Assembly: GCA_903882875.1 (NCBI GenBank)
Contig: CAIRYQ010000008.1
Span: forward strand, 1-64,000
Origin: an uncultured Spartobacteria bacterium
GTDB taxonomy: Bacteria; Verrucomicrobiota; Verrucomicrobiia; Chthoniobacterales; Chthoniobacteraceae
Length of the DNA: 64,000 nt
Reading direction: 5' to 3'
The notes under the pieces are model-generated. The model saw only the letters and a list, made by a program, of their open reading frames with translations, ran no database searches and was not told the origin of the DNA. A program made the translations under genes and the position numbers. Within the stretch, counting starts at the first letter, position 1; each line of letters begins with the position of its first letter. Positions 1 to 64,000 of this stretch are shown here, one piece after another.

Positions 1-121
1 CATCCACGCGCAGGGGGCAGTCGGGATTCCGCCCGATGATGTAGTCGCCCGGAGTGAGGACGTGTCGCGCGTGCTCCTTTCTATCCACGGTGATGAGGAC
101 CTCGGTCTGCGGGGCGGGCAT
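1..121 (-). CDS. FHA-domain protein, N-terminal fragment (runs off left edge)
   Basis: An open frame starts with ATG at 121 on the minus strand and is still open at base 1, giving the first 40 residues only. They include GDYIIGRNPDC followed by LRVD (residues 25-40), which fits the first strands and the Gly-Arg phosphothreonine-binding loop of a forkhead-associated domain. FHA domains read phosphorylated threonine on partner proteins, often downstream of Ser/Thr kinases. The rest of the protein lies outside the window, so its length and any fused domains are unknown. It is divergent from the coiled-coil gene at 239. Confidence 0.6.
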   Translation of the reverse strand, partial: MPAPQTEVLITVDRKEHARHVLTPGDYIIGRNPDCPLRVD

Positions 122-238
122 GGCGCGGGTGTAGCGGGCGGGCGGCGCACGCCAAGCCGCGAGTGAAGCGCCACCAGTCCCGCCGCCCGCTTTTTCACGG
201 CTTGCGGTGCCGCAGTGAGCGGGCACATTCCCGGCATC

Positions 239-1339
239 ATGCAGCGATTCCTTCCCACATTCCTCGTCGCGCTCGCGGTTGCCGCGGGCGTGTTTGCCTA
301 CGTCCAATACGACAGCGCCGCCACGCTGAAGCGTGAAATCGCCGACACAGCCTCCGCACGCGAAGCGGCGCTGAAGGCCGAGTCGGATGCGCGGGCGGAG
401 ATGGCGCGGCTGAAGGCCGAGACGGAGGCCGCGAGGGAAAACATCGCGCGCCTCACCGCGGAGCGCGACGCCGCGCTCGCTCGCGCCAGGAACGCCCCCG
501 GCGGCGCACCGATGCCGATCGGCGGCACACCGCCGCCGGAAAAGGCCGGCAACGGAATGATGGAGGGCATCGCGAAGATGTTCAGCACCGAGGACGGAAA
601 GAAGATGATGCGTTCGCAGATGGCGATGGGCCTGAAGATGCAGTACGGCGGGCTCGCGAAGGATCTGAAGCTCGACCCAAAAGTCGCGGACCAGGTGATG
701 GCCCTGCTCGGCGACCGGCAGGCCGCACTCACCGAGGCAACTTTTTCCGCGATGAAAAACGGGATGCTGGACGAGGCGGCGGCAAAGGACATCGCCGCGA
801 AATCCGAGGCGCTGCAAAAGGACTACGACGAGAAACTCAAGGTGGTCCTCGGCGAGCAGGGCGCATCGCAACTGAAGGATTACGAACGCACGCTCGGCGA
901 CCGGATGATGCTGACGATGCACGACCAGCAGTTCTCCGCCGCGGGCGCGCCGCTGGAGCAGGCGCAGCGCGATTCGCTGCTCCAGATCATGAAGGACGAG
1001 CGGCTGAAGACGCCCGCGACTCCGTTTGACGCGGCGAACTCCGGCGACAGCAGCAAGGCGTTTGCGGCGATGCGCGACGACGCCGCAGTGGAAAAATGGC
1101 TCAAGCAGGAGGAGGACTACCAGCAGCGCGTGCTGCAGGCCGCGCCGAATACGCTGAACCCCGACCAGGTCAACGCGCTGCGCGATTCGTTCAAGCAGCA
1201 GCTCGAAATGCAGCGGTTCGGCGTGAAGATGGGCAAAGAGATGTTCGGCGGGGCGGGAGCCAGCGCGACGATCTCGGTATCGAGCAGCGTGGATGCGGCC
1301 GCTCCCATTTCTCCGGCGAAGGAAACGCCCCCGAAGTAG
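239..1339 (+). CDS. Membrane-anchored coiled-coil protein of unknown function
   Basis: The 366-residue product starts with a short basic end and one hydrophobic segment (about residues 3-22), either a signal anchor or an uncleaved signal peptide. A charged Ala/Glu/Lys/Arg-rich stretch (about 25-90) should form a coiled coil. A Gly/Pro-rich hinge follows, then a helical, Met- and Lys-rich domain to the end. I do not recognise the family. A GTG at 215 is in frame, but the ATG at 239 directly precedes the hydrophobic segment and is preferred. The protein probably faces the periplasm. It is divergent from the FHA gene and convergent with the VanX-like gene. Confidence 0.6.
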   Translation: MQRFLPTFLVALAVAAGVFAYVQYDSAATLKREIADTASAREAALKAESDARAEMARLKAETEAARENIARLTAERDAALARARNAPGGAPMPIGGTPPPEKAGNGMMEGIAKMFSTEDGKKMMRSQMAMGLKMQYGGLAKDLKLDPKVADQVMALLGDRQAALTEATFSAMKNGMLDEAAAKDIAAKSEALQKDYDEKLKVVLGEQGASQLKDYERTLGDRMMLTMHDQQFSAAGAPLEQAQRDSLLQIMKDERLKTPATPFDAANSGDSSKAFAAMRDDAAVEKWLKQEEDYQQRVLQAAPNTLNPDQVNALRDSFKQQLEMQRFGVKMGKEMFGGAGASATISVSSSVDAAAPISPAKETPPK

Positions 1340-1386
1340 CAGGGCATTGCAGACGAAAGGCGATTTCCCTGCACCGACGGGGGGAT

Positions 1387-2097
1387 TCACCGGCCCGACT
1401 GTTCCACAACGGCGGATGCCGCACCCGTCGCAACCCAGAGCCCGTCTTTTCCCGGCAACATGGAATCCACCTGCACGGGCGTGCATGAGCGCCAGTGCTT
1501 GCCGATGAAGTGCCACCATTCGGTCCTCATGCCGATGAAGCCGCCGCGGGCCATGGCCCAGTGGAGGAGGTCGAGATGGTGGGCGATCTCGGCATCCTTG
1601 CCGCGGTAGTTCATCGCGGCGGCGGGCGTGAAGTCGTCGAAATCCGTGGGCATTTTCATCTCGCGGCCCTTCGCGTCCACGAGTGTCGCATCCACGACGG
1701 CACCCCATGTGTGGAGGGTGTGGCCCTTCTCCGGAGCAGCGACAAAGGAGCGGTTCTTCACGACTTCAAAGAGCGCCTGCTGCACGGCGGGCGGGCGGTA
1801 GGCGTCCCAGATTTTCAGACCGTAGCCCTGCGGCCGGAGCCATGCCTGCGCGACTTTCAGCCCCTCGGCCACGTGGCGGCGGACGATGCAGCGCGCGGCG
1901 GCAGGATAAAGCGCGCGGCCGGTGATGTTGCGCGGCGTGGCGTAGCGGAGGCCGACGAGGATGGTGGGATCCACCGTGGCGAGATCCACGAGGGGATCGT
2001 CTGCGGGCGGCGGCTGTGCGATTTCAGCGCGCGCGCAGGAGAGGGAAAAAATGAGGAGCAGGCTGGCGACGGCGCGCATGAGTGTGACTTTGAACAT
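1387..2097 (-). CDS. D-alanyl-D-alanine dipeptidase, VanX/DdpX family, secreted
   Basis: Zinc-dependent dipeptidase of peptidase family M15D, which cleaves D-Ala-D-Ala released from peptidoglycan. The VanX residues are all present: the Arg in WDAYRPP, the metal pair in HTWGAVVD (His and Asp seven apart), and EWWH, carrying the catalytic Glu and third zinc ligand. The N-terminus has a clear signal peptide (MRAVASLLLIFSLSCARA), so the enzyme should act outside the cytoplasm. ATGs at 2139, 2097 and 2079 are all possible starts; 2097 or 2079 fits the signal peptide best. No vanH/vanA genes are near, so a wall-recycling or nutritional role is likelier than glycopeptide resistance. It follows sufD by 66 bp on the same strand. 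Confidence 0.85.
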   Translation of the reverse strand: MFKVTLMRAVASLLLIFSLSCARAEIAQPPPADDPLVDLATVDPTILVGLRYATPRNITGRALYPAAARCIVRRHVAEGLKVAQAWLRPQGYGLKIWDAYRPPAVQQALFEVVKNRSFVAAPEKGHTLHTWGAVVDATLVDAKGREMKMPTDFDDFTPAAAMNYRGKDAEIAHHLDLLHWAMARGGFIGMRTEWWHFIGKHWRSCTPVQVDSMLPGKDGLWVATGAASAVVEQSGR

Positions 2098-2163
2098 CAG
2101 CCCGCGCAGGAGGAGCCATTTTTCAGCATTGCGCGGCACACCCGCGCCATGCGGCGGCAGCGT

Positions 2164-3498
2164 TCAACCGAGCTTCGCGTGCAACCTGTCGCGGAGAAGT
2201 TCACAGATCGCTTCGTTTGGCAGGCGCTCGGTGACTTCGTTCAGGAAGCCGAAGACCACGAGGCGCTGCGCGGATCGGAGCGGGATGCCGCGGGATAGGA
2301 GGTAGAAGAGCTCCTCGATGTCCACCTGGCCGCTCGTCGCGCCGTGCGTGCAGCGGACGTCATCGGCCTCGATCTCGAGGCCGGGGGCGCTGTTGGCCTC
2401 GGCTTCGTCGGTGAGCAGGAGGTTGCGGACCTTCTGGTAGGCGTCGGTCTTGTGCGCATCGGGCTCCACGCGGATGAGGCCGGTGAAGATGGCGCGGGAC
2501 TGGTCGTTGAGCGAATTCTTGTAGAGGAGGTCGCTGGCGGTGTTCGGAGCCTCGTGGATTTGCAGCGTGCGCTGGTCCACGATCTGCGTGCCTTCGGTGG
2601 CGGAAATGCTGAGCATGTCGCTGCGCCCGCCAGGGCCACGGAGGTGGCTGATGGCTTCGCTGCGGACGTAGCGTCCGCCGAGGTTCAGCACGAGCGCGAG
2701 CGCGGCGGCGTCACGGGCGACGACGGTGTTGTTGATGCGGAAGGCGAGCGACTTCGTGTTGAACTGCTGCACGGCGACGTAGGTGACCTTTGCGCCGTCG
2801 CCGACGATGATGTCATTCGCGCCGACGGAGAGGCCGGGCTCGTCGCATGCGGAGCCGAAGTAATCCACGAGGGTCACCTTGCTGTTCGCCTCGGCGATGA
2901 CGATCGTGTGCGGGAAAATCGCGGAGCCCTCGCCCTGCGACCAGTGGAAGCACTCGACGGGCAGCGCGATTTCCACGCCGCGCGGGACATAGAGGAAGGT
3001 GCCGTTGCGCACCTGCGACTCGTGCAGCGCGGCGAATTTCTGCGAGCCGAGGATCGCGCCCTCGCGCATGAAGTGTTTCTCGATGATTTCGCGCTGCGTG
3101 GCGATGGCCTGCTCGATTGGCAACCACAGCACGCCCTTTGCGCGCAGCGAGTCGCCGTGAAATTCCTGCGCGAGCAAGCGGTCGTTTCCAAAAACCATGC
3201 GGCCCGAGGTCTCGGCCAGTCCGGTCGAGCGGAAAAGCAGCGCGCTGCGCTCAGCCTCGCCAAGCTCCTGTGCGCGGTGGAATGGCGAGAGGTCGAGCGC
3301 CTTCACGTCGGCGAAACGCCACGTCTCGTCGGTGCGCGCGGGCATCGGGAGCTGCGTGAATTTTTCCCACGCGGCCTGCTGGCGCTCGCGGAAATACGTC
3401 GGGTGGCTGTGGAAATCAGGGCCGCTGGTCATCACAAATTTTTCGGTCTTCGCCGCGCTCAACGACGGCGCGGCGGGAGATTCGAGGACGGCGCTCAT
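2164..3498 (-). CDS. sufD: Fe-S cluster assembly protein SufD
   Basis: SufD (444 aa) is the SufB paralogue that completes the SufBC2D scaffold for iron-sulfur cluster assembly in the cytoplasm. The N-terminal part carries the typical PxxxxExWRxxD region (ARTDETWRFADVKAL), and the C-terminal beta-helix includes the family segment RCTHGATSGQVDIEELFY, where SufD has His in place of the SufB Cys region. The start codon shares one base with the sufB stop (TGATG), so translation is probably coupled. It is the last gene of fur-sufC-sufB-sufD; sufS, sufE and sufA are not in the window. Confidence 0.95.
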   Translation of the reverse strand: MSAVLESPAAPSLSAAKTEKFVMTSGPDFHSHPTYFRERQQAAWEKFTQLPMPARTDETWRFADVKALDLSPFHRAQELGEAERSALLFRSTGLAETSGRMVFGNDRLLAQEFHGDSLRAKGVLWLPIEQAIATQREIIEKHFMREGAILGSQKFAALHESQVRNGTFLYVPRGVEIALPVECFHWSQGEGSAIFPHTIVIAEANSKVTLVDYFGSACDEPGLSVGANDIIVGDGAKVTYVAVQQFNTKSLAFRINNTVVARDAAALALVLNLGGRYVRSEAISHLRGPGGRSDMLSISATEGTQIVDQRTLQIHEAPNTASDLLYKNSLNDQSRAIFTGLIRVEPDAHKTDAYQKVRNLLLTDEAEANSAPGLEIEADDVRCTHGATSGQVDIEELFYLLSRGIPLRSAQRLVVFGFLNEVTERLPNEAICELLRDRLHAKLG

Positions 3499-4931
3499 CA
3501 GCCGACGCTCCCTTCCATTTCGAGGTCAATGAGGCGCTTCAGCTCGACGCTGTATTCCATCGGGAACTGGCGGACGAGGTCGTTGACGAAGCCGTTCACC
3601 GAAAGGCTCATCGCCTGCGCCTTCGTGAGGCCGCGCTGCTGCATGTAGAAGATCTGCTCGGCGGAAATCTGCGAGACGCTCGCCTCGTGCTGCGTGGCGT
3701 TGCCGGTGCCGCGCACGTTGATGGCGGGATAGGTGTCGGTGCGGCTGGTCGGGTTGATCAGCAGCGCGTCGCACTCGGTGTTGTTCTTGCAGCCCTTGAG
3801 ATGCTTCGGAATGTGGACGAGGCCGCGGTAGGTGGAACGGCCTTTGCCGAGGCTGATGCTCTTGCTGACGATGTTCGATGTCGTCTCGTCCGCGGCGTGG
3901 ATCATCTTCGCGCCGGTGTCCTGATGCTGGCCGTCGCCGGCGAGCGCGATGGAGATCACTTCGCCGCGCGCCTTGCGGCCCTTCAGCACGACGCCGGGAT
4001 ATTTCATCGTGAGGCGCGAGCCGATGTTGCAGTCAATCCACTTCACCTCGGCCTCCTCGTGCGCGATGGCGCGCTTGGTGACGAGGTTGAAGACGTTTGC
4101 GCTCCAGTTCTGCACCGTGATGTATTGCAGCTTTGCGCCCTTCATCGCGACGAGCTCGACGACTGCGGAGTGCAGTGTCGCCGTCTCGAATTTCGGCGCG
4201 GTGCAGCCCTCCATGTACATCACCTCGGAGCCTTCGTCGGCGATGATGAGCGTACGCTCGAACTGGCCGAAGTTCTCCGCGTTGATGCGGAAATACGCCT
4301 GCAACGGATGCTTCACCTTCACGCCCTTCGGCACGTAGATGAATGAGCCGCCGCTGAACACAGCGGCGTTGAGAGCGCTGAATTTATTGTCGCCCGTGGG
4401 GATCACTTTGCCGAACCACTTGCGGAAAATTTCCGGGTGTTCCTTCAGCCCTTCGGTGCTGCCGACGAAGATCACGCCCTCGTCTCCGAGCGCTTTTTTC
4501 ATGTTGGAGTACACCGCCTCGCTGTCGAACTGCGCCTCGACGCCCGCGAGGAACTTGCGCTCCTGCTCCGGGATGCCGAGCCGCTCGAATGTGCGCTTCT
4601 CGGCGTCCGTGACATCGTCCCACGAGCGCTTCGGCTTTTGGCCGTTCGCGAGGTAGTAGCGGATATTTTGGAAGACAATGTTCTCCAGATCCTTCGACGC
4701 CCAGTGCGTCGGCATCGGCTTGGAAAAGAAAACGTCGAGCGCCTTGTGGCGGAACTCGCGGATCCAATCCGGCTCGCTCTTCACGTCGGAAATATAATCA
4801 ACCGTCGCGTGCGAAAGGCCCGTGCCCGCGTCGAACGCGTGCTGCTCGGGATAGGAAAAATTCCCGGCGGTGCGATCGATGTCGAGTTGCGCGGCCTGGT
4901 CGGTGATGGGTTCGAGTAGTTCGGTGCTCAT
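3498..4931 (-). CDS. sufB: Fe-S cluster assembly protein SufB
   Basis: SufB (477 aa) is the core scaffold subunit of the SufBC2D complex. The sequence is full length and carries the highly conserved blocks [15 protein letters not shown] and [10 protein letters not shown] (with the Cys proposed to accept sulfur), plus the C-terminal [10 protein letters not shown] and [20 protein letters not shown] segments that distinguish SufB from SufD. It lies 21 bp downstream of sufC and overlaps sufD by one base. Co-transcription with the Fur-type regulator upstream suggests control by iron or peroxide, which is an inference from context. Confidence 0.97.
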
Positions 4932-4952
4932 GCTTGCCTCCTTGTTGAAAAA

Positions 4953-5720
4953 TTATGCCGACGCCGCGGCGGCGATGTCGTCCTTGATCCAGTCGTAGCC
5001 CTTCGCCTCGAGTTCGAGCGCGAGTTCCTTGCCGCCGGTGTGCTCGATGCGTCCGCCCACGAGCACATGCACCACGTCGGGCACGATGTAGTCGAGCAAC
5101 CGCTGGTAATGCGTGATGACGAGGAAGCCGCGCTCCGGGCTGCGCATTGCGTTCACCCCGTTCGAGACGATCTTCAGCGCGTCAATGTCGAGGCCGCTGT
5201 CCGTCTCGTCGAGAATGGCATATTTCGGCTCCAGCATGAGCATCTGCAAAATCTCGTTCCGCTTTTTTTCGCCGCCGGAGAAACCCTCGTTCACCGAGCG
5301 CGCGGTGAATTTCCGATCCATCTCCAGCATGTCCATCTTCTCGTAGAGCCGCGCGTAGTAGTCGGTGGCTTCGAGTTCCTCGCCCTCGGGCAGGCGGGCC
5401 TGCAATGCGGCACGGATGAAATTCGCATTCGAGACGCCGGGGATTTCCATCGGGTACTGGAACGCGAGGAAGACGCCGGCGCGCGAACGCTCATCGGGTG
5501 CCATGCCGAGCACGTTCACGCCGTCGAGCAGCACTTCGCCCTCGGTCACTTCGTAGTCGGGATGTCCGCCGAGGACTTTGCTCAGCGTGCTCTTGCCGGA
5601 GCCGTTCGGCCCCATGATCGCGTGGACCTTGCCTTTCTCGATCGTGAGGTTCAGGCCGCGCAGGATTTCAGCGCCGGTCGAGGCGACGCGGGCGTGCAGA
5701 TTTTTGATTTCGAGACTCAT
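4953..5720 (-). CDS. sufC: Fe-S cluster assembly ATPase SufC
   Basis: An ABC-type ATPase (255 aa) that drives conformational change of the SufBD scaffold; it is cytoplasmic and not a transporter. Walker A is GPNGSGKST, the signature is [11 protein letters not shown] and Walker B is [13 protein letters not shown], all in SufC-specific form. The start at 5720 ([12 protein letters not shown]) matches the family N-terminus; the frame extends upstream but only through sequence that overlaps fur. The gene lies 19 bp after the fur stop and is followed by sufB, forming one operon. Confidence 0.97.
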
Positions 5721-5739
5721 TGGTTTGGAAAAATTGAAC

Positions 5740-6225
5740 TCAGTTGCGCTTCGACACTTTCGCCTTGGCCGATGCGTCGGAGGCGCACTTCGGGCATTTG
5801 CCGCGGAAGGCAACTTCGTGATGGGCGATGATCAGGCTCTCGGGAAACTCCCACACATCCTCGGGCCGCTTGCGATTGCGCAGCGGAATGTCGGAAACGC
5901 CGCCGCAGTTCTCGCAAAAAAAGTGCGCGTGCTCCTCGAGATTCGGGCAGTAGCGTGCAGGCCCACGCTCGTCGGCCACCGTTTTTGCGAGTCCGCAGTC
6001 GGTCAGCGTTTCGAGGCAATTATAGACGGTGGCCAGCGAGATCGAGGGAACCCTGTCACGCACGCGGGTGAAAACTTCGACAGCCGTAGGATGGTCGCGT
6101 TTGCCCATCAGCACATCGTAAACGGCGCGGCGCTGATCGGTCATCCGCAGGCCGTGGCCGTGGATTTTTTCATCGGGCGATGGGGAATGGGAGGCTGGCT
6201 TGTTCATCTGCACAGACGAGAACAT
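5740..6225 (-). CDS. Fur-family metalloregulator (Fur/PerR type)
   Basis: A 161-aa Fur-superfamily repressor. A winged helix (about residues 25-90, with [12 protein letters not shown] and [12 protein letters not shown]) is followed by a dimerisation domain with two CxxC structural zinc pairs (Cys104/107 and Cys144/147). Aligned without gaps to Bacillus PerR, the regulatory ligands are His45, Cys93, His99, His101 and Asp112; PerR has Asp and Fur has Glu where this protein has Cys93. It heads the suf operon and probably controls it and itself; a 13-bp palindrome lies 18 bp upstream. ATG 6225 (weak AAGG upstream) and ATG 6207 are both possible starts. Confidence 0.9.
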
Positions 6226-6242
6226 TTGGCCTTAACCTTATC

Positions 6243-6255
6243 AAGAACAATTCTT
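6243..6255. promoter_or_regulatory. Candidate operator upstream of fur-suf
   Basis: AAGAA-CAA-TTCTT is a 13-bp inverted repeat in an unusually A+T-rich patch just upstream of the fur start. Its position and A/T-rich dyad symmetry suit a Fur/PerR-type operator for autoregulation. It does not match the E. coli Fur box closely, so the assignment is an inference. Confidence 0.35.
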
Positions 6256-6421
6256 ATTTAGGATACGGTTCAACCAAGAATGCCCCTCATGACGTTTGCA
6301 TGGCATGAGGAAAAATCCTTAAACCGGATGCGGCAAGGCTTCCAGTGCGGACACCCGCACAAGATTTTCTGGGCCTCATCGGAGGCTGTGCAATGATGCA
6401 CTAAAATGAAGAAAATGCGCC

Positions 6422-6451
6422 TTGACGCACGAAACCCGAAAACACTACATC
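6422..6451 (+). promoter_or_regulatory. Candidate sigma-70 promoter for the nrd riboswitch transcript
   Basis: TTGACG (6422-6427) and TACATC (6446-6451) are separated by 18 bp and lie about 20 bp upstream of the riboswitch fold. The -35 is a 5/6 match and the -10 is weak. Placement just before the aptamer is the main support. Confidence 0.4.
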
Positions 6452-6469
6452 CTGTGCAGTTCTTTGAAA

Positions 6470-6690
6470 GCAACCACAACATACAGTGGTTGCGCGAGCG
6501 AAAGAGTGCCTGTGGCCACGGCCACAGGAGAATAGGGAACCGGGTGTGAATCCCGGACGGTAGCGCCGCTGTAACGAGCGACGAAAGCCCCACACATGCC
6601 ACTGCGACACCGCCGGCCAGCGAGTCGGCGACGCGGTAAGGCGGGGTGAGTAGATGGACCTCGGAGTCAGAAGACCTGCTCTTTCGCCCT
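6470..6690 (+). ncRNA. Cobalamin (adenosylcobalamin) riboswitch aptamer
   Basis: A cis-acting B12 sensor. It opens with a perfect hairpin (GCAACCAC/GTGGTTGC, 6470-6493) and carries the conserved core GGTGTGAATCCCGGACGGT, the CGCCGCTGTAACGAG element, a B12 box with GCCACTGCGACACCG, and the closing AGTCAGAAGACCTGC motif. The order and wording match the cobalamin riboswitch family. It sits about 230 bp upstream of nrdB and is followed by an intrinsic terminator, so B12 binding should end transcription before the operon. The 5' and 3' limits are approximate. Confidence 0.93.
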
Positions 6691-6790
6691 CATCATCGGC
6701 CCCGCATCCTCGGGGTGAAAAACGGTCGCGCCAATGACCGGATGGGATGCTGACAGACTTTTTTCCGCGCATCGCTGCCGATGCGCCCGG

Positions 6791-6842
6791 AGCCTGCGGT
6801 TTTCCTCATCGTGCGAGAGGCGGAATCCGCGGGCTTTTTTTT
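6791..6842 (+). terminator. Intrinsic terminator, likely riboswitch expression platform
   Basis: The arms GCCTGCGG...CCTC and GAGG...CCGCGGGC pair with a bulge, and eight T residues follow (6835-6842). It lies between the cobalamin aptamer and nrdB with no gene end before it, so its role is most likely conditional attenuation of the nrd operon rather than termination of an upstream gene. Confidence 0.75.
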
Positions 6843-6915
6843 GTGCCCCAGCGTCTCTCGGAAAAATCACCGCGCGTGATGGCGCACGCGCCCTTTCCAG
6901 ACCATCCTCGACACC

Positions 6916-8094
6916 ATGAGCACCGACATCCTCGATTCACCCGCCGCGTCCGCCCAGGACGACGCACTCAATTTTTCCGACGGAAATCTCGCCGCGAGCG
7001 AGCAGGGCGATTTCGTCGTCTATAAAATGGGCGCGAAAACCTTCCGGCTCGACAAGGCGAAGGCCCGCGCGCGGCTCGCGGGGAAGCGCGTGATCAACGG
7101 CCAGCGCAGCGCGGAGCTGAACATCCTGCCGCTGAAATACCACGAGGCCTACCGCATCTACAAACAGATGAAGGCGAACCATTGGGAGCCGGACGTGATT
7201 GATATGACGCGCGATTCGCAGCAGTGGAACACGGGTGCGCTCACGGCGAAGGAGCGGTGGATCATCGAGATGGGCGTCGGCTATTTTTCCGCGGCGGAAG
7301 GCATCGTCGGCGACTCCGTGCTGCACGTCATCGAGGACAACCTCACTGCGGCCGAGCTGAAGCACGCGTCGCTGCGGCATATCGCGGAGGAAAGCATCCA
7401 CATGGATTCGCTGCTGCACATCATCGGCTCGCTGAACATTGATCTCGACGAGGTCACCGCGAAGTTCAGCGACATCCCGAGCGTGCGCGCGAAGAACGCG
7501 TTCATCACGCGCCACATGCCGGAGCTGAAGATGGGCATTGATCTCACGATCACGGCGAACAAGCAGAAGTTCGCGAAGGCCATCTTCGCCATCACGCAGG
7601 TCATGGAAGGCACGCAGTTCTACGCGCTCTTTGCGATGGTGCTCTCGCTGCACCGGCAGAACAAAATGACGGGCATCGGCCAGATGTTCCAATACACGCT
7701 GCGCGACGAGAGCAACCACATCGAGCTGGGCCGCTACATCCTCACGCAGCTCATCGCGGAAAATCCCGACGTGTGGACTCCGGAGTTCCGCGCGGAGCTG
7801 GTCGAGTTCATGCGCGAGGGCGTGGAGTTGGAGAAGGAATTTGTCCGCGATTGCCTGCCCGAAGACGGCGTGGGCATGACGCAGGCGGACTTCCTCACCT
7901 ACGTCGAATACAACGCCGACCGCCGCCTCGCCGGCCTCAACCTGCCCGCACTGTCCGGCGTGAAGACGAACCCTTTCGCCTGGCTCGACGAGGTGATTTT
8001 CCTGCGCAAGGAGAAGAACTTCTTCGAGACGCGCGTCACCGAATACCAGACGAGCGGCAGCGTGAAGAACACCGCCGAGGACGACCTGATCTGA
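6916..8094 (+). CDS. nrdB: Ribonucleotide reductase small subunit, class Ic-like (no radical Tyr)
   Basis: The R2 subunit (392 aa), which generates the oxidant that starts ribonucleotide reduction in NrdA. Against E. coli R2 the metal ligands align with constant spacing: Glu128 (for Asp84), Glu159, His162, Glu231, Glu265 and His268. Trp90 of the radical path (Trp48) is kept and a Tyr sits near the C-terminus. The radical tyrosine position (Tyr122) is Leu166. Glu at the first ligand and no Tyr are features of the chlamydial class Ic enzyme, which uses a Mn/Fe cofactor and has Phe at this site. First gene of nrdB-dcd-nrdA under the cobalamin riboswitch; its stop overlaps the dcd start. Confidence 0.95.
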
Positions 8095-8663
8095 TGGGTG
8101 TCCACGCCGACAAATGGATTCGCCGCATGGCGAAGGAGCGCGGGATGATCGAGCCGTTCGAGGACGGGCTCGTGCGCAGGAACGCCGCGGGCGCATCGGT
8201 CATCAGCTACGGACTGTCGAGCTACGGCTACGACCTGCGGGTGGCCGATGAGTTCAAGGTCTTCACGAATGTGTATAGCGCCGTCGTGGACCCGAAGGCG
8301 TTCGATGAAAAGTCATTCGTGGACATGCGCGGCGAGAGCTGCCTCGTGCCGCCGAACTCCTTCGCGCTCGCGCGCAGCGTCGAATACTTCCGCATCCCGC
8401 GCGACGTGCTCACGCTCTGCGTCGGCAAGAGCACCTACGCGCGCTGCGGCATCATCGTGAATGTCACGCCCTTCGAGCCGGAATGGGAGGGCCACGTGAC
8501 GCTGGAAATTTCCAACACCACTCCGCTGCCCGCGCGCATCTACGCGGGCGAAGGTCTCGCGCAGGTGATCTTCCTCGCCGCCGCCGAGCCGTGCGAAACG
8601 AGCTACGCCGACCGCGGCGGCAAATACCAGGCCCAGCGCGGCATCACCGTTCCGCGCATTTGA
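8094..8663 (+). CDS. dcd: dCTP deaminase
   Basis: Converts dCTP to dUTP in the dTTP-supplying pathway (189 aa, normal for the family). The active-site motif [10 protein letters not shown] and the catalytic Glu in [10 protein letters not shown] are present, as is the C-terminal [11 protein letters not shown] that closes over nucleotide in the trimer. The start ATG overlaps the nrdB stop (TGATG); the frame is open further upstream but only inside nrdB. Its place between the two ribonucleotide reductase genes links deoxynucleotide production with dUTP/dTTP supply under one B12-controlled transcript. Confidence 0.95.
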
Positions 8664-8688
8664 TTTCCACCCGACACCGCCAACGCCC

Positions 8689-11532
8689 ATGAACACGACC
8701 ACCGCTCCATTCACCCTCCGCAACGATCTGCCCGCCAGCGGCACGGCGGAGTTTCCGCAAGTCATCCGACGCGACCTGCCTGGCGACGCATCAGGCAAGC
8801 CGCGCGTCGTCCCGTGGCTCGGGCACAAGATCGCGAAGGCGGTGGCGGCGGCGTGCTTCGTCGAGGGGCAGGATGAAAGCATCGGGCTGCAAGTGCAGGC
8901 GGAGATTGAATACCGGATGCGCCGCGAGCGGCCGAGCTTCGTCCACATCGAGCAGTTGCAGGATCTCGTGGAGGAGACGCTGATCGAGATCGGCCATCCC
9001 CGCGTGGCGCTCACCTACGGAAAATACCGGGCGAAGCGCGCGGCGGAGCGGGCGCTCGGCACGATCGTGCCGGACGACACGGAGACGCAGATGGAACTGG
9101 CGACACGCGACCAGCTCGGCGACATCCGCGCTCGCATCTCGTTCGCCAAAATCGGCCTCTCGCTCGCGCTCACCGACGACGAACTGCTCGTGCGCCTGCT
9201 GCGCAGCACGTCCATCAATCTCACGCCGCAGGAACGCCGCGAGACCATCGTGCTCAATGCGAAGTCGCTCCTCGATCTCGATGCCGATGCGCGCTTCTTC
9301 GCCGCACGCATCCTGCTCAGCTACATCTACGAGGAGACACTGCCGTGGACGGTCACCGACGGCCCGCAGGCGCTGAAGGAAGCGCATCGCCGCGCATTCA
9401 TCGCGTACATCCCGCAGGGCATCGCGCTGCGCCGGCTCGATCCGCGGCTCGCGGAATTCGATCTGCCAAAGCTCGCGACCACGCTCGATCCGTTCGCGGA
9501 TTTGCAGTTCGACTTCATCGGCATCCAGACGCTCTTCGACCGCTACCTCATCCACGACACGGACACGGTCACAGGCCGCAAGCGCCGGCTCGAAGCGCCG
9601 CAGATTTTCTGGCTCCGCGTGGCGATGGGGCTCTCGATTTTGGAAAAGGATCGTGAGGTGCGGGCCGCGGAATTTTACGCCATCTACAAGTCGCGCCGCG
9701 CGTGTTCGTCCACACCCACGCTCTTTAATTCTGGCACGCTGCACTCGCAGCTTTCCTCGTGCTACCTGCTCTACTGCGGCGACAGCATCGAGGAAATCAC
9801 CGAGACGTGGCGGCGCTTTTCGCATCTCTCGAAATGGGCGGGCGGCCTCGGCTGCTCGTGGACGGCCATCCGCGGCGCGGGCGCGCACATTCACGGCACG
9901 AATGGCGAAAGCTCGGGCGTCATTCCTTTCCTGAAAGTCTCCAACGACATCGCGATCGCCGTGAACCAGGGCGGCAAGCGTCCCGGCGCACTGTGCTCGT
10001 ATCTCGAACTGTGGCACGCGGACATCGAGGACTTCCTCGACCTGCGCAAGGAGACTGGCGACGACCGCCGCCGCACGCACAACATGAACACCGCGCATTG
10101 GATTCCCGATGTGTTCATGAAGCGGCTCAAGGCCATTTCCGAGGGCGCGCTGCCGAAGGACGCGACGTGGACGCTGCTGCGCACGAGCGACTGCCGCGAC
10201 CTGCCCGAGCTGTACGGCCGCGCCTTCGAGCTGCGCTACGAGGAATACGAGCGCATGGTGGACGAGGGCAAACTGTGGGGCCGCAAAGTGCGCGTGCTCC
10301 AGCTCTGGAAGCGGATGCTCGAGATGCTCTTCGAGACCGGCCACCCGTGGATGACGTGGAAGGATCCCGCGAACGTCCGCAACCCGCAGGACCACGCGGG
10401 CGTGATTCACAACTCGAACCTCTGCACCGAAATCGAACTGAACACTTCGAGCGACGAGGTCGCCGTCTGCAATCTCGCCAGTGTGAACATCGCCGCACAC
10501 CTGTGCCCGGACGGTTCGCTCGATCACGACAAGCTCCACGAGACGATCACCGTTCTCATGCGGATGCTCGACAACGTGATCGACATCAACTTCTACCCCG
10601 TCGAAGCCGCCGCGAATTCCAACCTCAAGCACCGCCCCGTGGGCCTCGGCGTCATCGGCCTGCAGGATGCGCTCTACGACAAGAAGGTCGCGTTCGATTC
10701 GCCCGAGGCCGTGGACTTCAACGACGAGGCGCTCGAAGCCATCGCCTACCACGCCTACACCGCGAGCAGCGACCTCGCCGCCGAGCGCGGCGCGTATCCG
10801 AGCTACGAGGGCTCGAAGTGGAGCCGCGGCATGATGCCGCTCGACACGCTCGATCTCTTGGAAAAGGAGCGCGGCACGCCGATCCTCGTGGATCGCAAAT
10901 CACGCCTCGACTGGTCCGCGCTCCGCACGCGCATCGCGAAGCAGGGCATGCGCAATTCCAACTGCCTCGCCATCGCGCCGACCGCGACCATTTCCAACAT
11001 CCTCGGCTGCACGCCGTGCATCGAGCCGACGTACAAGCACATTCACACGAAGTCCAACCTCAGCGGTGAATTCATCCGCACGAACGACCACCTGCTGCGC
11101 GACCTGCAGGCGCGCGGCCTGTGGGACGAGGAGATGCTGGCCGACCTCAAGTATTTCGACGGCTCCGTGCAGGGCATCGAGCGCGTGCCCGCCGAACTCA
11201 AGCGGCTCTACAAAACCGCGTTCGAGATCGCACCGACGTGGATTTTGCAATGCGCCGCCGTCCGGCAAAAGTGGATCGACCAGGCGCAGAGCACGAACCT
11301 CTGGCTCGCCGAAAGCGACGCGCGCACCGCGAGCTTCATGTATCGCGAAGCGTGGGAGCGCGGCCTCAAGACGACCTACTACCTCCGCACGCTGAACAAG
11401 AGCGCCATTGATTCCGCGAACCGCGACCGCCGCCCCGCCGCCGAAGCAAAGCGCGAATTTTCCGCCGAGGAAAAAAGCGCATGCTCCATCGAATCCATGC
11501 GCAACGGCGGCACCTGCGAAGCCTGCCAGTAG
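8689..11532 (+). CDS. nrdA: Ribonucleotide reductase large subunit, class I
   Basis: The catalytic R1 subunit (947 aa), reducing ribonucleoside diphosphates. An N-terminal ATP-cone (about residues 30-120) should provide overall activity control by ATP/dATP. The redox Cys in SQLSSCYLLYC, the thiyl-site block NSNLCTEIELN, the partner Cys in VAVCNLASVN, the radical-relay tyrosine pair in KTTYYLRTLN, and a C-terminal CEAC swinging arm are all visible. It is longer than E. coli NrdA (761 aa), with the extra length before the catalytic barrel. It lies 25 bp after dcd and ends the riboswitch-controlled operon. Confidence 0.96.
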   Translation: MNTTTAPFTLRNDLPASGTAEFPQVIRRDLPGDASGKPRVVPWLGHKIAKAVAAACFVEGQDESIGLQVQAEIEYRMRRERPSFVHIEQLQDLVEETLIEIGHPRVALTYGKYRAKRAAERALGTIVPDDTETQMELATRDQLGDIRARISFAKIGLSLALTDDELLVRLLRSTSINLTPQERRETIVLNAKSLLDLDADARFFAARILLSYIYEETLPWTVTDGPQALKEAHRRAFIAYIPQGIALRRLDPRLAEFDLPKLATTLDPFADLQFDFIGIQTLFDRYLIHDTDTVTGRKRRLEAPQIFWLRVAMGLSILEKDREVRAAEFYAIYKSRRACSSTPTLFNSGTLHSQLSSCYLLYCGDSIEEITETWRRFSHLSKWAGGLGCSWTAIRGAGAHIHGTNGESSGVIPFLKVSNDIAIAVNQGGKRPGALCSYLELWHADIEDFLDLRKETGDDRRRTHNMNTAHWIPDVFMKRLKAISEGALPKDATWTLLRTSDCRDLPELYGRAFELRYEEYERMVDEGKLWGRKVRVLQLWKRMLEMLFETGHPWMTWKDPANVRNPQDHAGVIHNSNLCTEIELNTSSDEVAVCNLASVNIAAHLCPDGSLDHDKLHETITVLMRMLDNVIDINFYPVEAAANSNLKHRPVGLGVIGLQDALYDKKVAFDSPEAVDFNDEALEAIAYHAYTASSDLAAERGAYPSYEGSKWSRGMMPLDTLDLLEKERGTPILVDRKSRLDWSALRTRIAKQGMRNSNCLAIAPTATISNILGCTPCIEPTYKHIHTKSNLSGEFIRTNDHLLRDLQARGLWDEEMLADLKYFDGSVQGIERVPAELKRLYKTAFEIAPTWILQCAAVRQKWIDQAQSTNLWLAESDARTASFMYREAWERGLKTTYYLRTLNKSAIDSANRDRRPAAEAKREFSAEEKSACSIESMRNGGTCEACQ

Positions 11533-11648
11533 CCCGCACACCCAGCATTAAGAGCCGCACGCGCACATAACATCCGCGGAATTCCCAAGGCGGCCTTTCG
11601 CGCTTTGCAGCCGGATGAAGTGCGGTATGGTGGCGCCACTTTTCCACC

Positions 11649-12935
11649 ATGAAGAGAATCCTGATCCTGCTGCTCCTTCTCACCGTCGGCTTTTTTGCGC
11701 TGAAGAAATGGAGCCCCGACACGCTGAGAAAGATCGCGCACCTCATCCCGCATTCCGGCAAGAAGGGCGACGCGCCGGAACCGCAGCCCGCACTGCCGCC
11801 GCCGGAGCCGGCGCCCGTCGCGAACCAGAGTTCGGGAGATCCGAAGCAGGTGCCGTCCTCCACGCCCGCGCCGAAGACTGTGACTGTGGACAAGACCGCG
11901 CAGGTCGTCGTGCTCTGCTACCACCGTGTCGAGGGCGCCGCAGGCGGCGCACTGAGCATCGCGCCCGAAGTTTTCGAGCAGCACATGCAGCGGCTGAAGG
12001 ATCGCGGCATTGCGGTGATTTCCATGCAGGACTTCCTCGCGTGGCGGCGGAATGAAAAGACGATCCCGCCAAAGAGCGCGCTCATCACGATTGACGACGG
12101 CTACGTGTCCGCATTCGAGAACGCGCGTCCGATCTTGAAAAAATTTGGCTACCCGTGGACGTACTTCATTTACACCAAATTCGTCGGCACCGGCGGCAAG
12201 AGCATCACCTGGGAGCAGCTCGGCACGCTGCGCGACGAAGGTGTGGAAATCGGAGCGCACACCGCCTCGCACCAGAACCTGCGCGACCCGCGCGGCAAGA
12301 ACGCCGAGGCGTTCGAGGCTTGGCTGAATGACGAGATCATCGGCTCGAAACAGCTCCTCGAGAAAAAGCTCGGCGTCCGCTGCTCCGTCTTCGCCTACCC
12401 CGAGGGACGCTACAGCGCGAAGGTGCTCGACGTGGTCAAGGCCGCGGGCTTCGAGGCTTCGTTCACCGTTTACGGCCAGCGCGTGACGCACGGCGCCAAC
12501 GCGGAAAAAATCGGCCGCTACGCCTGGCTCAGCCGCCGTCCGCAGGACATGGAAATGGCCCTGAACTTCACCGGCCCGCTCAGTCCGTCCGAAGCCGAGC
12601 CGCCCGCCGCGGCGGAACTCGCATCCGCGATGCTGCTCACACAGCCGGCAAACGGCGACACCATCTCCGACTCCGCACCCGTGCTGAAGGCGAACCTCGG
12701 CTCGCTCGGCGAGTTCGACGAAAGCACGCTCACACTGCGCCTGAGCGGCGTCGGGCCGGTTCCCGCGAAGTTCGATCCCGAGACCAAAATCATCGAGGCC
12801 AGGCCGCCGCAGCCGCTGAAGCCCGGCGAATACACCGTCTTTGTCTCGGCAAAAAGCGGCCAAAAAAAAGTGGAGACGCAGTGGAGCTTCAAGGTCGTGC
12901 CGGCGAAGGGGCTGAACGCCACGCTCAACCGCTGA
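11649..12935 (+). CDS. Membrane-anchored polysaccharide deacetylase with Ig-like C-terminus
   Basis: A 428-aa protein with one N-terminal membrane segment (about residues 3-17), a Pro-rich linker (about 40-80) and a NodB-homology domain (about 88-290). Metal and catalytic motifs are visible: TIDDGY (motif 1 with the DD pair) and HTASH (motif 2). The last 110 residues look like an Ig-like domain. It should remove N- or O-acetyl groups from a cell-surface or extracellular polysaccharide; the substrate cannot be told. Convergent with pdxH, 9 bp apart. Confidence 0.85.
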   Translation: MKRILILLLLLTVGFFALKKWSPDTLRKIAHLIPHSGKKGDAPEPQPALPPPEPAPVANQSSGDPKQVPSSTPAPKTVTVDKTAQVVVLCYHRVEGAAGGALSIAPEVFEQHMQRLKDRGIAVISMQDFLAWRRNEKTIPPKSALITIDDGYVSAFENARPILKKFGYPWTYFIYTKFVGTGGKSITWEQLGTLRDEGVEIGAHTASHQNLRDPRGKNAEAFEAWLNDEIIGSKQLLEKKLGVRCSVFAYPEGRYSAKVLDVVKAAGFEASFTVYGQRVTHGANAEKIGRYAWLSRRPQDMEMALNFTGPLSPSEAEPPAAAELASAMLLTQPANGDTISDSAPVLKANLGSLGEFDESTLTLRLSGVGPVPAKFDPETKIIEARPPQPLKPGEYTVFVSAKSGQKKVETQWSFKVVPAKGLNATLNR

Positions 12936-12944
12936 CCCTGCGCG

Positions 12945-13592
12945 CTACGGCGCGAGGCGCTCGATTTTCCACGCACCATCCGTGAGCCGCGTGTAGCGCA
13001 GCCGGTCGTGCAGGCGGCTCTGGCGGCCCTGCCAGAATTCGACGGTGTGCGGCGTGACGATGTAGCCGCCCCAGTGCTCCGGCGCGGGCGGATTGTCGCC
13101 GAAGCGCGCCTTTGCCTCCTCAAAATTTCTTTCCAGTTCCGCGCGATCCGCGAGCACGCTGCTCTGCCGCGACGCCCACGCGCCGAGCCGTCCGCCGAGC
13201 GGACGCTTTGGAAAATACGCCTCGGTCTCCGCACGCGGGACCTTTTCCACGCGGCCCGTCACATTCACCTGCCGCTCGAGTTCGCCCCAGCGGAACGTGA
13301 GCGCGCAGCGCGGCTCGTGCGCGAGCTGGCGGCCCTTCGTGCTCTCGTAGTTCGTGTAAAATGAAAATCCGCGCACATCGCACCCTTTCAGCAGCACCGT
13401 GCGCGACCACGGCTGGCCGTCCGCATCCACCGTCGCGAGCGTCATCGCATTCGGCTCGAGGAGCCGCTGAGCGATCGCCTCCGCGAGCCACTTCTGAAAC
13501 TGCCGCAGCGGATCGGGATCGAGTTCGCTCTCGACGAGCCCGCGCTGCCCGTACTCCTCGCGGAGGTTTGCGATGTCAAAATTGCTGGCCAT
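12945..13592 (-). CDS. pdxH: Pyridoxamine 5'-phosphate oxidase
   Basis: An FMN-dependent enzyme (215 aa) making pyridoxal 5'-phosphate from the pyridoxine or pyridoxamine phosphates. Family blocks are present in order: an N-terminal REEY motif, LATVDADGQPWSRTVLLKG, FYTNYESTKGRQL, RQVNVTGRVEKV, ASRQSSVL and the C-terminal EFWQGRQSRLHDRLRY with the phosphate-binding arginines. The start at 13592 (MASNFDIANL) gives the normal family length. It lies 49 bp downstream of tsaB on the same strand, so it may be the last gene of that operon. Confidence 0.95.
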   Translation of the reverse strand: MASNFDIANLREEYGQRGLVESELDPDPLRQFQKWLAEAIAQRLLEPNAMTLATVDADGQPWSRTVLLKGCDVRGFSFYTNYESTKGRQLAHEPRCALTFRWGELERQVNVTGRVEKVPRAETEAYFPKRPLGGRLGAWASRQSSVLADRAELERNFEEAKARFGDNPPAPEHWGGYIVTPHTVEFWQGRQSRLHDRLRYTRLTDGAWKIERLAP

Positions 13593-13641
13593 GCGCGTGA
13601 GCCTCGCCGTTCGCGAAGCCGCGTGCAACACGCCGCTGCAC

Positions 13642-14247
13642 TCAACGCGGCTTTGGCAGTGTGATGTGCGGCTCGCGCAAGTAGAGCGGTTCGAGATCGC
13701 CTTCAGCGCAGATGCCGCGCCCCTCCGCTGCAAGCCGTGCGAGCGTGAGCGCACGCGGGCGCGCGACGATCGCCTGCGGCACGAGCGCGAACGGCTCGGC
13801 GGCGAGCACGGGCCAGCCGGGCTTTGCGGTGATGCGCGCGAGCAGTCCGGCAGCGTCGGTGAGCAGCGGCCCTTCCGCGCAAATGCCGCGCTCCACTCTT
13901 GTAAAATAAAATGTGTCGCGCCGCGCATCACCAATCGCGAGGTGATGATCCGAATCGCACTCCCACACGGCAACACTCGGGATGCCGACGAGCCGCGCGC
14001 CCATCGCCATGCCGAGGCCCATCGCCGTCGCAATCGCAATGCGGATGCCCGCGTAGCTGCCGGGGCCGAGGCCGACGGCGATGCAGTCGAACTTCCCGGC
14101 GAGATCACGCGCGCGCTCGATGAGCGGCACGAGGGCGCAGCCGTGGTTGCGATCCGAGGTGAACGCCTCGTCGAGCAGCACGCCACCGCCGTCGAACAGC
14201 GCCACGCTGCCGTGCGGGGTCGAGGTGTCGAGAGCGAGCACCTTCAT
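13642..14247 (-). CDS. tsaB: tRNA threonylcarbamoyladenosine biosynthesis protein TsaB
   Basis: TsaB (201 aa) is the inactive TsaD paralogue that nucleates the TsaBDE complex, which installs t6A37 on ANN-decoding tRNAs. The ASKHA start MKVLALDTSTPHGSVAL and the signature GLGPGSYAGIRIAIATAMGL are diagnostic. The start at 14247 overlaps the tsaE stop by 4 bp (ATGA). TsaD and TsaC are not in the window. Confidence 0.93.
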   Translation of the reverse strand: MKVLALDTSTPHGSVALFDGGGVLLDEAFTSDRNHGCALVPLIERARDLAGKFDCIAVGLGPGSYAGIRIAIATAMGLGMAMGARLVGIPSVAVWECDSDHHLAIGDARRDTFYFTRVERGICAEGPLLTDAAGLLARITAKPGWPVLAAEPFALVPQAIVARPRALTLARLAAEGRGICAEGDLEPLYLREPHITLPKPR

Positions 14248-14666
14248 GCGCGTGCCTCCTCGGTGATTTCGCGAATGTCGCCGTCGCCTGCGCGCAGGCG
14301 GAACCGGCGCGTGCCGCGCGGCAGCAGTGCGGAAAATTTCCCGGCCCACTCAATCACGAGCACGCCGCCTGAGCCTAGATAATCGTCGAGCCCGAGGCGC
14401 AGTGTCTCGTCCTCGCTTTCGAGCCGGTAAAAATCGAAATGAAAAAGCGGGAGCCGCCCGCCGGTGTATTCGTGGACGAGAGTAAAGGTCGGACTCGTCA
14501 CGTCGCCATCGCAGCCGAGGCCGGCGGCGATGCCTTTGACGAAATGCGTCTTGCCCGCGCCGAGGTCGCCGTCGAGCGCGAGCACATCGCCCGCGCGCAA
14601 CGAAGCCGCGAGCGCGCGGCCATGCGCGAAAGTTTCCGCCGGACTATGCGAAGTGATCGAAGCCAC
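14244..14666 (-). CDS. tsaE: tRNA threonylcarbamoyladenosine biosynthesis ATPase TsaE
   Basis: A small P-loop ATPase (140 aa) that drives turnover of the TsaBD complex in t6A formation. Walker A is GDLGAGKTHF, and SPTFTLVHEY and FHFDFYRLE are TsaE family blocks. It overlaps thiL upstream by 23 bp and tsaB downstream by 4 bp, so the three are certainly co-transcribed. Confidence 0.95.
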   Translation of the reverse strand: MASITSHSPAETFAHGRALAASLRAGDVLALDGDLGAGKTHFVKGIAAGLGCDGDVTSPTFTLVHEYTGGRLPLFHFDFYRLESEDETLRLGLDDYLGSGGVLVIEWAGKFSALLPRGTRRFRLRAGDGDIREITEEARA

Positions 14667-15537
14667 AGTGTTTCGGCTTTTGCTCTGCGCGCACGCCGCC
14701 GCGCGTGAGCGCGCCTACGCGGGTGAGCGGGAGTCTCGGAAATTTCGCGCGCCATTCCGCTTCGATCCGCGCGGCGGCGTCCGGACGCACGGCAAAGAGC
14801 AGCTCGAAATCCTCGCCGTCGCCGAGCGCCTGCGCGACAGAGCAGCCGCGGTTGCGCGGGATTTTCTCCTCGGAAATCCCGAAGCTGCATCCGCTCGCAC
14901 GCGCGAGCCGTGGGAGATCGGCGGCGAGTCCGTCGCTGATGTCCATCATCGCGCGGATGCGAAAATTCCCCGTGAGCCAGCGCGCCTCCGCGAGGCGCGG
15001 AGTGAAGTCGAGATGCTTCCCCGCGAGCGATCCGCCGAGCCTGCCCGTGACATACAAGAAGTCCCCCGCCCTGCCGCCGCCGCGCGTCACACAGCGCGCG
15101 CGCTCCACCTCGCCCGTGAGCGCGACGCTGATGAATGCAGGCCCCGGCGAGCGCGATGTCTCACCGCCGACGATGCCCACGCCGAATCTCCGCGCCGCCT
15201 TGCGCAATCCCGCGTAGAGCCCGCGCAGCCACGCCATCTCCACATCGCGTGCGACCGCAACCGTGATCAGCGCGTGCCGTGGAACGCCGCCCATCGCGGC
15301 GATGTCGCTCACGGCGCGGCACAGCGCCTTCCAGCCGATTCGCGCGGGCTCTTCCTTTTTTTCAAAATGCACGCCCTCGACGACGCAGTCCGTTTTCAAA
15401 AGGTGCCACACGCGATCGCGTGCGCCGCCGATCACCGCGCAGTCGTCGCCCACACCGAGGATCACATTTGTCCCCGGCGGAAGTCCGCGCGTGAGCGCCG
15501 CGACCACGGCATCCTCGCCGAGCGATGCGATTTTCAT
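14644..15537 (-). CDS. thiL: Thiamine-monophosphate kinase
   Basis: Phosphorylates thiamine monophosphate to thiamine pyrophosphate (297 aa). The Asp-rich nucleotide/Mg site GVGDDCAVIG, the central MMDISDGLAADLPRLA and the C-terminal GEDFELLFAV are characteristic ThiL motifs. The start at 15537 (MKIASLGEDAV) overlaps the stop of the CPBP gene by 4 bp; upstream frame extension is unlikely. With pdxH in the same operon, two cofactor enzymes are encoded next to the tRNA-modification pair. Confidence 0.95.
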   Translation of the reverse strand: MKIASLGEDAVVAALTRGLPPGTNVILGVGDDCAVIGGARDRVWHLLKTDCVVEGVHFEKKEEPARIGWKALCRAVSDIAAMGGVPRHALITVAVARDVEMAWLRGLYAGLRKAARRFGVGIVGGETSRSPGPAFISVALTGEVERARCVTRGGGRAGDFLYVTGRLGGSLAGKHLDFTPRLAEARWLTGNFRIRAMMDISDGLAADLPRLARASGCSFGISEEKIPRNRGCSVAQALGDGEDFELLFAVRPDAAARIEAEWRAKFPRLPLTRVGALTRGGVRAEQKPKHCGFDHFA

Positions 15538-16379
15538 GGCGTCGCACCGGAACGTGTCTGCCACCAGATCAGGGCAAGCATGGTCGTATTGAAAAACGCG
15601 TGCATGAAAATCGGCACGAGGATCGAGCCGGACCATTCGTAGGCGAGCGTGAGCGCGAGCGCGAGGACGGTGAGAACGGGGAACCCAGCGGCGTTATAAT
15701 GGATCGCGCCGAAGAGCAGCGAAATCACGATCGCCGCGGGCACCGGCCCGGCGGCGCGCTTTAGCACGGGATAGAAATAGCCGCGGAAAAGAAACTCCTC
15801 GATGAACGGCGCGATGAGCGCGGCCGTGAGAGTCACCTGCCAGATGACCTCCTGTTTCCCGGCCTTCGCCGCCTCGCGGAATTTCATCACCATCTCCTGC
15901 TGCTCCGCACGACCGTCGAGAATCTGGTAGGCGATGGCAGTGATGATCATGATCACCGGCAGCAAGAGGACGATGAGCACGGCTGCGACTCCGATTGCCC
16001 GGAACGGCCCGACGCGCCTCAGCCCGAACGCCGCGGGCAGGCTGATGCCGCGGGCAATGATCAGCGCGAGGATCACCGGCATCGAAACAAACAACACGGA
16101 CGAGACGATCTGAAGGCCCGCGCCGTCCGGTGTCATTTTTGGGAACAGCCACTGCACCGCCAGCGCGAGCGTCATCATCACGATGAAAAGCCCGACCACA
16201 AACAGATCCGGCAGACCGAAGAGATCGCTGCGGACCTGCCCTCCACGCAACCGGATCCCGCGCAGCAGCCGACGGTACACGATGACGCACGCGTAGAGCA
16301 GCAAGAGCCCGGCGATGTAAATCGGCAGCGCCTGCTCGATCGGCAGCGGGATTTCCTTTGCGATGGTGGCGACCGTCAC
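15534..16379 (-). CDS. CPBP-family intramembrane glutamic endopeptidase
   Basis: A 281-aa multi-pass membrane protein with about eight hydrophobic segments. The Abi/CPBP motifs are present: EEFLFRGYFYP (EExxxR), FGAIHYNA and HAFFN near the C-terminus. The family covers Rce1-like prenyl-protein proteases and proteases of unknown substrate, so only the membrane peptidase class can be stated. It starts 15 bp after the sppA stop and overlaps thiL by 4 bp, placing two membrane proteases at the head of this operon. Confidence 0.9.
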   Translation of the reverse strand: MTVATIAKEIPLPIEQALPIYIAGLLLLYACVIVYRRLLRGIRLRGGQVRSDLFGLPDLFVVGLFIVMMTLALAVQWLFPKMTPDGAGLQIVSSVLFVSMPVILALIIARGISLPAAFGLRRVGPFRAIGVAAVLIVLLLPVIMIITAIAYQILDGRAEQQEMVMKFREAAKAGKQEVIWQVTLTAALIAPFIEEFLFRGYFYPVLKRAAGPVPAAIVISLLFGAIHYNAAGFPVLTVLALALTLAYEWSGSILVPIFMHAFFNTTMLALIWWQTRSGATP

Positions 16380-16394
16380 GGCTCGTCCGGGGCG

Positions 16395-17396
16395 TCAGGG
16401 CGCGAGGATTTCCGGCAGCAGGTAGAGCCTGCCGGGCTGGAGGTGCAGCGAGGACTGCGGGCCGAGATTGATTTCCACTTTCTTGCTCGCATCCGACTTT
16501 CCGAAAATGCGGAGGAGGCGGCCGAATGATTCAATCGCGCGGTACTCGACGACTGTCGCGCCGGGTGTGCCGCCGAGTTCGATCGCCTTTTTCACCGCAT
16601 CGTCGAGATCACCGAGCTGATCGATCAGCTTCGCTTCGAGCGCGTCCTTGCCGGAAAGCACGCGGCCGTCAGCCACGCCGTTGCGCAGCGTGTCCTCGGG
16701 GATTTTCCGCTCGGCGGCGACGATGCCGACAAATTTCGCGTAGGTCTGCATCACGAGATTCTGCACGTAGTCGCGTTCCTCCTGCGTGCTCGGTCGCGAA
16801 CCGCTGAGCATGTCCTTCATCTTGCCGCTTTTGAATGTCACCATTTGCAGGCCCACTTTTCCGAAAAGCTCCGAGTAGTTCAGCGTCTGCATGATCACGC
16901 CGATGCTGCCGGTGAAAGTAGTGTCCCGCGCAAAGATATGGCTGCCGCCGAGCGCCGCGTAGTAGCCGCCGCTCGCCGCCATCGCACCCATGCTCACGAC
17001 GATTTTCTTTTTGTCCCGCGCCTTGCGGATGATGTTGTAGATGTCGTCGCTCGCGGTGACCTCGCCACCGGGCGAATCAATCGCCAGCACGATGGCGCGC
17101 ACATTGGGATCTTCGAGCGCCTGTTTGAACTGCTGCTTCATGTCCTCCGGCGACGCGCCTGTGCTGAAGCCCATGTCGCCGCTGGAAATGATGCCGCCGA
17201 GACGGATGACGGCGATCTTTGCGGACACATTTTTCGCACCCTCGGCGAGCACCTTTTGCTCGTATTTCTGCGTTCCTCCCGAGCCGATGCCGAAGAGCGA
17301 TCCGATGAGGAACAGGAAATTGAAGAGGAGGCTGAGGCACAGCAGCACGACGATGAAGACACCGAGGCAGCCGAAACGTTTTTCCAAGGCAGGCAT
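16395..17396 (-). CDS. sppA: Signal peptide peptidase SppA
   Basis: A membrane-anchored Ser/Lys protease (333 aa) degrading cleaved signal peptides. It has an N-terminal transmembrane segment (about 10-36), then the ClpP-like fold with the LAIDSPGGEVTASD block, the nucleophile Ser in SMGAMAASGGYY, TGSIGVIMQ, and the general-base Lys in TFKSGKMKDM. The length is that of the single-domain type found in Bacillus rather than the 618-aa E. coli type. First gene of the sppA-CPBP-thiL-tsaE-tsaB-pdxH run, divergent from mtnA. Confidence 0.95.
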   Translation of the reverse strand: MPALEKRFGCLGVFIVVLLCLSLLFNFLFLIGSLFGIGSGGTQKYEQKVLAEGAKNVSAKIAVIRLGGIISSGDMGFSTGASPEDMKQQFKQALEDPNVRAIVLAIDSPGGEVTASDDIYNIIRKARDKKKIVVSMGAMAASGGYYAALGGSHIFARDTTFTGSIGVIMQTLNYSELFGKVGLQMVTFKSGKMKDMLSGSRPSTQEERDYVQNLVMQTYAKFVGIVAAERKIPEDTLRNGVADGRVLSGKDALEAKLIDQLGDLDDAVKKAIELGGTPGATVVEYRAIESFGRLLRIFGKSDASKKVEINLGPQSSLHLQPGRLYLLPEILAP

Positions 17397-17503
17397 CCCG
17401 CGACAGTGGGGACGCGGGAAAAATTACGCAAGCTCACGCGTGCAGCGATGCGACGCCGCCTCGACAACGCGCGTGCGCTCGGAAAAGAACATGCGCGACC
17501 GCG

Positions 17504-18655
17504 ATGAACGTCCACGGCAAACACTACCGCACCATCTGGCTCCGGCCCGGCGACGAACACGTGATCGAGATCATAGACCAGCGCGCGCTGCCGCACCGCT
17601 TCGTGATCGAAAAAATCTCGGCCGTCGCACAGATGGCCACCGCAATTTCCGAGATGCACCTGCGTGGCGCGGGGCTCATCGGCGCAGCGGCAGGCTACGG
17701 AATGTATCTCGCCGCGCTCGCGATTTTTTCCGACGCGCGCAGCCGCACGGCCAACGCACACCTCGCCGAAGCCGCCACGCTTTTGAAATCCACACGCCCC
17801 ACCGCCGTGAATCTCGCGTGGGCCGTGGACCGCCAGCTCGCCGCCATCGCGCGCGGCTCGACTGCGCGCGAAAAAATTTCCATCGCGCGCGAAACCGCCG
17901 CACTCATCGCCGACGAGGACGCCGCCGCATGCCGCGCGATCGGCGAGCACGGAATCTCGCTCATTCGCACAATCAGCCGGCGAAAAAAAGGCGCGCCGGT
18001 GAACATCCTCACGCATTGCAATGCCGGCTGGCTCGCATTCGTAGATCACGGCTCCGCCACCGCGCCCATCTACGCGGCGCACGATGCTGGCATCGCCGTC
18101 CACGTGTGGGTGGACGAGACGCGCCCGCGCAGCCAGGGCGCGAAGCTCACCGCGTGGGAACTCGGCCAGCACGGCGTCCCGCACACCGTCATCGCCGACA
18201 ACACCGGCGGCCACCTCATGCAGCACGGCATGGTGGACCTCTGCATCGTAGGCACCGACCGCACCACGCGCACCGGCGACGTCGCGAACAAAATCGGCAC
18301 GTATCTGAAAGCGCTCGCCGCGCGCGACAACCGCGTCCCGTTTTACGTCGCGCTGCCGTCCTCTTCGTTCGATTGGAAAATGCGCGACGGCCTGCGCGAA
18401 ATCCCCATCGAGGAGCGCGGCTCCGAGGAGGTGAAATTCGCCGACGGCCTGCTCGTCGGCCCCAAAGGTCGGACCGGACGCCACGCCGAAGTCCTCGTCG
18501 CCCCGCCCGACAGCCCCGCGGCAAACTACGGCTTCGACGTGACACCCGCCCGCCTCGTCACGGGCCTCATCACCGAACGCGGCCGCTGTCGCGCAAACGA
18601 ACGCGCCATCCTCGCGCTCTTCCCCGAGCATGCGGGCAGTTGCGCACGCCGCTGA
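17504..18655 (+). CDS. mtnA: S-methyl-5-thioribose-1-phosphate isomerase
   Basis: Converts methylthioribose 1-phosphate to methylthioribulose 1-phosphate in the methionine salvage pathway (383 aa). It has the RGAGLIGAAAGYGM phosphate-binding region, the catalytic Cys in THCNAGW, the catalytic Asp in IVGTDRTTRTGDVANKIGTY, and the C-terminal NYGFDVTPARLVTGLITERG. It belongs to the eIF2B-like superfamily, and ribose-1,5-bisphosphate isomerase is the main alternative, but motif wording favours MtnA. No other salvage gene is nearby. Confidence 0.85.
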   Translation: MNVHGKHYRTIWLRPGDEHVIEIIDQRALPHRFVIEKISAVAQMATAISEMHLRGAGLIGAAAGYGMYLAALAIFSDARSRTANAHLAEAATLLKSTRPTAVNLAWAVDRQLAAIARGSTAREKISIARETAALIADEDAAACRAIGEHGISLIRTISRRKKGAPVNILTHCNAGWLAFVDHGSATAPIYAAHDAGIAVHVWVDETRPRSQGAKLTAWELGQHGVPHTVIADNTGGHLMQHGMVDLCIVGTDRTTRTGDVANKIGTYLKALAARDNRVPFYVALPSSSFDWKMRDGLREIPIEERGSEEVKFADGLLVGPKGRTGRHAEVLVAPPDSPAANYGFDVTPARLVTGLITERGRCRANERAILALFPEHAGSCARR

Positions 18656-18802
18656 TCACGGATGCACTCCGGTCATGAATAAATAAGTGGAGCGCCTAGT
18701 TGCGTTATGGTTCAAGGATGATGGCCTGAATCGGCATTCCCGTCAGGCTTTTGAAATGGCAAATATCATGAATCAGATGCCTGTTTCCACGCCGATACCC
18801 AA

Positions 18803-19552
18803 ATGAAGGCGGGGCTCATCCGAATGTTCCGACGCCGAATTTGGCGCAGGATTCGCAAGTGTCTCCCTCCGTCGAAACCTCCGCGATTGGTCCAGGCTCT
18901 TCCAGCAGCCTATCTCCGCGGCACCGGTTGCGAGATTGGGGCGCTGCACAATCCCCTTCGCGTACCAGCGGGCGCGCAAGTGAGCTACATCGATCGTTTC
19001 CCTGTCTCCGAGCTGCGCGCACAATACCCGGAGTTGGAGGACGTCGCCCTTGTGCCCGTGGACATCGTCACCGACGGGGAAAAACTCGGCGCCGTGGCGG
19101 ATGCCTCGCAGGACTTCGTCATCGCGCGCAATTTCATCGAACATTGCGAAGACCCCATCGGTACCTTGAAACACTTCCTGCGCGTGCTGAAGCCGGGAGG
19201 CATCGTCTATCTCGGCGTCCCGGACAAACGGCACACCTTCGACAGCGCGCGTCCGGTCACTCCGTTGCAACATCTCATCGAGGATCACGAACTCGGGCCG
19301 GAACGATCGCGAAGGGCGCATTTCGAGGAAGTGGCCCGGTTCTGCCACCACATGCAAAACGACGACGACGTTCGCCGTTGCGCCGACGACCTCATGGCGC
19401 GGAACTATTCCATCCACTTCCACGTCTGGTCGCTCAGGGAGATGCTGGAACTCCTGCTTTTCCTCGGCGGGCGGATTGGCTTTGAGATCGAGGCTTCCTG
19501 CATCAACGGCGCGGAGGACGTCTTCATCCTCCGCAAGACGCCAGCCGCTTGA
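18803..19552 (+). CDS. SAM-dependent class I methyltransferase
   Basis: A 249-aa protein with a Rossmann-type methyltransferase core. Motif I is the unusual CEIGALHNPL, an acidic strand ends at YIDRF, and post-motif segments IARNFIEHCEDP and LKPGGIVYLGVPD match type-11 methyltransferases. A basic N-terminus (about 1-25, many Arg/Lys) precedes the core. This EIGALHNP subfamily often sits near surface-glycan genes, but none is adjacent here, so the substrate is unknown. It stands alone between mtnA and the tandem esterase. Confidence 0.75.
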   Translation: MKAGLIRMFRRRIWRRIRKCLPPSKPPRLVQALPAAYLRGTGCEIGALHNPLRVPAGAQVSYIDRFPVSELRAQYPELEDVALVPVDIVTDGEKLGAVADASQDFVIARNFIEHCEDPIGTLKHFLRVLKPGGIVYLGVPDKRHTFDSARPVTPLQHLIEDHELGPERSRRAHFEEVARFCHHMQNDDDVRRCADDLMARNYSIHFHVWSLREMLELLLFLGGRIGFEIEASCINGAEDVFILRKTPAA

Positions 19553-19740
19553 AGCAATGGATCACCGGGCGGGTGGAATGGCGGACGATGAGACCGGGGG
19601 CGGTGCCCGTCGCGGAATCCAAAGCGCAACGCCCAAAGTCGAAAACTTACAAGTCGCTTGAAATTCCGGGCCCCGGCAGTGCTCCGATGCCGCGAATGCT
19701 TCATGGCCGGGAGAGCAGCCTTGGCGCTTTCTTTATCGGG

Positions 19741-21630
19741 CTACTTTTGAACTTTGACCGGTGAGCCTTGAGCTTCGTCCGCCTTCAGCTTCTCGATGAG
19801 ATACTCCTGCGATGAGGAGTGCTTCGCGTCGGTCGCGCCGGGGTAGGAGAGTTCGCACGGGACGCCGATTTCCTTGCAGTGCTCCTGCAGCTTCACGCCG
19901 AAGTTTGCGGTGTGCGTCGGATCCTTTTCATCGTGGCCGAGGTTCGGTGGCGCGCCGAAGTGCAGATAGATCGCAGGGGCGTCCTTTGTGACGAGCGCAT
20001 ACGGCGAATACTCCGCGATGAACGGCAGGATTTTTTCGCGCGCAGCCACGAAATCGTCGAACTTCTTAAACTCGCCTGCTTTCGCAAAGGCGTGCCCGCC
20101 GTAGCTGCTGTTCGGCGTCCACTCGCGCATCTGCTTCGGATCGAGCGTGGTCTGCGCGCCGTCCACCGCGGCGCACCACAGGCGCGTGGATTCGCGCGCG
20201 ATCGGGTCATCGCTTTTCAGATCGGCGAGATCATCGTGAAAGGCGAGCCACAGCGATGTGCATGCGCCCGCGCTGCCGCCGTTCGCGCCGATGCGCTGTT
20301 TGTCGAGGTTCCATTCCTTCGCCTTGCTGCGCACAAATTGCAGCGCGCGCGCCGCGTCGTGCAGCGGGGCTTTCACCGGCGGCACGACTTCCTGCGCCTG
20401 CGAGATGTAGCGGTAGTTCACGGAGACGACCGAGATGCCGGCGTCGAGGTAGGGCTTGGGATTGATGCCGTTTTTGTCGCCGCCCTGCCAGCCGCCGCCG
20501 TGGATGAAGAAAAGCAGCGGCGTCGGCTTGTCAGATTTCGCCTGGTAAAAATCGAGCACGTTGCGCTCCGCGGGGCCGTAGCGCACATCGGCCTCAATCG
20601 GCTTCATCGCGCGACGCGGCGGGCTCTTCAGGCTGGCGATGAGATACTCGTCCGCCGTCTTGTGCTTCACGTCGGGCGCGCCGGGATAGACGAGCTCGCA
20701 CGGCACACCGACCTCCTGGCACTTCTCCTGCAATTTCACGCCGTAGTTCGCCGTGTGCGTGGGATCTTTTTGATCCTGACCGAGAGCGGGCGCGGACGAG
20801 TAGATGAGATACACCGGCGGATCGTCGGCGCTCACATGCTCGATGGGCGAATACTCCTTGATCCACGGCAGCACCTCCTCGCGGTGCTCGAGGAATTCCG
20901 CAAAGCGCGTGTCGCGCGTCTTCGGGTCGTTCGGGTCCATGAATCCGAACGCGTGTCCGCCGTAGCGGCTGTTCGGCGTCCATTCCTTGAGCTGCTTCGG
21001 GTCGAGCGAAGTCTGCGCGCCCATGACCGCCGCCGTCCACAGCCGCGTGGACTCGTGCGCGATCGGATCGCTGCTTTTCGGATCAGCCATGTCCGAGTGA
21101 AATGCGAGCCACAGCGAGGAACACGCGCCAGCACTGCCGCCGCTCGCGCCGATGCGCTGCTTGTCAATATTCCACTCCTTCGCCTTGCTGCGCACGAATT
21201 GCAGCGCCCGCGCCGCATCCTCCAGCGGCGCCTTCACCGGCGGCTTCACGCCCGCGATCTGCGCCTGCCACGAGTAGCGGTAATTGATCGAAACGACCGA
21301 GATCCCCGCATCGAGGTACTGCTTGACGGTTCCGGGATTTTTCGTGAAGCCCTTGTCTCCGGACACCCAGCCGCCGCCGTGGATGAAGAACAGCAGCGGC
21401 GTCGGTCTGACGGATTTCGCCTGGTAGAAATCGAGCACCTGCCGCGGGTGATCGCCGTATGCGACATTTGCAAAAGTCGGCTCGATCGGCGGTTTCGCGG
21501 GCGCGTCGGTTTTCGGCGCAGCAGGGGCAGCGGGCTTTGCCGTCGGCGCATCTGCGGCGAATGCAGCGCCGCACAGCGCAGCGATAGAAGTGACGAGGAG
21601 GAACGGTTTCGAGCGCACGGGGAATTGCAT
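19741..21630 (-). CDS. Secreted esterase with two tandem alpha/beta-hydrolase domains
   Basis: A 629-aa secreted protein: signal peptide (MQFPVRSKPFLLVTSIAALCGAAFA, in two parts), an Ala/Pro-rich linker to about 50, then two closely similar BD-FAE-type hydrolase domains (about 52-330 and 345-615). Each has LLFFIHGGGW for the oxyanion hole, GGSAGAC carrying the nucleophile Ser, and a DxKH stretch near the domain end that may supply the His. The two halves share long identical stretches (PPVKAPL, DAARALQFVRSKAKEWN), so the duplication is recent. Probably acts on esterified plant polysaccharide or other extracellular esters. Start at 21630 chosen because it begins the signal peptide. Confidence 0.85.
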   Translation of the reverse strand: MQFPVRSKPFLLVTSIAALCGAAFAADAPTAKPAAPAAPKTDAPAKPPIEPTFANVAYGDHPRQVLDFYQAKSVRPTPLLFFIHGGGWVSGDKGFTKNPGTVKQYLDAGISVVSINYRYSWQAQIAGVKPPVKAPLEDAARALQFVRSKAKEWNIDKQRIGASGGSAGACSSLWLAFHSDMADPKSSDPIAHESTRLWTAAVMGAQTSLDPKQLKEWTPNSRYGGHAFGFMDPNDPKTRDTRFAEFLEHREEVLPWIKEYSPIEHVSADDPPVYLIYSSAPALGQDQKDPTHTANYGVKLQEKCQEVGVPCELVYPGAPDVKHKTADEYLIASLKSPPRRAMKPIEADVRYGPAERNVLDFYQAKSDKPTPLLFFIHGGGWQGGDKNGINPKPYLDAGISVVSVNYRYISQAQEVVPPVKAPLHDAARALQFVRSKAKEWNLDKQRIGANGGSAGACTSLWLAFHDDLADLKSDDPIARESTRLWCAAVDGAQTTLDPKQMREWTPNSSYGGHAFAKAGEFKKFDDFVAAREKILPFIAEYSPYALVTKDAPAIYLHFGAPPNLGHDEKDPTHTANFGVKLQEHCKEIGVPCELSYPGATDAKHSSSQEYLIEKLKADEAQGSPVKVQK

Positions 21631-21742
21631 CCCCAGCCAATACGCGAGCGGTGTGTTTCGTTGGATGAATTGTCCGTATTCGCATCTCTCGGTTCGGCAA
21701 AACCTCAATGACACCGCCAGCGCGCTATGACACGCTTACACG

Positions 21743-22657
21743 ATGCGCAAAACCCTCCTGTCCCTCATCGCCGTCTCGTCCTCCGTCTTCGCCGCCGATT
21801 CCGAGCCTGCGAAAATCACCCACACCTTCTTCGTCGCCGGCGGAGAGACGGCGATCCTCGACAACGACGGCAAGCCGCTCTGGAGCTACCCGGCGGGCAC
21901 GCGCGACGGCTTCGTGCTGCCGAATGGCAACCTGCTCCTCGCGCTCTCGAAGAACAAGGACTACCCCGGCGGCGCAGTCGTCGAGGTCACGCGCGAAGGC
22001 AAGATCGTCTTCGAGTTCAAAGGCACGCAGTCGGAGGTGAACACCGCGCAGCTTTTGCCGAATGGCAACATCCTGCTCACCGAGGCCGGCGCGAAGCCGC
22101 GGCTGCTCGAAGTCACGCGCGACGGGAAAATCGCCGTGGAGTTCCCGCTGCAATGCCAGAACGCAAACGCGCACATGGAGAGCCGCATGGCGCGCAAGCT
22201 CGCGAACGGCAATTACCTCGTGCCGCAGCTCCTCGACAAGGTCGTGCGCGAATACACGCCCGAGGGGAAAATCGTGTGGGAGTTCAAGACGCCCGAGGAG
22301 CCGAAGGAGGCGTGGCCCTTCACCGCCATCCGCCTGCCCGACGGCCACACGCTCGTGAACCTCACGCACAGCAACACCGTCGTCGAGGTGGACGCGTCCG
22401 CAAAAATCGTCTGGCAGCTCACGAACGCCGACCTTCCCGAGCCGCTGCTCAAGGACCCGTGCGGCGCGCAGCGCCTGCCGAACGGCAACACCGTCATCAC
22501 CAGCTACGGCGCGGGCGACCAGAAGGTGAAGCTCCTCGAAGTCACGCGCGACAAGAAGGTCGTGTGGACATTCGAGCGGGAGAAAAAGGGCGGCATCCAC
22601 GAATTCCAAATCCTCGACACCAACGCCACGCCGCTCGATGGGGTGCCGATGAAGTAG
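21743..22657 (+). CDS. Secreted beta-propeller protein (PQQ/arylsulfotransferase-like repeats)
   Basis: A 304-aa protein with a signal peptide (MRKTLLSLIAVSSSVFA) followed by about six repeats of the form G-x-[IV]-x-[WF]-x-[FYL] and LPNGN (for example DGKPLWSYP, LPNGNLLLAL, LPNGNILLTE, LPNGNTVITS). These are the blade motifs of eight-stranded or PQQ-like propellers. No enzymatic residues can be assigned. It may bind a sugar or serve as a scaffold in the periplasm. Divergent from the tandem esterase with about 110 bp between starts, so the two may share regulation. Confidence 0.7.
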   Translation: MRKTLLSLIAVSSSVFAADSEPAKITHTFFVAGGETAILDNDGKPLWSYPAGTRDGFVLPNGNLLLALSKNKDYPGGAVVEVTREGKIVFEFKGTQSEVNTAQLLPNGNILLTEAGAKPRLLEVTRDGKIAVEFPLQCQNANAHMESRMARKLANGNYLVPQLLDKVVREYTPEGKIVWEFKTPEEPKEAWPFTAIRLPDGHTLVNLTHSNTVVEVDASAKIVWQLTNADLPEPLLKDPCGAQRLPNGNTVITSYGAGDQKVKLLEVTRDKKVVWTFEREKKGGIHEFQILDTNATPLDGVPMK

Positions 22658-22693
22658 CGGTGACGAACGATGATCAAATGTTAGCCCATTGAA

Positions 22694-23380
22694 ATGCCGC
22701 CAACTACTTTGACATTTCACGCTCAACAGCGCCTTACACAACGGACGAGGCTCATGGAGCAGGAACTTATCGCCCTCATCGACGCGAACATGACGCATAT
22801 TGTTGGTTGTCGTAGGGAGCCGCCTCATGCCCATCACGTCTTTTTTAGTCCAAAGGATCTGAACCACTTCGTCGCAGTTCAGGACATCGATACAGGAGAG
22901 GTCATTACCGTGCTGCCGCTGGATTACCACGAGAACCTCGCTTGGAAGATCGGACGAAAGAATCTCAAGAGAGCCATCCTCAAGTCCGCACCGGGTTTTT
23001 ACTCCGAAGTGTATCCGCAGCAAAAGCCGTCAAAGCCCACCGACTCCACGATCGAAAAACCGAAAGCTACGGCATCTGTCGAAGGCTACACGATGGAGGT
23101 CATCGGGATATTTATTTCTGCCCCGAACAAAGTCGGTCTAGGCACATATCGATTTACCCAACTACCCACAACGGGCACCGAGGCAATGGAGGACGGCGGA
23201 TTCGCGAGCAAGGTTCTCTCGAAGCTAACCCGGAAGAGCCGCCAGCCGTCCGACTTGGACGAAATACTTCTATACCACGCCAAGACAGATTTGCTTCTCA
23301 AGGTTCCTTGGTTCTTGGATGCCGACTTCTCGCTCGACGACGACTTCCGCAATCCAAATTATTCTCGCCACGAATGCTGA
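22694..23380 (+). CDS. Unrecognised protein, N-terminus DUF4258-like
   Basis: A 228-aa protein of unknown function. The first 90 residues (FHAQQRLTQRTRL ... HHVFFSPKDLNHFVAVQDIDTGEVITVLPL) resemble the compact RNase-like fold of DUF4258/BrnT proteins, where a short His/Arg-containing helix pair is followed by a beta sheet. The remainder is not recognised. It is the first of three tightly packed genes whose G+C is lower than that of the surrounding genes. Codon use is more mixed than in neighbours. A nuclease or toxin role is only a suggestion from the N-terminal resemblance. Confidence 0.6.
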   Translation: MPPTTLTFHAQQRLTQRTRLMEQELIALIDANMTHIVGCRREPPHAHHVFFSPKDLNHFVAVQDIDTGEVITVLPLDYHENLAWKIGRKNLKRAILKSAPGFYSEVYPQQKPSKPTDSTIEKPKATASVEGYTMEVIGIFISAPNKVGLGTYRFTQLPTTGTEAMEDGGFASKVLSKLTRKSRQPSDLDEILLYHAKTDLLLKVPWFLDADFSLDDDFRNPNYSRHEC

Positions 23381-23819
23381 AAACACTTTGGGACACCATT
23401 TCAAATGGAGTTGGAGCGAGTGGGGAACAATCGTCACCGCAATCGGCACCACAATGAGCATCTGGGCTGTTTGCGCGATCCGGGGCCTAAAGCGAATTTT
23501 CGCCGCTCGTCAGCGCCTTCCTCAACTGCAGCGCCGATTGAAAGACAAACTCGACTCCATTTCTGGTCACCTCAATGCGTATCAACAGAACAAAGATGCA
23601 TTCCACATCACCATTCAAGAAGTGCGTGCCGTCGTGACCAGTTACTCGGACAAGACACTCAGCAAGCAGACCAAGAAGAGTCTGAAAGAAGTTAAATCCC
23701 GATGCGACGAAATCTCCTATGCAACGACCCACGCGCAAGCGTTCGATTTATACAGCGCTCTCCGAGGCATCGAAGAAGCACTCCACAACGAAATCAAAGA
23801 CCTAAACCACACGAACTGA
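23319..23819 (+). CDS. Unrecognised single-pass membrane protein with helical domain
   Basis: One hydrophobic segment (WGTIVTAIGTTMSIWAVCAI) is followed by about 100 residues of charged, probably helical sequence (KRLPQLQRRLKDKL-like, KTLSKQTKKSLKEVKSRCDEI) and a tail ending IKDLNHTN. The ATG at 23319 overlaps the previous gene by 62 bp in another frame; a TTG at 23388, eight bases after that gene's stop, would give a shorter form that still holds the membrane segment and may be the true start. Hand count gives 47% G+C at 23581-23640. One base separates it from the next gene. Confidence 0.55.
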   Translation: MPTSRSTTTSAIQIILATNAENTLGHHFKWSWSEWGTIVTAIGTTMSIWAVCAIRGLKRIFAARQRLPQLQRRLKDKLDSISGHLNAYQQNKDAFHITIQEVRAVVTSYSDKTLSKQTKKSLKEVKSRCDEISYATTHAQAFDLYSALRGIEEALHNEIKDLNHTN

Positions 23820-23820
23820 T

Positions 23821-24186
23821 ATGGATTCCGAAGCAGTAATCAAACGTCTGGTTCAGTTTACTCAGGAGGGTCGTATAGAGTGGGAACGTCGCTTGGCCGG
23901 TGACGAGTTCACACAAGGCACCGACGAAATTGTCGAGGTCTACTACACGACTGAACACAACGGACATCGCTTGCGCGTTTATGAAGCACGCTACCGTTAC
24001 TACTACGACGAAGCGCGTTTTTCGTGGGACACTCAGAGTCGCTTGGAGACTGTGGATGAGCACGGCTATATGCTTTGGCGCTTCCCGGCATCGCGATGGA
24101 CTGGTGAGCTACTACAGGCGGCCACATACCAAACAGCCAAAGTGGACACGATGTTCAAAGACTTAATGGGTGACGATGAAAAATAG
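23821..24186 (+). CDS. Unrecognised 121-aa protein, third gene of low-G+C operon
   Basis: A small acidic protein with a helical start (DSEAVIKRLVQFTQEGRIEWERR), a Tyr-rich beta-strand middle (VYEARYRYYYDEARFSW) and a helical end. No family is recognised. Hand count gives 45% G+C at 23821-23880 against 63% at 21901-21960 in the propeller gene. The start follows the preceding stop by one base, so the three genes 22694-24186 are almost certainly one transcript. No membrane segment or signal peptide is present. Confidence 0.6.
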   Translation: MDSEAVIKRLVQFTQEGRIEWERRLAGDEFTQGTDEIVEVYYTTEHNGHRLRVYEARYRYYYDEARFSWDTQSRLETVDEHGYMLWRFPASRWTGELLQAATYQTAKVDTMFKDLMGDDEK

Positions 24187-24272
24187 ATTCTTCGCAGCGC
24201 GGATGCGACTGCGCGTCGCGAGAATTTTCTGTGCGGCGCTCCCTTTTTTTGTGCGGCATTTCCTCCACAGCC

Positions 24273-24287
24273 GAGCCTGCGGAGAGC
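24273..24287. repeat. 15-bp direct repeat, left copy
   Basis: GAGCCTGCGGAGAGC occurs here and again exactly at 25435-25449. The two copies bracket the relBE-like and yefM-yoeB modules. They may be a duplicated insertion target, a recombination site, or two members of a dispersed intergenic repeat. Confidence 0.5.
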
Positions 24288-24317
24288 ACTGCGCTGCGCG
24301 CTCTCGACTTTGAGGCG

Positions 24318-24341
24318 GACGTGGCGTAGCGTCTCCACGTC
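24318..24341. promoter_or_regulatory. Inverted repeat abutting the relB-like start (candidate operator)
   Basis: GACGTGG and CCACGTC are separated by 10 bp, and the right arm ends one base before the antitoxin ATG at 24342. Type II antitoxins commonly repress their own operon through such dyads. No promoter was recognised with confidence. Confidence 0.4.
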
Positions 24342-24530
24342 ATGAGCCAAACCCTGCAATATCTCACGGACGAGCACGGCGACCGCACCGCTGTCGTCCT
24401 GCCAATCGGCGATTACGAGAAGCTGCTTGAGGACTTGGAGGATTTGGCCGTCGTGGCCGAGCGCCGCGACGAGCCCGTCGTCTCCCACGACACATTCATC
24501 GCTGAGCTGAAGCGCGATGGCGTCCTTTAG
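24342..24530 (+). CDS. Type II antitoxin, RelB/Phd-like
   Basis: A 62-aa protein of the small antitoxin family with YLTDEHGDRTAVVLPIGDYEKLLEDLEDL, followed by an acidic linker and a C-terminal toxin-binding tail (AELKRDGVL). These features match antitoxins paired with RelE-type toxins. It overlaps the toxin gene by 14 bp, the usual arrangement. It should neutralise the neighbouring RelE-like ribonuclease and repress the operon. Confidence 0.85.
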   Translation: MSQTLQYLTDEHGDRTAVVLPIGDYEKLLEDLEDLAVVAERRDEPVVSHDTFIAELKRDGVL

Positions 24531-24780
24531 CATCCAGTGGCGGAATTCCACGAGGAAGGACATCCGCCGCCTGCCGCGCGAGGAGGTGGCACGCGTCGTC
24601 GAGGCTGTGGGCCAGCTCGCCAATGAACCCATGCCACACGGCTGCCAGAAACTCGCCGGCTCCGAACGGATATATCGGATTCGCGTCGGAGATTACCGCG
24701 TGATTTACGAGGTGTTTGGCGATTTGCATATTGTCGAGATTCAGCGGGTCAGGCACCGGAAGGACGTCTATCGCGAATGA
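24517..24780 (+). CDS. RelE/ParE-family toxin
   Basis: An 87-aa toxin with the RelE-fold pattern: WRNSTRKDIRRLP (helix 1), a middle basic helix, and the strand block KLAGSERIYRIRVGDYRVIYEV ending in VEIQRVRHRKDVYRE. The conserved basic residues (RIRVGDYR and R-x-R-H-R) suit ribosome-dependent mRNA cleavage, the known activity of RelE. It is translated in overlap with its antitoxin. Confidence 0.9.
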   Translation: MASFSIQWRNSTRKDIRRLPREEVARVVEAVGQLANEPMPHGCQKLAGSERIYRIRVGDYRVIYEVFGDLHIVEIQRVRHRKDVYRE

Positions 24781-24805
24781 CCACGACGCTCTCTCTCGCT
24801 GCCTG

Positions 24806-24821
24806 AAGGCGGAGACGCCTT
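24806..24821. other. Perfect hairpin with GAGA tetraloop downstream of relE
   Basis: AAGGCG-GAGA-CGCCTT is a 6-bp stem closed by a GNRA loop, 25 bp past the toxin stop. No T-tract follows on either strand, so it may be an RNA-stabilising 3' structure rather than an intrinsic terminator. Confidence 0.45.
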
Positions 24822-24862
24822 GATGAAAATTGGTTCTCCGTAACGGCTGAACGCCGCATTAC

Positions 24863-24894
24863 TTGACCCACAAACATGGACAGGATACTGTCCA
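24863..24894 (+). promoter_or_regulatory. yefM-yoeB promoter with overlapping palindromic operator
   Basis: TTGACC (24863-24868) and TACTGT (24886-24891) are 17 bp apart. The perfect palindrome TGGACAG-GATA-CTGTCCA (24877-24894) covers the -10 and ends three bases before the yefM ATG at 24898. This suits autorepression by YefM. The predicted transcript would begin at or next to the start codon, so the mRNA may be leaderless. Confidence 0.65.
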
Positions 24895-24897
24895 GCC

Positions 24898-25155
24898 ATG
24901 ACCGCCATTTCCTACACCGCCGCTCGGGAGAATCTCGCTGCAACGATGGACAAGGTTTGCGACGACCACGCGCCGATCGTCATCACCCGCAACCGCGAAC
25001 AGGCTGTCGTGATGATGTCGCTCGCGGACTATGAGGCGCTGGAGGAAACCGCCTACCTGCTGAAGAGCCCCAAGAACGCCAAGCGCATCATGAGCGCCAT
25101 CGCGCAGCTCGATGCGGGCAAAGGCGTCGCGCGTGCCGTGGACTTGAACGCATGA
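24898..25155 (+). CDS. yefM: YefM-type antitoxin
   Basis: An 85-aa Phd/YefM-fold antitoxin: SYTAARENLAATMDKVCDDHAPIVITRNREQAVVMMSLADYEALEETAYLLKS is typical of YefM, with a Tyr/Leu-rich C-terminal tail for toxin binding. It should bind the palindrome overlapping its promoter. It overlaps yoeB by 4 bp (ATGA). Confidence 0.93.
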   Translation: MTAISYTAARENLAATMDKVCDDHAPIVITRNREQAVVMMSLADYEALEETAYLLKSPKNAKRIMSAIAQLDAGKGVARAVDLNA

Positions 25156-25412
25156 AACGCAAGCTCGTCTTTTCCGACGAAGCTTGGGAGGACTACCTGC
25201 ATTGGCAGGAGACGGATCGTTCCATGATCCGCCGCATCAACCAGCTCATCAAAGATGTCCGGCGCAGTCCATACGAGGGCATCGGCAAGCCGGAGCCTCT
25301 GAAACATCAACTGGCCGGATGGTGGTCGCGGCGGATTGATGCCGAGCATCGCTTTGTCTATCGCGTGACGGAGAACGCTGTGGAAATCGCCACGTTGAGG
25401 CATCACTATTGA
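25152..25412 (+). CDS. yoeB: YoeB toxin, ribosome-dependent mRNA endonuclease
   Basis: An 86-aa YoeB homologue. It matches the family from start to end: KLVFSDEAWEDYLHWQETDR, INQLIKDVRRSPYEGIGKPEPLKHQL, WWSRRIDAEHRFVYRV and the terminal HHY. The catalytic set known for E. coli YoeB (Glu46, Arg65, His83, Tyr84) is represented by the Glu in GKPEPLK, the Arg in SRRID and the final His-Tyr. The toxin appears intact. Confidence 0.95.
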   Translation: MKRKLVFSDEAWEDYLHWQETDRSMIRRINQLIKDVRRSPYEGIGKPEPLKHQLAGWWSRRIDAEHRFVYRVTENAVEIATLRHHY

Positions 25413-25434
25413 AATGCCGATGGCCGCCTCGACG

Positions 25435-25449
25435 GAGCCTGCGGAGAGC
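25435..25449. repeat. 15-bp direct repeat, right copy
   Basis: Second exact copy of the sequence at 24273-24287, 23 bp past the yoeB stop. Together they enclose 1.15 kb holding two toxin-antitoxin pairs. Confidence 0.5.
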
Positions 25450-25520
25450 GCGGAGTTTTTCGAGGAACGCATCCGTGAAATCCGTGGTCTCAGTCCTCGT
25501 GTATCCGCAATCCAGGAATT

Positions 25521-26906
25521 TCAATTGGTGAACGGCCCCGCGCCCCGCGACGAAAGTTGCGCACGCACTTTCACTCCATCAAGCGTGGCGACTTCCGTTT
25601 TCGCGCTCAGCGCCATTGCCGATGCGACACCTGCAGCTTCGCCCATTGCCATCGCCGTCACAGTCACGCGCGTGGAAGCGTGCGCGCCGCGCGTGGCGGA
25701 ATGACAGCGACCGGCGACGAGGAGATTGCCGATTTTCTGCGGCACGAGTGAGCGGAATGGAATGTCGTAGGGCTCAGGCTGCACTTTCTTCGGATCGAAG
25801 TCATTCGCGCTGCCGGTCACGGTCTTGTTCGGATGCAGATCGAGATACCAGCAGCCGGTAGCGATAGCGTCGTCGAAGCGGTGGCCTTTCATCAAATCGT
25901 CCTCGTTCAGCACATGCTTGCCGATGATGCGACGCGACTCGCGCACGCCGATCCACGGATACGCTTCGAGAAAATATGAATCCGCAAACGCGGGCACATC
26001 CTTCTTCCACGCGCGAAACATCGCGTGCGCGTCCGCGCGGCCCTGCATTTCCGCGCGCGTGAGGTCGGCGGCGTCGGTGGGATTGCAAGGCACGCGCACG
26101 CCATGCACGTAGATCTCATTTTTCCCGTACATGAACATCACGCCCGGCCCGTAGTAGAATGGCAGTTCGCCGCGCTTCTGCGCCTCGGCGAGCGCCGCAC
26201 GGCACAGCGGACTGAAGCCCGGTTCGTTCCTCACATTGCCAATGCGGAAATGCAGCGTGAGCGGCTGCACCTCGGTATTCTGCTCGAAGGGCGCGCCAGA
26301 CCACGCGGCGACATCCGCGTCGCCCGTGCAATCAATCACCGTCTTCGGCCGCACCGTCACGAGCCCGTCCTTGTTCGCGATGCTCACGGACTTAATGCGC
26401 CCGCCGTCGCTCTGCACGTCGCACACGAACGAATTGAACAGCACGGCGAGGTTGCCCTTGTGCTCCTGAAAAATCCGATCCAGCAGCAGCTTGAATTCAA
26501 ATGTGTTTGGGATCGTCGGATTGTGCTTTGCCACCGTCTTCGCATCCGGCGCGCACACGCCGGACTTCGAGAGCAGTTCCAGCGCGATGCCACGCACGAC
26601 GATCCGTTTCGTCGTGATGTGCGCGATGCCGTCGAAAAACGGCAGCCCCACGCTCGTGATGATCCCGCCTGCAAACGGCGCCTTCTCGACAAGCAGCACC
26701 TTCGCCCCCGCCCGCGCCGCGGCGAGCGCCGCCGCAGTCCCCGCGCAGCCCGCGCCGCACACAAGTACGTCGGTCTCGATGATTCGTGAAGATTTTCCGG
26801 ACCTCGCCGGCTCGGCGCTGTGCGCGGGCGGGATTGCGCTTGCGGCGGCGGCGACAGCAGATGCCTGAATGAAACGGCGGCGGGTCTGTGGTGCAGTCTG
26901 TTTCAT
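25521..26906 (-). CDS. Tat-exported FAD-dependent oxidoreductase
   Basis: A 461-aa FAD_oxidored-family protein. A twin-arginine signal (TRRRFIQASAVAAAASA) leads to a Rossmann FAD site VLVCGAGCAGTAAALAAARAGAKVLLVEK (given here in two overlapping parts of one motif). FAGGIITSVGLPFFDG and the CTGDADVAAWSGAPFE block are typical, and a C-terminal GNLLVAGRCHSATRGAHASTRV closes the FAD fold. The family is common in Planctomycetes and Verrucomicrobia, often in sugar or polysaccharide loci. The substrate is unknown. It lies 16 bp downstream of the ThuA gene on the same strand and is probably co-transcribed. Confidence 0.85.
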   Translation of the reverse strand: MKQTAPQTRRRFIQASAVAAAASAIPPAHSAEPARSGKSSRIIETDVLVCGAGCAGTAAALAAARAGAKVLLVEKAPFAGGIITSVGLPFFDGIAHITTKRIVVRGIALELLSKSGVCAPDAKTVAKHNPTIPNTFEFKLLLDRIFQEHKGNLAVLFNSFVCDVQSDGGRIKSVSIANKDGLVTVRPKTVIDCTGDADVAAWSGAPFEQNTEVQPLTLHFRIGNVRNEPGFSPLCRAALAEAQKRGELPFYYGPGVMFMYGKNEIYVHGVRVPCNPTDAADLTRAEMQGRADAHAMFRAWKKDVPAFADSYFLEAYPWIGVRESRRIIGKHVLNEDDLMKGHRFDDAIATGCWYLDLHPNKTVTGSANDFDPKKVQPEPYDIPFRSLVPQKIGNLLVAGRCHSATRGAHASTRVTVTAMAMGEAAGVASAMALSAKTEVATLDGVKVRAQLSSRGAGPFTN

Positions 26907-26922
26907 GGTGCGATGGCGCGGT

Positions 26923-27873
26923 TCATTTCGTCTCGAAGGCCGCCCAGCGCAACGCTTCCAAAATATGACGCCTGCCGAAGTCAGTGTTCAGCGCACGCGC
27001 ATCGTGGCCGATGGCGGTGTAGAAAAATCGTCCGCCCTCCGTCTCGCGCGTCCACGCGGCGGGATGATCCGCGCCCATCGGCTTCACGTTCATCTCGCGG
27101 AATTTCGCGCGCACGGGATCGAATGAGGATTCATCCAGACGCAGGAGCACGTTCACATTCGGCTGACCGGTCACGGCGCGGTCGAAGCACAGCCATTCCT
27201 CGTTGAGCCGAAATTCCGGCGCGAAACGTTTCACCGCCGGATTATCCAGTGCGGCGGGGTCCACCACGAGCCGCGCCGGCGCGCGATCCGAGTCGGCGAC
27301 AAAATCACAGCCCACGAGCCCCGCATACCAATCCCACACACCGTGATGCACCGCCGCCGCGTGGATCGCAACGATGCCGTGCCCCTGCCGGAACCATGTG
27401 ATGAGCGCCTCGCGCTGCTCCTTGCTGAGCCCCTCGCCGAAATTCGTCGTGCTGTTCAGTACGAGCACCTGATAGCGGCTCAGGTCATCGAGGTTGAGCT
27501 TCGAGGGATCGTCCGTCTGGTCAATGTTCACGCCATTGTCCAAACCGAAGTGGAAGAACCAGTGATTCGTCGCCGAGAGCGTGGCGTGCTCGTACCACGC
27601 GGACTTGCTGTAAATCAGCACATTCTCCAGCGAGTGCGGATGCGGCTTCAGGCCGGCCTTCGTGGCCTCGGCCACGCCGAGCCCTTTGTTGGAAAGGTTC
27701 GCCTTGAATCGTTCCTCGGCACTCCTGGCATCTGAGGCGGCCTTGGATTCCTTGTCAGCGGCATCCTTTGCAAAAGCCGCGCCGAATGTGAAAATCGCGA
27801 TGAGTGCGGCGGCGACTGCGGCGCTTTTCAAAATGATGCGGCATGTGAAATGGGGTGAGTGCGGGGTGTTCAT
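26923..27873 (-). CDS. Secreted ThuA-domain protein
   Basis: A 316-aa protein with an N-terminal signal segment (IILKSAAVAAALIAIFTFGAAFA, residues about 10-33) and a ThuA domain (about 75-316): VLIYSKSAWYEHATL, YQVLVLNSTTNFGEGLSKEQREAL, HGIVAIHAAAVHHGVWDWYAGLVG and the C-terminal PAAWTRETEGGRFFYTAIGHD. ThuA proteins have a glutamine-amidotransferase-like fold, lack its usual activity, and are linked to sugar utilisation. The start at 27873 is chosen to begin the signal peptide. First gene of a two-gene unit with the FAD oxidoreductase. Confidence 0.85.
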   Translation of the reverse strand: MNTPHSPHFTCRIILKSAAVAAALIAIFTFGAAFAKDAADKESKAASDARSAEERFKANLSNKGLGVAEATKAGLKPHPHSLENVLIYSKSAWYEHATLSATNHWFFHFGLDNGVNIDQTDDPSKLNLDDLSRYQVLVLNSTTNFGEGLSKEQREALITWFRQGHGIVAIHAAAVHHGVWDWYAGLVGCDFVADSDRAPARLVVDPAALDNPAVKRFAPEFRLNEEWLCFDRAVTGQPNVNVLLRLDESSFDPVRAKFREMNVKPMGADHPAAWTRETEGGRFFYTAIGHDARALNTDFGRRHILEALRWAAFETK

Positions 27874-28097
27874 GGAATTCAGCGGAGGATCGGAGGAATC
27901 AATCAAAGCATACCTGTCCAGTGGGCGGAAAATGGCGCATCCCCTTTCGCGGGCATCGCACGCACCCTGCGCCCGTCGGAAACCTTCGCACCAAAGGTGC
28001 GGCACAAGCCGGGCCAGCAAGGACGAGCCCCCGGCTGGCTTGCCTGCGGGCCTTTGGCGCTGAAGGACTCCAGCCTCCTCCGCACCGTCACTGCGAT

Positions 28098-28343
28098 CTA
28101 CAGCCCGAGCTTGCCGATCAATTCCGCGACCGAGAGCTTGTGGTGCGCCGCCACCGGTTTCAGGACGCCGCCCAGCAGCGTTCCCGTTTTCAGCGGGCGA
28201 TGGGCGGGCACGGTGATGTGGTGGGTGCCGTTCACATTCGTGGAAAGGCGGATGTGCGAACCGTCCTGCCGCACACGCTCATAGCCCAGCACGCGCAGCG
28301 CGCGGACAAGATCCGCGCCCGTGATGTCCCGCGGGATCTTCAC
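28098..28343 (-). CDS. hicA: HicA-family toxin
   Basis: An 81-aa double-stranded RNA-binding-fold toxin. DLVRALRVLGYERVRQDGSHIRLS contains the catalytic His of the HicA GSH motif, followed by the HITVPAHRPLKTGTL strand. HicA cleaves mRNA. It follows its partner with a 4-bp overlap, in the hicB-hicA order. Confidence 0.93.
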   Translation of the reverse strand: MKIPRDITGADLVRALRVLGYERVRQDGSHIRLSTNVNGTHHITVPAHRPLKTGTLLGGVLKPVAAHHKLSVAELIGKLGL

Positions 28344-28558
28344 ACGGCCAGCGCCTCATCGCGCACGAAATGCAGCCGGATGATGGAAGGCATCGGCCCC
28401 GGCACCCCGTCGCCGAAGTGGCACCGCACCGCATCGCGCACCATCTCCCGCAATTCCTCCAGAGTCTCACCCTGCGTGGCGATGGCATGACCGAGCGCCG
28501 TGGCGACATAGCCGCCCTCGGCCTCGTCCTCATGCACTTCAAAGATGATCTCGTTCAT
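28340..28558 (-). CDS. hicB: HicB-family antitoxin, short form
   Basis: A 72-aa HicB-type antitoxin: EIIFEVHEDEAEGGYVATALGHAIATQGETLEELREMVRDAVRCHF matches the degenerate RNase H fold of HicB. It lacks the C-terminal helix-turn-helix or ribbon-helix-helix present in longer HicB proteins, so another factor may repress the operon. The start at 28558 fits the family; the frame opens 12 codons earlier at 28594. Gene order is hicB then hicA, the reverse of E. coli. Confidence 0.9.
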   Translation of the reverse strand: MNEIIFEVHEDEAEGGYVATALGHAIATQGETLEELREMVRDAVRCHFGDGVPGPMPSIIRLHFVRDEALAV

Positions 28559-28838
28559 GGCCGGAGCGTCGCACAAGAGCCGCAAGCCGGGCAAGCGGCG
28601 GTTTGAGTAACGGCCAGATCTTCCCCAGCACTGGCAAGGCGCTCTGTTGAATCGGCCGGCAGAAGAAGACCGCCGCCGCTGCGCCGAACCGCGCGCAAAT
28701 CAAATGGCGGACGGAAACCATAGCACCAACGCTGCGCCTTAAACCAACCTGAGTCACCAACCTCGGAGGTGATTACAGCTCAAACAGAAAAAGCCGTGAG
28801 TGGCACGAATTGGTTCTCCAACGACCCAGCGCGGTGAG

Positions 28839-29276
28839 TTATTCAGCGGATGGATCACGATTCGCAGATTGCGACCAAACTATGCGGGCCAGACATCTCG
28901 CATCAATCACGAACAGATATGCCAATGCGAGCAGATGAGCGATGGTGAACACGAGAGACCAGGCAAGCAAATCCATCCACAGCAAGCATCGAGAGACCCC
29001 GAAAAAAGCACCAACGGCGACACCCAAAGTTGCGAAAACTCGCCGGACGGCTTGGTGTTGGAGAAAACGCCGAACGGCACAGACACCATAGCAAGCGATG
29101 AGAATGAGAACGACTCGGATCTTAAGCCAGCTTGCCGGAACGCAGACCAGCCAGTTGCCATGCGCACGAGCCGACAAAATACCAAAATACCATGCGTATC
29201 CCGCTGCTACTGCCATTGCGCCGAACAATAGAACCAGCGTCAAAATTGTTCCCGTCCTTGTTCTGGCGTTCAGCAT
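28839..29276 (-). CDS. Small four-helix membrane protein, unknown
   Basis: A 145-aa protein with four hydrophobic segments (TLVLLFGAMAVAAGYAWYFG, IRVVLILIACYGVCAV, VFATLGVAVGAFFGV, DLLAWSLVFTIAHLLALAYLFV) and short basic loops. No family was recognised. It lies in a stretch of somewhat lower G+C next to the toxin-antitoxin area. No neighbour gives a functional clue. Confidence 0.5.
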   Translation of the reverse strand: MLNARTRTGTILTLVLLFGAMAVAAGYAWYFGILSARAHGNWLVCVPASWLKIRVVLILIACYGVCAVRRFLQHQAVRRVFATLGVAVGAFFGVSRCLLWMDLLAWSLVFTIAHLLALAYLFVIDARCLARIVWSQSANRDPSAE

Positions 29277-29331
29277 TCTAAACCATCCTACTTAGCTGCG
29301 CATAAAATGGAACGGCTAATTAGCGACGAAA

Positions 29332-29357
29332 CCCCCGGCAGCGGGTGCTGCCGGGGG
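29332..29357 (-). terminator. Strong GC hairpin after the FN3 gene
   Basis: CCCCCGGCAGC and GCTGCCGGGGG form a perfect 11-bp stem with a 4-nt loop, 25 bp past the stop of the gene at 29383-30018. On the minus strand it is followed by TTTCGT, so the T-tract is short. Confidence 0.7.
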
Positions 29358-29382
29358 CTCCATTCGGACAAGCCTCCCCTCC

Positions 29383-30018
29383 TTACAGGCTCATGTGCTG
29401 CACCGCGTCGCTCCAATCCGTCACCTGCGACTTGGCGAGGGTGGCGCGGATTTGGAAGGAATACAGCGTGCCCGGGATGAGGCCGTTGATGATGATGCGG
29501 CGGCTGTCCGTGAACGGGTCGGTCTCCGTGTAGGGGCCGGGCTTGCCGTCCGCGCCGATGGCGGCGTAACGGACGATGAGGCCGTGGCTGTTGTCCACCG
29601 TCGAGGAGCGCAGGGTGAGCTGGCCGGTGCCGGTGTTTTTGATGCCGAGGATCTTCGGCGCGGGCACGAGGGCGGGCGTGGGATTGTGCTCGCTGGTGAC
29701 GGCCTCGAAGCCGCTGGAGAGCAGCAGGGCGAGGTCGTTGTTGGAATTGTCCTCCACGTATCGGGCGAGCTTGCGCAGGAGGGCGATGAGGGCGAGGCGC
29801 TTGTTGTTCTTGTCGGCGGTGGCGGCGGGGCCGCCCTGGGCCTGTGCGGAAAGGGCGGTGTCGAAGTCCGAATTGGCGGCATCGAGCGCGGGTTTGGCGA
29901 CGGGCGGGTTTGGGAAGGCGGCCTTGCCGTAGAGGCTGGCGCTCACCGTGCCGGCGAAGTCGTGGAGGTCTCTGTCTTTGGCCTTGGCAAAGCCGAGGCT
30001 TACGCGGATTTGTGACAT
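29383..30018 (-). CDS. FN3-domain protein, unknown function
   Basis: A 211-aa protein without signal peptide. The first 110 residues are helical (SQIRVSLGFAKAKDRDLHDFAG, then an Ala-rich stretch and LALIALLRKLARYVEDNSN). The last 90 form a fibronectin type III domain (KILGIKNTGTGQLTLRSS, then GLIVRYAAIG and IINGLIPGTLYSFQIRATL). Such short helical-FN3 proteins are met in Verrucomicrobia, with unknown role. The reading frame stays open upstream to 30264 without a normal start codon and encodes TWDG-like repeats there. A strong hairpin terminator follows. Confidence 0.7.
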   Translation of the reverse strand: MSQIRVSLGFAKAKDRDLHDFAGTVSASLYGKAAFPNPPVAKPALDAANSDFDTALSAQAQGGPAATADKNNKRLALIALLRKLARYVEDNSNNDLALLLSSGFEAVTSEHNPTPALVPAPKILGIKNTGTGQLTLRSSTVDNSHGLIVRYAAIGADGKPGPYTETDPFTDSRRIIINGLIPGTLYSFQIRATLAKSQVTDWSDAVQHMSL

Positions 30019-31064
30019 ATGGTTGTTTGTGGTTTGGGTTTGTGGTGCGGGGCCATCCCAGGTGAGGCCGGGCGTGTCCCAAGTCAGTGGTTTGCCTTGG
30101 TCGTCCTTGCCGTCCCAGGTGGCGCTATTGGGTGTAGTGGTCGGTTTGTTTTCTGTGGGTTGTTTGCTGTGGGTTTGGGTTGAGAAATGGCGGGCGGTGC
30201 GTGGGTTCCGATTGGGAATTTGGGAGCCATGAAGCCATGAAGGGCGGGCACCTCCATTTCGGCCTCACGGCCTTTCGTCCTTTCCTGGCTTCCTAGCTTC
30301 CGAATGGGGAAACCGCCGGTCGGTGCGTGGAAAACGGGCTTTTTGGCCGCAAATGCCCAGTTTTTCATCGCGACTCCGGTTTTCGCCGCTCCGAAGACGA
30401 TCGGATGTGGCATAAAGACGGTCGTCTCTGTCGCGAAGACGACCGTCTTCCTCACAAAGACGACCGTCTTTGTCGCAGAGACGACCGTCTTTGCCGGAGA
30501 GACGGTTGGAAGCGGCCCGATCCCGCCGTCTCCGGGACAAAGACGACCGTCTTCGTCAGAGAGACGACCGTCTTTATGAGAGAGACGACCGTCTTTGCGA
30601 CGAAGACGACCGACTTTGTCAGAGAAACGACCGTCTTCGTGGGGAAGACGACCGTCTTTGCGGGAGAGACGGTCGTCTTTGAGCCGCATCCGGCCGTCTC
30701 CCAGCCCCCGACGGATGCCACGGGCCGCCTCACGGTAGCCTCCGGCCCGGCCAAACCCGTCACCCGCACACAGGCGACCGGGGCCGGCGTTGCGGCGGTA
30801 TGATGCGTCTCTGGAGAAAACGGGCTTCATCGGGAAACAGGTGTCTATATACGGATACACCTCCCGAGGGCCGTTTGTTACACGATCGGGCGCTTTTTTT
30901 TGAAAAAATATCGGTCAGCGCGGGCGGGATTTGCGGGCGCTGTGTGAGGAAATCGGGCTGTCCCGCCGGCGTGTCGCGAAGTTCCCGGCCAAGTTTTCCG
31001 CGCACGGGGGATTGAGCGGTGTGCGGCGGACGGCGCCGCATTCCCACAACCCACATCCACTCCC
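30019..31064. other. 1-kb region without a convincing gene, holding the 21-bp array
   Basis: Between the FN3 gene and the next esterase no frame shows protein-like composition or a recognisable domain. Long open frames on both strands across 30084-31020 are side effects of high G+C and of the 21-bp array, whose unit is seven codons and so opens all frames. The segment nearest the FN3 gene (30019-30150) is an in-frame continuation coding Trp-Asp-rich repeats but lacks ATG, GTG or TTG. Apart from the array at 30415-30686, nothing else was recognised. Confidence 0.6.
30415..30686. repeat. Tandem array of twelve 21-bp palindromic units
   Basis: Units begin at 30415, 30436, 30457, 30478, 30499, then (after a 20-bp degenerate unit) 30540, 30561, 30582, 30603, 30624, 30645 and 30666. 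The consensus is RAGACGACCGTCTT plus seven variable bases. The core AAGACG-AC-CGTCTT is an inverted repeat, with 8-bp arms in the unit at 30455-30472. Degenerate copies flank both ends. Spacing is exactly 21 bp except at the single phase break. No cas genes, integrase or transposase are near. Confidence 0.95.
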
Positions 31065-32039
31065 ATGAAACTCCTCCTCGCAGCCGCACTCTCCCTCGCC
31101 ACCACCACCGCGATTTTCGCCGAAGACAAACCCGCGCCAAGAGCCGCGGCACCGCAGGCACCGCGTTCGCGCGGCGATGTGGATGTGAAGCTGAACCTGC
31201 CCTATGCGGGAAATGACAACCCGCGGCAGATGGTGGACCTCTACCTTCCGAAGAATCGCACGACGGACAAGCCGCTGCCGGTCGTGGTGTACATCCACGG
31301 CGGCGGATGGAGCGGCGGGAGCCGCGCGGGCGGCGGGCCTGCGGCGGGCTTTGCGGCGTCGGGGAATTACGCCGGCGTGAGCGTGGGCTACCGGCTCTCC
31401 GACGAGATGAAATGGCCCGCGCAAATCCACGATTGCAAGGCGGCGATCCGCTGGATCCGCGGGCACGCAAAGGAATACAATCTGGATCCCGACCACATCG
31501 GCATCACGGGCAGTTCCGCGGGCGGCCATCTGGTCTGCCTCCTCGGCCTCACCGGCGACACGAAGGAACTCGAGGGCAGCATCGGCGAATTCACGAGCCT
31601 CAGCTCCAAGGTGGCGTGCGTGGTCAATTATTACGGCCCGACCGACATGACGTCGCCGCTCATGCAGGGCGCCGCGGCGCTCAGCGACGATCGCGCAGTG
31701 GTCGGTCTGCTCGGCGGACCGCTCAAGGACAAGGCGGCGGAGGCAAAGGCGTCCTCGCCGCTCACCTACATCCACGCCGGAGCGCCGCCCTTCCTCACCG
31801 CACATGGGACGAAGGACATGCGCGTGAATTTCAACAACGCGACGAAGCTCCACGAGGCTCTCACGAAGGCGGGCGATTCCTCGATCCTCCTCGCAATGAC
31901 GGACGGAGGCCACGGCTTCACCAGCCCGGAGCTGAACAAGCGCGTGCAGCAGTTCTTCGACATGCACCTGCGCGGGATCACCTCGGAGATTTCCTCCGAG
32001 CCCATCCCGCTGCCCGCCCCCGCACCGGCGGGAAAGTAA
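31065..32039 (+). CDS. Secreted alpha/beta-hydrolase (BD-FAE-type esterase)
   Basis: A 324-aa secreted esterase. Signal peptide MKLLLAAALSLATTTAIFA, then the hydrolase fold with VVVYIHGGGWSGGSR (oxyanion hole), GITGSSAGGHLV (nucleophile Ser), LTAHGTKDMRV (Asp) and DGGHGF (His), followed by a Pro-rich tail. The family includes feruloyl and acetylxylan-type esterases; substrate is not determinable. It resembles each half of the tandem esterase at 19741-21630 in plan but is not a close copy. Confidence 0.88.
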   Translation: MKLLLAAALSLATTTAIFAEDKPAPRAAAPQAPRSRGDVDVKLNLPYAGNDNPRQMVDLYLPKNRTTDKPLPVVVYIHGGGWSGGSRAGGGPAAGFAASGNYAGVSVGYRLSDEMKWPAQIHDCKAAIRWIRGHAKEYNLDPDHIGITGSSAGGHLVCLLGLTGDTKELEGSIGEFTSLSSKVACVVNYYGPTDMTSPLMQGAAALSDDRAVVGLLGGPLKDKAAEAKASSPLTYIHAGAPPFLTAHGTKDMRVNFNNATKLHEALTKAGDSSILLAMTDGGHGFTSPELNKRVQQFFDMHLRGITSEISSEPIPLPAPAPAGK

Positions 32040-32078
32040 GCGTCGCCGCTGCCGAAGTGGTGAGGTAGGTGTGCGCGA

Positions 32079-32612
32079 ATGAACGAATTCACTACCGTTT
32101 TCGAAATCTCCTCGGGATCGAACGGAATTCGGGCTCAGGCATTGCTGCGGTTTGTCATTGGCGTGGTGACTTTGGTGATCGGGCTCATAGGTCTGGTGCG
32201 CTCAAAGAAATCTCCATCTCAAGAAAGGCGGCGATGGAAAGGTCCCGCGTTTTTGATCTTTTGGGCCGGAGTATGGCTGCTTGTGCATTTCCCATACTTC
32301 GTGGACGCCACAGCCAGAATGAGCCGCTTGATCGAAGCTTCTCGGACTGGGCAGTGCAAAAGCGTCGATGGAGTCGTTCATGTCACACACGAACAGCCTG
32401 AGAACGGGCATGCCTCCGGTGACAAAATCACGGTGGGCAATCAGAACTTCTTGGTGGACTTCTATAAAGTCACACCCGGCTATCGGCAGACAATCTCGCA
32501 CGGTGGCGCGCTCAGGGAAGGAGTCCATGCACGCCTCCATTATCTCGACGGCGTGATTCTTAAAGTCGAAGTGCGGGAACCAACTCATGCGTCCAAGTCG
32601 GATTCCTTCTGA
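32079..32612 (+). CDS. Unrecognised membrane protein with C-terminal soluble domain
   Basis: A 177-aa protein with two hydrophobic helices (LLRFVIGVVTLVIGLIGLV and FLIFWAGVWLLVHFPYFV) and a 100-residue soluble part with a conserved look (CKSVDGVVHVTHEQPENGHASGD, FYKVTPGYRQTISHGG, ARLHYLDGVILKVEV). I know no name for it. Base composition is lower in G+C than the esterases on either side, which hints at later acquisition. Confidence 0.55.
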   Translation: MNEFTTVFEISSGSNGIRAQALLRFVIGVVTLVIGLIGLVRSKKSPSQERRRWKGPAFLIFWAGVWLLVHFPYFVDATARMSRLIEASRTGQCKSVDGVVHVTHEQPENGHASGDKITVGNQNFLVDFYKVTPGYRQTISHGGALREGVHARLHYLDGVILKVEVREPTHASKSDSF

Positions 32613-32703
32613 GGGAATTCTGTTGGTTGTGTCGCACTTTTTTCTACGAAGGCAGACGCAAGCGGATTGAACGCTTCGCCGAATCCCAACTCATTTCCAT
32701 TTT

Positions 32704-34296
32704 ATGAAACGCACAATCACCGCCCTCCTCGCCCTCGCGCTCGCGCCCTTCGCGCGTGCGGACATCAAGCTCCCCGCCATCTTCGGCGACCACATGGTGC
32801 TCCAGCAGAAACAGACGAATCCCGTCTGGGGCTGGGACACGCCGGGCACGAAGGTGACGGTCACATTTGCCGGGCAGACGAAATCCGCCGAGGCCGGGAG
32901 CGACGGCGCATGGCGCGTGAAGCTCGATCCCGTGAACGCCAACGCGACGGCGCAGGTGCTCGCGATCACCGGCACGACCAAGCGCGAAATCCAGGACGTG
33001 CTCGTGGGCGAGGTGTGGATGTGCTCGGGGCAGTCGAACATGGGCTTCACGCTGGCGGGCGACTGGAACGGCGATCTCGAGGCCGCGGCTTCCGACCTGC
33101 CGAACCTGCGGCTGATCAAAGTGCCGAACGTGGGCACGCAGGAATTGCAGAGCGATTTCAAGGGCGAGTGGAAGGCGTCGAATGCCGACAGCGCGAAGTC
33201 ATTCAGCGCCGTGGGATTTCTCTATGGCCGCTACCTTCACCAAATCCTGCACGTCCCGGTGGGGCTGATTGACAACGCGTGGGGCGGCTCGGCTGCCGAA
33301 GCGTGGGTGCGGCGTTCGTCGCTGGAGAAGGATCCGCGCTTCAAGCCGCTCATCGAAAGCACCGTGAAGAAGGAGACGGACTTGCAGTCGCCCAAGGCGA
33401 AGGAGGATTTTGAAAAGGCCACCGCGAAGTGGAAGGACGACATGGAGAAGCTGAAGGCCGCAGGCATCAAGCCCGGCCAGGTGCTGCCGCGTGCGCCGCA
33501 GCCGCCCGAGGGCTGGCTCAAGGGCAACGGGCGGCCCGGTAACATTTTCAACGGCGTGATGAACCCCACGCTCGGATACGGCATCAAGGGAGTGATTTGG
33601 TACCAGGGCGAAAGCAACGCGGGCCGCGCCTGGGAATACGCGCAGCTTTTCCCCTACATGATCGAGCAGTGGCGCGCGGAGTGGAAGCAGGGCGACTTTC
33701 CGTTCTACTGGGTGCAGCTCGCGGATTTCCTGCCCGAGAAGCCCGAGCCCGGCGACAGCACCTGGGCCGAACTGCGTGAGTCGCAGACGAAGACGATGTC
33801 GCTGCCGAACACGGGACAGGCGGTCATCATTGATCTCGGCGAAGGCAAGGACATCCACCCGAAGAACAAGCACGACGTGGCCGCGCGCCTCGTGCGCTGG
33901 GCGCTCGTGAAGGACTACGGGCTGAAGTTCCCGTATCGCAGCCCCGAGTTCAGCAAGCTGGAGATCAATGGAGACAAGGCCGTGGTGACATTCGACCTCT
34001 TCGGCAGCGGCGCGCTGCGTCCATTCGACGTGCAGGACGCCATCGGCTTCGCAGTCTGCGGCGAGGACAAAGTGTGGCACTGGGCGAAGGGCAAAATCAT
34101 TGCGAACAACAAGGTGGAGCTGACCAGCGACAAGGTGAAGGCCCCCATCGCCGTCCGCTACGCGTGGGCCGACAACCCGGTGGCGAATCTCTTCAGCAAC
34201 GAGGGCCTGCCCGTGACGCCGTTCCGCACGGATGACTTCGAGATGATCACGAAGCCGAAGCCGCCCGTCGCGCCCTCAATCGAGGTGAAGAAGTAA
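32704..34296 (+). CDS. Sialate O-acetylesterase-like SGNH hydrolase, secreted
   Basis: A 530-aa secreted protein (signal MKRTITALLALALAPFARA). The N-terminal beta domain begins with LPAIFGDHMVLQQKQTNPVWGW, typical of SASA enzymes. The catalytic blocks are MCSGQSNMGF (nucleophile Ser) and IWYQGESNAG (block with Gln/Glu), and an intact C-terminal Ig-like region is present. It should remove O-acetyl groups from sialic acid or other acetylated glycans. It extends the set of secreted carbohydrate esterases in this window. Start chosen at the signal peptide. Confidence 0.9.
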   Translation: MKRTITALLALALAPFARADIKLPAIFGDHMVLQQKQTNPVWGWDTPGTKVTVTFAGQTKSAEAGSDGAWRVKLDPVNANATAQVLAITGTTKREIQDVLVGEVWMCSGQSNMGFTLAGDWNGDLEAAASDLPNLRLIKVPNVGTQELQSDFKGEWKASNADSAKSFSAVGFLYGRYLHQILHVPVGLIDNAWGGSAAEAWVRRSSLEKDPRFKPLIESTVKKETDLQSPKAKEDFEKATAKWKDDMEKLKAAGIKPGQVLPRAPQPPEGWLKGNGRPGNIFNGVMNPTLGYGIKGVIWYQGESNAGRAWEYAQLFPYMIEQWRAEWKQGDFPFYWVQLADFLPEKPEPGDSTWAELRESQTKTMSLPNTGQAVIIDLGEGKDIHPKNKHDVAARLVRWALVKDYGLKFPYRSPEFSKLEINGDKAVVTFDLFGSGALRPFDVQDAIGFAVCGEDKVWHWAKGKIIANNKVELTSDKVKAPIAVRYAWADNPVANLFSNEGLPVTPFRTDDFEMITKPKPPVAPSIEVKK

Positions 34297-34302
34297 GACG
34301 CG

Positions 34303-35169
34303 TCAGCCTTCGCGCGCGAGCGAGACGAGTTCCGGCTGCCGCTCGACGGCGTCGAGGAAACTCGGGAACTGCGGTATCCAGCCGAGTGCGCGGAGCCTTG
34401 CATTGCTCACACGCTTGCTCGTCCACCCGCGCTTGCGGTTCGGATCGATCGGGCCGCTAGGTGGCAGCGGAAGCGCAAAACGCTGCGCGAGCCACACGTA
34501 AATTTCGCGCTGCGGCATCGGCGCATCGTCGCTGACGTTGAAGATTCCTGCCGCACGTTGCTCGACCAGCACACGGAGCGCGAATGCGATGTCGTCGCGA
34601 TGGACTTGGTTCACGATTCGCCCGCCATCGCCTTCGATCACAGCCTCAGCGCTGAAAAATTTGTGCAGCAGCACCGAGCGCCCCGGTCCGTAGATTCCCG
34701 CAAGCCGCGCGACGATTCCGCCGTGTGCAAGGACAAGCTCCTCCGTCTCGCGGAGAATGCGTCCCGTTTCGCGCGACGATTCCGCGGGACTGTCCTCGTT
34801 CACGACCGCGCCATCCGTCTGCGCATACACGCTCGTGCTGCTGGTGAAGAGCAGCCGCTCCGGCGCGAAGGCATCGAGGAGATTGTTTGCGCCTTCAAGA
34901 TAGACGCTGCGATACGCATCCGCTCCGCCACGTCCGGAACTCGCGCAGTGAATCACCACGTCCACTTTTCCACCGATGCCCAACGCAACCGCACGCACCG
35001 AGTCGGCATTCGAGATGTCGCACTGCGCCACGGAAAACAGTTCGCCCTTCAGCGCCTCTGCGGACTCCGCCGAATGCGTGAGCCCAAGCACATCCCAACC
35101 CGCCGCATGAAACACCCGCGCCGTGGCGAGCCCGACAAATCCGCAACCGGCAACGACGACGCGCAGCAT
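34303..35169 (-). CDS. NAD(P)-dependent epimerase/dehydratase-like SDR
   Basis: A 288-aa extended short-chain dehydrogenase. Rossmann motif VVVAGCGFVGLATARVFHAAGWDVLGL, CDISNADSV, VIHCASSGRGG and TSSTSVYAQTDGAVVNED; the usual YxxxK active-site Lys is not obvious, as in YeeZ-type members. It may act on a nucleotide sugar or be a non-catalytic relative. It starts 3 bp after the stop of the Nudix gene on the same strand and is probably co-transcribed. Confidence 0.8.
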   Translation of the reverse strand: MLRVVVAGCGFVGLATARVFHAAGWDVLGLTHSAESAEALKGELFSVAQCDISNADSVRAVALGIGGKVDVVIHCASSGRGGADAYRSVYLEGANNLLDAFAPERLLFTSSTSVYAQTDGAVVNEDSPAESSRETGRILRETEELVLAHGGIVARLAGIYGPGRSVLLHKFFSAEAVIEGDGGRIVNQVHRDDIAFALRVLVEQRAAGIFNVSDDAPMPQREIYVWLAQRFALPLPPSGPIDPNRKRGWTSKRVSNARLRALGWIPQFPSFLDAVERQPELVSLAREG

Positions 35170-35172
35170 GGC

Positions 35173-35646
35173 TCAGTCGGAAAACTCCACGCGCTTGCTC
35201 AGCATCTTCTCGCCGTCGAACTCGAACCATCCCTGAAAGCTCCCGCCCGCGAGCACGTGAGGGAGCCAGTGCTGGTCATCCTCCCACATTTCGTGAAACG
35301 GCACGCCGTCCACGGGGAACCACATCGGCAGCGCCTCGTCCGTCTCGATCATCTCGCCGGAAAAATCGCGCGCGACGAACACCGCGCAATGAATGCTGAA
35401 GCCGTCGGTGAACTGAAACCGCACGACCCCGCGATCTTCGATCAGCAGCGGCGTCACCCCGATTTCCTCCTGCACCTCGCGGATGGCCGAGGCAAGCGCC
35501 GTCTCGCCGGGCTCCAGCTTTCCGCCGGGCCCGTTGATCTTCCCCGCGCCGAGCCCGCGCTTCTTGCGGATGAGCAGCACGCGCCCGTCCTTCACGATGA
35601 AGCACAGGTTCGCGAGTTGGCGCGGCTGCCAGTTGTTCCAGTCCAT
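35173..35646 (-). CDS. MTH1-like Nudix hydrolase (8-oxo-dGTP diphosphatase type)
   Basis: A 157-aa Nudix protein. The Nudix box GKLEPGETALASAIREVQEEIGV is complete. The regions outside it match human MTH1 rather than MutT: GKINGPGGKLEPGE, then ETDEALPMWFPVDGVPFHEMWEDDQHWLP, and a closing GWFEFDGEKM. Such enzymes clear oxidised purine dNTPs. The start at 35646 (MDWNNWQPRQLANL) gives family length; its promoter region overlaps the divergent DUF423 gene. Confidence 0.9.
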   Translation of the reverse strand: MDWNNWQPRQLANLCFIVKDGRVLLIRKKRGLGAGKINGPGGKLEPGETALASAIREVQEEIGVTPLLIEDRGVVRFQFTDGFSIHCAVFVARDFSGEMIETDEALPMWFPVDGVPFHEMWEDDQHWLPHVLAGGSFQGWFEFDGEKMLSKRVEFSD

Positions 35647-35716
35647 GCGCGGAGTGTGACTGATGACTGGTGAATTGTGAATGGTGGAAAAGCATCCCGC
35701 GTGTTTTTCTCCGCGC

Positions 35717-36079
35717 ATGAATTCGCAGACCGCCCTCCGCATCTCGGCCATCGTCGGCTTCCTCGCCGTGGCGCTCGGAGCGTTCGGCGCACACGGGCTG
35801 CACGATCTGCTGGAGAAAAATGCACGCCTCGGGACATGGGAGACTGCGGTGCTCTACCACCTCACGCACGCCGTCGTGATGCTTCTCATCGCCACGCTGC
35901 GCCCGCTGCGAACCTGCGCCTGGTGGCTGATGCTCACTGGCATCGCGATCTTCAGCGGCACGCTCTACGTGCTCGCCATCACCAATATGAAATGGCTCGG
36001 AGCCATCACACCCGTCGGCGGCGTGTGCCTGCTGCTCGGCTGGCTCGCGCTGGCGTTTGGAAAGGCGCGGACGGAGTGA
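35717..36079 (+). CDS. DUF423 family membrane protein
   Basis: A 120-aa protein with four hydrophobic helices, and the family marks SAIVGFLAVALGAFGAHGL, WETAVLYHLTHAVVMLL and the closing TPVGGVCLLLGWLALAFG. DUF423 (YwdK-type) proteins are inner-membrane proteins of unknown function. The start at 35717 gives the usual N-terminus; an earlier in-frame ATG at 35681 would overlap the Nudix promoter. Confidence 0.9.
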   Translation: MNSQTALRISAIVGFLAVALGAFGAHGLHDLLEKNARLGTWETAVLYHLTHAVVMLLIATLRPLRTCAWWLMLTGIAIFSGTLYVLAITNMKWLGAITPVGGVCLLLGWLALAFGKARTE

Positions 36080-36147
36080 GAGCGGCCACGCGGCGGATAT
36101 ACAGGATAGGCTTCCATCCTGTCTGCGCAGAATCGCAGTCAGGAAGC

Positions 36148-36825
36148 CTACGCTGGATTCTCCACCAACCGCCAAGCAGCGAACCGTTCACGCCATGCGG
36201 CGATGGCGCTTTGCTCGGGTGAGAGACGGCTCCAGTCCTTGAAGGTGAGATTTCCGAGCACGCCGAAGAGCAGAAAATCCGCATAGACCGGCGTCGTGCC
36301 GAAGAGAAACGGCTGATGCCTCAGCGTCTTTTCAAAACGCACAAGCAACCCATCCAGCTCGGCACGGAGCACCGCCGCATCGCGACGCCACGCGTCCACG
36401 CAACCACGTCCGAATTTCCGCTCCTTGTGCCGCACGACCATCCCGCGATGCGCGACATCCGGGATCGTGGGAATCCAGTGGATGTCCGTGAGCTTGAAGG
36501 TGCGCGCCTCGACTTCGTTTTCGAGAAACTCGATCACGCACTGGTGCGCGGCCTCGATGGCCTCGGGAAAGAGCCGCCCGGCGAACCACGTGCGATCCAC
36601 GTATTGCGCGATGTCCTGCGTGTCGCCGCCGCTCTCGAAGATGATGCGCTCGCCGTGCTGCAGCACGGGCACCGCGTAGTATGAGCCGTCGGTGAGACGG
36701 AGGAGTTCGGAGCGATCCCAGTTCGGCACTTCGCGCGATTCAAAGGCGACGCCCGCCGCGCGCAGAGCCTGCGCGATGGGAATGCAGAACGGGCTGTGAT
36801 TCATCTCGTGGAGGATGGTCTTCAT
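36148..36825 (-). CDS. Glutathione S-transferase-like protein
   Basis: A 225-aa protein with a thioredoxin-fold N-terminus ([26 protein letters not shown], then [26 protein letters not shown] with the cis-Pro and Ser-Gly glutathione-binding stretch reading ES-G) and an all-helical C-terminal domain ending [15 protein letters not shown]. The subfamily and substrate are unclear. Start chosen at 36825, the first Met of the fold; copA is divergent. Confidence 0.75.
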
Positions 36826-36963
36826 GCCGCCCGCGATAGCAGGCGCGCGCGATGCGTGCCAGAGATTCGGAGTGCAGCGGTGTGCAGATGGAAAAGTGAG
36901 TCGCTGACTTTTTCCCCGGATGCGGCGATCTTGGCTGCGTCCCGCTTTGAGCGGCCGATTTTC

Positions 36964-39381
36964 ATGCCGGAAGAACATCACCACACGACGCCCGACTCTC
37001 ACGACGATGCACATGCGCATTCATGCTGCGACAAACCGCAGCCTCCGTCGTGCTGCCATGCCTCTGCTCCGCCGCCCGAGCCGAAGCCAGCGGTGGAACA
37101 TGATTGCTGCGGACACGGCGGGCATGATCACGGCGATGTCACGCCATCCGCTGCGGCGAAATATTTCTGCCCGATGTGCCCCGGTGTGGAATCGGAAGCA
37201 CCGGGCGACTGTCCGAAGTGCGGCATGGCGCTCGAGCGCAACCCCGCATGGAAGCAAGCGGTGAAGACAATCTACACGTGTCCCATGCACCCGGAGGTCG
37301 AGCAGGATCATGCGGGCGAGTGCCCGAAATGCGGGATGGCGCTGGAGCCGAAGATCATCAGCGCGGACGAACCGGAGGATGATGGCGAGATGCGTGACAT
37401 GATGAGGCGGCTGTGGCTCGGCGCACTCTGCGCGCTGCCGGTTTTCATTCTCGCGATGGCGCATCTTTTTTCCGGCGCACCGCACTGGCTCATGGGTGCG
37501 GCGTCGCGCTGGACTCAGTTTGCGCTCACCACGCCGGTCGTGCTGTGGGCCGGCTTGCCGTTCTTCGCGCGCGGCGCGCGTTCGCTGCGGACAGGACACT
37601 TCAACATGTTCACGCTCATCGCGCTCGGCGTGGGTGCGGCCTACGCATACAGCGCGGTGGCGATGCTTGCGCCGGGCGTATTTCCGGAGGCGGCGAAAAC
37701 GCACGGGGGAGTTGGCATTTATTTCGAGGCCTCGGCAGTCATCATCGTGCTCGTGCTCTTCGGACAGGTGCTCGAACTGCGCGCCCGCGCCCGCACCGGC
37801 GGCGCGATCCGTGCGCTGCTGAATCTCGCGCCCGCAACTGCGCGCCTCGTGGATGCAAATGGTGAGCGCGAGGTGTCGCTCGACCGCGTGGGCGTCGGCG
37901 CGAAACTTCGTGTGCGGCCTGGCGAAAAAATCCCCGTGGATGGCAACGTCGCCGAGGGACAGTCGAGCGTGGATGAATCCATGCTCACAGGTGAGCCCAT
38001 CCCCGTCGCGAAGGGCGCGGGTGATGCCGTGACCGGCGGCACCATCAACGGCACCGGCGCATTTCTCATGCGCGCCGAACGTGTCGGTGGTGAAACGATG
38101 CTCGCGCGCATCGTGCAGATGGTCGCCGAGGCGCAGCGCAGCCGTGCGCCCATCCAGGCGCTCGCGGATCGCGTGGCCGGATGGTTCGCGCCCGCGGTGC
38201 TCGGTGTCGCGGCGCTCACGTTTGCACTGTGGCTTTCGCTCGGACCCGAGCCGCGCCTCGCGCACGCGTTAGTGAATGCCGTCGCCGTGCTCATCATCGC
38301 GTGCCCTTGCGCGCTCGGTCTCGCGACGCCGATGAGCATCATGGTCGGCATCGGTCGCGGCGCGCAGGCTGGCGTGCTCGTGAAAAACGCCGAGGCGCTC
38401 GAGCGGCTGGAGAAAGTCACCACGCTCGTCGTGGACAAGACCGGCACGCTCACCGAGGGCCGGCCGAAGCTCACCGCAGTCGTGGTGGCAGAGGGATTCG
38501 CCGAGGATGAACTGCTGCGCGCCGTCGCTGCCATCGAGTCATCGAGCGAACATCCGCTTGCTGCTGCGATTATCTCCGCTGCCAAGGAACGCGGCATCGC
38601 ATTCGAGCCCGCGCACGATTTTCAATCCGTCACAGGCGGCGGCGTGGTCGCAAAAATTGGCGGACGTGAAGTCGCGGTCGGCAGCGGCGCATTCCTCGCG
38701 CAGCGCGGAGTCGGCGACCTTCCGGCGCTGGAGGAAAAGGCCGCGGTGTTGCAGGATAACGGCCACACGGTTGTCTTCGCCGCCATTGGCGGGCGCGCAG
38801 CGGGGTTGCTCGCCGTGGCTGATCCCATCAAGCCCTCTGCTGCCGAAGCTGTGCGCGAACTGCACAGCCTCGGGCTGAGGTTGCACATGCTCACGGGCGA
38901 CAACGCACGCACCGCGGGTGTGGTCGCGAAACGCCTCGGGATTCATTCCGTGGAGGCCGGCGCGACGCCCGCATCGAAAATCGCGCGCATCCAGGCTCTC
39001 CGTGCGTCGGGCGAGGCAGTCGCAATGGCCGGTGATGGCGTGAACGATGCGCCCGCGCTCGCCGCGGCAAACGTCGGCATCGCGATGGGCACCGGCACGG
39101 ATGTCGCGATGCAGAGCGCGGGCATCACGCTTTTGAAAGGCGACCTCCGCGGCATCGCGCGCGCCGTGCGCCTCAGCCGCGCGACGATGGGCAACATCCG
39201 GCAGAATCTCCTCTTCGCATTCCTCTACAACGCACTCGGCATCCCGCTCGCAGCAGGCGCGCTCTATCCGTTCTTCGGCTGGCTCCTCAGCCCGATGATC
39301 GCAGGCGCAGCGATGAGCCTCAGTTCCGTCTCCGTAATCACGAATGCGCTCCGCCTGCGGCATGTAAAGCTCGACTCATGA
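36964..39381 (+). CDS. copA: Copper-type P1B ATPase with two Cys-rich metal-binding modules
   Basis: An 805-aa heavy-metal exporter. The N-terminus is His/Cys-rich (residues 1-58), followed by two heavy-metal-binding modules of the YxCPMxPxxxxxxxGxCPxCGMxLE type (about 66-92 and 104-130); no classical GMTCxxC HMA domain is present. The ATPase core is complete: TGEP, the transmembrane [13 protein letters not shown] (CPC, copper or silver type), [26 protein letters not shown] and [10 protein letters not shown]. About eight membrane segments. It should pump Cu(I) out of the cytoplasm. The start at 36964 begins [11 protein letters not shown]. Confidence 0.93.
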
Positions 39382-39661
39382 GGGGCAACGACCGTCCTGC
39401 TACCCGTCTGATACTCGCAACCGTCCACTGATGAAGATGCGGCTTCTGTCTCTGCTTCCGCTGCTGGGTCCCGCGTCCGCACACAAAACGAATCACACAC
39501 CGACAAAGTGCCCGTGCCGACCAGCGCGCAAATCCAACAAGCTTGGCGGGAGTCGTGCGGACGGTCAAAGCAGGGATCGAAAGATCTGCGTGCGGCAGGC
39601 GCGTTTCTTTGTGAACGCGGAAATCGAGGCGTCAATGCTGTCGCAGGCGGACGAATGATAC

Positions 39662-41281
39662 CTACTCCTGCGCCTCCTTCAGACGCGGATCGGTGAGGTC
39701 GAGACTGTAGAGGATTTGGTTGTAGTCGTAGAGCGGTGTGCGCGATTCGCGGCCGGAAAAGGTGTGGCTGTAGGTGCCTTCGAAGTAGATCGTTCGCCCA
39801 GCGTCCTCGTCGAAGAACGCGTGCTGCGCGGGATTGTAGAACGAGTATTTGTCGTGCGTGACGATTTTCACCGCGCGCTTCCACGGGCCGGTCGGCGACT
39901 CGCTCTCGGCGTACCACACTTCGCCGAGGAAGGAAGGCTTGCCGAATTGCTGCACCGCGATGAGCAGCCACCGCTTGCGGAACGCGTTCCATCGCACGCT
40001 GCCCTCGTGCAGCGTCACGCGCTGCTTCGTCGCGACATCCTCCGGCGACACACGGCATTCCTCCGGCTTGATCGCGCCGGTCTTCAGCCACTTCGCCTCC
40101 TGCGCCGACTCGATGGGAGGCGCATCCTTCCGCCATGCGAAATCGAGAGAGCCGTCCGCCTTGCGGTGTGGAGCACCCTCCGTGGCCGCCGACGGCAGGA
40201 GGCGGGCCGGATTTTTATCCGCGTTCTGCGTTCCGTGTTCTGCGTCGGAGGAAGTGCCCGCCCCGTTCCCTCGGCGGCTGCCGTCGGCGCATGTCCACGC
40301 CTCGTAGTTCGCGGGCTCGAGCACATCGCGCAGCTTTGCGCGCACGCGGATGCACAGCCCGGCGTCGCCGAAATAAATGTAGTCCGTCCCGCCATCTCGC
40401 ACCGGCGTCGCGCGTCCGCGCGGAAAGCGCCATTTTTCTTCCAGCGGCAGTGTCGCCGCGCGCTCAAAAATTTCCTTCTCATCGTTGAAGACGACGATGC
40501 CGTGCTCGAACACCTTCTCCAGCCCCGCGCGCCGCGCATAGTGCGCCACGAGTTTCTCAGCGCCGGCGTCGTCGCGCACGACGCACAAGCCGAAGAGCCA
40601 CACCACGCCTTCCTTGCCATCGAGCGGGCACATCTCCTTCGCGAAACCATCCGCGCCGGCGTAGTAGTGAAAATCTACGCCCTGAAACGCCGACAGCCCG
40701 CCCTTCCAGGGGAACTCCGACCACGCACACGCGGTGCGGAAATTTCCCAGCGGATACGACAGCCGCATCGTGTCACCCCAAAGCCAGAAAATTTTTCCAC
40801 GATACATGACTGCCTGCACCGAATCCTGCCCGACGACTCCGCCATTCGTGAGCGGCGCCGCGAGCGGCGGCTTTTCACCAAGCAGCACCGTGTCGCGATA
40901 AATCCCCTGCCCCGTGAGCCGCACCCTGCGCTCGGCGATGTTCAGGCGCTTCGTCTTCACGAGCGCCTTCTCGCCCGCGCGCGGCGTGAAGCGCATCCCT
41001 GTCATCCCGAATCCGTCCTTCGGAAATTCATACCCGTGCGAGCGCATTGAAAACCACACCGGCACGCCCATCTGCCCAGGCTCGTTGAAAGCAACGCGCC
41101 CCGCGCTGTCGGTGACGTAGAGCCGGCGGTCCATTGTCTCAAGTTCCACCAGCGGCACGCCGCGCCCCGTCACGGAATCCACGACGGAGATTTCAAACGG
41201 CTTCTCCTCCGCCACTGCATCCGGTGGGAGGATTGCGCGCAGCACGAGCGCGGAAAAAATCACGGCGGGGAGCGGCTTCAT
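39662..41281 (-). CDS. Secreted protein of unknown function with propeller-like repeats
   Basis: A 539-aa protein with a signal peptide (about residues 1-24), an N-terminal carboxypeptidase-regulatory-like beta domain (VVDSVTGRGVPLVELETMDRRLYVTDSAGRVAF) and a long domain with repeated Trp/Tyr-rich strands (IFWLWGDTMRLSYPLGNF, EGVVWLFGLCVVRDD, GGTDYIYFGDAG, GSVRWNAFRKRWLLIAVQQFG, SFLGEVWYAESESPTGPWKRA). The latter recalls GH43/DUF4185-type five-bladed propellers, and the family is common in Planctomycetes-Verrucomicrobia. Enzymatic activity is not provable. It stands alone on the minus strand. Confidence 0.65.
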   Translation of the reverse strand: MKPLPAVIFSALVLRAILPPDAVAEEKPFEISVVDSVTGRGVPLVELETMDRRLYVTDSAGRVAFNEPGQMGVPVWFSMRSHGYEFPKDGFGMTGMRFTPRAGEKALVKTKRLNIAERRVRLTGQGIYRDTVLLGEKPPLAAPLTNGGVVGQDSVQAVMYRGKIFWLWGDTMRLSYPLGNFRTACAWSEFPWKGGLSAFQGVDFHYYAGADGFAKEMCPLDGKEGVVWLFGLCVVRDDAGAEKLVAHYARRAGLEKVFEHGIVVFNDEKEIFERAATLPLEEKWRFPRGRATPVRDGGTDYIYFGDAGLCIRVRAKLRDVLEPANYEAWTCADGSRRGNGAGTSSDAEHGTQNADKNPARLLPSAATEGAPHRKADGSLDFAWRKDAPPIESAQEAKWLKTGAIKPEECRVSPEDVATKQRVTLHEGSVRWNAFRKRWLLIAVQQFGKPSFLGEVWYAESESPTGPWKRAVKIVTHDKYSFYNPAQHAFFDEDAGRTIYFEGTYSHTFSGRESRTPLYDYNQILYSLDLTDPRLKEAQE

Positions 41282-41462
41282 GCCCGCAAGAAAAGCGCGC
41301 AACAGGGGCGATGGCGAGCGCCGCGCCACGGATGCGAATTGCAGTGCGACGGCTTCACCACGGCTCGCGCGACCGGCTCCCGGCGAAGCGGACTTCGGAG
41401 TATCTCTTCGCCCTCAGCAGCGCAGCTTGGGACGCGTCACCGTGCAACGGAACAGCCGGCAT

Positions 41463-42599
41463 TCATCCGTCACCCTGAATCGGCCCGTCTTCTGCCGCCG
41501 GCGGCTGCTGAATCCTTTCCACGATGCGCGCGATGTTCACATGCTGCTCGACGAGGCTCTGGATGCGCTGGATTTTTTCGTTGTCGCCGGGGAGCGTCTT
41601 CACGGTCATCGAGTGCAGCGTGCTGGCGATGCTGTAGCTGTCGAGCGGCGAGGTGATGACGGGGAGATCGCCTTCGTGGAGCAGCTTCATCACGCTCTCG
41701 TGCGGCTGATGGCCGGAACTCATCACGACGCCGCAGATCCCGCGCGGGTGTCTGCCCGTGTGCGAGAGCGCGGCGAGCACGACATCGTCGCGATCGCCGG
41801 GTGTGATGAGGAGCGTGCCGGTGCGGAACAGCGTGAGCAGGTGGCCCGAGGCCATGTCGCCGATGAGCATGTGCCGCACGAGCCGGCGCGAGCTGGCGCG
41901 CGCATTGATGAAATCACCCCTCACCGCCTTGCAGACCTGCCCGAGTGTCGGCTGGCCGAGCAGCGGGTCGGCGGGGATGGCGCCGAGCAGTTCGATGCCG
42001 AGGCGCTCGAATCCGCTCCGCGCGAATTCGACGACGTGATCGTATTTATCAGGATGGACCTTGTTCATGATCACTCCGATCACCTCGACGCCCTGCTCCG
42101 TGAAGAGCGCGCGGTTCAGCGCGATCTCGTCAATCGGCTTCCCGATGCCGCCCTGCGTGACGAGGATCGCCTTGCTCCCGAGAAGGTGCGCGACGCGCGC
42201 ATTCGAAAGATCGAAGACCGAGCCGACACCCGCGTGGCCGGTACCCTCGATGATCACGAAGTCCTTCTCCCACGCTGCGCGATCGAATGAGTTCTGGATG
42301 CGCCGCACGAGGATGTCCGAGTTCGCCTGCTGGATGAATTTGCGCGTGAAATCCGGCTCGACGGCGATGGGGCTGATCGCATCCAGCGGCGCGGCGATGC
42401 CGTAGGTCTGGTCAATGAGCACCGTGTCCTCGTCAATTTTGTGCCCCTCGATTTCGACGAACCGCTGGCCGACGGGCTTGATGAATCCGATGCGGCCCTG
42501 CGTCTTCCTCAGCGCGCCGAAGATGCCGAGCGAGATCGTCGTCTTGCCGTCGTTCTGCTGCGTGGCGGCGATGAAGAGCCGCTTGGTGATCCGGTTCAT
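41463..42599 (-). CDS. Phosphotransacetylase N-terminal half (BioD-like plus DRTGG domain)
   Basis: A 378-aa protein equal to the regulatory N-terminal part of long-form Pta. A BioD-like P-loop region (LFIAATQQNDGKTTISLGIFGAL ... DFVIIEGTGHAGVGSVFDLSNARVA) is followed by a DRTGG domain (RRLVRHMLIGDMASGHLLTLF ... GDRDDVVLAAL ... CGVVMSSGHQPHES). In E. coli these parts and the catalytic domain form one 714-aa protein; here the catalytic domain is the next gene upstream. It probably senses metabolites and controls Pta. Start at 42599, 11 bp after the pta stop. Confidence 0.85.
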   Translation of the reverse strand: MNRITKRLFIAATQQNDGKTTISLGIFGALRKTQGRIGFIKPVGQRFVEIEGHKIDEDTVLIDQTYGIAAPLDAISPIAVEPDFTRKFIQQANSDILVRRIQNSFDRAAWEKDFVIIEGTGHAGVGSVFDLSNARVAHLLGSKAILVTQGGIGKPIDEIALNRALFTEQGVEVIGVIMNKVHPDKYDHVVEFARSGFERLGIELLGAIPADPLLGQPTLGQVCKAVRGDFINARASSRRLVRHMLIGDMASGHLLTLFRTGTLLITPGDRDDVVLAALSHTGRHPRGICGVVMSSGHQPHESVMKLLHEGDLPVITSPLDSYSIASTLHSMTVKTLPGDNEKIQRIQSLVEQHVNIARIVERIQQPPAAEDGPIQGDG

Positions 42600-42610
42600 C
42601 GTCCGCCTTT

Positions 42611-43654
42611 TCAGACCACGGTGCGCTCGGGATACAGCTCGCGGTATTGAATCGCGAGCAGGCCGGCCGTCGCGGCCACGCCGAGGATTTCGTCGTCGGA
42701 AGCGCCGCGGGAAAGATCCACGCACGGCCGCGAGAGGCCGAGCAGGAACTGCCCGTACACGTCCGCGCCCGCGAGGTGCTTCACGAGTTTGGAAGCGATG
42801 TTCGCGCTGCTGAGATCGGGGAAGACGAGGACGTTTGCCTTGCCTGCGACGAGGCTGTCGTGGGCCTTGATCGCGGCGAGGTCGGGCACGATCGCGGTGT
42901 CCGCCTGCATCTCGCCATCAATCTCCATCTCCAGCCCCGCCTCATGCGCGCGCTGCTTTGCGAGCGCCGTGGCCGCGGCCATTTTCTGCACCGCGGGCCG
43001 CTGCGAACCGCCCTTGTTCGAGTAGCTGAGGAATGCGACGCGCGGCTTGTTGGCCGTGAGCTGCCGGCAGACCTTGCCGGTTTCGATGGCGATGTTTGCG
43101 AGCTGATCCACCGTGGGCTCCGGGATGACCGCACAGTCCGCGAAAAAAATCACGCCGCGCTCGCCGTATCGCTTGTTGCTGATATCCAGCATCTGGCAGC
43201 TCGAGATCGTCGAGATGCCCGGCAGCGGCTGGATGAGCTGGATGAGCGGGCGCAGCGTGCTCACGGGCGTGAGTCCCGCGCCGACCACGAGGCTGTCCAC
43301 GAGGTTGTACTGCACCATCATCGCGGCAAAATAATTTGGCTGCGAAAGAATCTCTCGCGCCTGCTTCGGCCCCAGATCGCGGTATCGCTTCAGCTTTTCG
43401 AGGCGCGGGATGAATGTCTCCATCTCGGAGGATTTCGCCGGATCCACGATGCCGATGTACTGGAGATCCACCCTCGCAGATTTCGCCGCCTTTTCGACCG
43501 CGTCGCGCGCACCGAGCAGCACCGGCGTGCCAAGTCCGAGCTTCGCAAAGCGGCCGGCAGCGCGCACGACCGCGGGCTCCGCGCCCTCGGGAAAAACCAC
43601 CCGCTTCGGGTGCAGCTTCAGATTTTCATAAACCGTCTCGATAAACCGCGACAT
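42611..43654 (-). CDS. pta: Phosphate acetyltransferase, catalytic (short form)
   Basis: Interconverts acetyl-CoA and acetyl phosphate (347 aa, catalytic PTA/PTB domain only). It has HPKRVVFPEGAEPAVVRAAGRFA, the VQYNLVDSLVVGAG loop, the active-site region GVIFFADCAVIPEPTVDQLANIAIE and the C-terminal PDLSSANIASKLVKHLAGADVYGQFLLGLSRP. The separate N-terminal gene follows. No ackA is present in the window. The start at 43654 (MSRFIETVYEN) is chosen over 43678. Confidence 0.93.
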   Translation of the reverse strand: MSRFIETVYENLKLHPKRVVFPEGAEPAVVRAAGRFAKLGLGTPVLLGARDAVEKAAKSARVDLQYIGIVDPAKSSEMETFIPRLEKLKRYRDLGPKQAREILSQPNYFAAMMVQYNLVDSLVVGAGLTPVSTLRPLIQLIQPLPGISTISSCQMLDISNKRYGERGVIFFADCAVIPEPTVDQLANIAIETGKVCRQLTANKPRVAFLSYSNKGGSQRPAVQKMAAATALAKQRAHEAGLEMEIDGEMQADTAIVPDLAAIKAHDSLVAGKANVLVFPDLSSANIASKLVKHLAGADVYGQFLLGLSRPCVDLSRGASDDEILGVAATAGLLAIQYRELYPERTVV

Positions 43655-43690
43655 GACGCGAACTTTCGTGCCCGGCACTCAGTGTGACGA

Positions 43691-44551
43691 GTGAATTTTG
43701 TGTGGCTTTTTCCGCAGCGCCGAGCGCCAACATCCGCGGTGCCCTCAAATATTTTCGCAGCGCTCGCCGACTACCACACGCACACGCCGCTCTGCCGTCA
43801 CGCCGAGGGCTGGCCGGTGGACTACGCCCGCATCGCCGTCGAACGCGGGCTCGGAGAGCTTGGCTTTGCGGACCACAACCCGATGCCGGAATTTTTCGAC
43901 GACTGGCGGATGCTGCGCGACGAACTGCCGCGCTATTTCGACGAGGTGGAAAAGGCGCGCGCGCAATTCCCGCAGCTCAACATCAAGCTCGGCCTCGAGT
44001 GCGATTTCATCCCAGGCTACGAGTGGTGGATTCAGGAACTCGCGGACATGGCGGACTGGGATTACCTCATCGGCAGCGTGCATTACCTGCCCGGCGGCTG
44101 GGAGGTGGACCACCCGAAATACATCGCGCGTCACCAGGGCGGCGCGGAGGAAATCTGGCGCGACTACTGGGCACTGCTGGGCCGGTGCATCCGCAGCGGG
44201 CTGTTCGATTTCATCGCGCATCCCGATCTCCCGAAAAAATTCGGCATCACTCCGCAGGGCGATCTGCGGAGATTTTACGAGCCCGCTGTCGCCGCGCTGG
44301 CGGAGACAGGCACGCCGTTTGAAATCAACACCGCCGGAATGCGGCGCGACTGCCACGAGGAGTATCCGGCGCGCTCATTCATCGATCTCGCGCACTCAGC
44401 CGGCGTGCCGCTGCTAATCAATTCCGACGCGCACCGACCCAGCGATGTGGCGGCGGGATTCGATGAGGCCGCGGCGCTCGCGAAGGACTGCGGCTACACG
44501 CACACACTGCGGTTCGCGCAGCGCCAGCGCTCGTCCGTGCCACTCGCATGA
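43691..44551 (+). CDS. PHP-domain histidinol-phosphatase-like protein
   Basis: A 286-aa polymerase-and-histidinol-phosphatase (PHP) metalloenzyme. DYHTHTPLCRHAEGWPVDYARIAVERGLGELGFADHNP gives the first metal ligands, followed by LGLECDFIPGYE, DYLIGSVHYLP, FIAHPDLPKKFG and a terminal LLINSDAHRPSDV. This is the HisJ (HisK-type) family; histidinol phosphate phosphatase is the likely activity but other phosphoesters are possible. GTG at 43691 and GTG at 43739 are both possible starts; the second begins nearer the motif. It overlaps folP by 4 bp. Confidence 0.85.
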   Translation: MNFVWLFPQRRAPTSAVPSNIFAALADYHTHTPLCRHAEGWPVDYARIAVERGLGELGFADHNPMPEFFDDWRMLRDELPRYFDEVEKARAQFPQLNIKLGLECDFIPGYEWWIQELADMADWDYLIGSVHYLPGGWEVDHPKYIARHQGGAEEIWRDYWALLGRCIRSGLFDFIAHPDLPKKFGITPQGDLRRFYEPAVAALAETGTPFEINTAGMRRDCHEEYPARSFIDLAHSAGVPLLINSDAHRPSDVAAGFDEAAALAKDCGYTHTLRFAQRQRSSVPLA

Positions 44552-45399
44552 GGCTGTTCGCGCGCAGATTCGCGTTCGAGTTTCCGCGCCCGGCGCTCGT
44601 GATGGGCATTGTGAATCTCGTCGCGGATTCCTTCTCCGGCGACGGCATCACGGAAATTGACGCCGCGCTCGCACACGCGCACGAACTCGTCGCGCAGGGC
44701 GCGGACATCGTGGACATCGGCGCGGAAAGCGCGCGGACCAATCGCGGGGCGCTGCCCGCCTCCGAAGAAGCCGCGCAACTCGTGCGCTTCATCGAGCGAT
44801 GGGACGTGAATGTTCCGCTCTCGATCAACACGTGGCGGCCCGAAGTCGCGAGAATCGCGCTCGCTGCGGGCGGCGACATCCTCAACGACATCGGCGGGCT
44901 GCCGACGGACGAGAACGCACGCATCTGCGCGGAGACCGACACGGCGCTGCTCATCATGCACACCGTCGGCACGCCGAAGGTGCCGCACACACACGTCGGC
45001 TACGCAGACGTGATGCAAAGCCTCGGCGAATTCTTCGCGGAGAAGATCGCGCTCGCTGAAAGCGTGGGCGTGCCGCGCGACGCCATCGTGCTCGATCCCG
45101 GAATAGATTTCGCAAAGCAGCGTGACGACAACCTGCGCATCTATCGCGAACTCGAACTGCTGCACCGCTTCCGGCGCCCCGTGCTGCTGCCCGTCTCACG
45201 CAAGACCGTCATCGGCGACGTGCTCGGACTTCCACCCGCGGAGCGCGACGCGGGCACCGTCTCGTGCATCACCGCGGGCTTCCTGCGCGGTGCGCAGATT
45301 TTCCGCGTCCACAATGTCCGCGCGGCAGTGCAGTCGCTGCGGATGCTCGAAGCTGTGGAAAACAAAAGCGCCGCCGGTCCGAAGACAGGCGGCGCTTAA
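44548..45399 (+). CDS. folP: Dihydropteroate synthase homologue with altered active-site loops
   Basis: A 283-aa TIM-barrel protein of the dihydropteroate synthase family, which normally joins a pterin pyrophosphate to p-aminobenzoate in folate synthesis. Kept are Asn23 of MGIVNL, the DIGAES loop with Arg63, Asn and Asp of ILNDIGGL, the VLDPGIDFAK segment and SRKTVIG with the Lys. Changed are Thr62 (Ala62 in DIGAESAR), the invariant Asp96 of SVDT (Asn94 in SINTW) and the terminal RVHD (RVHN). Function as true FolP is therefore probable but not certain. Starts in overlap with the PHP gene. Confidence 0.8.
   Translation: MRLFARRFAFEFPRPALVMGIVNLVADSFSGDGITEIDAALAHAHELVAQGADIVDIGAESARTNRGALPASEEAAQLVRFIERWDVNVPLSINTWRPEVARIALAAGGDILNDIGGLPTDENARICAETDTALLIMHTVGTPKVPHTHVGYADVMQSLGEFFAEKIALAESVGVPRDAIVLDPGIDFAKQRDDNLRIYRELELLHRFRRPVLLPVSRKTVIGDVLGLPPAERDAGTVSCITAGFLRGAQIFRVHNVRAAVQSLRMLEAVENKSAAGPKTGGA
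45366..45397 (-). terminator. Intrinsic terminator for the aminotransferase gene, inside the folP end
   Basis: AAGCGCCGCC and GGCGGCGCTT form a 10-bp stem with a 12-nt loop. On the minus strand it is followed by TTGTTTTCC, so it can end the aminotransferase transcript 23 bp past its stop. The right arm contains the folP stop codon, so the hairpin is part of the folP reading frame. Confidence 0.65.
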
Positions 45400-45419
45400 A
45401 AAACTAACTCTCGCTCAAC

Positions 45420-46583
45420 TCAGAGCTGGCGGCAGAATTCCTCGAACCGATCGAGGCCCTTCTTGATGATGTCGAGGCTCGTCGCGTAGCTGAGTCGCAC
45501 GGTGCGGTCATCGCCGAAAGCAACGCCGGGCACGACCGCGACGTGATGCTTGCTGAGCAGGCGGTCCGCGAAATTCGTCGAACTCAGTCCGAGTCCGCTG
45601 ATGTTCGCGAGCACGTAGAACGCACCCTGCGGCACGACGACGCTCACGCGGTTGATCTTCTGAAGACGGTCCACCATGTACTGGCGGCGGATGTCGAATT
45701 CATCGCGCATGTCCGCCACCGGCTGCTGATCGCCCTTGAGCGCGGCAAGCGCGCCCTTTTGCGCGAAGCTCGTGGCGCCGCTCGTCGAGTGGCTCTGGAT
45801 CGCGTCAATCGCCTTCGCGATCTGATCCGGTGCGCCGAGGTAGCCGAGACGCCAGCCGGTCATCGCGTAGCTCTTGCTGAAGCCGTTCACGGTGATCGTG
45901 AGATTGTAAAGTTCCTTGCTGAGCGACGCGATGGAAACGTGCTTCACGTCATCATAGACGAGCTTCTCGTAGATTTCGTCGCTGAGGATGAGGATGTCCT
46001 CGCCGAGTGCGACGTCGCCGATGGCGCGAAGTTCCGCCTCGGTGTAAACGGCGCCGGTTGGATTTCCGGGCGAGTTCAAAATCACCATCTTCGTGCGCGG
46101 TGACATCGCGTCCTCGAATTCCTCCGCGGTCATCTTCCAGCCGTTCGATTCCTTCGTTGAGACGATCACGGGTTCGCCGCCGGCGATGCGCACCATTTCG
46201 GGATAGCTCAGCCAGTACGGCGCGGGGATGATCACTTCATCGCCGGGCCCGACGCACGCGAGGATGGCGTTCAGGCACGAGTGCTTCGCGCCATTGCTCA
46301 CGACGATCTGGTTCGCCGAATACTCGACGCCGTTGTCGGCCTTGAATTTTTCGCTGATCGCCTGGCGCAGCTCGGGGATGCCGCTCGATGGCGTATATTT
46401 TGTGAAGCCCGCGGCGAGCGCGGCTGCGGCTGCGGCCTTGATGTGCTCGGGCGTGTCGAAGTCGGGTTCCCCCGCGCCGAAGCTGCACACATCAATGCCC
46501 TCGGCTTTCATCGCCTTGGCTTTGCTGTCAATCGAGAGCGTGAGGGACGGAGTGAGGATGGTGGCGCGTTCGGCGAGTTCCAT
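45420..46583 (-). CDS. Aspectate-type aminotransferase, class I (aspartate aminotransferase)
   Basis: A PLP-dependent transaminase (387 aa) of the 1-beta aspartate/prephenate aminotransferase type. The N-terminal PSLTLSIDSKAKAMKAEGIDVCSFGAGEPDFDTP, VVSNGAKHSC, the cofactor-contacting NSPGNPTGAVYTE, ILSDEIYEKLVYD, and the Schiff-base Lys in TVNGFSKSYAMTGWRLGY are all present, as is the terminal Arg region (TVRLSYATS). It should exchange amino groups between aspartate (or prephenate) and 2-oxoglutarate. It ends at a hairpin shared with folP and follows the NDP kinase gene on the same strand. Confidence 0.93.
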   Translation of the reverse strand: MELAERATILTPSLTLSIDSKAKAMKAEGIDVCSFGAGEPDFDTPEHIKAAAAAALAAGFTKYTPSSGIPELRQAISEKFKADNGVEYSANQIVVSNGAKHSCLNAILACVGPGDEVIIPAPYWLSYPEMVRIAGGEPVIVSTKESNGWKMTAEEFEDAMSPRTKMVILNSPGNPTGAVYTEAELRAIGDVALGEDILILSDEIYEKLVYDDVKHVSIASLSKELYNLTITVNGFSKSYAMTGWRLGYLGAPDQIAKAIDAIQSHSTSGATSFAQKGALAALKGDQQPVADMRDEFDIRRQYMVDRLQKINRVSVVVPQGAFYVLANISGLGLSSTNFADRLLSKHHVAVVPGVAFGDDRTVRLSYATSLDIIKKGLDRFEEFCRQL

Positions 46584-46628
46584 GGTGTTCGTTTTCAGTT
46601 TGTCGGTTTTCGGTTGCGACCGGGCGGC

Positions 46629-47798
46629 TCACTTTTGTGCGAGCGACGCTTCGATCAGGGTTCGGAAATTGTTTTCCTCGATGCGGATGATGCCCATCTC
46701 GCGCTGCGCATTCTCCGGCGCATCCGAGGCGTGCGCGGCGTTGACCATGATGGTCTGGCCAAATTCCTTGCGGATTGTGCCATAGGGCGCCTTCGACGGA
46801 TCGGTCGGCCCGAGCACCTCGCGGATTTTGCGCACGGCATCCTCGCCCTGGTAGATCAGCGCGAGGCACTTCTCGGTGCCGGGCTGGTTGCGCAGATCGG
46901 CGGGGCACTCGCTCGGGCGGCGGCCACTCATGAATTCCACGATGCCCTCCCAATTTTCGCGCCCGCTGATCGGGCCGAGAATTTCACCGAGCGCCTTTTC
47001 CACCTCGGGGGTGAACTCCATTTCAAACTTCGGCTCCAGCGCCTTCTTCGCGACTTCGCCCGCGCGACCGCGGAGCTTGTCCTGCAGCACTGCGAGCACG
47101 GGACCGTAAAATTCCTCAGCCTGCGCGACGCTCATGTGGTGAACCTTGCACGCGATGATGTAGAGGCCCGTGCGGCTGAAGAGATCGATCACGCCACCGG
47201 GGCGCGCATTCGGGAAACGGAAGTTGTCGGGCTTGATGAGCACCAGCGTCTTCTGCACGGATGCAGTCGGCGGATAATCAATCGCCTTTTCAAGCAGGCC
47301 GCCATCGCTGTCGGAATACTCCGCCCAAAGTTTCAGATCCGCACGCGCACTCGCCGCATCCGGCGCGGTGAGCACAGCGGGCTCGAAGTAAATCACGCGG
47401 CCTTCCTTGTCCGTAATGTAGTCGCCAAACGTGTCGCGGATCGTCTCGCCTGACGTGCGCTCGTTCAGGATGTGTCCGGCGACCTCGCGCAGTTTCTTCA
47501 CCGCATCCTCACCGCGGAACACGAGCATCAGCACGCGGCGTTTTGTGCCGGCAGCCTTCGCGGAAAAATGCGTCAGGACGTACTTTCGGATCGTCTCCTG
47601 CGCGGCACGGTGTGTCGGGTCCGGGTCCGTCACCATTCCTGCGGCGTACTTTTCCACGAGCTCCGCGCTCGGGGAAAACATGCGCGCAGCAACAAGCTCG
47701 AGGCCCGTACGCGAGAGCAGACGCGAGACAATGCCGCCGGTCCTCGACTTGCGAATCGAGTAAGGCGTGAGAAGGACGTAGGAAAGTTCGACTGCCAT
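46629..47798 (-). CDS. ndk: Two-domain nucleoside diphosphate kinase, N-terminal domain degenerate
   Basis: A 389-aa protein, against about 140 aa for ordinary Ndk. It has two tandem NDPK domains. The second (about 180-389) carries TLVLIKPDN, GTIRKEFGQTIMVNAAHASD with catalytic His356, and APENAQREMG. The first (about 1-175) keeps the fold (ELSYVLLTPYSIRKSRTGGIVSRLLSRTGL, GETIRDTFGD) but lacks both the phosphate-binding Lys and the His. The N-domain is therefore probably structural or regulatory. Start at 47798 (MAVELSYVLL). It lies downstream of livF by 143 bp on the same strand, separated by a stretch with no gene. Confidence 0.85.
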   Translation of the reverse strand: MAVELSYVLLTPYSIRKSRTGGIVSRLLSRTGLELVAARMFSPSAELVEKYAAGMVTDPDPTHRAAQETIRKYVLTHFSAKAAGTKRRVLMLVFRGEDAVKKLREVAGHILNERTSGETIRDTFGDYITDKEGRVIYFEPAVLTAPDAASARADLKLWAEYSDSDGGLLEKAIDYPPTASVQKTLVLIKPDNFRFPNARPGGVIDLFSRTGLYIIACKVHHMSVAQAEEFYGPVLAVLQDKLRGRAGEVAKKALEPKFEMEFTPEVEKALGEILGPISGRENWEGIVEFMSGRRPSECPADLRNQPGTEKCLALIYQGEDAVRKIREVLGPTDPSKAPYGTIRKEFGQTIMVNAAHASDAPENAQREMGIIRIEENNFRTLIEASLAQK

Positions 47799-47941
47799 TG
47801 GACTAAAAAGCCCACGTTGCCCGCTGAAATCGCTCAGCAATCAACGTAGGCTGCGTGTGTTTGAAAATTTGGTTCAGCTTGCGGGGCGGCGAAACTAGAG
47901 AGCCACCGCGGAGCGTCAACGAAATTTTCCGTGCCGCAAGC

Positions 47942-48649
47942 TCACCCGCCGAGATATGCCTCGCGCACCTTCGGGTTCGCGCGCAGCGCAGCGGCTGCGT
48001 CCTGCAAAATGATGCGCCCCGTCTCCAGCACGTAGCCGTAGTGGCTGATTTCCAAGGCGAGATTCGCGTTCTGTTCGATCAGCAGGACGGTCAGCTTCAG
48101 GTCGCGGTTGATGGCGACGATCTGCTCGAATATCGTCTTCGTGAGCAGCGGCGCGATGCCGAGGGAAGGCTCGTCGAGCAGCAGCAGTTTCGGCTTGCTC
48201 ATCAGTGCGCGGCCGATGGCGAGCATCTGCTGCTCACCGCCGCTCAGCGTGCCTGCGGTCTGCTGGAGGCGCTCCTTCAGCCGCGGGAAAATCGTGAAGA
48301 TGAAATCAAGATCCTTCGCAAAGTTCGCCTTGTCGCTGCGGAGATACGCGCCCATCTGCAGGTTCTCGTGCACGGTGAGGTTCGCAAAGACCATGCGTCC
48401 CTCCGGCGAGTGCGCGATGCCGCGCGCGACGATCTTGTGCGGCGGCTGGTTCGTGATGTCCTCGCCTTCGAAAGTGACGCGCCCGCCCTTCGCCCACACG
48501 AGGCCGCTGATGGCGCGCAGCGTCGTCGTCTTGCCCGCACCGTTAGCGCCGATGAGCGTGACGATGGTTCCCTGCTCCACTTTCAGACTGATGCCGTGCA
48601 GCGCGGTGATGCCGCCGTAGCCCACGGTGAGGTCGGTCAGTTCAAGCAT
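47942..48649 (-). CDS. livF: Branched-chain amino-acid ABC transporter ATPase LivF
   Basis: A 235-aa ATPase of the branched-chain amino-acid importer. Walker A GANGAGKTTTLR, signature LSGGEQQMLAIGRAL, Walker B LLLDEPSLGIAPL, and LIEQNANLALEIS are typical of LivF. It overlaps livG by 8 bp and ends the livKHMGF operon. Confidence 0.96.
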   Translation of the reverse strand: MLELTDLTVGYGGITALHGISLKVEQGTIVTLIGANGAGKTTTLRAISGLVWAKGGRVTFEGEDITNQPPHKIVARGIAHSPEGRMVFANLTVHENLQMGAYLRSDKANFAKDLDFIFTIFPRLKERLQQTAGTLSGGEQQMLAIGRALMSKPKLLLLDEPSLGIAPLLTKTIFEQIVAINRDLKLTVLLIEQNANLALEISHYGYVLETGRIILQDAAAALRANPKVREAYLGG

Positions 48650-49421
48650 GCTCCGCCTCCTGTCCGAGATACGCGGCGATGACCTTCGGATTTTTCTGGA
48701 TCTCCGCAGGCGTGCCCTCGCCGATTTTCAATCCGTAATCAAGCACCGCAATGCGCTCGCAGATGCCCATCACGACCTTCATGTCGTGCTCCACGAGCAG
48801 CACCGCGAGGCCGAATTTCTCCTGCACAAAGCGGATGAGCTTCATCAGTTCGACCTTCTCCGTCGGGTTCATGCCCGCGGCGGGTTCGTCGAGCAGGAGC
48901 AGTTTCGGCTTCGTCGCGAGCGCGCGAACGATTTCCAGCCGGCGCTGGTCGCCGTATGGGAGCGACTTCGCCATTTCGTCGCGCTGTTTGTGGAGGCTGA
49001 AGATTTCGAGCAACTCCATCACTTGCTTCTCCACATCCGCCTCGCCGCGACGAAAGCCACCCATGCGCACGAGCGCGTCGCGGATGCCGTGCGAGCGGTG
49101 AACCTGCACGGCGGTGCGGACGTTATCGAAGACGTTCATCGAGCCGAAAAGCCGGATGTTTTGGAAAGTGCGCGCGATGCCACGCTTCGCAATCTGATAC
49201 GGACGCTGGCCCAACGTCGTGCGTCCAGCGAAATGGATCGCACCCTCAGTGGGCTGATAGACACCGGTGATCAAATTGAACGCCGTCGTCTTTCCCGCAC
49301 CGTTCGGACCGATGAGTCCGATGAGTTCACGGTCGCCGATGTGGAGGTCGAATCCCGAAATCGCCGTGAGTCCGCCGAAGCGAATCGTGACGTTCTTCAA
49401 CTCCAGCAGCGGCTCACTCAT
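48642..49421 (-). CDS. livG: Branched-chain amino-acid ABC transporter ATPase LivG
   Basis: A 259-aa ATPase, partner of LivF. Walker A GPNGAGKTTAFNLITGVYQP, AKRGIARTFQNIRLFGSMNVFDNV, RLEIVRALATKPKLLLLDEPAAGMNP and the LivG-specific VLLVEHDMKVVMGICERI are present. The start at 49421 (MSEPLLELKN) overlaps the end of livM by 4 bp; the longer frame upstream is a shadow of livM. Confidence 0.96.
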   Translation of the reverse strand: MSEPLLELKNVTIRFGGLTAISGFDLHIGDRELIGLIGPNGAGKTTAFNLITGVYQPTEGAIHFAGRTTLGQRPYQIAKRGIARTFQNIRLFGSMNVFDNVRTAVQVHRSHGIRDALVRMGGFRRGEADVEKQVMELLEIFSLHKQRDEMAKSLPYGDQRRLEIVRALATKPKLLLLDEPAAGMNPTEKVELMKLIRFVQEKFGLAVLLVEHDMKVVMGICERIAVLDYGLKIGEGTPAEIQKNPKVIAAYLGQEAEHA

Positions 49422-50350
49422 GCGGAGGCTCCCTTCTTTTTGCCAAAGCTGAAGAGCCCCTGCGGACGGAGCATCATCAGCACGATGATGATGAGCGCGA
49501 ACACGACCATGCGCAGCGGTCCGAGCGCGCGCAGCGGCTCCTGCACGACGGTGAGAATCACGGCGGCGGCGATGACGCCCGCGGTGTTTCCCATGCCGCC
49601 GAGGATCACCATCACGACGATGTCTATGGACTTCATGAAGTCGAAGCCGCCCGGTGAAAGTGTGGTCTTTTGGTGCGCGTAGAGACCGCCAGCAACGCCT
49701 GCGAAAAACGCACCGATGACGAATGCGGTGACCTTGTAGCGCACGGGATTGATGCCCATCGCGCCGGCGGCGATTTCGTCGTCGTGCACGGCGATGAAGC
49801 CGCGGCCGTAGGTCGAATTCACAAGGCAGCCGACGACATACACGGTGATCGCAGCGATGCCGAATCCCCAGCCGAGCGTCGTCCATTTCGGAATCGCGAC
49901 AAGGCCCGTGGCTGCACCGAATGTTTCGCTCGTCTGGAAAATCACGCGGATGATTTCGCCGAAGCCGAGCGTGACGATGGCGAGGTAATCGCCGCGCAAT
50001 CGCAGCGATGGCACACCGACCGCGAGTCCCGCGAGCGCCGCGACGATTCCGCCGACAAGCAGCGCGCCGAGGAAGATCAGCGGCTGTGCCCATGCGACGG
50101 CAGTGACGCCGAAAACGAGCGTGATTTTCGCCGCGATGTATCCGCCGACCGCCATGAAACCCGCGTGGCCGAGCGAGAACTGGCCGGTGTGGCCGAGGAT
50201 GAGATTGAGCGAAACGGCGAGGATGATGTTGATCGCCACGTCAATCGCCACGTCGCGGTAGTAGCGGTTGAAGTGCGCGGAAAAGAGCGACACCACGACT
50301 GCGATGAGGATCGCGGTGAGCAGGCTGCGTTTGGCGCCAATGTGCATCAT
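49418..50350 (-). CDS. livM: Branched-chain amino-acid ABC transporter permease LivM
   Basis: A 310-aa inner-membrane permease with about nine helices. LNLILGHTGQFSLGHAGFMAVGGYIAA, PSLRLRGDYLAIVTLGFGEIIRV and VILGGMGNTAGVIAAAV are LivM hallmarks, including the EAA-type loop. The start is a tandem ATG (50350 or 50347) overlapping the livH stop. Confidence 0.95.
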   Translation of the reverse strand: MMHIGAKRSLLTAILIAVVVSLFSAHFNRYYRDVAIDVAINIILAVSLNLILGHTGQFSLGHAGFMAVGGYIAAKITLVFGVTAVAWAQPLIFLGALLVGGIVAALAGLAVGVPSLRLRGDYLAIVTLGFGEIIRVIFQTSETFGAATGLVAIPKWTTLGWGFGIAAITVYVVGCLVNSTYGRGFIAVHDDEIAAGAMGINPVRYKVTAFVIGAFFAGVAGGLYAHQKTTLSPGGFDFMKSIDIVVMVILGGMGNTAGVIAAAVILTVVQEPLRALGPLRMVVFALIIIVLMMLRPQGLFSFGKKKGASA

Positions 50351-51255
50351 ACTTTTTCGATCATCGCCTTCCCGAGCAGTCCTGCCGGGCGGAAGATGAG
50401 GATGAGGATGAGGATCGCGAACGCGATTCCGTCGCGGTAATTCGACACGCCGGGAATACCGCCGGCCACCGTCTCCAACACACCGAGCAGCAGGCCGCCG
50501 AGCGCCGCGCCGGGGAGATTGCCGATGCCGCCGAGCACTGCGGCGATGAATGCGCGGATGCCCGGCTGCACTCCCATGAGCGGCTCGATGCCGGGCGCTC
50601 GCATCGCGTAAAAAATTCCCGCGACCGCCGCGAGCGCCGAGCCGAGGCCGAAGGTGAAGGAAATCACGCGGTTCACATTCACACCCATGAGCGATGCCGC
50701 CTGTTCGTTGAATGACACCGCGCGAATCGCCATGCCCATTTTTGTGCGCTGCACGATGAACCACATCGCGACGAGCAGCACGGCGGTGAGCACTAGCACG
50801 AGCAGGTCATTGCTCGCCATCTCGATGCCCGCGAAGTGCAGCTCGCGCGTCGGCAGCAGTTTTGGAAACGGCTTCGTGGCCGCGCCGAATACCGCGCCGT
50901 GCTGGCAGGTGAACTCGATGAAGAGCGATACGCCGATGGCCGTGATGAGCACCGTCAGCTTCGGGCGCTTCCGCAGCGGACGGTAGGCGAGCAGCTCGAT
51001 CAAAATCCCGATCGCCGCGCAGATCGCCGCCGCCAGCACGATGATCACCAGCGCGCCGATCGCGGACTGCGGGCCGAAGATCGCCTCCATTTTCGGCGCG
51101 AGATAAAACGCCGAGAACGCGCCGAGCATGAGCACATCGCTGTGCGCGAAATTGATGAACCGCAGCACGCCATACACCATCGTGTAGCCGAGCGCGATCA
51201 GCGCGTAGATACTGCCGAGCGCGAGTCCGTTGGTGAGCTGCTGGAGCCAGTGCAC
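50347..51255 (-). CDS. livH: Branched-chain amino-acid ABC transporter permease LivH
   Basis: A 302-aa permease starting MHWLQQLTNGLALGSIYALIALGYTMVYGVLRFINFAHSDVLMLGAF, the diagnostic LivH N-terminus, with AIRAVSFNEQAASLMGVNV and AAVLGGIGNLPGAALGGLLLGV later. It pairs with LivM to form the membrane channel. It lies 6 bp after the livK stop. Confidence 0.96.
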   Translation of the reverse strand: MHWLQQLTNGLALGSIYALIALGYTMVYGVLRFINFAHSDVLMLGAFSAFYLAPKMEAIFGPQSAIGALVIIVLAAAICAAIGILIELLAYRPLRKRPKLTVLITAIGVSLFIEFTCQHGAVFGAATKPFPKLLPTRELHFAGIEMASNDLLVLVLTAVLLVAMWFIVQRTKMGMAIRAVSFNEQAASLMGVNVNRVISFTFGLGSALAAVAGIFYAMRAPGIEPLMGVQPGIRAFIAAVLGGIGNLPGAALGGLLLGVLETVAGGIPGVSNYRDGIAFAILILILIFRPAGLLGKAMIEKV

Positions 51256-51261
51256 GCCGTG

Positions 51262-52422
51262 TTACGGATTCACCGTCTCGACGAATTTGAACTTCCCGCC
51301 CTCAATCTTGAGGATGACCGCCGCCTTCACCGCGTCGCGCTTTTCGTTGATCGTGATGTTGCCCGCGACCGCCGGGAAATCCTTCGTGACCGCAAGCGCG
51401 TCGCGCACCTTCGCGCCGTCCGTTGTGCCCGCGCGCTTCATCGCGTCGGCGAGAATCATCGCCGAGTCATAGCCGAGCGCGGCCATCGCATCGGGCAGCT
51501 TGCCGTTGAAGCGCTTCTTGTAGTCCGCGACGAATTTCTTGCTCAGGTCCGTCGCGACATCCGGCGCGTAGTGCGTCGAGAAATAGTTTCCCTCGACTGC
51601 TTCCTTGCCGAGCTTCGTCAGCGTGTCGGACTCCCAGCCGTCGCCGCCGAAGAGCGGGACGTTCAGCCCGATTTCCTTCGCCTGAATGCAAATCAGCGCC
51701 GCGTCCGTGTAGTAGCCGGGGACGAAAACACCGTCGGGATTCGCGGCCTTGATCGTCGTGAGCTGGCCCTTGAAATCCTTGTCGCCGCCATTGAAATCCA
51801 GCTCCGAAACGATCTGCCCGCCCGCCTTCGTGAAGCCCTCCTTGAAATATTTTGCGAGCCCCTTCGAGTAGTCGCTCTTCACGTCGGTGAAGACGGCGAC
51901 CTTCTTCGCCTTCAGCGTCTTCGTCGCGAAGTTCGCCATCACAGTGCCCTGGAACGGGTCTATGAAACACACGCGGAAAATGAAGTTGCCCGTCTCCGTG
52001 ACCTTCGGATTCGTCGAGCTGGGCGAAATCATCGGCACGCCGTTGCTCTGGCAAATGGGCGCGGCTTCGAGCGAGCGCGAGCTGGCGACCTCGCCAAGGA
52101 TTGCCACGGCACCGTTCTTCGAGATGAGCTTGTTCACGACCGTCGCGGACTCGCCGGCTTTCGACTGGTTGTCCTCGGTGATGAGCTTGATCTTTTTTCC
52201 GAGCACGCCGCCCGCCGCATTCAGCTCCTCGATGGCGAGCAGCGTCCCCTCGTGCGAGGAGCCGCCGAAGGTCGCCTCCTTGCCCGTAAGCGACGCGAAT
52301 TCGCCGACGATGATTTCCGTCGCACTGCCACCGCCATTTTTGTCACAACCCGTGAACGCTCCAAGCGTAAGTGCGAGTGCGGCGAGAGTGAACGTGCCTT
52401 TGAGGAAAGTGGATTTTCGCAT
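51262..52422 (-). CDS. livK: Branched-chain amino-acid-binding lipoprotein LivK
   Basis: A 386-aa periplasmic-binding lipoprotein. The signal ends FTGCDKN, with the Cys for lipidation; mature domains have IIVGEFASLTGKEATFGGSSHEGTLLAIEELNAAGGVLGKKI and PDGVFVPGYYTDAALICIQ, of the Leu/Ile/Val-binding fold. It captures ligand for LivHMGF. First gene of the operon; the start at 52422 begins the signal peptide. Confidence 0.95.
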   Translation of the reverse strand: MRKSTFLKGTFTLAALALTLGAFTGCDKNGGGSATEIIVGEFASLTGKEATFGGSSHEGTLLAIEELNAAGGVLGKKIKLITEDNQSKAGESATVVNKLISKNGAVAILGEVASSRSLEAAPICQSNGVPMISPSSTNPKVTETGNFIFRVCFIDPFQGTVMANFATKTLKAKKVAVFTDVKSDYSKGLAKYFKEGFTKAGGQIVSELDFNGGDKDFKGQLTTIKAANPDGVFVPGYYTDAALICIQAKEIGLNVPLFGGDGWESDTLTKLGKEAVEGNYFSTHYAPDVATDLSKKFVADYKKRFNGKLPDAMAALGYDSAMILADAMKRAGTTDGAKVRDALAVTKDFPAVAGNITINEKRDAVKAAVILKIEGGKFKFVETVNP

Positions 52423-52543
52423 GGGCGGATTGAAGCGCGGGATTTTGAAAAAGAGCAAGACGCGGCTTTGGCATTACGCAAACTGAGATCCGTGCAAAAA
52501 GTCGTGGCACTTGGAAAAGGAAGATGTTCACCACCGATTTCAC

Positions 52544-52585
52544 GGATGACATGGATGGTTTTCATCCGTGCCATCCGAGTCATCC
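52544..52585. repeat. Intergenic inverted repeat (TTTCACGGATGACATGGATGG type)
   Basis: Arms GGATGACATGGATGG (52544-52558) and CCATCCGAGTCATCC (52571-52585) pair at 13 of 15 positions around a 12-nt loop. The wording resembles dispersed hairpin repeats that I recall from related genomes; this could not be checked. Confidence 0.5.
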
Positions 52586-52927
52586 ATGGTTTCTGCCTCA
52601 TCCGAGAAATTTTGCAGAGGTCTCAAGTTGTAGCCCGTCATCCATTCTGAAAGCGATGCGGGCTTCGGAGCCAAAAGCGAGGCGAAGGGCGGCCGGGAGG
52701 AATCAATGCACAGGCGCGTCCCGTTCAAAAAGCACCAAGGCCGGAACCCGTCGGCCCCGGCCTTGGAAATCACCGCAGCCGCTCCCGATGCGAACACGGA
52801 GAAAAAGTTCCTCTGGGGCATACCTGCAAAATCAAGCCAGACGGGATCCTTTACCTTGGCTCAATCCGCATTTTGGATACGGCCGATTTCCTCCGAGCGC
52901 ACGGGTTCGCATATGAGCTTGATTGCG

Positions 52928-52969
52928 CCACCCGCACAGCCGCGCCCTTGCGGGCACGGCTGTGGGTGG
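52928..52969. other. GC hairpin downstream of the porin gene
   Basis: CCACCCGCACAGCCG and CGGCTGTGGGTGG pair with a 2-nt bulge, 24 bp past the porin stop. No T-tract follows on the minus strand, so it may be a weak or factor-assisted terminator. Confidence 0.45.
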
Positions 52970-52992
52970 AGTCTCCGGCTGGCTGACGCCGG

Positions 52993-54498
52993 TCAGAACT
53001 TCAGCGTGACCTGAGCATACGCGAAATCGCCGTCGTTTGCGATTCCGCCGCCGGTCTGCTTCAGGTAGCTGCCGGCAAAGAAGTGGCTGTAGCCCACGAG
53101 GAAGCTGAGGTGTTTGTTCACCGTCCATTTGGCGGAGAGGTCAATCTCGGTGCCAGCGAAGTTGCTCGCGTTCAGGGTACGCACGTCCTTGCCCGCTTGA
53201 GTGGTCGTCTTGGTGGTCGTCACGCCTTTCTTGGTCGTGACGGTCGTGACGGTGGTGGACGGCGTGGTGGTGCGCAGCGTGTTGCCGTTGCCCGTGGAGG
53301 TGTACCAGTAGTCGGTCGTCTCTGCGAGCCAGAAGGCGCGGAAGTCGGCGCTGAGCTTCAGGCTCTTGATCGGATTGGCACTGAGTGAGGCGCGGACACA
53401 GTGAAGGTTGCTCCACGCGAATTCGTCCATATAGCCGGTATTTTCGTGGTTCGACGGAAACAGATTTTGGAAAGTCTGGCTGCTGCCGTCCTTCGGGTTC
53501 TTGTCTCCGCTGGCGTAGTCGTAGCCGATGCCAAAGCGCGGTGTCCACGGAACATTTTCCCATGTATAGCCGCCCTTGAAGGCGAGGGCAAAACCGTGCT
53601 GGCTGAGGCGTGGCGTGGTTCTCGCGCCCGTCCACAAGTCTCCGAATTGATAGGCAAATTCGGTGGTGTAGTCGAAGCCATGCAGTGCGCCATCCTTTGA
53701 TTTCCAACGGGTGCCGATCGTGACGTTTCGCTGGGCGTTGCCGTCGTAGGCGCCGCTGGGGTTGGTCTTGTTCGTCGGCGAGAGATCGGGCTGCGCGTCG
53801 GACTTGTCGCGGTAGAGGACATAAAGCTCGGTGGTCTGGAAGCCGAGGATGTCCGTGCCGCCGTATAGGCCGAAGAAATTGTCGGCGCTGTCGCTGTCGT
53901 TGATGCTTTCCTTGCGGATCTGCACGGGGCGCACGGCGAAGGCGTCCACCCAAAACTTGTCGTTCTGGAAGCGGAGCTTCACGCCGTCGAAGGTGCGGCC
54001 AAGATCGTTCCAACCGCGATCCGCGACGAGGCGACTGTCGCCGTACGTGAGCACCTGCCGTCCGACGGTGAGGGTGAGCGGGAACTCCTTGAGGTTGCCC
54101 AGTTCGACATACGCTTGGCGGATGTCGAACGAGTCGTCGCCCTGCGCGCCACTGACGCCGGGAACATTGCCGCGCTTGCCGTACCACTGCCGGAGGTCCT
54201 GTGTCTGGCCGTAGATTTTGATCCAGTCGGCGGGTTTGATGGCGAGGCCGACGCGGAGTTGGTTCAGCACTACGCCACCGTTGGAGGGATCGGCGGCGTT
54301 GTTGTTGAAACTTCCGTTGTTCTTGCGCTCCTCGAATCGGAGGCGATCCAAGATGTCGAGGGTGAGCAGGCCGTCGGCGAATGTGAGCGCGTCGTCGGCA
54401 GGTTTGGTGTCGGTTTTCTTTTCCGGGCTGCCTGCAAATGCGGGCAGCGCGAGTGTGAGCAGCGCGATGCTGCCGGTCAGGATGTGTTTCGTTTTCAT
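52993..54498 (-). CDS. Outer-membrane porin, alginate-export family
   Basis: A 501-aa beta-barrel protein. A signal peptide (MKTKHILTGSIALLTLALPAFA) is followed by alternating amphipathic strands with aromatic girdles (for example WNDLGRTFDGVKLRFQNDKFWVDAFAV and RFGIGYDYASGD), and the protein ends in the aromatic QVTLKF typical of outer-membrane proteins. RLRFEERKNNGSF and DSFDIRQAYVELGNL match the alginate-export porin family. A Thr/Lys-rich stretch (about 415-440) is probably an extracellular loop. It lies 149 bp downstream of yezD on the same strand; it may let the ABC substrate across the outer membrane. Confidence 0.85.
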   Translation of the reverse strand: MKTKHILTGSIALLTLALPAFAGSPEKKTDTKPADDALTFADGLLTLDILDRLRFEERKNNGSFNNNAADPSNGGVVLNQLRVGLAIKPADWIKIYGQTQDLRQWYGKRGNVPGVSGAQGDDSFDIRQAYVELGNLKEFPLTLTVGRQVLTYGDSRLVADRGWNDLGRTFDGVKLRFQNDKFWVDAFAVRPVQIRKESINDSDSADNFFGLYGGTDILGFQTTELYVLYRDKSDAQPDLSPTNKTNPSGAYDGNAQRNVTIGTRWKSKDGALHGFDYTTEFAYQFGDLWTGARTTPRLSQHGFALAFKGGYTWENVPWTPRFGIGYDYASGDKNPKDGSSQTFQNLFPSNHENTGYMDEFAWSNLHCVRASLSANPIKSLKLSADFRAFWLAETTDYWYTSTGNGNTLRTTTPSTTVTTVTTKKGVTTTKTTTQAGKDVRTLNASNFAGTEIDLSAKWTVNKHLSFLVGYSHFFAGSYLKQTGGGIANDGDFAYAQVTLKF

Positions 54499-54647
54499 GG
54501 TGTTTGGATGCGTTTTTGCTTCCTCACACCTCCGGAGGTCCGGTCGGCGAGTGGTTGTGTTTTTTGGGATGTTCTCCGGCTTATGCCGGTGGAAAATGTC
54601 GGGGAGAAAATCAGCGGCGGCCGCATTTTGGAATGCGGTGTGTACAG

Positions 54648-54839
54648 CTAAGTTGCTTTTCTGCCAAAATCGGCGGCGGCTTCGCGCTCCACGTGGAGGC
54701 GTGTCTTTTCCGTCGTTTCGCAGTGCATGATTTGGCCGTCCCGAATGGTGAGCTTCACGCTGCCGTAGCGCATCGCGCCGACCTTGCGGCGGATGATTTC
54801 AACCCAGGGTTCGGGTGTGTGCAGTTTGTTGGCAGTCAT
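54648..54839 (-). CDS. YezD-like small protein (DUF2292)
   Basis: A 63-aa protein: ATG at 54839, MTANKLHTPEPWVEIIRRKVGAMRYGSVKLTIRDGQIMHCETTEKTRL and a short tail. The pattern WVEIIRRKVxxMRYGSVxLTIxDGxIxxxExTEKxRL is the DUF2292/YezD family. These small proteins recur next to sulfur-assimilation genes, with unknown function. It starts 11 bp after the permease stop and is the last gene of the rrf2-SsuABC-like cluster before the porin. Confidence 0.85.
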   Translation of the reverse strand: MTANKLHTPEPWVEIIRRKVGAMRYGSVKLTIRDGQIMHCETTEKTRLHVEREAAADFGRKAT

Positions 54840-54850
54840 GTTGTGCGAGA

Positions 54851-55651
54851 TTAGGAATTGGTGAGGCCCCAGCGGCGGTGGAGGAAACGCTCCCACGGGC
54901 TGAAGAGGATTTTGTCGGCGAGGAAACCGATGACGATGATGACGAACATGAGGCCGACGACCTGGTCCATCGCGTGCAGTTCGCGACCGTAGTGCAGCAG
55001 GTGGCCGATGCCCATGCCGCTGAGGATGGTGATGTAAATCTCCGCCGCCATGAGCGAGCGCCACGCGAAAGCCCAGCCCTGTTTCGCGCCGCTGACGATG
55101 TGCGGCAGCGATGCGGGCGCGAGCACTTTCAGCCAGAGGTGCAGTCCCTTCGATCCCATCGTGCTGGCGGCTTCGCGGTAAATCGGCGGGATTTGGCGGA
55201 TGCCGTGATCGGTCGCGAGGATGACGGCCCACACGGTGCCCATCACGACGATGAAGAGCATCGCCGTTTCCGTCTGCCCGAACCACAGCAGCGCGAGCGG
55301 CACCCAGCACACGCTCGGCAATGTCTGCAATCCGAGCGCGATCGTGCCGACGGTGTTGTGCAGAAACTTGAAGCGCGCGGTCAGCATGCCGAGCGGGATG
55401 CCGATGCCGATGCCGACGCCGTAGCCGAGGAAAAGCCGTTTCATCGTGACGAGCGTGGCCCCGCCAAGCGTGCCGTCCCACACGGCACCGCCGACCGTAC
55501 CGCCGTCAGGGCTTGGAGAGCCGAAAAAGTATCTCCAGACGGCGGTGGGCGAGGGCAGGAGCAGGGACGACGCGCCGCTGTGGCGGGCGGCGAATTCCCA
55601 GGCGCCGAGGAGCACGGCAAAGAACGCGAGTGCGGCGAGAAATTGCTTCAT
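54851..55651 (-). CDS. ABC transporter permease, SsuC/TauC type
   Basis: A 266-aa inner-membrane permease with about six helices. The EAA loop AASTMGSKGLHLWLKVLAPASLPHI is intact, and RLFLGYGVGIGIGIPLGMLTA and AWAFAWRSLMAAEI-like segments suit the nitrate/sulfonate/taurine import family. It overlaps the ATPase gene by 4 bp. Substrate is inferred from neighbours (Rrf2, YezD) as an organosulfur compound, but nitrate or bicarbonate importers have the same fold. Confidence 0.9.
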   Translation of the reverse strand: MKQFLAALAFFAVLLGAWEFAARHSGASSLLLPSPTAVWRYFFGSPSPDGGTVGGAVWDGTLGGATLVTMKRLFLGYGVGIGIGIPLGMLTARFKFLHNTVGTIALGLQTLPSVCWVPLALLWFGQTETAMLFIVVMGTVWAVILATDHGIRQIPPIYREAASTMGSKGLHLWLKVLAPASLPHIVSGAKQGWAFAWRSLMAAEIYITILSGMGIGHLLHYGRELHAMDQVVGLMFVIIVIGFLADKILFSPWERFLHRRWGLTNS

Positions 55652-56445
55652 TGGGCGGGTGCGAGAATGGTTTTGAGTTCGCCCGTGATTTCCGCGGCGA
55701 GGGAGGCCATCGCGACGTCGTTGAATTCGCGCGGGCGCGGCAGCTCGATCCTGAACTTTTTGCGGATGCGTCCCGGTCGAGGCGAGAAAAGGATCACGCG
55801 ATCACCGAGGCACACGGCTTCGCGGACATTGTGCGTGACGAAGAGGATCGTCTTTTTCCGCGCCGCGTGGATTTTCTGGAGATCGCCGTAGAGCTGCTCG
55901 CGCGTCATGGCGTCGAGCGCGGCGAAGGGCTCGTCCATGAGCAGCAGGCGCGGGTTCGGCGCGAGCGCGCGGGCGAGGGCGACGCGCTGCTTCATGCCGC
56001 CGCTCAGCTCGTGGATGTTCGCGCGCTCGAAGCCGTCCAGGCCGACGAGCTGGAGGTAGTAGCGCGCTACTTCAAGGCGATCTTTTTTGCTCAGGTCGGG
56101 TTTTAGTTTCAGGCCGAAGAGCACGTTGCCGAGCACGTCGAGCCACGGGAAAAGCGCGTGCTCCTGGAACATCACCGTGCGGTCGCGCCCCGGCTCGGTG
56201 ATCATCTTGCCGTTCACCTCGGCAGTCCCGGTGAAGTTGCGCTCCAGCGCGGCGACGATGCGCAGCAGCGTGCTTTTTCCGCAGCCGCTCGGGCCGACGA
56301 AGCAGACAAATTCACCCTCGCCGATTTCGAGGTTGATGTCTTCGAGCGCCTGCACGGTGCCGCGGTTGGTCGTGAATTTTTTGCTCACGCCCGCGAGGCG
56401 AATCTTGGATGGCGGCGGGACGGCGAGTTCGGAGGCGAGGCTCAT
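55648..56445 (-). CDS. ABC transporter ATPase, SsuB/TauB type
   Basis: A 265-aa ATPase: Walker A GPSGCGKSTLLR, VMFQEHALFPWLDVLGNV, signature LSGGMKQRVALARAL, Walker B LLLMDEPFAALDAMTREQL and TILFVTHNVREAVCLGDRV. This wording is the nitrate/sulfonate/taurine subfamily. The start at 56445 overlaps the binding-protein stop by 4 bp; the frame extends upstream as a shadow of the latter. Confidence 0.92.
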   Translation of the reverse strand: MSLASELAVPPPSKIRLAGVSKKFTTNRGTVQALEDINLEIGEGEFVCFVGPSGCGKSTLLRIVAALERNFTGTAEVNGKMITEPGRDRTVMFQEHALFPWLDVLGNVLFGLKLKPDLSKKDRLEVARYYLQLVGLDGFERANIHELSGGMKQRVALARALAPNPRLLLMDEPFAALDAMTREQLYGDLQKIHAARKKTILFVTHNVREAVCLGDRVILFSPRPGRIRKKFRIELPRPREFNDVAMASLAAEITGELKTILAPAQ

Positions 56446-57434
56446 TTGATGAAGAGTTTGGAAAGGTCCGCCTCCTCGGGCAGCAGGCCCGCGGATTTGG
56501 CGTCGCGCTGGATGCTGGTGAAGTCGGAAAGCTGCACTTCCGTGCTGAAAGTGAGCCGCGGCCACGCGTGGTCGAGCAGCGCCTCGGGGATGGCCTTGCT
56601 CGTCGCCTTTTTCAGCGCGCCCGAGACGGCGGGCTTGGCCCAGTCCGGTTCGGCGACGAGTTTCTTCGTGAGTTCCTCGTGGGCGGCCAGGAATTTTTTC
56701 AGGAGTTCGCCTTTCGATGCGAACGCCTTCACGCTCGTGGCGACGACGGTGGTGAGCACGTCCTTTTGATTCACGAGCAACTCCGCACCGGCATCCAGTT
56801 CGAGACGCGACACCCACGGCTCGGCGGTCCACACCGCGTCGAGATCGCCGCGCTTGAAAAGATCGAGCTGATCGGGGTTCTCCGTCGGGATGACGTTTGC
56901 GTCCCCGCCTCGTTGCGTGATCGTGAGCCCGCCCGCGATGAGCCATGCCCGCGCCGCGACATCCTGCGTGCCGCCGAGCTGCGGTGTCGCAATTTTTTTG
57001 CCGCGAAAATCCGCGGGGACCTTGAGCCCCGCGCCCTTGTGAATCACGAGCCCCGCGCCGCCGCACGCCGCACCGGCGAGCACGCGGATGTCCGCGCCCT
57101 TGGTGCGCGTGTAGCCGTTGATGACCGGGTTCGGGCCGACGTAGGTCGCGTCAATCGAGCCCGTGAGCAGCGCCTCGATGGCGCTCGGGCCGGCGTTGAA
57201 CGAATACCATTCGATCTTCGCGCCCGTGCGCGACTCGAACCATCCCGCCGCGCCCTTTTTGTTCGTCTCGTCGTAGCCGACGAGCGCCGGCACGTGCGTG
57301 ATGTTCGGGAAAAATCCGATGCGCAGCACGGGCTGGCCACCGGCTTTGCCATCGCCGCTTTTGTCGCAGCCAGTCAGCAGAGTGGCTGCGGCGAAAGTGG
57401 CGGTGAGGATGAAATGTCGGCGTGGAGTGGTCAT
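56442..57434 (-). CDS. ABC transporter substrate-binding lipoprotein, SsuA/TauA type
   Basis: A 330-aa binding protein. The signal contains paired Arg and ends LLTGCDKS (lipobox). The mature part matches NMT1/SsuA-like proteins: VLRIGFFPNITHVPALVGYDET, FNAGPSAIEALLTGSIDATYVGPNPVINGY, GAACGGAGLVI, GKKIATPQLGGTQDVAAR and LDAVWTAEPWVSRLELDAG. First gene of the transporter, 45 bp after the Rrf2 gene. TTG 57440 precedes the preferred ATG 57434. Confidence 0.92.
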   Translation of the reverse strand: MTTPRRHFILTATFAAATLLTGCDKSGDGKAGGQPVLRIGFFPNITHVPALVGYDETNKKGAAGWFESRTGAKIEWYSFNAGPSAIEALLTGSIDATYVGPNPVINGYTRTKGADIRVLAGAACGGAGLVIHKGAGLKVPADFRGKKIATPQLGGTQDVAARAWLIAGGLTITQRGGDANVIPTENPDQLDLFKRGDLDAVWTAEPWVSRLELDAGAELLVNQKDVLTTVVATSVKAFASKGELLKKFLAAHEELTKKLVAEPDWAKPAVSGALKKATSKAIPEALLDHAWPRLTFSTEVQLSDFTSIQRDAKSAGLLPEEADLSKLFIK

Positions 57435-57479
57435 GGGCAAGCGGTGCGGTCTGCGTTCAGATGAAAAATTTCCGGCCCC

Positions 57480-57998
57480 TCAGGCGGCCGCGGCGGTTTT
57501 GTTTCGGGTGTGAGGCTCGCTGTGGCTGATCAGTTCGAAGACTGTCGGCCGGAGTCCGTCGCGGCGGAAATGCCGCAGCGTGACTTTCGCAAGCTCGGCA
57601 AGCGTGTAACGGTCGAGCACATTGAAGACGGCGTTGCGCACTTCCATCATGATGAGGCGAATGCCGCAGTGCTTTTCGTCGGGGCAGGAGCAGCGCTCGT
57701 AGGCTGTCACGCTCGCGCAGCCGATGGGCGCGAGCGGGCCGTCAATCTGCCGCACGATCTCGCCGATGTGGATTTCCGAAGCCGGACGCGCGAGCGAGTA
57801 GCCGCCGTATTTTCCGCGCGTGCTGGCGAGGATGCCGCCCTTGCGGAGTTCGGTGAGGATCTGCTCGAGGAAAGTGGCGGGCATCTGCTGCGCCTCGGCG
57901 AGCGCGCTCAACGGCACGAGGGCGCGACCGAGCGACTGGGGCATCGCCAGATCGAGCAGTGCGCGGAGCGCATATTCGCCTTTCTTTGATAGTTTCAT
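57480..57998 (-). CDS. Rrf2-family transcriptional regulator (IscR/CymR-like)
   Basis: A 172-aa winged-helix regulator starting MKLSKKGEYALRALLDLAM, with the wing LASTRGKYGGYSLARP and a cysteine cluster GCASVTAYERCSCPDEKHCGI. The Cys spacing suits IscR- or NsrR-type Fe-S binding more than CymR, which has no cluster. It directly precedes the SsuABC-like genes and YezD, so sulfur or cysteine supply is the likely signal. A weak promoter (TTGATT, 18 bp, TACTGT at 58014-58043 on the minus strand) lies just upstream. Confidence 0.9.
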   Translation of the reverse strand: MKLSKKGEYALRALLDLAMPQSLGRALVPLSALAEAQQMPATFLEQILTELRKGGILASTRGKYGGYSLARPASEIHIGEIVRQIDGPLAPIGCASVTAYERCSCPDEKHCGIRLIMMEVRNAVFNVLDRYTLAELAKVTLRHFRRDGLRPTVFELISHSEPHTRNKTAAAA

Positions 57999-58274
57999 CT
58001 AAAGTTGACTGAAACAGTAGGGATAAAACAAAAATGAAATCAAGTGGAATTTTCATGCGCGGATCCGGCGGTTGCTTCACCAGTTCCGCGACATGTAGAA
58101 TTTCACGCTGAAAATCACCGGCACGGCTCGCCGGGACAGATGGTGATGCGGGCATTCGCGCGTCCCGGATGACGGCGTGAAATCTTCGCGCAGATGTCGA
58201 AGCTGGCGGCGGACTCACCGCTGACGAAGTGATCCTCTACGGGAGCCGCCGGGCTGTGATAGTAGATACACGGA

Positions 58275-61025
58275 ATGAAACGTGCCACCACCACCGTCAG
58301 TGCACTGCTGCTGGTTTCGCCGGCGTTCGTCAGCGCCGCGCCGGTGGATTTTGTACGCGAAGTGCGGCCGATTTTTGAGAGGCACTGCACGGAGTGCCAC
58401 GGGGAAAAAAAGCAGAAGTCCGGCCTGCGGCTAGATGTGAAGGCGGCGGCGCTGAAGGGCGGCGACGAGCACGCGCCGGACATCGTTCCCGGCAAGGCGA
58501 GCGAAAGTCCGCTGGTGAAGATGGTGCTCAGCCACGACAAGGATGAGCGGATGCCGCCGAAGGGCGACGGTCTCACAGTTGCGGAGATCACGAAGCTGAC
58601 GGACTGGATCAACGAGGGTGCCGCGTGGCCCGATGGCGTGGACGCAGTGAAGGTGAAGGACAAGCGCGACCACTGGAGCTTCAAGCCGCTCGCGGTGACA
58701 TCGGGGAATCATTCGATTGATGAATTCATCGCCTCGAAACTGAAGGCGAACAGACTCGTGATGTCGCCGGAGACCGACCGCGTGAGCTGGCTGCGGCGCG
58801 TGACTTTCGATCTGACTGGGCTGCCGCCGACGCCGGAGCGCGTGGCGCAATTTGTGAAGGACGGCGATCCGCAGGCTTACGAAAAGGTCGCGGATGATCT
58901 GCTGACGTCCCCGCGCTACGGCGAGCGTTGGGCGCAGCACTGGCTCGATGTGGTGCGCTACGCGGACACACACGGCTTCGAAGTGAACACGGAGCGACCG
59001 AACGCGTGGCCGTATCGCGACTATGTGATTGATGCCTTCAATGCGGACACGCCGTATGATCGTTTCATCCGGGAGCAAATCGTCGGCGATGCGCTCGGCA
59101 AGGATCCGGCCACGGGGTTTCTCATCACCGCGTCGGTGCTGCTGCCTGCGCAGATTGGCAAGGATGAGCCGTCGAAGCGGCTCGCGCGGCAGGATTCGCT
59201 GGATGAGATCGTGAACAACGTCGGGCAGACTTTTCTCGGCCTCAGCGTCGGCTGCGCGCGGTGCCACGATCACAAGTTCGATCCCGTCACTCAGCGCGAC
59301 TACTACGCGATGCAGGCGTTCGTGGCGGGTGTGGAGTATGAGGATCGAGAGTTGCGCACCCCAGCAGCCGAAACGGCGCGCAGGGAGGCGGCGAAGCTCA
59401 AACCGCGTCTGGCGGAAATTGACACGCAGCTCGCGCGCTTCGTGCCGCTGGCGAAATCCGGCGTGGAGCGTGCGATGATCAATGCGCGCGAGAACGTGGA
59501 CCGCTTTGCGCCCGTGGCGGCGAAGCGTTTGCGCTTCACCATCCATGCGACGAACAGCCTGGAGCCGTGCATTGATGAACTCGAAGTCTTCAACGCTGCG
59601 GGCGAAAACGTCGCGCTCGCGAGCACGGGTGCGGCGGCGACGTCCTCCGGCGACATCATCGTGGCCGACCGGCATGACCTGAAGCACATCAACGACGGGC
59701 TCTACGGCAACTCGCGCAGTTGGATGTCGAACGAGAACGGCAGGGGCTGGGTGGCCATCGAATTTGCGAAGGAGCAGAGCATCGGGCGCGTCGTGTGGGG
59801 GCGTGATCGCGAGGGGAAATTTCGCGACCGTCTCGCAACCGACTATCTCATCGAGGTTGCCGTCGCGTCTGGCGAATGGCGTGCCGTCGCGGATGCGAGC
59901 GACCGGCGGAAATTTGATCCGAAGGACAAAAAGCCCGTCGCCTTTTCCACGAAGGGGCTCAGCGAGGCAGAAGCGAAGGAAGCCGCGGCGCTCATGCGCG
60001 AAAAGAGCGTGCTGGACGCGAAGCTCAAGGCCGCTTCCGATGCGCGAAAAGTTTTCGGGGGCACTTTCCGCGAGCCGGATGAAATCCATCTGCTCAACCG
60101 TGGCGATCCCGAGCAGCCGAAGGACGAGGTCGTGCCCGCTGTCATCGCGTCGCTTGGCGGAGTGAAGCTCGACAGACGGACGCCCGAGCAGCAGCGCCGC
60201 AGCGCGCTCGCGGATTGGATCGCGAGCCCGCAGAATCCGCTCACGGCGCGCGTAATGGTGAACCGCATCTGGCAGGGCCACTTCGGCACCGGGCTCGTGG
60301 CGACGCCGAGCGACTTCGGCAACAACGGCATGAAGCCCACCCATCCCGAGCTGCTCGACTGGCTCGCGCAGGAATTCATCCGCAGCGGATGGAGCGTTAA
60401 GCACATGCACCGTCTCATCGTGCTGTCGCAGACCTATCGGCAAAGTTCCGCATCGAATCGCGTCGCTGCAGAGAAGGATTCGGACGTCCGCCTGCTCTGG
60501 CGTTTTCCGTCGCGCCGCCTTGAGGCCGAGACGATCCGCGATGCGATGCTCGCCGTGAGCGGCCAACTGAACCTGCAAATGTATGGCCGCGGCTTCGACC
60601 TCTTCAATCAACGCGGCGGGCTCAGCGGCTTCACGCCGGTGGAAAAATTCACGCCGGAAAACCAGCGCCGCATGATCTACGCGCACAAGGTGCGGCGCGA
60701 ACCCGAGACGGTCTTCGGCGCCTTCGATTGTCCCGATGCCGGCCAGAGTACTGCGCTGCGTCGCGCCTCCACCACGCCCATCCAGGCGCTGAATCTTTTC
60801 AACAGTCGCTTCACGCTCGAACAGTCCGAGGCGTTCGCGGTGCGTGTGAAAAAGGACGCCGGCGCCGATGCCGCCGCACAAATCCGACGCGCATACCAGC
60901 TCGCGCTCAACCGCGATCCGAACGACGACGAACTGCGCGACGCCGAGCCCGTCGTGCAGGCGCATGGCCTCGCGACGCTGTGCCGCGCGATCTTCAACAG
61001 CAACGAGTTCCTTTTCCTGCCATGA
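58275..61025 (+). CDS. Planctomycete-type cytochrome c protein (PSCyt1-DUF1549-DUF1553)
   Basis: A 916-aa secreted protein. After a signal peptide ([21 protein letters not shown]) comes a cytochrome c domain PSCyt1 (CTECH heme motif near residue 37, with MPPKGDG distal), then DUF1549 ([24 protein letters not shown]), a discoidin-like F5/8-type insert (about 415-550) and DUF1553 ([49 protein letters not shown]). The family is nearly restricted to Planctomycetes, Verrucomicrobia and relatives and is linked to polysaccharide or other periplasmic catabolism. It overlaps the DUF1501 gene by 4 bp. Confidence 0.93.
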
Positions 61026-62494
61026 ACCACGCCGAACATCTCTCCCTCGCAGGCCGCGCGCTGCTCGACCGGCGGCAGTTTCTTTCCAACAGTGCGACGG
61101 CGCTCGGCTCCATCGCGCTGGCGAACCTGCTCGGGCTCGATGGCCTGCTCGCTGCGGAGAGCGGCGGACCGATCATCGATCCGTCGAATCCGTATGCGCC
61201 GAGGCAGCCGCATTTTCCCGCGAAGGCAAAGAACGTCATCGTGATTTTTTGCGCGGGCGCGGTGAGCCAGCTTGAGACGTGGGACTACAAGCCGGAGCTG
61301 ATCCAATGGGACGACAAACCGCTGCCCGGCGGGCCGAACGTGACGTTCCAAGGGCCGGCGGGAAATCTCGCGCGGCCGCAGTATGAATTCCGCCAGCGCG
61401 GCAAGACCGGCAAGTGGGTGAGCGACATGATCCCGCATCTCGCGGAGCTGACGGACGACATTGCATTCGTGCATTCGCTCACGAGCAAGTCGAACACGCA
61501 CGGGCCTGCGGAAAACTTTCTTTCGACCGGCTTCGTGCTCGATGGCTTCCCGTCGCTCGGCTCGTGGGTCACGTATGCGCTCGGCAGCGAGAACCGGGAC
61601 CTGCCGTCCTACGTCGCGATCCCCGATCCGCGCGGCGTCCCGCAGAACGGCGCGAACAACTGGGGCCCGGGATTTTTGCCCGCTGCGTTCCAAGGCACGA
61701 CGATGAGTTCGAAAAATCCCGTGCGGCATCTCACAGCGTCCGGCGTCCCCGAGGATGCCGACCGCGCGGCGCGCTCACTTTTGCAAAAGATGAACGCGCG
61801 CCACCTCGCGGCGAATCCCGGCGACGGGAAGCTCGCCGCGCGTATCGCGAGCTACGAACTCGCGGCGCGGATGCAGCTCAGCGTGCCGGAAATCAGCGAC
61901 CTCAGCACGGAGCCCGCGCACCTTTTGAAAATGTATGGCGCGGACGACACGCAGAATGCCGACAAGGCCGCGTTCGCAAAGAATTGCATCCTCGCGCGGC
62001 GGCTCATCGAGAAGGGCGTGCGCTTCGTGCAGCTCTTCAACGGCGCGTATGCCAGCGGCGGGAAGCTGAACTGGGACGGCCACAACGCGCTCAAGGAGCA
62101 ATACGACATCCACGCGCAAATCCTCGACCAGCCCGCAGCCGCGCTCATCCGCGATCTCAGGCAGCGCGGCCTGCTCGATGACACGCTCGTCGTGTGGTGT
62201 ACGGAATTCGGACGCATGCCATTTTTCCAAAAAGGCGCGAAGGGCCGCGACCACAATCCCGACGGCTTCACCTGCTGGCTCACCGGCGCGGGCGTGAAGC
62301 CCGGCGTGAGCCACGGCCGCACCGACGACCTCGGGCAGAAAGCCATCGAGGACGTGCATCCGCTGTATCACTTCAATGCGACGATCCTCCATCTGCTCGG
62401 CCTCGACTTCGAGCGCCTCAGCTTTGAGCACAACGGCATCCAGCGCAGGCTTACGAACGTGGAGGGAAAACTCATCCCACAGGTGCTTGCGTGA
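61022..62494 (+). CDS. DUF1501 protein, Tat-exported
   Basis: A 490-aa protein of the DUF1501 (sulfatase-like alkaline-phosphatase superfamily) group. Twin-arginine signal [23 protein letters not shown]; then [80 protein letters not shown] and HNGIQRRL. It routinely pairs with PSCyt/DUF1549 proteins and is thought to act with them in the periplasm. Start at 61022 (ATGA overlap). Confidence 0.92.
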
Positions 62495-62721
62495 AGCCTT
62501 CGAATGAAATTCGCGCCGAGGACGCGCTGCGATTCAGTGCCGAATGCGGCGTGATGCTCCCGCTCGCAGACGCGGCGCGCATCGCGGACTCGATTTCCGC
62601 TGCGCGGCGGATTGAATGTCCCGGCACCGACTACAATCTTCACGCAGCGGATCCGTGCGGAACGCTCGCGCATGTCCTCGATTTTCTCCACAGTCTCCCG
62701 CCCCTCCATCACCAGCCATGA
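62491..62721 (+). CDS. Small hypothetical protein in the DUF1501 operon
   Basis: A 76-aa protein starting with GTG at 62491, inside the DUF1501 stop (GTGA), and ending in the ATGA overlap with the next start at 62718. It has no hydrophobic segment and no recognised family; [30 protein letters not shown] and a [24 protein letters not shown] region with two Cys are its only marks. Both junctions are overlapping, which supports expression. Confidence 0.6.
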
Positions 62722-64000
62722 AACTCGCCACGAACACCACCGTCATCCGCAACGGCCAGCTTGTTGACGGCACAGGCCGGCCGGCCATTCCGAATGCGAC
62801 CGTGATCGCTACAAATGGACGCATCACTTTCGCGGGCTCCGCCGAAGCCGCGCCAAAGCCGCCGCCGGATTCGCAGGTGATTGATGCGAGAGGCGGCACG
62901 ATCCTGCCGGGGCTCGTCGAGGCGCACTTTCATGCGACTTATTTTAACATTCAGGAGCTGCAGGATCTCGATATCAAATATCCCGTCGAATACGTCAGCC
63001 TCCTGTCGGCCGTGAACACGAAGCTCGCGCTCGAGTGCGGCTACACTGCGGCGCGAAGCGGCGGCTGCCTTTTCAATGTGGACGTGTGGCTGAAGAAGGC
63101 CATCGAGAGCGATCTCATCCCCGGCCCTCGGCTCGCGACATCGGGCCGCGAGATTTGCAGCGCGGGCGGGCTCATGGATTGGAATCCCGAGTTTCGAAAG
63201 ATCGGCATGGAGGGCCTCGTGTTCATCATCAACGGCGTCGAGGACGCGCGCAGCGCCGTACGCGCATTGGTCAAGGACGGCATCGAATGGGTGAAGACCT
63301 ATCCCACCGGCGACGCCGCAGCTCCCGACACGAACGACCACCACACGCTCTGCATGACCTTCGACGAAATGCACGCCGTCGTGCAGACCGCGCACAACCA
63401 CAAGCTGAAAGTCACCGGCCACTGCCGCGCCACGCAGGGCATCAAGAACGCGCTGCGAGCCGGCTACGACAGCATCGAGCACGGCACGTTCATAGACGAC
63501 GAAGGCCTCGATCTGCTCCTCGCCCGCGACGTGCCCTGCGTGCCCGCGCTCTATTTTGAAAAGGCGAGCATCCTGCGCGGCCCCGAGTTCGGCCTGCCGC
63601 AAAGCGTCATTGACGGCCACCAGGAAACGCTCGACGGCGGCTCCGCGTCAGCGTTGCGCATCCTCCGCGCCGGCGGTCGCATCGGCCTCGGTGGCGACTA
63701 CGGCTTCGGCTGGAATCCGCACGGCGACTACGCACGCGAGATCACTTTCTTCGTGAAAGATGTGGGCTTCACACCACTGGAGGCGATCCGGTGCGCGACC
63801 AAGACCGGCGCTGAGATCATGGGCCGCGCTCACGAAATTGGCACAGTGGAACCCGGTAAGTTCGCCGACCTGCTCGTCGTGGAAGGCGACGTGCTCCGGG
63901 ACATCACGCTTCTGGAGGATCGCAGCCGCTTCGTCGCCGTGATGCAAGGCGGTGTGATCAAAGCCGGGCAGCTCACCCGCACTCCGCACACATGGAATAA
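62718..64000 (+). CDS. Amidohydrolase, imidazolonepropionase-like (runs off right edge)
   Basis: At least 427 residues, with no stop before base 64000. A metal-dependent amidohydrolase of the prolidase/imidazolonepropionase-like group: GTILPGLVEAHFHATYF (HxH), a Lys in WVKTYPTG, KVTGHCRA, DSIEHGTF and the catalytic Asp in IGLGGDYGFGWNPHG. The C-terminal GTVEPGKFADLLVVEGD beta domain is present, so only a few residues are missing. It starts in ATGA overlap with the small gene. The product should hydrolyse an amide or cyclic amide; substrate unknown. Confidence 0.85.
   Translation, partial: MKLATNTTVIRNGQLVDGTGRPAIPNATVIATNGRITFAGSAEAAPKPPPDSQVIDARGGTILPGLVEAHFHATYFNIQELQDLDIKYPVEYVSLLSAVNTKLALECGYTAARSGGCLFNVDVWLKKAIESDLIPGPRLATSGREICSAGGLMDWNPEFRKIGMEGLVFIINGVEDARSAVRALVKDGIEWVKTYPTGDAAAPDTNDHHTLCMTFDEMHAVVQTAHNHKLKVTGHCRATQGIKNALRAGYDSIEHGTFIDDEGLDLLLARDVPCVPALYFEKASILRGPEFGLPQSVIDGHQETLDGGSASALRILRAGGRIGLGGDYGFGWNPHGDYAREITFFVKDVGFTPLEAIRCATKTGAEIMGRAHEIGTVEPGKFADLLVVEGDVLRDITLLEDRSRFVAVMQGGVIKAGQLTRTPHTWN

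Follow-up and report, generated by a model that had tools for sequence, protein, structure and literature searches.

The window, which is the whole stretch of 64,000 nucleotides that was analysed, carries the gene cluster nrdB-dcd-nrdA on its plus strand. The nrdB gene (6916..8094) encodes a class I R2 subunit of 392 amino acids, with a leucine at the radical site. It matches PF00268 with an E-value of 8.9e-64, and only narrowly passes the NCBIfam family model PRK07209 (316 bits, with a cut-off of 309). Its stop codon overlaps the start of dcd (8094..8663), the gene for dCTP deaminase (TIGR02274, 166.8 bits versus a cut-off of 92.8), which adds a pyrimidine-deoxynucleotide step between nrdB and nrdA. 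The class I catalytic subunit is encoded by nrdA (8689..11532). It has 947 amino acids and scores 604 bits on PF02867 and 1098 bits on PRK07207, where the cut-off is 965. There is one ATP-cone, at residues 39-118. C358/C594, C579, the Y897-Y898 dyad and C943/C946 are all found in the expected class I motifs. This answers a question raised by an earlier, sequence-only reading of the locus, which was if NrdA is fit for class I radical transfer: the residues for it are present.

The leader of nrdB contains a full-length cobalamin (B12) riboswitch aptamer, RF00174, at 6487..6697 on the plus strand (98.2 bits, with an Rfam gathering threshold of 31.5). It ends 218 bases upstream of the nrdB start codon, on the same strand. 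At 6789..6843 (+) there is a G+C-rich hairpin followed by T8, which is likely the intrinsic terminator of this riboswitch; folding of 6785-6845 gives -26.5 kcal/mol. A simple terminator scan, which considers only short loops and perfect stems, does not report this hairpin. Cobalamin riboswitches are also found upstream of the Leu-type nrdB of six relatives (loci L107, L108, L136, L003, L089 and L190). Many other relatives have none upstream of nrdB, including the same-genus loci L103, L105 and L109.

Another contig of the same genome encodes a B12-dependent NrdJ (PRK06556, 1306 bits). In Streptomyces, B12 is known to repress the class I nrd genes, so that NrdJ takes over. Given this precedent, the riboswitch and the NrdJ, the same logic probably applies here: with B12 at hand the cell would use NrdJ, and without it the enzyme that depends on oxygen and metals. 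Plentiful B12 would then probably turn nrdB-dcd-nrdA off through the riboswitch, and the cluster is probably a B12-independent alternative to NrdJ.

Divergent from nrdB, the minus strand has a gene for a Fur/PerR-family regulator (5740-6225), for which every named PerR or Fur model gives a weak score. It is followed by sufC-sufB-sufD (2164-5813, also on the minus strand and divergent from nrdB).

The R2 site and its conservation

Class I R2 proteins are marked by a ferritin-like dimetal site with six ligands, and by a relay with a tryptophan and a C-terminal tyrosine. NrdB has both. On the plus strand, W90 (7183..7185) is the radical-relay tryptophan, W48 in E. coli and W51 in C. trachomatis. 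E128 (7297..7299) is the first metal ligand, which is an Asp in classes Ia and Ib. Positions 7384-7413 translate as A157-E-E-S-I-H-M-D-S-L166. This piece contains ligands 2 and 3, in E159-S-I-H162 (7390..7401), and ends in the CTG codon (7411..7413) of L166, at the position of the radical tyrosine (Tyr122 in E. coli, Phe127 in C. trachomatis). The second half of the site has the fourth ligand, E231 (7606..7608), and D264-E265-x-x-H268 (7705..7719), which holds the relay Asp and ligands 5 and 6. One turn past E231 lies the clade-specific Q234 (7615..7617). Y260, which corresponds to the activation relay residue Y222 of C. trachomatis, is followed directly by T261 (7693..7698). The C-terminal relay tyrosine is Y377 (8044..8046; Y356 in E. 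coli, Y338 in C. trachomatis), and the protein also has an acidic C-terminal tail.

The ligands are spaced as in known R2s: 31 residues from E128 to E159, 3 from E159 to H162, 4 from H162 to the radical site, 34 from E231 to E265 and 3 from E265 to H268. The sequence-only reading had claimed constant spacing relative to E. coli R2. This is true within each half, but not between the halves: E159 and E231 are 72 residues apart, much like the 73 of C. trachomatis, versus 89 in E. coli, which we take from the known E. coli numbering. Its other claims on the site stand. All six ligands are there, the first being Glu, and the leucine is indeed at the Tyr122 position, as NrdB can be aligned without gaps to the solved C. 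trachomatis R2c from the first Glu to the radical site. The relay Trp and the C-terminal Tyr are kept as well.

NrdB has a longer N-terminal extension than C. trachomatis R2. This extension (6991-7083, residues 26-56) is predicted to form short beta strands and a helix, with low model confidence. The one AlphaFold model made of NrdB is of moderate quality, with a pLDDT of 73.

The residues were also read in an alignment of distinct sequences from the clade to which NrdB belongs. The first ligand is Glu and the radical site is Leu in 119 of 119 sequences. Leu166 is therefore neither chance nor sequencing error. The sister groups have Phe at the radical site in 67/67 Glu/Phe relatives, and Tyr in 29/29 Asp/Tyr relatives. 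Ligands 2 to 6 and D264 are invariant in the clade, and so is W90 (119/119); Y260 is found in 118/118 and Y377 in 117/117. Position 261 is Thr in 118 of 118 clade members, versus Ile in all 67 Glu/Phe and all 29 Asp/Tyr relatives. Similarly, residue 234 is Gln in 119/119, where nearly all relatives of both other types have Phe. T233 is invariant in the Leu clade and L238 nearly so (116/119).

Distribution and probable function of the Leu type

Within the phylum of the window, the Verrucomicrobiota, 84 genomes from an even sample of 388 contain an intact Leu-type R2 (at least 50% identity); an R2 that matches the window protein is present in 125 of the 388. One genome, G380, has a split Leu-type nrdB: its two pieces overlap and lie on a single contig (L170, C32:10628-11589), with around 30 residues missing between them. 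This could be a real break or an assembly error, and the genome is left out of the 84.

Outside this phylum the clade is rare. Among sampled genomes around a planctomycete, the Leu type is found in 3 out of 294; around a chlamydia this is 1 out of 116, and around a Chlorobiota record 2 out of 296. A search around a Halomonas, run without a positive control, delivered none in 349 sampled genomes. Exact short-peptide scanning of contigs missed clade members at 50-57% identity, which the phylum search recovered. No viral relative was found in one scan of IMG/VR with short exact patterns, which is a weak test. The presence of Leu-type R2s in planctomycete- and Chlorobiota-side genomes suggests horizontal transfer.

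Some individual genomes deserve a mention. The Leu-type R2s at L179, L180, L181, L190 and L191, in a few planctomycete- and Chlorobiota-side genomes, are 71-72% identical to that of L139, on the main branch. The R2s of L003, L004 and L005 are 74-83% identical to the one in the window, and come from metagenome-assembled genomes whose titles, 'Akkermansia muciniphila' (one of 4.6 Mb) and 'Chlamydiae bacterium', seem doubtful. One genome, G395 (L169, L248), encodes, besides its Leu-type R2, two distant R2s of the Asp/Tyr type, which resemble eukaryotic R2 motifs.

Two single-contig genomes of 0.9 Mb, both 99% complete (G041 and G050), have one R2 each, and it is of the Leu type. Each also has one PF02867 protein, with an NrdA-like score, and no NrdD was found in either. 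Since this is the sole ribonucleotide reductase (RNR) detected there, the Leu-type enzyme should supply the DNA precursors of these organisms, barring import of deoxynucleosides. From such genome content we infer that the Leu-type R2 should be functional. Judging from their size and relationship, both genomes may be from nematode symbionts of the Xiphinematobacter kind.

In three genomes, a second R2 copy sits in tandem with the Leu-type nrdB (L165:3456-4532; L166:2893-3993 on the minus strand; L167:1802-3016). Two of these copies have all metal ligands but an Asn in place of the relay Tyr. In the third, ligands are replaced by Gln, Arg, Val and Arg, and the C-terminal Tyr is gone as well. This copy recalls Rnr4 of yeast, a metal-free partner subunit.

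The probable oxidant and its metals

Since leucine is unable to carry a radical, either the metals or some other residue must hold the oxidising equivalent. Among solved structures, NrdB is closest to the class Ic R2c of C. trachomatis (PDB 4d8f/4m1i/1syy), with 248 bits by sequence and rank 1 by predicted fold. C. trachomatis R2s carry Mn(IV)/Fe(III). Mn/Fe is favoured here because these are the nearest characterised R2s by both measures, and because ligation with only Glu carboxylates is typical of Mn/Fe; it is common to the Mn/Fe R2s (PMC4118035). On the sequence and the predicted fold, we consider it fairly probable that NrdB belongs to a working class I enzyme that stores its oxidant on the two-metal site, most likely as Mn(IV)/Fe(III).

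Such an enzyme would bind reduced metals with E128/E159/H162 and E231/E265/H268, after which O2 or a reduced oxygen species would bring them to a high-valent state. As in C. trachomatis, W90/Y260 would probably deliver the extra electron. The hole would then travel over W90, D264, Y377 and Y897/Y898 of NrdA to C579, where ribonucleotide reduction would begin. The sequence-only reading held that the radical must be on the metal cofactor. This remains the best explanation, given the lack of an oxidisable residue at the radical site, the class I-competent NrdA next to it and the strong genetic grounds for a working enzyme. The conserved Y123 and Y260 could in principle be radical carriers, which counts against storage on the metals.

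Both metals might also be manganese. The cofactor would then be Mn2(IV,III), made from superoxide or peroxide, with the oxidant still on the metals, and the class Id solution would have been reached from a different R2 branch. This is a serious rival because T261, Q234, T233 and L238 remodel the pocket relative to class Ic, and because T261 matches class Id: in the L. blandensis protein, Thr294 also stands four residues before the fifth ligand, Glu298 (PMC6754362). In class Id this Thr191/Thr294 keeps the metals and the Tyr apart (PMC8463856, PMC6754362). The first ligand is Glu in both as well. The likeness does not extend much further, however. NrdB has no such Tyr, and at E1+4 and E1+7, where class Id has Lys and Trp respectively (PMC6754362), the Leu clade has Gly (G132, 119/119) and Ile or Val (residue 135). 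Class Id NrdAs come without an ATP-cone (PMC8463856), which the NrdA described here does have. By sequence, NrdB is far closer to class Ic, as the class Id R2 match is 61 bits versus the 248 for C. trachomatis R2c. All in all, a Mn2 cofactor appears unlikely.

An Fe2 cofactor, or a radical on Y123, Y260 or W90, strikes us as quite improbable. Y260 and W90 are conserved, and at position 123 all 119 Leu-clade sequences have Tyr, where all 67 of the Phe group have Phe. Class Ic also has the equivalent of Y260, though, and uses it as a relay, not as a store. E. coli R2 has a Tyr at the position of Y123 that carries no radical, which counts against a radical there. There is very little chance that NrdB is no RNR subunit at all, but an oxidase of the R2lox kind. 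R2lox sites are also all-Glu, with the radical Tyr missing (PMC4118035, PMC3824934). The best R2lox model reaches 51 bits here, below its cut-off of 194, compared to 316 for the R2 model. In addition, the C-terminal Tyr and acidic tail are kept, the gene is clustered with nrdA and dcd, and some genomes that require an R2 have no other than the Leu type. On model score and gene context, an R2lox identity is rejected. Almost no credence goes to a degenerate or mis-sequenced class Ia gene: duplicated neighbour copies are degenerate in a few relatives, but the Leu and the ligands are fixed in 119 distinct sequences, which rules out a sequencing error or pseudogene.

Placement among known R2 proteins

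In a tree of 49 proteins, of which the bootstraps are not fully settled, the Leu clade has 100/100 support and a long stem of 2.9 changes per site. The proteins with Phe split over two further clades, and C. trachomatis belongs to one of these (95/91). A common origin for every Tyr-less protein, Leu or Phe, gets 28/100, which neither establishes nor rejects it. The trees give no support for nesting the Leu clade within the Chlamydia Phe clade. Judged by these trees and residues, the Leu clade is separate from the Chlamydia-type Phe clade, and not class Ic with a swapped residue.

Existing classes do not quite fit. Classes Ia and Ib pair Asp with Tyr, and here the pair is Glu/Leu. Class Id is rejected on the Tyr, the Lys, the Trp and the NrdA without ATP-cone, none of which are found. 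Of the class Ic marks, the Glu first ligand and the Y222-type relay Tyr are present. The strict mark of class Ic is Phe/Glu, which the uniform Leu departs from; a broad definition, 'no Tyr', would include NrdB. The earlier label 'class Ic-like' therefore holds as far as the nearest solved relatives go, but not for the fully supported clade of its own, nor for its other invariant pocket differences, including Thr261. On the best reading, NrdB would work like class Ic, yet it is not filed as a member. As a tentative suggestion, the Leu/Glu pairing may mark one more biochemical subclass among the class I RNRs, fixed across much of the Verrucomicrobiota, that is neither Ic nor Id and has a cofactor or assembly route of its own.

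The clade combines an aliphatic radical-site residue, a class Id-type Thr and a largely class Ic-like remainder. This makes it a natural, strictly conserved test case for the features that decide between Fe2, Mn2 and Mn/Fe, and between a residue and the metals as the seat of the oxidant. With this clade, tyrosine-free R2s also reach well beyond pathogens, and in some reduced genomes no RNR other than the Leu type was detected. Loss of the Tyr has been proposed as a defence against host nitric oxide (PMC4390871); this range would weaken that idea as the main cause.

Tyr-less R2c proteins with Leu, Ile or Val were noted earlier in sequence surveys (Hogbom 2010, cited in PMC3824934). A literature search, mostly without subscription papers, found no description of the Leu clade, of the Thr261 signature or of a purified or biochemically studied Leu-type R2. 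Leu in Tyr-less R2s is in itself known; what appears to be new is this clade, with its own invariant pocket residues.

The Asp/Tyr R2s of Pseudomonadota (PRK07209 type) are in the same wider group, at 36-41% identity, but unlike NrdB they have an Asp first ligand and a Tyr radical site. The ferritin-like subunits of class O (PMC9531940) carry either Phe or Leu where the radical residue would be, the latter as in the Leu clade. They differ from NrdB in their length of around 240 amino acids, short C-terminus and poor similarity to class I R2s. Class Id R2s (NrdBi, from Flavobacterium johnsoniae and Leeuwenhoekiella blandensis) share the Glu first ligand and the Thr that precedes the fifth ligand by four residues, and their metal-stored oxidant is what NrdB would have too. 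Conversely, they keep the Tyr, have the Lys and Trp, work with an NrdA without ATP-cone and are far more distant. C. trachomatis R2c is around 40% identical to NrdB, from a separate clade. Common to both are the all-Glu carboxylates, a non-oxidisable radical-site residue, the W, the Y222-type Tyr and the C-terminal Tyr. NrdB differs from it by having Leu and not Phe, T261 and not Ile, and by Q234, T233, L238 and the acidic C-terminal tail.
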